DNA from: Candidatus Zixiibacteriota bacterium
GTDB lineage: Bacteria > Zixibacteria > MSB-5A5 > SM23-73-2
Assembly (NCBI GenBank): GCA_030615745.1
Contig: JAUWYR010000045.1
Span: forward strand, 1 to 19,886
DNA length: 19,886 bases
Reading direction: 5' to 3'
Of this stretch, positions 1 to 19,886 are shown piece after piece. The stretch's first letter is position 1; every line of letters starts with the position of its first letter. Below the pieces are notes generated by a model. It did no database searches and was not told the DNA's origin. It saw nothing but the letters and a program-made list of their open reading frames with translations. The position numbers were made by a program, and so were the translations under genes.

Positions 1-203
1 AAAAAGCCTGAGCGTGCTTCATCTATCTGATATTGTGCTTTCTTGATTTTTTGTCTTGACTGAAGAAGGCTTTTGTTATTCTCTTGTGCGAACTTTAAAC
101 TCTGCTTTAGAGTTAAAAAGAGTGTGTCTTTAACCTGTGCAAATCCAAAATTTATCCATAAAAATGAAACCGTCAAAAAAACCACAAAAGATTTGAAAAA
201 CAT
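1..203 (-). CDS. TolC-like outer membrane efflux protein, N-terminal part (cut by window edge)
   Basis: Reading the minus strand from an ATG at 203 gives 67 open codons running off the window. A strong Shine-Dalgarno (GGAGGTGA, about 206-213) sits just upstream. The protein starts MFFKSFVVFLTVSFLWINFG, a signal peptide ending FGFAQ, followed by LTLKQSLKFAQENNKSLLQS, which matches the start of TolC/OEP family channels (L..AL..A..NN..L). After this comes a helical stretch (RQKIKKAQYQIDEARSGF) typical of the first long coiled-coil helix. It is the last visible gene of the efflux operon, 16 bp after the PG0541-like gene, and would form the outer-membrane exit duct of the RND pump. The C-terminal part is outside the window. 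The family call rests on the N-terminus plus the gene order. Confidence 0.8.
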   Translation of the reverse strand, partial: MFFKSFVVFLTVSFLWINFGFAQVKDTLFLTLKQSLKFAQENNKSLLQSRQKIKKAQYQIDEARSGF

Positions 204-219
204 CTTCACCTCCAAATTT

Positions 220-510
220 CTAAACGATCTCCTCAAAGGGTAAAATTAGCATCCTTATTCCCTCCCCGGGGAACTCCTCCCGAATCCTTTTTATCTCTTC
301 TGCAATTTCATTTTTCTTCTCTTCTTCTAAAGCACACATAATAGCAATATTCACCGCAGGCCAGACCTCATCATCAAAATGAGGACCAGTCTCGCCCACA
401 CCTTTAACTTTATCCCACCTTGTGTAATGTGAGACTTCATGTTTTTTTAAAAGTTCAATCACCTCTGGCTCTAATGCGGAGTTAAAAATAAGAAAGACCA
501 ACTTTTTCAC
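220..510 (-). CDS. PG0541-like transporter-associated protein (P-II-like fold)
   Basis: This 96-residue protein starts at a GTG (510) with an AGGAGA Shine-Dalgarno about 6 bases upstream. No signal peptide or membrane segment is seen, so it should be cytoplasmic. It resembles the small PG0541 family, proteins of ferredoxin-like/P-II-like fold usually encoded next to RND efflux pumps. The family-like pieces are YTRWDKVKGVGETGPHFDDE, the central AVNIAIMCALEE, and a final LILPFEEIV strand. The P-II-type T-loop region (about residues 30-48) contains a GxGETGPHFDDE segment that could bind a ligand or metal. It lies 61 bp after the RND pump gene and before the TolC-like gene, so it is in the operon. 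Its role is not established; sensing a small ligand for the pump is inference. Confidence 0.75.
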   Translation of the reverse strand: MKKLVFLIFNSALEPEVIELLKKHEVSHYTRWDKVKGVGETGPHFDDEVWPAVNIAIMCALEEEKKNEIAEEIKRIREEFPGEGIRMLILPFEEIV

Positions 511-571
511 TTTTATTCTCCTGAATTTGTTTTCACACCTTTAGAGAGATCAACTATCATTATCACTCCAC

Positions 572-3500
572 TCACATTTCCCTTTTCACTTTCTCCTCAA
601 TTATTGTGTAAATAGTTGGGACAAAAATTAAGGTCAAAACAGTTGAGGCTAAAAGACCTGATATAACAGCAATTGCCATGGGTGATCGCATTTCAGCACC
701 TTCACCTAATCCAATAGCCATGGGAACTAAAGCTATCATAGTTGTCAAAGATGTCATAAGGATCGGGCGCAAACGAGTTCTTCCAGCTTTTACTACTGCC
801 TCGTGTAGCTCAAATCCCCTTTTTCTCAAAATATTGGTATAATCTACCAGAAGTATCGCATTTGAGACCACAATTCCCGCCATCATAATAACCCCAATCA
901 AAGAGACGATATTTACGGAGTGACCAGTTAAGAAAAGACCCCAGATCACCCCGATTATACCCAAAGGCACCGAGAACATAATGATAAAAGGGTCCAAAAG
1001 GGATTCAAACTGGGCTGCCAAAACCATATATACTAAAGCTACAGCCAGAAGCAAAGCCAAAAACAAAATCTTGAAGGATTCCTGCTGGTCTTTATAGGTT
1101 CCTGTGACTTCAACACTGAAGTCCTCAGGGACCTCAATGCTTCTTTTTATCTCAGATTCTATCTCAGCTGCCACACTTCCTGCGGGACGACCCCATACCT
1201 GAGCTAAAACATTTAAGACCCTCTCCTGATTTTTTCTATCAATTTTAACCGGCCCTTCCGCTTTAACAACTTTTGCCACATTGGAGAGGGGGATCTGCTT
1301 GCCAGAATAAGATGTTATAAATACTCGGTCTAAATCCAAAAGATTTTTTCTGTCGCTTTCCTGCAGTTGAACCAAAATATTGTATTCCTTTCCAAGTTTA
1401 GGATCACGATACAAAGAGGCAACAGTCCCCTTAATATTGGTCTTTATAGTGTTAGCTATCTGGGCTAAGTTTAAGCCTAAAGCAGAAGCTCTTTCACGAT
1501 CGATTATAATCTGAAGCTCTGGTAATCCCTCTTCCCGGTCAATCCTGACATCTCTGGTTCCAGGGGTGGTTTTGATAATTTCTGCAACTTCCTCAGCGAT
1601 CCTGCGCGAGGTTTCCAAATCATAACCTCTGATCTCCACCACAATTGGAGCAGGAGCACCTAAAGAGCTCATCCAACCCATGCTTTCGATGCTGAATTTA
1701 ATATCCGCATCTGGGATATCCTTAACCTTTGAACGCAAAAGTTCAACGACCTCAAAGATGGAACGGCTACGTTTGGAGAGGGGTACAAGTTCTACCCATA
1801 CATTAGCAGCATGAGACCCGGTTACCCCCTGAAAAATGGCATCCAAAGCTTCCATTCCCTCGCCGCTTAGCCCACTGCTGACCGCAATGATCTTTAATTC
1901 AGGCACATTTTTAATAATTATCTCCTCTATCTGAGCCATAACCTGATTCGTCCTTTTCAAATCTGTCCCTACTGGCATCTTAAGCAAGATCTGAAAATAT
2001 CCCTGATCTACCTGAGGTAGGAATTCAGCTCCGATGAACTTAATTAAGGGTAAGGTTATGAGCAAAACAACTATAACTCCAATAACAACCCATTTCTTGT
2101 GGGTTATAGACCATCTAATTGTGTTCTGATAAGTCTCGTCGATGGAATCGAAAATCCTCTGGCTAAAATTAAACAGGCGACGCAAAAAAGTCAACTTTTG
2201 AGGTTCTGGATTTCCTATTTTTTCTACTTTCAAAAATCTGGAGGTTAAAACAGGGACCAAGACCATAGCAACAAAATAGGAAGCTAAAAGAGCAAAAGCC
2301 ACAGTATAAGCCATGGGTCGGAACATAATCCCAGCCATCCCCTTAACAAACAATACAGGAACAAAAACTATAATAGTTGTAACAGTTACTGCCAGAACAG
2401 CAGTGGAAACCTCCGAGGCTCCTAAAATTGATGCCTCTTTTGGTCTTTCCCCCTGAGTGCGATGTCTGAATATATTTTCCAAAACCACAATGGCATCATC
2501 CACCACCCTTCCGATACCCAAAGCTAATCCGCCCATGGTGGCGATATTCAAGGTCATCTTGCCGAAATAGAGGAGAATAAAGGTAGCCACTACCGAGAGA
2601 GGTAGAGCCAGGGAGATAATCAAAGTGCTTGAGATGTTCCGTAAGAATAGCAATACTATGATTACAGCCAAAATGCCTCCCTCCAGAGCTGCTCTTTCAA
2701 CATTTCTAACCGAACGCTTGATGAAGGTGGAGAAATCCAGAATCACTTCTATCGTAACATCCTGGGGCAGATCTTTTTTTATCCCCTCCAGAGCTTTTTT
2801 GGCTTTATCTGCTATTTTAACTGTATTGGCTTTTGATTCTTTTTGCACCATCATCCACACACCTGGTCTACCACCTATCCTGGTCTCACTTCTCTTCTCT
2901 TTAAAATCATCTTTGATCACAGCCACATCTTTAAGATATATGGGTTTACCTTGATGATTTGAAATTATTAAATTTTCCAGTTGGCTCGGGCTGGTGAACT
3001 GCCCTGTGGTTCTCACTAAGAAATCATTTCGTCCAAATCTTAAATGCCCACCTGTCAGGTCAATATTGGATGCTCCAATAGCGCCTATTATCTGGTTTAC
3101 AGAGATCCCCAAACCCTCAAGTCTTGTGCGATTAAGCTCAACCCTTATCTCCCTTTCCAGACCCCCATATGGCTGGGCTGAGGCTACTCCCTCCACCCGC
3201 TCCAATCTCGGTTCTATAATCTCCTCAGCTAAATAACGAAGCTCTGCCTGATTTCGGGTCTTACTGGAGACCCCCAAAAATAGGATGGGCATCATAGAAG
3301 GGTCAAACTTAATAATAACGGGATTCTCCACACCTTCGGGGAGCCGATCTCTAATTAAATCTATCTTCTCTCGCACATCCATAGCCGCCAGATCCATATC
3401 GATACCCCATTCGAATTCCAGCATCAAAGCAGTTATCCCCTCAAAAGAATAGGAGTAGACATTCTTCACGTCCTTTACTGCGCTTAAAGTCATCTCCAGA

Positions 3501-3697
3501 GGTTTGGTAACCATGCTCTCCATCTCAGATGGCCCCACACCCGAGTAGGTGGTGACAACAAAAACCATAGGGAATGATATATCCGGCATCAAATCGATGT
3601 TAAGCTGTTGAAATGAGATAATCCCTAAAACAACCACCCCGATAAATATCATGAAAACTGTAACCGGCTTTTTAACTGAAAACTCGGGCAGAAACAT
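572..3697 (-). CDS. RND family efflux pump, inner-membrane permease (HAE1/AcrB type)
   Basis: This 1041-residue protein is the full length of an AcrB/HAE1 proton-driven multidrug exporter. The start (MFLPEFSVKKPVTVFMIF) is the conserved cytoplasmic end and first membrane helix, followed by QLNIDLMPDISFP. Two large periplasmic loops are present, each followed by a block of membrane helices (about residues 335-560 and 850-1035). The TM4 proton-relay pair is visible as GRVVDDAIVVLENIFRH, with Asp400-Asp401 in the position of AcrB Asp407-Asp408. In the second half the TM10 segment reads SNAILLVDYTN, with Ser in place of the AcrB Lys940, as in many non-AcrB HAE1 pumps. The stop of the adaptor gene and this ATG overlap by one base (TAATG), so the two are translationally coupled. 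Substrate cannot be told from sequence. Confidence 0.95.
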   Translation of the reverse strand: MFLPEFSVKKPVTVFMIFIGVVVLGIISFQQLNIDLMPDISFPMVFVVTTYSGVGPSEMESMVTKPLEMTLSAVKDVKNVYSYSFEGITALMLEFEWGIDMDLAAMDVREKIDLIRDRLPEGVENPVIIKFDPSMMPILFLGVSSKTRNQAELRYLAEEIIEPRLERVEGVASAQPYGGLEREIRVELNRTRLEGLGISVNQIIGAIGASNIDLTGGHLRFGRNDFLVRTTGQFTSPSQLENLIISNHQGKPIYLKDVAVIKDDFKEKRSETRIGGRPGVWMMVQKESKANTVKIADKAKKALEGIKKDLPQDVTIEVILDFSTFIKRSVRNVERAALEGGILAVIIVLLFLRNISSTLIISLALPLSVVATFILLYFGKMTLNIATMGGLALGIGRVVDDAIVVLENIFRHRTQGERPKEASILGASEVSTAVLAVTVTTIIVFVPVLFVKGMAGIMFRPMAYTVAFALLASYFVAMVLVPVLTSRFLKVEKIGNPEPQKLTFLRRLFNFSQRIFDSIDETYQNTIRWSITHKKWVVIGVIVVLLITLPLIKFIGAEFLPQVDQGYFQILLKMPVGTDLKRTNQVMAQIEEIIIKNVPELKIIAVSSGLSGEGMEALDAIFQGVTGSHAANVWVELVPLSKRSRSIFEVVELLRSKVKDIPDADIKFSIESMGWMSSLGAPAPIVVEIRGYDLETSRRIAEEVAEIIKTTPGTRDVRIDREEGLPELQIIIDRERASALGLNLAQIANTIKTNIKGTVASLYRDPKLGKEYNILVQLQESDRKNLLDLDRVFITSYSGKQIPLSNVAKVVKAEGPVKIDRKNQERVLNVLAQVWGRPAGSVAAEIESEIKRSIEVPEDFSVEVTGTYKDQQESFKILFLALLLAVALVYMVLAAQFESLLDPFIIMFSVPLGIIGVIWGLFLTGHSVNIVSLIGVIMMAGIVVSNAILLVDYTNILRKRGFELHEAVVKAGRTRLRPILMTSLTTMIALVPMAIGLGEGAEMRSPMAIAVISGLLASTVLTLIFVPTIYTIIEEKVKREM

Positions 3698-4623
3698 TAC
3701 CTCATCACCCCTTTCACAATCCTTACTGAGTCACCATCCTCTATTCTATGATGTCCAGCTACTACAAGACTTTCACCTGGACTTAATCCCGTAAGGATCT
3801 CGATTTTTTCAGTTCCTTTTGCACCTACTTCAACGAATCTTTTCACTGCCTTTTTACCTTTTACCAAAAAGACTTTAGTTTTGTTACTTGTCTCCAATAG
3901 AGCATAACTGGGAATAAGAATAGCATCTTTTTTTATCTTCTCAATTATTTTCACCTCAGAAAACATTCCTGGTTTTAAAAGATGCTTGGGGTTAGAAAGA
4001 GTGATTTCAATCTGAGCGGTTCGGGTATAGGGGTCAACTATGGGACTGATTAAGCTCACCTCTCCAGAAAAGATTTTCTCTGGATACGCATCCACCTTTA
4101 TCTGGGCAGTTTGTCCTACCCTTATTTTAGGTAGATCTTTCTCTATCACATTTATTAGCACCTTAACCTTATCCATATTAACAATCCTGAATATTGGGGT
4201 TCCCATCTGAGGACCGGGGGAAGGGGGACTTACTCCAGCTCCTTTATCCAAAAATATCCGACCTATAATTCCCTCAACTGGTGAGATAACCTCAGCTAAT
4301 TCGAATTTCACCCCGGTTATATCCCGGTCGATCAAAGCTAAAATTTGGTCTTTTTTCACTCTATCCCCTTCCTTAACTTTTATCTGCACCAATTTGCCAG
4401 AGACTTTTGGAAAAACATCGATCTCCTCTATTCCTTTAATATCCCCGGTGAAGGAAAGAAACTTGGTGAAAGGAGTTGTTTTGACCACCTCGATCTCCAC
4501 CGGTTTTGTTTTCTCTTCAGCAATAACCTCTTTTATCTGGCTTTTTTTATAGACTTTATATCCCCTGTATCCAATGAAAGCTAAAATTATAAGCAAAACT
4601 ATCCAGAACAAAGTCTTCTTCAT
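3697..4623 (-). CDS. RND efflux periplasmic adaptor (membrane fusion protein), hairpin-less
   Basis: This 308-residue protein has an N-terminal membrane anchor or signal sequence (about residues 4-26). Next is a barrel-sandwich (lipoyl-like) domain: first half around residues 66-98 (VSGKLVQIKVKEGDRVKKDQ), second half around 109-148 (AEVISPVEGIIGRIFLDKGA). A beta-barrel follows (VLINVIEKDLPKIRVGQTAQ, then SPIVDPYTRTAQIEITLSNP), then a C-terminal membrane-proximal domain. It should bridge the RND pump and the outer-membrane channel in the periplasm. Only about 10 residues (99-108) join the lipoyl halves, where classical adaptors carry a long alpha-helical hairpin, so this one is short. Its ATG overlaps the tetR stop (ATGA) and has an AAGGAGA Shine-Dalgarno inside tetR. 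Confidence 0.9.
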   Translation of the reverse strand: MKKTLFWIVLLIILAFIGYRGYKVYKKSQIKEVIAEEKTKPVEIEVVKTTPFTKFLSFTGDIKGIEEIDVFPKVSGKLVQIKVKEGDRVKKDQILALIDRDITGVKFELAEVISPVEGIIGRIFLDKGAGVSPPSPGPQMGTPIFRIVNMDKVKVLINVIEKDLPKIRVGQTAQIKVDAYPEKIFSGEVSLISPIVDPYTRTAQIEITLSNPKHLLKPGMFSEVKIIEKIKKDAILIPSYALLETSNKTKVFLVKGKKAVKRFVEVGAKGTEKIEILTGLSPGESLVVAGHHRIEDGDSVRIVKGVMR

Positions 4624-5264
4624 CGTCTTCTCCTTTTTCTTGATGCATACGCATTTTTATCATTTAAAATCCCTTCAAAAAAAGTCTTTTTGATCACAGA
4701 AAGCTCTCTTTTTATCGGGTATTTTTTATCAGATATAAGCCATTTATAGAGCAAAGAATTGGTCAATCCCCATAAAGCATAGGCGCAACTCTTAGGGTTA
4801 ACTTTTTTAAAATATCCTTTTCTCATTCCCTCAGCCAATATCTTTTCCAGATGATCTATATGTGAAAGGTGTCTTTCCTTCCACTTCCATCCTGTGGATT
4901 TCACCTGAGCCCAGACTCTTTCCTGAATTAAAACCCTGTAGAAATCTCTATTTTTTTCGAAAAATCTTAGATAGGTAGACAAAGCTATTTTGACCCTTTC
5001 AAGATAATCATCGACTTTTTCTATAGCAGCAGAGATTTCACCTTGTAAGGAATTAAGGCCCCATTCCAAAGTGCAAAGGAAAAGATTTTGTTTGCTTTTA
5101 AAATAGCGATAAACAGTTCCTTTTCCCAGGCCAGCTAAGGTAGCTATTTTTCCCACATCTGCCATCTGATAACCATATCTTGAGAATATCTTCATAGATG
5201 CGGTCAAGATCTGCTTTGTTCTTTTAGCTTTTAGTTTTTCTTTTCTGGTCTGTTTTTTATCCAA
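4620..5264 (-). CDS. TetR/AcrR family transcriptional repressor of the efflux operon
   Basis: This 214-residue protein has a TetR-type N-terminal DNA-binding domain (about residues 12-60). The recognition core reads ATLAGLGKGTVYRYFKSKQN, a very typical TetR signature, preceded by RTKQILTASMKIFSRYGYQM. The remaining helical part is the ligand-binding and dimerisation domain, with a basic tail (SRKRRRR). The start is a TTG at 5264 with AAAGGA about 8 bases upstream. No in-frame ATG lies upstream before a stop, and the next one downstream (residue 24) is inside the DNA-binding domain. It is the first gene of the operon, overlapping the adaptor by 4 bp. A perfect inverted repeat at 5284-5299, about 20 bp upstream, is the likely operator, implying autoregulation and control of the whole pump operon. 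Confidence 0.92.
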   Translation of the reverse strand: MDKKQTRKEKLKAKRTKQILTASMKIFSRYGYQMADVGKIATLAGLGKGTVYRYFKSKQNLFLCTLEWGLNSLQGEISAAIEKVDDYLERVKIALSTYLRFFEKNRDFYRVLIQERVWAQVKSTGWKWKERHLSHIDHLEKILAEGMRKGYFKKVNPKSCAYALWGLTNSLLYKWLISDKKYPIKRELSVIKKTFFEGILNDKNAYASRKRRRR

Positions 5265-5283
5265 TTTTAATCCTTTATAAATG

Positions 5284-5299
5284 GACGGACGAGTCCGTC
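5284..5299. promoter_or_regulatory. Probable TetR operator (perfect 7+2+7 inverted repeat)
   Basis: GACGGAC-GA-GTCCGTC is a perfect inverted repeat of 7-bp arms with a 2-bp spacer. It lies 20 bp upstream of the TTG start of the tetR-like gene. Operators of this size and GAC-NGAC-like half-site are common for TetR/AcrR repressors. The position, between the AT-rich upstream DNA and the Shine-Dalgarno, would block transcription of the efflux operon. The regulator assignment is inference from proximity. Confidence 0.6.
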
Positions 5300-5475
5300 A
5301 TAAAATCTACTACGAGAATATAATAAAAAAGTTTGAAATTTTTAAAAGGTTAAATGGGATCAATTATGAGGTAGCCCTACCTTAAAATAAAGCTGGACTT
5401 TTGCACTTTAAAAGAAAGGGGAAATAAAAAAGTTAATCTGTAAGGATCTTAAAAAAAGCCTTCTTTTTTCTAATA

Positions 5476-5522
5476 GTCACCGACACCTTGTTGCTTTTTT
5501 CTGTTCGTCACGGACACCTTGT
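5476..5522. repeat. Imperfect 16-bp direct repeat, 31-bp period
   Basis: GTCACCGACACCTTGT (5476-5491) recurs as GTCACGGACACCTTGT (5507-5522), 15 of 16 bases identical. The second copy forms the left arm and loop of the 5506-5530 palindrome. The first copy has lost the matching right arm, which suggests a decayed or partial second element. Confidence 0.6.
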
Positions 5523-5530
5523 CCGTGACG
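5506..5530. repeat. Perfect palindromic element, 11-bp stem, 3-nt loop
   Basis: CGTCACGGACA (5506-5516), loop CCT, then TGTCCGTGACG (5520-5530) form a perfect stem. No T-tract follows on either strand, so termination is unlikely. The inner ACGGAC/GTCCGT half-sites are the same as in the putative TetR operator but 3 bp further apart. It may be a dispersed genomic palindrome or a second regulator site. Confidence 0.6.
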
Positions 5531-5625
5531 TAAAATAGGTACCGGTCAGAGTCTCCGTTACCAACAGAGAGAATTTATAATTTTGCCAAAGGTATACTTG
5601 ACAAATGACAAGAAGATAGTTTTGT

Positions 5626-5649
5626 GTGTCAGGAGGTAACTCCTGACAC
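5626..5649. repeat. Perfect palindromic element, 10-bp stem, GTAA loop
   Basis: GTGTCAGGAG (5626-5635), loop GTAA, CTCCTGACAC (5640-5649). The plus-strand transcript would have a GNRA-type tetraloop (GUAA). No T-run follows. It looks like a small dispersed palindromic repeat rather than part of a gene. Confidence 0.6.
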
Positions 5650-5771
5650 CACTGCAAAAATTAAATATGTTTAAAAATTATTTAAAAAATCTTTTTCTTA
5701 CGAAGGAAAGACCCTGGTTGTCTTTTCAAAAAATCTGGGTAGATCCCTTTAAACCTACTTTATCTTTTAAA

Positions 5772-5880
5772 AATCCGCTCAATTCGTTAAATCCGTTGAT
5801 GTACACCGTCCGAGCCATAAAGGCTCGGCTACGCTTCTTTTGGGAATCCGTTCAATCCGTTCAATCCGTTGACACACACC
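5772..5880. repeat. Two clusters of a 9-mer tandem repeat (ATCCGTTCA-type)
   Basis: Cluster 1 (5772-5810) has the pattern AATCCGCTC-AATTCGTTA-AATCCGTTG-ATGTACACC. Cluster 2 (5845-5880) has AATCCGTTC three times with the last as AATCCGTTG, followed by ACACACACC. Both are built from 9-bp units and end in a similar ACACC tail. Cluster 2 ends 2 bp from the stop codon of the DUF1844 gene. A third, shorter copy lies at 9409-9427. Confidence 0.6.
5810..5828. repeat. Small hairpin between two 9-mer repeat clusters
   Basis: CCGAGCC (5810-5816), loop ATAAA, GGCTCGG (5822-5828), a perfect 7-bp stem. It sits exactly between the two copies of the degenerate 9-mer tandem repeat, so the three parts may form one composite element (repeat - hairpin - repeat). 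Confidence 0.5.
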
Positions 5881-5882
5881 AT

Positions 5883-6233
5883 CTAATTTTCTTCATCCCC
5901 CTTTTCCTCTTGACTCTCTTTTTTTGCTTCAGATTCAGTCTTCTCTTCTTCTTTTCTCTTCTGGTCTGCTTTCACCTCATCCAAATAGTTCATTCTGAGC
6001 TCGAAAAGGACATGCTCTAAAAATTTTTCCTCCTCTTCTGTGAGGTTACCTTTGGTTTTTTGTTGAATCATCCCTAAAATATCTATGGAGAACTTCACCT
6101 GATTTAAGTCTTTCTCAATCTTTTTGGTTAAGGGATTTAAAAGCTTTCCCATCTGCTGCATAGCCGCTGTCTGAAACATCAATACAAGCTGTAAAAAAAG
6201 TGTCTCATCCTGTTTTTTTTCATCTTCTGACAT
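5883..6233 (-). CDS. DUF1844 domain protein
   Basis: This 116-residue cytoplasmic protein starts at an ATG (6233) with a strong AAGGAGAGG Shine-Dalgarno. Residues about 10-82 match the DUF1844 family: LFLQLVLMFQTAAMQQMGK, then NPLTKKIEKDLNQVKFSIDI, then KTKGNLTEEEEKFLEHVLFE followed by LRMNYL. The family is all-helical and of unknown function. The last 30 residues are a highly charged Lys/Glu tail of low complexity (KRKEEEKTESEAKKESQEEK), probably disordered. It is the last gene of the recG unit, 11 bp after the preceding gene. A 9-mer repeat cluster begins 2 bp past the stop codon. Confidence 0.85.
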   Translation of the reverse strand: MSEDEKKQDETLFLQLVLMFQTAAMQQMGKLLNPLTKKIEKDLNQVKFSIDILGMIQQKTKGNLTEEEEKFLEHVLFELRMNYLDEVKADQKRKEEEKTESEAKKESQEEKGDEEN

Positions 6234-6244
6234 ATCCTCTCCTT

Positions 6245-6439
6245 CTAATGTCTTTTCTTCTCCTCTGCTATCTTCTTTGCCAAAACGAGGTTATGTTGAG
6301 CATCCATTAATTGCGCATCGATTTTTTTTAAAATCCTTTGAAGGTCATAATCTTTTGTGTCTGAGATCAAATTCTCAAGGAATTTAGCATTTTTTTTAGT
6401 ATCGTTTAAAAGTTTATCGAGCTTCTCTGTGTATTTCAT
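6245..6439 (-). CDS. Small helical protein of unknown function
   Basis: This 64-residue protein begins at the ATG at 6439, chosen because GAGGGG sits 6 bases upstream. The frame stays open to a TTG at 6466 that overlaps the stop of the DUF366 gene (TTGA), which would add 9 residues, but it has no comparable ribosome site. The sequence (MKYTEKLDKLLNDTKKNAKF through LVLAKKIAEEKKRH) is predicted almost wholly alpha-helical, with heptad-like spacing of Leu/Ile, Lys/Glu rich, with no Cys, signal peptide or membrane segment. It could form a helical hairpin or a protein-protein adaptor. I do not recognise a family. It is packed between the DUF366 and DUF1844 genes, so it is surely co-transcribed with them. 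Confidence 0.65.
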   Translation of the reverse strand: MKYTEKLDKLLNDTKKNAKFLENLISDTKDYDLQRILKKIDAQLMDAQHNLVLAKKIAEEKKRH

Positions 6440-6462
6440 CTTACCCCTCTGGTATTTGGGTT

Positions 6463-7020
6463 TCAAGTTACCTTTCTTGTTTTGACTAATCTTTCCTGAA
6501 CCCTTCTCATATCCAGCCTATACTGATTCATCACCACCTGAGCTATATCATCAGGATCGACCCCATAATCCGAAAGACCCTTTGCCTTCACCGGTGCATC
6601 CTTTGCTTTTATGTTTATCCCCAAATGAATTTTTGTGGAGACATCTGTTCTTGTAGCTGTTGAGATCGTGAGCTTATAGTCCTCATCATAAATATCATCG
6701 CCCCATCTCTGAAAAATATCCCCTTTTAAACGGTGATTGAGCTTATCCTTCAATATACAGACCAGAAGTTTCTGCCTTAAGAGCGCTTTCTCCAAATCAA
6801 GATCAAAGTGTTCCACCAAGAAGTGAAGCATCAGCTCAGATTTTATCTTGGTCTTTTTTTTCCAGTGGTCTATCCCGATTATATACTTCTCCTCCAGTTC
6901 ACAGGGACCGATAAAAGCAACTATGTTATCCCCCAAAAGATCATAGTTTTTGTATGCCCAAAAAGAAAGAAGTTGCTCACCGGTAAATTTTATCTGTTCT
7001 TTTATAAAAAGTGACCTCAT
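6463..7020 (-). CDS. DUF366 family protein
   Basis: This 185-residue protein begins at an ATG (7020) with AAAGGAGAG five bases upstream, 13 bp after the recG stop. The sequence matches the DUF366 family found in archaea and some bacteria: SFWAYKNYDLLGDNIVAFIG then PCELEE near the start, MLHFLVEHFDLDLEKALLRQ in the middle, and TDVSTKIHLGINIKAKDAPV with KGLSDYGVD near the end. The conserved GDDIYDEDYKL and ATRTDVSTKIH segments hold acidic and His residues that could be functional. No signal peptide is present, so it is cytoplasmic. The biochemical role of DUF366 is unknown to me. The context (after recG) does not by itself prove a DNA-repair role. Confidence 0.85.
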   Translation of the reverse strand: MRSLFIKEQIKFTGEQLLSFWAYKNYDLLGDNIVAFIGPCELEEKYIIGIDHWKKKTKIKSELMLHFLVEHFDLDLEKALLRQKLLVCILKDKLNHRLKGDIFQRWGDDIYDEDYKLTISTATRTDVSTKIHLGINIKAKDAPVKAKGLSDYGVDPDDIAQVVMNQYRLDMRRVQERLVKTRKVT

Positions 7021-7033
7021 AAAAGCTCTCCTT

Positions 7034-9127
7034 TTAACCAGCCTCCAAAAGCCTTTCTTTATCTTTATATTTAAGCAAAAAAATTCTTTTAAGGCAAGAG
7101 TTTTCTTTTCTTTTAAGTTCCGGGTCTTTTTCGACTATATCAAAAGCTTTATCCCTTGCCTGATATAAAAGTTTTAAATCTCTGGTTAAATCTGCGATCT
7201 TAAACTTAGGCAATCCATGCTGGCGGGTTCCCAAAAATTCCCCTGGACCACGAAGCTTCAGATCCCACTCTGCAATTCTGAATCCATCATTGGTTGAACA
7301 TAAAGCGGAAAGTCTCTTTTTAGCATCAAAAGATAAAGGTGCAGATACTTTCAAAAAACAAAATGATTGTTTTTCGCTTCTTCCAATTCTTCCCCTTAGC
7401 TGATGCAATTGTGAGAGCCCAAACCTTTCTGGATGCTCGATTATCATAACAGTTGCATCCGGAACATCCAGACCCACCTCGATCACAGTTGTGCAGACCA
7501 GTATATCATATTTTTTCTCCCTGAAATTTTTCATAATTATCTCTCTTTTTGTGCTTTTGATCCTACCATGAAGCAGTGCTATTCGACGATGCAAAAAGAC
7601 CTCTTTTTGCAGATATTCATAACCCTGAGTTGCTGCCTTAAGGTCTATTACCTCTGACTCTTCCACCAAGGGATAGACGATGTAAGCTTGATTTCCCTTC
7701 TCAACCTCCTCATCCAAAAACTTATATAATTTATCTTGAGAGCTTTCATCAGTAATGGAGGTTTTTATCTCTTTTCTTCCTGGTGGAAGCTGGTCAAGTG
7801 TGCTCACATCTAAATCGCCGTAAAGGGTTAAAGCTAAAGTCCTGGGAATCGGAGTTGCGGTCATCACCAGAAGGTCAGGGCTTTTTCCCTTCCTTTTAAG
7901 CTTTGCTCTCTGAAGCACTCCGAAACGATGCTGTTCATCGATAACCACAAAGCCTAAACTTTTGAATTTGACCTTCTCCTCAATTAAAGAATGAGTTCCA
8001 ACAACCACTTTTGCCTGACCAGATTCGATTCTTTTCAAAATTCTTAATTTTTCTTTCCCGGTCACAGAGGAGGTTAAAAGGACAATTTCTATCTCTAAGG
8101 TCTCAAGCAAATTATGAATAGTGAGAAAATGTTGTTCTGCCAATATCTCAGTGGGAGCCATCAATGCTGTCTGGTATCCTGATTCAACTGCTATAAGTAT
8201 TGCAAAAAGTGCCACCACAGTCTTTCCAGAACCGACATCGCCTTGCAGAAGTCGGTTCATCCTTTTTTTTGAGGTCATATCATTGGTTATCTCCCTTAAA
8301 ACTTTTTTTTGAGCAGTGGTTAGCTCAAAGGAGAGAATTTTTAAAAGTTGTCGAACTAACCTTCCTGGAGGGTTAAAAGGTATACCATCCTCTACCTTTT
8401 TGACTTTACTTTTTCTCAAAGCTAATAAAAGTTCCAAAAAGAAAAGCTCATCAAAAGCCAGCCTCTCCCTTGCTTTATCTGCCAGATCTAATGAGTCCGG
8501 AAAGTGTATGTTCCTTAAGGCTTGAGTTAAAGGCAAAAGGTTCAAAGAGCTTAATACCTCTTCAGGCAAATTTTCTTCTATGATAAAGTTAGTTTTGTCT
8601 AACAAAAGCTTCAATATCTTTCTTATTCCTCTGCTATCTAAGTTCACCTTTTTAAGCTGGGCAGTGGAAGGATACAAAGGAATAACCCTTCCGGTATGGG
8701 TTAAGTCCTCTCCTTTTCTGGAGATTAGCTCAAACTCCGGATGTGGTATTTGCAAACCATCAAAGAATCTAACCTCTCCAGAGGCAATAACTATATCTCC
8801 TTCGTTGAACTTATTTTTGATATATCTTATCCCCTCAAACCAGATAAGAGTTAGAAAACCGGTTTTGTCTCTTATTATAACCTGATATCTATTTTTCCTT
8901 CCCCATCTTTTACTATATTTCATCCCATAAGCTTCTACCTGTCCTATAACTGTAGCTTGAGAATTTAAAGAAAGCTCTTTTATAGGGGTTATTGTGCTTC
9001 TGTCCAGATATCTTCTCGGAACATAATAAAGTAAGTCTTCCACGGTTTCTATCTCAACGGAGTTCAGAGCCTCAGCCCGGGTCGGACCTACTCCTTTAAG
9101 AAATTGAACAGGGTCTTTAAGATTCAT
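7034..9127 (-). CDS. recG: ATP-dependent DNA helicase RecG
   Basis: This 697-residue protein is full length for RecG, which reverses stalled replication forks and migrates Holliday junctions. The N-terminal wedge/OB-fold domain is present (DPVQFLKGVGPTRAEALNSV, then YYVPRRYLDRS, IPLYP at about 149). Motor motifs follow: Walker A GDVGSGKT (296-303), MAPTEILAEQH (motif Ia), Walker B DEQH (397-400) followed by RFGV, motif III TATPIPRTL, the VIEVGLDVPDA segment (about 548-558), and QLRGRIGR (577-584). The diagnostic RecG RGPGEFLGTRQHG segment sits around 626-638. The start ATG at 9127 has no strong Shine-Dalgarno. A TTGACT/TATATT promoter lies upstream at 9172-9201. It leads an operon with three small genes. 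Confidence 0.97.
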   Translation of the reverse strand: MNLKDPVQFLKGVGPTRAEALNSVEIETVEDLLYYVPRRYLDRSTITPIKELSLNSQATVIGQVEAYGMKYSKRWGRKNRYQVIIRDKTGFLTLIWFEGIRYIKNKFNEGDIVIASGEVRFFDGLQIPHPEFELISRKGEDLTHTGRVIPLYPSTAQLKKVNLDSRGIRKILKLLLDKTNFIIEENLPEEVLSSLNLLPLTQALRNIHFPDSLDLADKARERLAFDELFFLELLLALRKSKVKKVEDGIPFNPPGRLVRQLLKILSFELTTAQKKVLREITNDMTSKKRMNRLLQGDVGSGKTVVALFAILIAVESGYQTALMAPTEILAEQHFLTIHNLLETLEIEIVLLTSSVTGKEKLRILKRIESGQAKVVVGTHSLIEEKVKFKSLGFVVIDEQHRFGVLQRAKLKRKGKSPDLLVMTATPIPRTLALTLYGDLDVSTLDQLPPGRKEIKTSITDESSQDKLYKFLDEEVEKGNQAYIVYPLVEESEVIDLKAATQGYEYLQKEVFLHRRIALLHGRIKSTKREIIMKNFREKKYDILVCTTVIEVGLDVPDATVMIIEHPERFGLSQLHQLRGRIGRSEKQSFCFLKVSAPLSFDAKKRLSALCSTNDGFRIAEWDLKLRGPGEFLGTRQHGLPKFKIADLTRDLKLLYQARDKAFDIVEKDPELKRKENSCLKRIFLLKYKDKERLLEAG

Positions 9128-9171
9128 TTTAATAATTTTCTTTTAATAGTAAAATCTCTAAGTTGAACATA

Positions 9172-9201
9172 AATATAAACTTTTTTACAAGGTTAAGTCA
9201 A
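9172..9201 (-). promoter_or_regulatory. Probable sigma-70 promoter of recG operon
   Basis: On the minus strand a -35 box TTGACT (9201-9196) and a -10 box TATATT (9177-9172) are separated by 18 bp. The -10 box ends about 45 bp before the recG ATG. Both boxes match consensus at five of six positions. Confidence 0.55.
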
Positions 9202-9364
9202 GCTTTTGTTGAAATCAAATTGCTTTTCTTATGGACTACTACATTGTTTACTAAATAATGTTGCAATGACAGGCTAAAATATGCGGAAGCATCAAGAGAT
9301 AATGTTATTTTGGAAACATTTCAATAGAGAAAAATTCTATTTTTGCAGATGATTATATTCTGGA

Positions 9365-9383
9365 GCAGGGGTTTAACCCCTGC
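9365..9383. repeat. Perfect 9-bp inverted repeat (GCAGGGGTT / AACCCCTGC)
   Basis: GCAGGGGTT (9365-9373), a single central T, then AACCCCTGC (9375-9383) is a perfect palindrome of 19 bp. There is no T-run on either side, and it sits about 45 bp past the end of the secreted-protein gene. It could be a dispersed palindrome or a weak transcript-end structure. Confidence 0.5.
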
Positions 9384-9408
9384 CTTAACACAAGCCTCAG
9401 CAGAATGA

Positions 9409-9427
9409 AATCCGTTCAATCCGCTGA
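9409..9427. repeat. Third copy of the 9-mer tandem repeat
   Basis: AATCCGTTC followed by AATCCGCTGA abuts the stop codon (9428-9430) of the large secreted-protein gene directly. It is the same unit as in the two clusters at 5772-5880, and again lies immediately 3' of a minus-strand gene. Confidence 0.6.
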
Positions 9428-11653
9428 CTACTTCAAATTAATCATCTTTTTAGTCACCTTTCTTTCCCCAACTTTCAATTGATAAAAATAAATTCCACTT
9501 GAGACCAGCCTACACTTTTCATCCTTACCATCCCATATCACAACGTACTCTCCAGGTTTTTTCAGCCCATCCACCAAAGCCTTCACCAATTGCCCTCTGA
9601 TATTATAAATTTTTAGAGTGGTGTGGATGGGACTGTTTACCGTTTTCTGTGAACTGTGAACTGTGAAGGGAATTGCGGTGTGGGGATTAAACGGATTTGG
9701 GTAATTCTGAGAAAGAGAAAATGATAATGGATGACTGAGAACCTCCTCCTCAACCCAGGTGAGAGTATCTACATTTAGTTTTAATGGAATAATCAATGGA
9801 TCGAGATTATGATTTTTATCCTTTGCTTCTATTATTAGATTTGACAGAAAAAGACCTTCTAAAAGAAATTTTGAATCAAAAGATAAAAATAAGGTTAAAC
9901 TATCATTGGGTAAGATAGTCTCAACTTGCGGCTCAACTTTTATCCAGCTCGGGATTATCTCTAAGGTTAATGAATCGTGAACATATTCTTGGTCGAAAAC
10001 TATTGGCAAAGCAAAAGAACCATTTTCATTTTGAATTCCTATGGTGGCAGAATTTGAATTTATGGTATCCTTCATCACCAGATAATTGAAAACTATCTTT
10101 CCATCTTTAGTAAGTATTCCCTGAAAGGTATAAGAGCCTCCAAAAAACCAGTGCTCAAGCCTTTTAAAATTGACCACAAAGGTATCTTGACAGTAAAAAT
10201 AGGATATTTCAGAACTATCTGTAACTTTCAGATCATCCCAGAACAAAGCCAAAAGATTAAATGGGCCTATGCTCGATGGTAGAGGCATATTCCTCGCAGA
10301 ATCCATCCGTGAATAAGTTAAAGAAACCCACCCATTGGTATTAATATACAAGCTGTCAAAAAGATTCCCATAAAACGGGAAACTAAATCCTAAAGGAACA
10401 GGACCATAAATTTCGTTATCATCTCCTAAATTACTAACTACAATCTCATCCTCAGTGTTAATCCATAAAAAATTAAGCTTTTCTTTCTTATCGCTGTCAG
10501 TCCATAAGTAACCAAAATAGTCTTTTCCTCCAAAGGAGCTATCAAAATCGGTATCGATTTTAACGAAAAAGTCTAAAGGGATTCCCCCATTGTTTTTTAA
10601 AATAAGGTTTTCAACTTTGGTTTGATTAAGACCTAAATTCACCTCAAAAGAATCTTTATTTGCCCATAACTCTGCCCCTTTTTTCGGTGTTGCTTTTACT
10701 TCATTTGAGGGGTCGCTTTCTTCTTCCCCGTACCAAGCAGTCATCTTATAATAATAGGTCTTGCCATTTTCAACATCTGTGTCATCGTATTGAAAAAGAT
10801 CGAGTGTGGATAAATGATTCATAGGGGAGGTCAGATCACCTGGATTTTTTGACCTGTAGACTCTAAAACTATCAGGTGGAGAAAACTTTTTTAAACTAAA
10901 GGTATTCTGGCCATTGCATATTATTTGTGCCCTCATCATAAGATTATAAGATAGTGGTTTCCATTCCCAGTAACCGTTTTTTCTCCATCCCTCATAAGAC
11001 CTTCCACAATTAGGTGAACTATCAACTCCTACCAGAGGAGAAAGAGGAAAATCTTTTTCCCAGTGAAAAACTATCCAGAAATCAGTTGAATCCAGAAACA
11101 AAAGATTATGTTCAACCTCCACCCATTCACCTTCACCAGAAGAAGTATCTTCTTGCCCGGTGGCGTATGTATCAACAGGAGCAGAAATAAAAGATCCAGG
11201 AATACCCCCACTATCTTTGTTTATCGATATAAAAAATGGCTGAGAAAAATTATAGGTGTCATCTCCTGAGCTTCCATCGTAGCAAATAAAAACTTCGGAT
11301 TTTAAAAGAAGAAATGGCGCAATAGGTGGAGTAATTCTTACTGCAAATCTGTTATCAAACCATTCCACATTAACATACATTCCTGTTTTCTTTATCCCAT
11401 TATCATAACAAATAGTTTCAGGCAAAAGATTTGGCTCAAACCAATACAAAGGAACCACACCATCTTTTTCATCCAAGGCAGTTAAATAAGAAGGTGGTAA
11501 AAGAGTGCTTTTTTTATCAAAATTCGAATGGAAGTCTTTATCTTCAGCCCGAGCAAACTCTATGAGTCCTTCGGATTTCAAAAGGAAAATTAAGATAAAA
11601 AATAAAAAAAGAGAATATCGGAAAGGTCGTTTCAAAAGGCTTTCCCCTCTCAT
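9428..11653 (-). CDS. Secreted beta-rich protein with C-terminal T9SS/FlgD-like sorting domain
   Basis: This 741-residue protein starts with a basic region and hydrophobic core (RYSLFLFFILIFLLKSEG), a Sec signal peptide. The middle contains an Fn3-like region (YDDTDVENGKTYYYKMTAWY, followed by SNEVKATP). Next comes a beta-sandwich (PVPLGFSFPFYGNLFDSLYI then NTNGWVSL; FNLLALFWDDL) of the kind often seen in large surface proteins of FCB bacteria. The C-terminus (about 655-741) is a FlgD-Ig/T9SS type A domain: LSQNYPNPFNPHTAIPFTV, LKIYNIRGQLVKALVDG, then SSGIYFYQLKVGERKVTKKM. It should be exported and anchored or released by a type IX-like system. The ATG at 11653 lacks a good ribosome site; a TTG at 11635, preceded by GAGGGGA, is a credible alternative. 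Confidence 0.85.
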   Translation of the reverse strand: MRGESLLKRPFRYSLFLFFILIFLLKSEGLIEFARAEDKDFHSNFDKKSTLLPPSYLTALDEKDGVVPLYWFEPNLLPETICYDNGIKKTGMYVNVEWFDNRFAVRITPPIAPFLLLKSEVFICYDGSSGDDTYNFSQPFFISINKDSGGIPGSFISAPVDTYATGQEDTSSGEGEWVEVEHNLLFLDSTDFWIVFHWEKDFPLSPLVGVDSSPNCGRSYEGWRKNGYWEWKPLSYNLMMRAQIICNGQNTFSLKKFSPPDSFRVYRSKNPGDLTSPMNHLSTLDLFQYDDTDVENGKTYYYKMTAWYGEEESDPSNEVKATPKKGAELWANKDSFEVNLGLNQTKVENLILKNNGGIPLDFFVKIDTDFDSSFGGKDYFGYLWTDSDKKEKLNFLWINTEDEIVVSNLGDDNEIYGPVPLGFSFPFYGNLFDSLYINTNGWVSLTYSRMDSARNMPLPSSIGPFNLLALFWDDLKVTDSSEISYFYCQDTFVVNFKRLEHWFFGGSYTFQGILTKDGKIVFNYLVMKDTINSNSATIGIQNENGSFALPIVFDQEYVHDSLTLEIIPSWIKVEPQVETILPNDSLTLFLSFDSKFLLEGLFLSNLIIEAKDKNHNLDPLIIPLKLNVDTLTWVEEEVLSHPLSFSLSQNYPNPFNPHTAIPFTVHSSQKTVNSPIHTTLKIYNIRGQLVKALVDGLKKPGEYVVIWDGKDEKCRLVSSGIYFYQLKVGERKVTKKMINLK

Positions 11654-12020
11654 TGCCAGAGAGAAACTTTACTTTTTCAAAAATCACTTAAAACAAAATG
11701 AAAGCAAAAGCGAGATGACATCTTGATTTGTCTAAGAAATGTAGATCAAAGTAAAAGTCAAGCTTTTTTTTAAATGCAGATTTTACCCCCCCTTTTTGTT
11801 AATATTTGCCAATTAGATGGCCTCACTAAAAATATAGATCCAACGCAAATAAACGAAGATATTATTCATCTAATTTTTGATGAGCCATTTTCCGATGATA
11901 ATGTTAGAACAACATTTTTGGAGGGTATAAAGATAATCTTTTTACACAGATATAAGCGAAGCAAGTTATGATAGTTTACAAACAGATATTAATCATCACG
12001 GTGATAAGGAGGAAACTTAA
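11654..12020. other. Divergent intergenic region between secreted-protein and lipoprotein genes
   Basis: This 367-bp stretch must carry promoters for both divergent genes. A TTGACT -35-like box on the minus strand (11761-11756) has no good -10 partner. A 65-codon open frame at 11774-11971 on the plus strand reads protein-like at its end (INEDIIHLIFDEPFSDDNVR) but has no ribosome site, so it may be a remnant. An 11-bp palindrome (ATCAC-G-GTGAT, 11995-12005) directly precedes the Shine-Dalgarno of the lipoprotein gene. Confidence 0.45.
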
Positions 12021-12788
12021 ATGAAAAAAATAATATCTTGGGGATTTATCCTTTTATTGCTGATGCTGTCTTGTAGTATTGATTCGGATTATAATAAAAC
12101 GGAAAACCCATTAGCCCCCTCTGGTGTGGGGTTAAATAAACAAAAATGGCATGGAGGGGTGTATCCAATAGAATTTTACATAAGTAGAAATTTAGAAAGA
12201 TATGGAGGTCAAAGTGAAGATGATGGGCAAGAAAGTGGAGGTTATGTTAATACCTCCTTTAATTACTTAGAGCTTCGGGTTGATTTGGGTCGATGGGGTG
12301 GAGCATATAGATTTCCAAATGTAACTATTCCCCAGGGTGCAACAATCAATTCAGCGTATGTTAGTTTGATTTGCTTTATTTCTACGTTCAGATACCCTCT
12401 TGATTCGATAGCCTGTGAGGACGTTGACAGTGCAACCATTCTTTCATCCGGCACTAATTATAATATAAGTAATAGATGGAACAACAGAACAGATGCTTGC
12501 GTTCTATGGAACGATTCGGTTAATGCTGTTCCGTGGGACACAAGAGATTCTACTCCCGATTTAAAGGATTTGGTTCAAGAGATAGTAAATAGACCAAATT
12601 GGAAAAGCGGTAATGCCATTATTTTCCTTTTTAAATGCACTATAGTTGGTGAAGATTCTTCATATTACGAAACTTATAGTTGGGATGTTGCAGACCATAC
12701 TTATGGGGCTATATTTTATGTCACCTATACTGTTGCTCAGGTGGGTAAAAAAAGAATTTTAATAACAAAGCTGAAAAACTTAAATTAG
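12021..12788 (+). CDS. Secreted lipoprotein of unknown function (beta-rich)
   Basis: This 255-residue protein is one of the few on the plus strand. It begins at an ATG with a strong AAGGAGG Shine-Dalgarno (about 12006-12012). The N-terminus (MKKIISWGFILLLLMLSC) is a lipoprotein signal with a lipobox ending at Cys18, followed by a linker with a NPLAP stretch. The rest is beta-rich: YLELRVDLGRWGGAYRFPNV then TIPQGATINSAYVSLICF, and later STPDLKDLVQEIVNRPNWKS then GNAIIFLFK. The last two pieces resemble a module found in many exported proteins (TPDL..IVQEIVNRPGW..GNA), which I read as a surface adhesion or carbohydrate-type beta domain; this is inference. It converges on the secretin gene, with 88 bp between stops. 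Its short end (KKRILITKLKNLN) has no sorting domain. Confidence 0.8.
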   Translation: MKKIISWGFILLLLMLSCSIDSDYNKTENPLAPSGVGLNKQKWHGGVYPIEFYISRNLERYGGQSEDDGQESGGYVNTSFNYLELRVDLGRWGGAYRFPNVTIPQGATINSAYVSLICFISTFRYPLDSIACEDVDSATILSSGTNYNISNRWNNRTDACVLWNDSVNAVPWDTRDSTPDLKDLVQEIVNRPNWKSGNAIIFLFKCTIVGEDSSYYETYSWDVADHTYGAIFYVTYTVAQVGKKRILITKLKNLN

Positions 12789-12876
12789 AGGCTCATAGGA
12801 CGATTAACAAAAAAGTCAGGAGAAATTCTTACAGGAGAAAACTTTCCACTTAAAACTCTTATTTAAAGTAAATTCT

Positions 12877-14163
12877 TCATCTTCCAATAGTAGTATCTTC
12901 TTGAATACTAATCCCAGAGGTTTCTCTTATTATATGAGGGGTGATGAAAATTACAGTTTCGGTTTCTTCTACAACTTTATCTGTTCTGCTAAATAGGTAA
13001 CCTAATATTGGGATATCCCCTAAAAGTGGGATTTTTCTTCTGTTTTCGCTCTCATTTTTTTGTAGAAGACCACCAATAACTATGGTCTCGCCATCCTTAA
13101 CCCTTATTTTAGTAGAAACTGTTCGTCTACTTACTACTGGAAGCCCTGTTGCACCTTTCCCAACAACATCACTCACCTCAGGCTGGATTTCTATTGTGAT
13201 CTCATCTTTATCAGAAATATAAGGCACCAAGCTTAAAGATACTCCTACTGATATCCTTTCCAGCTGACCGTAATAATAAGGAGCTGTCCCGGTAACTATG
13301 ATATAATACTCATCTTTACCAATAAGAATAGTAGCTTTTTGCCCCTCTAAGGTGGCAACCCTTGGATTAGCGCGAATTCTTATTTTCCCATCCTGGACCA
13401 AAGCTCTTATAGAAGTTTGAAACTCTCCTTTCCATCCCTCATATTCAGCGTCCGGTTTTAAAAAATATAATCCTAAAGTGCTATCGAGTAAATCACCAAC
13501 TGGGAAAAATATCTTAAGGTCATCCCCACTTTTTTGCAATAGCCAGCTTGCATCTATACCTAAGCTCTTTCTTGCTTCTTTGGAGAACTCTGTTACCACT
13601 GCCCCAATCATAATCTGTCTTGGTGGCACATCTATTTTAGCTAAATCCTGTTTTATCCTTTGAATTATTTCAGGAGATGCAGTAATAGCCAAGATGTTAT
13701 TCTCAGCATCCACCTTGATAAAAGGTTCATAAAAACTGGAAAGAAGCCGTGGAACATTCTCAGCTTTAATATAGTTTGGAACCACCCTCTCAGTAACACT
13801 TAACAGAGGAAAAGAGGGATTATCTGGATAGGCTGCGCCCACCAGATAATATCCAACCATCTTTCTAAAAGTCAACCCCAGAGGAGCTAAAATTCTTCTC
13901 AAAGACTCCTCAAAAGGAACATCGATTAACTCCAGACTTATAAATCCGTATGCAGTTTGGTCGGGGATGATATTAATCCCGCTCTGGGCAGATATGGCAG
14001 CTAAAGCTTCCCTTACATCAGTCTCATAGAAAACATTGGTAATTAAGGGTTGTTTCTCAATCACCTCTAAGCTTTCAGATTCAGATGGGGTGAATTGTGC
14101 GTAGGTATCAATTGAAGGAATAAATAAAAAAAAAGAAAAAAAGAAAAAAAGAAAAAATCTCAT
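12877..14163 (-). CDS. Short secretin (PilQ/GspD-type outer-membrane pore)
   Basis: This 428-residue protein starts at the ATG at 14163, six bases after GGAGGAGG; the TTG one codon earlier overlaps that site's spacer. The signal peptide is almost all Phe, ending IDTYAQ. Next comes an STN/N0-like domain (about 40-115: VREALAAISAQSGINIIPDQ, VPFEESLRRILAPLGLTFRK). A NolW/N1-like ring (about 125-185: VVPNYIKAENVPRLL, NNILAITASPEIIQRIKQDL) precedes the secretin core. The core shows IRANPRVATLEGQKATILIG, then TVSTKIRVKDGETIVIGGLL, IPLLGDIPILGYLFSR, and TVIFITPHII. At this length it lacks extra N-domains and a pilotin-binding S-domain. It is 29 bp after the PapD-like gene and no ATPase or pseudopilin genes are nearby. 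Confidence 0.93.
   Translation of the reverse strand: MRFFLFFFFSFFLFIPSIDTYAQFTPSESESLEVIEKQPLITNVFYETDVREALAAISAQSGINIIPDQTAYGFISLELIDVPFEESLRRILAPLGLTFRKMVGYYLVGAAYPDNPSFPLLSVTERVVPNYIKAENVPRLLSSFYEPFIKVDAENNILAITASPEIIQRIKQDLAKIDVPPRQIMIGAVVTEFSKEARKSLGIDASWLLQKSGDDLKIFFPVGDLLDSTLGLYFLKPDAEYEGWKGEFQTSIRALVQDGKIRIRANPRVATLEGQKATILIGKDEYYIIVTGTAPYYYGQLERISVGVSLSLVPYISDKDEITIEIQPEVSDVVGKGATGLPVVSRRTVSTKIRVKDGETIVIGGLLQKNESENRRKIPLLGDIPILGYLFSRTDKVVEETETVIFITPHIIRETSGISIQEDTTIGR
14121..14160 (-). repeat. Octamer poly-T tandem tract inside the secretin signal peptide
   Basis: On the plus strand the tract runs A9-G-A7-G-A7-G-A6, i.e. repeated 8-mers of seven A and one G; on the coding strand these are T7C units. 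It encodes the Phe-rich start of the secretin. Slippage in the A/T runs would shift the frame near the start codon. Confidence 0.7.
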
Positions 14164-14192
14164 CAAAAACCTCCTCCGAAATCAATTAAGTG

Positions 14193-15836
14193 TCATCTAA
14201 TCCTGAATTCTTTTTTAAACTTTTCTGGTTCTGAGCCACCATAATCGATGGTGATCTCCGCTAAGTATTTACCTGCTTCTAAGGCTCCGGGATAACCTGC
14301 CTGCATCTTCCTTATCCCGCCGGGCAAAACATATTGCTCCACTTCTTCAAAAAAGAATTCACCGACCTTCTCATATTTGGGTTTGCCCACGTAAATAATA
14401 TCGCCAGTAGTCTTAATCTCCTTTAGCACCTCAAGAGAAATCTTTCCTTTAGGTTTCAGATGGATGTTGCCTGTGTTTTTAAAATAAGCTGTAACCAGAG
14501 CTGGTCTTCCTGCGGAAGCCGATATTTCTAAGTTAACGATCTCACCCTCTTTATCCAAATTAGGAGGAACGCTTATAATCACAGGAATCTGAAAAGGGGT
14601 TGAAATTGCGCCCTCTTTGGAAGATTTTAACAAGACATCGAAAACCACACAGGCATAATATCCTCCCTCTCCTTCAATGGGAGCCTGTATAGTAAGCTTC
14701 ACCCTTTCTCTTTTCTCAGGGGCTATGGTAAATTCTTGTGGCTCTAAACTAATCCATTCCCTGCAGGAGCGATGGGTTTCAGAGGAATCTAATAAAACCA
14801 GATCCCCTTCTTCATCATATTCTATATCTTTAAGATGAGCTTTTATTTCCACTGTATCGTGCTCATCATTTCTGAAACTGAAAGTAACTGCCCTGAAACC
14901 CCGGGTTGGAATTTTCATCTCCAGGTGTTCTGGCTTTATGTCTAAGGCTATATATGAACTTGCTTTAAAAGAACCCAAGGCAGAGCTTTTTGTTCTGGTA
15001 ACCGTAAATGGGAACTCAGCTATGGCTGGGCTCAGACCACCGAAATTTATAACAGCCCTTGCTATGTATTCACCTGGTGGAGGTTTCTTTAAAAGGGATT
15101 TGAAATTCACAGTTGCCTCAGGAATAACGACTCCTCGCCCACCCCCTAAAGGCACTCTCCTTTTAGTCCTACCCTCTTTATTCTTAATAAACAACATCCC
15201 CTTACCCATCACATGAATATTACCCTCGTTTTTAACTGAGGCAATGAAGCCCAAAGCTTCTTTACCTATCTTCTTTTCTAATCTTCCAGCAGTTGGAACA
15301 GGCTCCACCTTAAAGTCTGAAATTGACGCTTTTCTGACCAGCCCACCGAATCTTTTCACTGTAACCTCAACAAAAGCTGGCATCCTGAAATAGTATACAA
15401 CCGAACCTAATTTCTCGCCCAGGGGCTCTTTTTCTGGAGCAATTTCGAAGACAACCGCGCCATAACGCCCGCCAAAAGCAGACCTGGGAGCTTTTATCCA
15501 GACCTTAATCTCTTTGGATTCGCTGGGTTTGAGAGTGAAGCTGGTGTCCTTGATCTCCATCCAGTCTGCACAGGAGAACTCCGATTCTCCCTTATCTACG
15601 ATTTTATAGGTGCCCTGCTGGGTTTCTGTTATATCCATGGTGTAGGCGATCAAGTCAACACTATTTAATATGTTGTCGTTGGTCAGATATAAGGAGAAAT
15701 ATTTTTTAGCCCCTGGCGCAATATCAATCTCTACTAAGAGGGGACTTAAAGAAATGTCAAACTGTGCACTGGCTGTTATGCAAAAAAAGAGGGTGATAAA
15801 AAGGATAAAGAAAGATAAGTATTTTTTTTCTTTCAT
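14193..15836 (-). CDS. Exported protein with two tandem PapD-like (Ig-fold) halves
   Basis: This 547-residue protein has a signal peptide ending TASAQ (residue 25) and no membrane anchor or sorting tail. It is made of two similar halves, about 25-280 and 294-547. Matching pieces are: SCADWMEIKDTSFTLKPSES with SCREWISLEPQEFTIAPEKR; YGAVVFEIAP with YYACVVFDVL; VKNEGNIHVMGKG with FKNTGNIHLKPKG; PGEYIARAVINFGG with AGKYLAEITIDYGG. Each half therefore holds two Ig-like domains, the first resembling P-pilus-chaperone/DUF916-type folds. The matched Cys89 and Cys358 lie in equal positions. It is directly upstream of, and surely co-transcribed with, the secretin gene, so it may be a periplasmic partner or a scaffold for secreted substrates. 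I do not recognise the exact family. Confidence 0.8.
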   Translation of the reverse strand: MKEKKYLSFFILFITLFFCITASAQFDISLSPLLVEIDIAPGAKKYFSLYLTNDNILNSVDLIAYTMDITETQQGTYKIVDKGESEFSCADWMEIKDTSFTLKPSESKEIKVWIKAPRSAFGGRYGAVVFEIAPEKEPLGEKLGSVVYYFRMPAFVEVTVKRFGGLVRKASISDFKVEPVPTAGRLEKKIGKEALGFIASVKNEGNIHVMGKGMLFIKNKEGRTKRRVPLGGGRGVVIPEATVNFKSLLKKPPPGEYIARAVINFGGLSPAIAEFPFTVTRTKSSALGSFKASSYIALDIKPEHLEMKIPTRGFRAVTFSFRNDEHDTVEIKAHLKDIEYDEEGDLVLLDSSETHRSCREWISLEPQEFTIAPEKRERVKLTIQAPIEGEGGYYACVVFDVLLKSSKEGAISTPFQIPVIISVPPNLDKEGEIVNLEISASAGRPALVTAYFKNTGNIHLKPKGKISLEVLKEIKTTGDIIYVGKPKYEKVGEFFFEEVEQYVLPGGIRKMQAGYPGALEAGKYLAEITIDYGGSEPEKFKKEFRIR

Positions 15837-15903
15837 CTAATTCTTTTCAAATACGGGGTGACCGTTTTTTAAATTAGTAAAAAATCAGGACCGGTACAAT
15901 TTA

Positions 15904-16593
15904 CTACCTGAAATAACCTGTTAGAGTGTCAATCCAGGCCTTCTGGCAGAGCAGCTTCAGGCTTACGTAAGCCGTGTCCCCATATTGGCAAGCGGAGTTA
16001 CAGCTGTCCACATGGATGTAGTTCCACAGCTTAAACTGAATACCCCCATGGAGAGCCTCAGAATCGGGAATTGTATCCCACTCTGCTGGATCGTTCAGCT
16101 GAGTCGGGCTACGCCAATCTGGGCCCGCAGGATCCCACTTTCCCGGAGGCGGTGAACCCAAAGGCCAAACCGCATAAAAGACTTCAATGGTGTCATCTAT
16201 CGCTTTTGCTGTGTCGTAAGCTATCAGATTTCCGAAATCATGATAGTCGACCAACAGATTCTGATTGCTCCAGAGAACACCGGTAAGACAGTCAGCCGCG
16301 TAGTTACCCGGCTTACGAACAAACCAGTCCCATCTGGTGCCGGTAAGACTCCATCTGGCCCACTGAGCAATATCCGCCTGAATGATCACCTTAACGTCCC
16401 AATTCTTATTGCACGCGCTATCCAGCGGGACAGAGCCGAAGCATCTTGCATTTACAGCAGCGCCTCCGACTCCCATCGAATTCCACTTAGTTCCGTCATA
16501 CTCAAAGGCTTCAACCTCAGTTCCCGGATACTGCGCATATACTGCCACAGGAAGAAGACCTATTATCAGTAATGCGAGTAAAAGTTTTTTCAT
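15904..16593 (-). CDS. Small secreted protein, paralog of the one at 17669 (family unknown)
   Basis: This 229-residue protein starts at an ATG (16593) preceded by GAGGAGGTGAT. It has a signal peptide (MKKLLLALLIIGLLPVAVYA) cut near residue 20. The mature part is rich in Trp and has six Cys (51, 61, 102, 198, 202, 216), which could form disulphides. The core (78-110) reads WARWSLTGTRWDWFVR then KPGNYAADCLTG, ending WSN. Aligned without gaps with residues 92-124 of the protein at 17669, 17 of 33 residues are identical, including four-residue-spaced Trp and the YAA-x-C motif. Later pieces such as FKLWNYIHVD also match (NLWNKISV). I do not recognise a family. It could be an adhesin-like or cell-surface component. 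Confidence 0.75.
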   Translation of the reverse strand: MKKLLLALLIIGLLPVAVYAQYPGTEVEAFEYDGTKWNSMGVGGAAVNARCFGSVPLDSACNKNWDVKVIIQADIAQWARWSLTGTRWDWFVRKPGNYAADCLTGVLWSNQNLLVDYHDFGNLIAYDTAKAIDDTIEVFYAVWPLGSPPPGKWDPAGPDWRSPTQLNDPAEWDTIPDSEALHGGIQFKLWNYIHVDSCNSACQYGDTAYVSLKLLCQKAWIDTLTGYFR

Positions 16594-16620
16594 CTATATC
16601 ACCTCCTCTCAATTTATATT

Positions 16621-16650
16621 TTCCTTGAGTTAAGTCAAGGAATTTTTTTT
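16621..16650 (+). other. Hairpin followed by T8 (plus-strand terminator-like)
   Basis: TTCCTTGA (16621-16628), loop GTTAAG, TCAAGGAA (16635-16642), then eight T (16643-16650). It looks like an intrinsic terminator reading on the plus strand, but no plus-strand gene precedes it. On the minus strand it lies in the leader of the gene at 15904-16593, so it may instead be a leader structure. Confidence 0.35.
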
Positions 16651-16774
16651 GCAGTCACCCCTGTATTTTTTTCCAATTTTATGCTCCACTTTTTATTTCC
16701 GGAGCAGTTTAGTGTTCTTCCATTGAATAGAGTATCTCCTCTCTATCCCAATATAAAAGAATGTCTTTTCTTTC

Positions 16775-17599
16775 TCAATCATGCAGGGACTCAAAGAAAT
16801 CTTTTGCATCTAGAATTTGCTGTTCAGTGTAGTTCCCTGGGTTATGCACGATATCCTGTCCCCACTCAAGCAGTTCAGTCATACCTGATAGATACCCAGC
16901 CGCGGTGCTGAGCTTGGCTGCCAGAAGCTGCTTGTGCAATTGGTCCACGGGTTCGCCACCCTTAGAACTCAAGATCTCATAAGCTTGTCTAGCCGTGTAT
17001 CCATATTGCCCCGCGTAAATCTCCACATCAGGCTCCTTCAACTTGCCACCTTTATCTCCTAACTTTATGGCGAGCTGATTTTTCCAGTAACCCGGGGACA
17101 TACCCTCACCTTCGGGTGGTTCACCAGGTTCTCCAGGGCAATCCGGACCGTCGAGACGTCTCTCAATGTATTGACATCCAGCCTGTCTGAGGATTACTCT
17201 GACTGGGGTGGTGCTGAGATCGCCTGGCAACCTGAACCACACAGTCCGGCTTTCACCTGGAGCATATGGCTCGGTAAATTTGATCCCTGTGATATAGGCG
17301 GGTGGATCATCAACCACATACACAAAGGGCTCACTGGCATCAATAATATCGCCTCCACGAAAACACTCCGGATTCAACTCCAGTATCCAATCATCAATAC
17401 CAATGAAGCCGTCGCCAGCAATGACCTCGTAGGTGAATGTGGTAGCGTCTGTTCCGAGGTCATAGGATGCACCCATAAAGTTAATCTGGTGAGACCCGAA
17501 TTCCTCGGCAAAAACATCAGAAGAACCGAATCCTATAACTAAGCTTAAAGCCAGAATTAACAGCGGCATAAGCAAAGTATGTTTGGTAATCGTTTTCAT
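16775..17599 (-). CDS. Secreted protein with SPGYWKNQ motif
   Basis: This 274-residue protein starts at the ATG at 17599, four to five bases after AGGAGGTGA; a TTG six codons earlier overlaps that site and is discounted. A signal peptide (MPLLILALSLVIGFG) ends near SSDVFA. The N-terminal half is a beta-rich domain (FTYEVIAGDGFIGIDDWILE, with a SRTVWFRLPGDL segment). An acidic Pro/Gly linker (GPDCPGEPGEPPEGEG, with a Cys) leads to SPGYWKNQ (168-175). The C-terminal 100 residues are helical (YTARQAYEILSSKGG, HKQLLAAKLSTAAGYL). SPGYWKN motifs followed by an LLAAKLN-like segment are known from many exported proteins of unclear role. It is sandwiched between the two paralogous secreted proteins. 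Confidence 0.85.
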   Translation of the reverse strand: MKTITKHTLLMPLLILALSLVIGFGSSDVFAEEFGSHQINFMGASYDLGTDATTFTYEVIAGDGFIGIDDWILELNPECFRGGDIIDASEPFVYVVDDPPAYITGIKFTEPYAPGESRTVWFRLPGDLSTTPVRVILRQAGCQYIERRLDGPDCPGEPGEPPEGEGMSPGYWKNQLAIKLGDKGGKLKEPDVEIYAGQYGYTARQAYEILSSKGGEPVDQLHKQLLAAKLSTAAGYLSGMTELLEWGQDIVHNPGNYTEQQILDAKDFFESLHD

Positions 17600-17668
17600 T
17601 TTGTCACCTCCTTTCAATCTATTGACTTTTCATTAAGATGGTTTCAAAGTTCTCTCTTTTTTCAAAAA

Positions 17669-18367
17669 TTATCTTCCGATCATTATCTTGGGATCAGTCC
17701 ATGTGTCATTGTTCTGCATCAAAAAGTCTATAAAAGCATCATCTTTATACTCATCTGCTGATATATTATTTTTTACCGAAATCTTATTCCACAAGTTCCA
17801 GGGAGTTGCTATCGTCGGATTCTTTGCGATAAAAAGGTCATGCTCAGGGTTATTAAAATCAGATGCTCTGTGCCACTGGAGTTGGTCTATTGGTAAGTCC
17901 AGAATGGTAGCTGAATAATATGTTTCCAGATTTTGTGTGGGAGAATTAGAGGAGCTAAGGTCTTCAAAGCCCTCGAAGTGTATGACTACATCAACGTTGC
18001 TTTTAATAGTGCCAACTAAGCATTTAGCTGCATAATCCCCCGAACGTCTCACATTCCAGCTCCATTGTGTAGCTGAAAGAGAATAGCTTATCCATGGGCA
18101 CGTAGACTTTGCTTGTGAAATTAGTTGATAATCTAGCATAATAGGAGTTATTATCTGAGGGTGCTTAGGATTAACTAAAATCGAAAAGGGAACTTCGACT
18201 TTGTCGTTGCCCTTTAATGGGCTTTGAAACCTAAGACTGTCATTTGTGTTAAAAGTTCCTTTATACCTATCTTCAGCTTGAACAGTTAAAGAAGATAAAA
18301 TAATAACAGCAATTATTACTAAAGGGATACTGCCTAAAATTATTGTTTTTTTATGCATATAAACCAT
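17669..18367 (-). CDS. Small secreted protein, paralog of the one at 15904 (family unknown)
   Basis: This 232-residue protein has an N-terminal hydrophobic segment (IILGSIPLVIIAVIILSSLT) ending VQAED, a signal peptide with likely cleavage near residue 31. The core (92-124) starts WISYSLSATQWSWNVRR and continues SGDYAAKCLVG; it aligns residue by residue with the gene at 15904 (17 of 33 identical). C-terminal parts also match (NLWNKISV; ADEYKDDAFIDF). It has only two Cys (90, 116). Neither the ATG at 18367 nor the one at 18358 (residue 4) has a clear ribosome site. It lies 69 bp before the SPGYWKNQ gene in the same direction. No family is recognised. Confidence 0.7.
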   Translation of the reverse strand: MVYMHKKTIILGSIPLVIIAVIILSSLTVQAEDRYKGTFNTNDSLRFQSPLKGNDKVEVPFSILVNPKHPQIITPIMLDYQLISQAKSTCPWISYSLSATQWSWNVRRSGDYAAKCLVGTIKSNVDVVIHFEGFEDLSSSNSPTQNLETYYSATILDLPIDQLQWHRASDFNNPEHDLFIAKNPTIATPWNLWNKISVKNNISADEYKDDAFIDFLMQNNDTWTDPKIMIGR

Positions 18368-18607
18368 CGTTATTTTTGTTCATACAAATATAGAATCTCC
18401 TTTTTAAGGCAATAGCTAAAACAACTTTTTTAGGGATTTGAAGCAGTGCGAGGTGTCACTTCAAGTCCCCCTCCCCTCTCTACTTGGTCCCTCAAAAGTT
18501 ATAAGTAAAGCATTTATAGATTTTTGTCAAGTAAAATTTTAAAAAAAATGCATTTTTTTTGCCGAAAATTACAATATTCCCCAAAAAATAGCATATTTTA
18601 GCCATAT
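18368..18607. other. Intergenic region with a weak promoter and a hairpin
   Basis: A perfect TTGACA -35 box on the minus strand (18530-18525) has no well-placed -10 (TATAAC follows after 21 bp). An imperfect 11-bp stem, GGGATTTGAAG (18433-18443) with CTTCAAGTCCC (18459-18469), encloses a 15-nt loop. It sits in the leader of the secreted-protein gene at 17669. No T-run follows it on either strand, so it is not a typical terminator. Confidence 0.35.
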
Positions 18608-18865
18608 TCAGATTATCAGACCGTCCTTTTCAACCACCTTCCTTTTCGATACCAAAAGTAAAAAAGGGATGACCCAACAAAAGTAGCCAAAACAATAGCC
18701 CAACACAGAATCAGTTGAATTCTGCAAAAACCAACTAATGTCTAATTTACCCCTCTTTTGCCCGGATAGCAGACGTTCTCGTCTTCGCGCGCCTACCCAT
18801 GTTTTATATGGGTAAGGCATGATTGCCATAGAAAAAGCTACCTTTGCTTTCGCTTTATAAAGCAT
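18608..18865 (-). CDS. Small membrane protein of unknown function
   Basis: This 85-residue protein begins at an ATG (18865) with AAAGGTGATT (18871-18880) upstream and a good promoter (TTGACA at 18939-18934, TATCTT at 18916-18911) ahead of it. The N-terminal half is basic (KAKAKVAFSM then RRRERLLSGQKRGKLD). The second half holds one membrane-spanning stretch (GYCFGYFCWVIPFLLLV) followed by SKRKVVEKDG. This resembles a small inner-membrane protein with basic residues on both sides. The region 18791-18818 also forms a hairpin within the gene. I do not recognise the family. It may be real because of its signals, but the composition is unusual. Confidence 0.45.
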   Translation of the reverse strand: MLYKAKAKVAFSMAIMPYPYKTWVGARRRERLLSGQKRGKLDISWFLQNSTDSVLGYCFGYFCWVIPFLLLVSKRKVVEKDGLII

Positions 18866-18910
18866 TCTCTAATCACCTTTAATAACTAAATTCACCCACG
18901 TCCATAATCC

Positions 18911-18979
18911 AAGATACAATCTTAAAAGATACCTGTCAATGCCCATAATATACGTAACAATTACGTAGCCGTCATACGT
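18911..18979 (-). promoter_or_regulatory. Promoter module A for the 85-aa gene (TTGACA plus ACGT boxes)
   Basis: On the minus strand TTGACA (18939-18934), 17 bp spacer, then TATCTT (18916-18911). Upstream are ATTACGTA (18960-18967) and TCATACGT (18972-18979). Upstream of the response-regulator gene the boxes ATTGCGTA and TCATACGT occur at identical distances from the -35 (27 and 39 bp). An extra TACGTAA (18951-18957) makes an inverted repeat with TTACGTA (18961-18967). Confidence 0.6.
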
Positions 18980-19158
18980 GATGATGTTCCTTTCTTATCT
19001 CTCTAAATTATGTACATTTAGCAAGAGTTGACAATGTTTATTTTCTGAACAGTGCTCATGGACCTTTTGAAGTCGAACAAAGTCTACTTGGTTCAGGTTA
19101 GTCAAAGAACTTTCCCTTCTGCCTTCTCCACTGGTATTCATTATGCCATTATTCAGAT

Positions 19159-19539
19159 TTATGCTTTAATACTAAGCAATTCCTTTACTTTTTCTTTCAA
19201 TCTCGTCAAATCAGATGATTTTACAAGATAGCTGTTGGCAAGCCACGTTAGTAAATTGTCCTTATAAATGGAATAATTCGAATACAATATCACTGGAATC
19301 TTGACTTTTTTGGCCCTGATTCGTTTCAAAACCTCGATACCGTCCAATGAGGGCATCTTAATATCGAGAATAATTAAGTCAACATGGGGATGCTTGTTTA
19401 TGAACTGCAAGGCTTCCGCACCTGAAGATACTGAGCTTGTAATATAGCCCTCGTTTCGCAGTCCCCTCTCGCATAGCAGCCGAACATTCTCGTCGTCATC
19501 GACTAAGAGTATTGTTTTGTTTTTACTCATTTTAGACAT
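19159..19539 (-). CDS. Single-domain response regulator (CheY-like receiver)
   Basis: This receiver domain has no output domain; length from the ATG at 19539 is 126 residues. Acidic pocket VDDD (14-16), phospho-acceptor Asp59 in LIILDIKMP, Ser87 in PVILYSNY and Lys107 in YLVKSSD fit the phosphotransfer pattern (CheY Asp57/Thr87/Lys109). The frame is open to an ATG at 19581, but that lies between -35 and -10 boxes (TTGACA at 19588-19583, GATATT at 19566-19561), so transcription probably begins downstream. An ATG at 19530 is an equal alternative. Neither has a strong ribosome site. It could act as a stand-alone phosphorelay or a partner of a distant histidine kinase; no kinase is visible here. 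Confidence 0.85.
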   Translation of the reverse strand: MSKMSKNKTILLVDDDENVRLLCERGLRNEGYITSSVSSGAEALQFINKHPHVDLIILDIKMPSLDGIEVLKRIRAKKVKIPVILYSNYSIYKDNLLTWLANSYLVKSSDLTRLKEKVKELLSIKA

Positions 19540-19560
19540 ATCTGAATTATCGCTAAGTTC

Positions 19561-19628
19561 AATATCAGGGAAAAAAATCATCTGTCAATACTAATAGTTA
19601 CCTTAGTGATTGCGTAACTCTCATACGT
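19561..19628 (-). promoter_or_regulatory. Promoter module B for the response regulator (TTGACA plus ACGT boxes)
   Basis: On the minus strand TTGACA (19588-19583), a 16-bp spacer, then GATATT (19566-19561). Upstream boxes ATTGCGTA (19609-19616) and TCATACGT (19621-19628) match module A at 18911-18979 at identical spacing. It overlaps the outermost in-frame ATG of the response regulator and so decides the start. Confidence 0.6.
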
Positions 19629-19763
19629 AAAGAGCATTTCGGAGAATCTTAGAAATCAACAAACCGTTTTCTGCTTGCAAAACATAAACTTACGCAGTTC
19701 AGAAACCGCCTATTTCGCTTCTCGATTGGTGCTAACATATCTTTAAAGTTAATTTTTATTGAT

Positions 19764-19791
19764 TTGAGACGAATATTAGTTATATTAATAT
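19764..19791 (+). promoter_or_regulatory. Possible promoter of the right-edge gene
   Basis: TTGAGA (19764-19769), 16-bp spacer, TAATAT (19786-19791), about 50 bp before the ATG at 19843. Both boxes match consensus only partly, in very AT-rich DNA. Confidence 0.35.
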
Positions 19792-19842
19792 TGAGATCGC
19801 AGGGAATTTGTTTCTAATTACATATCTCAAGAGGTGATCAGG

Positions 19843-19886
19843 ATGTCATCCAAGAAAAAAGGAGTTAAGCAAACAAAAGCAAAGAA
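19843..19886 (+). CDS. Start of a plus-strand gene, cut by window edge
   Basis: ATG at 19843 with GAGGTGAT (19831-19838) four bases upstream. The 14 visible codons give MSSKKKGVKQTKAK, a Lys-rich start without a signal peptide. It could be a nucleic-acid-associated or basic protein, but too little is visible to say. The promoter-like boxes at 19764-19791 and the strong ribosome site support it as real. Confidence 0.6.
   Translation, partial: MSSKKKGVKQTKAK

Follow-up and report, generated by a model that had tools for sequence, protein, structure and literature searches.

Two conserved four-box promoters in a Zixibacteria genome and their probable control by a FixJ-like regulator

Judged from their conservation and layout, two short modules (A and B) in the DNA analysed here are real, conserved promoters, and both are very probably controlled by a FixJ-like regulator that is encoded a few kb away. 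Module B precedes the gene for a single-domain receiver, and module A lies about 650 bp further along the minus strand, beyond that gene. The window, by which we mean the whole stretch of 19,886 nucleotides, is contig C14 of the source genome (G000), and it was compared with SM23_73_2 (G001), which belongs to the same genus, and with SM23_81, a third species. To our knowledge, gene regulation in uncultured Zixibacteria is little known. The comparison yields a model of the site, names a regulator family and lists target promoters, all of which can be tested in vitro without culture. It also illustrates how relatives can lead from a pair of boxes noticed by eye in 20 kb to a regulator.

Promoter modules in the window and in close relatives

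On the minus strand modules A (ACGTATGACGGCTACGTAATTGTTACGTATATTATGGGCATTGACA) and B (ACGTATGAGAGTTACGCAATCACTAAGGTAACTATTAGTATTGACA) have in common the pattern (T)ACGTA-N7-TACGYA-N22-TTGACA, which is followed 16-17 bp on by a -10 box (Table 1). An earlier note on this DNA had described three boxes in each module at offsets of 27 and 39 bp, and these offsets are exact (boxes at 18933/18960/18972 and 19582/19609/19621). The TTGACA -35 box and the -10 candidate 16-17 bp downstream that it had proposed are likewise present in both modules. Its boxes are thus rightly placed, but the unit of three was too short, as the conserved unit has a third and a fourth CGTA box between the pair and the -35 box. 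Boxes 3 and 4 are degenerate in the source genome.

Table 1. Features of the locus (positions are those of the window unless a contig is named)
Feature	Position	Strand	Remarks
Duplicated 3' end of MATE transporter gene, 100 bp	18606..18705	-	95% identical to C34:3785-3884
85-aa ORF ('membrane protein')	18608..18865	-	probably not a gene
Stretch downstream of promoter A	18750..18905	-	conserved with G001, 69% over 18750-18979
Candidate -10 of promoter A, TATCTT	18911..18916	-	17 bp after TTGACA; TATATT in G001
Module A, candidate regulator-binding array and -35	18934..18980	-	conserved in G001 at 979-1023
Module A boxes	CACGTA 18980-18975; TACGTA 18967-18962; third box TACGTA 18956-18951; -35 TTGACA 18939-18934	-	
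Single-domain receiver (CheY/Spo0F-like) gene	19159..19539	-	PF00072 4.3e-24; 63%-identical G001 ortholog
Candidate -10 of promoter B, GATATT	19561..19566	-	16 bp after TTGACA; TATATT at same G001 place
Module B, candidate regulator-binding array and -35	19583..19629	-	nearly unchanged at orthologous G001 place
Module B boxes	TACGTA 19629-19624; TACGCA 19616-19611; weaker GGTAA 19602-19598; -35 TTGACA 19588-19583	-	
Sensor histidine kinase gene, start	19843..19886	+	divergent from receiver gene; continues on contig C34
Receiver-PAS-GerE regulator, 408 aa	C34:2469-3695		directly after histidine kinase gene

The receiver protein encoded downstream of promoter B keeps both the phospho-acceptor aspartate (LIILDIKMP) and the conserved lysine (YLVKSSD). 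The first ATG of its ORF (19581) lies upstream of the -10 box, and the start is therefore probably 19539 or 19530.

Over the 47-base span of the earlier note the two modules agree, without gaps, at 32 positions. This is above all 300 shuffles of the local 1.4 kb, but the best pairs in Markov copies of the 20-kb window reach 31-33, so that 32/47 is chance level at that scale. Identity alone is therefore no proof, which is supplied instead by the relatives. Both modules stand at orthologous places in SM23_73_2, and module B also in SM23_81; conservation of the boxes in related genomes, which the earlier note had set as a check, is thereby borne out. In SM23_73_2 the pattern of that note occurs with no mismatches upstream of the receiver ortholog and with two mismatches downstream of that gene. 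The intergenic DNA around the boxes has drifted between the two genomes, with ACGTATGAGAGTTACGYAATCACTAWGGYAACTATTAGTATTGAC of module B nearly unchanged. SM23_81 has ACGTAGCGCCGCTACGTA-N22-TTGACAG before its receiver ortholog, with identical spacings, and its locus likewise has the divergent kinase, together with a regulator of 81% identity. On this comparison, modules A and B are at least genus-old, and three species keep kinase, regulator, divergent receiver and boxed promoter together as one unit.

The conservation also bears on how the two modules came to resemble each other. A bound regulator, rather than a recent duplication, had been suggested as the reason, and this agrees with the findings that the modules are genus-old, that the boxes are kept while the DNA between them diverges, and that the motif is tied to one regulator family (see below). 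A recent duplication is rejected because both modules are present in SM23_73_2 and the spacing recurs in other families. The similarity could instead be what remains of a receiver promoter that was duplicated locally, without a shared regulator. Two similar promoters 650 bp apart would fit such an origin, as would a degenerate receiver-like ORF in SM23_81 at the place of module A, which makes an old duplication of the receiver gene possible. However, the boxes have been kept in two species while the DNA between them diverged, and the identical spacing recurs beside GerE genes in other families. This class-wide conservation largely refutes a remnant without a shared regulator, which we hold to be highly improbable, while an origin by duplication can coexist with a shared regulator.

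The motif across the class and its link to PAS-GerE regulators

Among 132 genomes of the class, ACGTA-N7-TACGYA-N22-TTGAC has seven exact matches in five genomes: G000 and G001 contribute two apiece, and G073, G075 and G077, from a different family, a single one apiece. The reversed-pattern control has none. With one mismatch allowed there are 29 matches, as against six for the reversed-pattern controls; the matches in G107 and G056 lie inside genes and were set aside as chance. The CGTA boxes of the aligned sites stand at offsets 1, 14, 25 and 36 (a spacing of 13/11/11 bp), the last of them abutting the -35 box, and their consensus reads atTACGTAtt-N5-TACGTAaT-N3-tacGtnAttTAntcgTATTGACa, in which boxes 1 and 2 make up the inverted repeat ATTACGTAT-N5-ATACGTAAT. 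Columns outside the search pattern are shared as well, namely a T before box 1, AT after box 2, and the third and fourth CGTA boxes.

A matrix was made from 21 sites of other families only, and was restricted to the columns absent from the search pattern. Ranked by this held-out matrix, module B falls in the top 0.017% of positions and module A in the top 0.15%. Two G042 matches with TTAAC and TTTAC were left out of the training. On the full held-out matrix the window sites score 31-33 bits, a figure that is circular in part, since these modules were the source of the search pattern. Support free of this circularity comes from the counts of pattern against control, the third and fourth boxes, the matrix of unspecified columns, the test of the -10 position and the adjacency to GerE genes. 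For the -10 position, hexamers matching TATAAT in at least four of six bases follow a 17-bp spacer in 15 of 26 sites, as against 0-7 at other distances. Most sites have TTGACA as their -35 box, and a spacer of 17 bp, the optimum, is the most frequent; sites of the f13 family have weaker -35 boxes (TTGCC/TTGTC). In these features the sites resemble ordinary sigma-70-type promoters that have an array upstream.

That the two modules are a chance resemblance of AT-rich promoter DNA could be argued from their identity, which is not unusual over a 20-kb window. The sites in the relatives speak against it, and the class-wide counts against controls and the held-out columns rule it out; we give this explanation practically no weight. 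Within the source genome a pattern search with up to three mismatches gave no third site above the control count, so that the visible regulon here consists of the two local promoters and holds no independent third target. The refuting conditions named by the earlier note thus have a divided outcome, with no further copy in this genome but with the boxes kept in related genomes.

In other families, a gene whose product combines PAS with a LuxR/GerE DNA-binding domain is found no more than about 200 bp from most of the sites. Eleven are -7 to 197 bp from such a gene (G064, G074, G094, G123, G128, G047, G055, G024, G077, G073, G075). These are plain counts from genomes that are not independent, as G073-G075 belong to one genus and G047, G055 and G024 to one genus; the link is found in families f10, f13 and f19. 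Sites that the pattern missed and only the matrix detected adjoin further homologs of the regulator (L102, L103, L114). The helix-turn-helix (HTH) domains of the adjacent regulators are of one type, with SK(E/D)I(A/S) and THK(H/Y)RE-x-IR-x-KL in all of them and I or V before HK. A search of the open-access literature found no PAS-LuxR regulator described with a TACGTA site.

The candidate regulator of the window locus is encoded on contig C34. The end of the window (19746-19886) and the start of C34 share an overlap of exactly 141 bases, which joins the contigs; C34 carries the kinase gene in full. The kinase has HisKA and HATPase_c domains in SM23_73_2, and an orthologous kinase gene lies directly upstream of the regulator gene in G000 and SM23_81. 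The regulator itself is 88% identical between G000 and G001, and the SM23_81 ortholog is 81% identical to that pair. Its N-terminus is a receiver domain (PF00072 in the G001 and SM23_81 proteins, the former being the one to which the G000 protein is 88% identical), and its C-terminus is a GerE HTH (PF00196 above cut-off in G000 and G001) that matches the RcsB, EL222 and NarL chains. A PAS domain at residues 142-251 lies between the two, which departs from a two-domain layout. The claim is therefore one of a GerE-type regulator working like FixJ, and not of 'a FixJ'. When GerE genes per genome were totalled for G000 and G001, the source genome was found to have only two GerE proteins, one at this locus and the other at C46:9957-10127.

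At the window locus the regulator gene is at least 2.8 kb from the sites, whereas in other families it is adjacent. In SM23_73_2 and SM23_81 the distance is 2.8-4.1 kb, with the kinase in between. This looser adjacency leaves some room for another DNA-binding protein at the modules, such as the GerE protein at C46:9957-10127 or an unrelated factor. We consider that very unlikely, given that the motif in other families adjoins GerE genes whose HTH matches the local regulator, and that kinase, regulator and receiver stay together in three species. In G007, of the same order, which has a regulator ortholog at 784 bits, the matrix found no site near the ortholog; distal sites are present. The suggestion that one factor serves both promoters has thus gained a specific candidate in the receiver-PAS-GerE protein, with the motif tied to one regulator family across the class.

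Predicted control of the two promoters and its closest counterparts

It is likely that the modules are sigma-70-type promoters activated by a FixJ/NarL-like factor, most likely the receiver-PAS-GerE protein encoded after the divergent kinase. What the sequences themselves show is conservation, spacing, the -35 and -10 boxes, the neighbouring genes and, in other families, the association of the motif with GerE genes; from this we infer binding, sign of regulation, phosphotransfer and feedback as follows. The histidine kinase would phosphorylate the receiver of the regulator, and dimers of the regulator would bind the inverted pair of boxes 1 and 2, centred near -68 from the predicted start. A second, weaker pair of CGTA boxes would reach the -35 box (about -51 to -37). 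By analogy with FixJ, two dimers would probably bind cooperatively around centres near -68 and -44, the second one in contact with the -35 box. The bound array would help RNA polymerase to start the receiver gene from promoter B and a short transcript from promoter A, and the single-domain receiver could in turn act on the kinase, either as a phosphate sink or as a relay.

The same binding might also serve repression, or repression and activation together, with the phosphorylated protein shutting off a constitutive promoter. The near-consensus -35 box of most sites would fit this too, as would the prevalence of the optimal 17-bp spacer and the contact of the fourth box with the -35 box. Every box, however, lies upstream of the -35 box in the activator zone, with none over the -10 box or the start; f13 sites carry the weaker -35 boxes; the strength of the -35 box is partly due to selection, since the search demanded TTGAC; and FixJ, which comes closest as an analogue, acts as an activator when bound to -69 to -31 of the fixK promoter (PMC4999443). 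Repression in either form is unlikely, and activation is, by this analogy, the more likely sign of regulation.

At the fixK promoter the regions protected by FixJ are -69 to -44 and -57 to -31, and one class of its SELEX sites, GTAMGTAG, contains a TACGTA-like core, GTACGTAG (PMC4999443). The FixLJ system of Rhizobiales, with its compound fixK promoter, is like the one proposed here in its histidine kinase, its LuxR/GerE-type response regulator and its very small regulon. Its binding region of about -69 to -31 consists of two overlapping parts, to which the boxes here would correspond by sequence position, if counted from predicted starts. Unlike FixJ, the regulator here has a PAS domain between receiver and HTH and would read four CGTA boxes at 13/11/11 bp, and it is predicted to control a receiver gene and a short transcript, with no fixK or nifA target seen. 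In NarL of E. coli, dimers of the GerE HTH bind inverted half-sites bounded by TAC...GTA, arranged as 7-2-7 heptamers (PMC4549865). The GerE HTH, the TAC...GTA-bounded sites and the inverted half-sites are all shared, but here the centres of the half-sites are 13 bp apart, 5 bp separate the 9-bp arms, and a PAS domain is present. EL222, a LuxR HTH linked to PAS/LOV, likewise combines a sensory PAS-type domain with a GerE HTH in one chain and matches the HTH in sequence. Unlike in EL222, a receiver precedes the PAS domain here, and several PAS/GAF domains do so in other families.

In other families the same promoter design precedes genes for ECF sigma factors (G073, G074, G075), BON-domain proteins (G047, G042), cupredoxins (G002, G024), an ArsC-like protein (G128) and a cytochrome c (G007). 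In G047, beside the PAS-GerE regulator, a two-mismatch site (L154 3071-3115) stands before a 116-aa ORF and an encapsulin gene, and CBS, LigD and ligase genes follow the BON gene. These neighbours may point to stress and redox control. We tentatively propose, as an idea with somewhat less than even chances, that a PAS-linked LuxR-type family reads one four-box CGTA promoter throughout the class, an undescribed code controlling stress and redox genes (ECF sigma factors, BON-domain proteins, encapsulin, LigD/ligase, cupredoxins and the ArsC-like protein). The window locus would then represent a reduced branch, with control limited to its own receiver gene and a new small transcript.

Promoter A and the 85-aa ORF

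The second target had been named as an 85-aa membrane protein, and this part of the earlier proposal is not sustained. The hydrophobic C-terminus of the ORF is the end of a MATE gene read in another frame; the 100-bp copy that supplies it lies about 5 kb from the intact MATE gene and is absent from the SM23_73_2 locus. The first 43 codons align with SM23_73_2 without gaps and have 19/16/14 substitutions by codon position, which is without bias; the receiver gene has 34/15/49, the distribution that selection on a protein should produce. The ORF has no Pfam hit. On these grounds it is probably not a gene, and what was probably a false membrane-protein gene is removed from the locus.

Downstream of promoter A a 15-nt block, AACGTCTGCTATCCG, is unchanged between G000 and G001, so that something conserved lies there. 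Promoter A has no clear protein-coding target, and its product may be a small RNA, a leader or a short peptide. The stretch has no Rfam match at the gathering threshold, and below it weak, chance-level matches to unrelated families; its fold is not unusually stable in both species. In SM23_73_2 the sequence downstream of promoter A (L050 1-700) consists of repeated units that carry strong Shine-Dalgarno sites, short ORFs and small hairpins. The receiver-like protein of SM23_81 (L089 1-456), at the place that promoter A has in the other two species, is degenerate, has no Pfam hit and apparently lacks the phosphorylation residues. On the minus strand of the window at 18500-18540, a further TTGACA with a -10-like hexamer, without CGTA boxes, precedes a 232-aa ORF (17669-18367).
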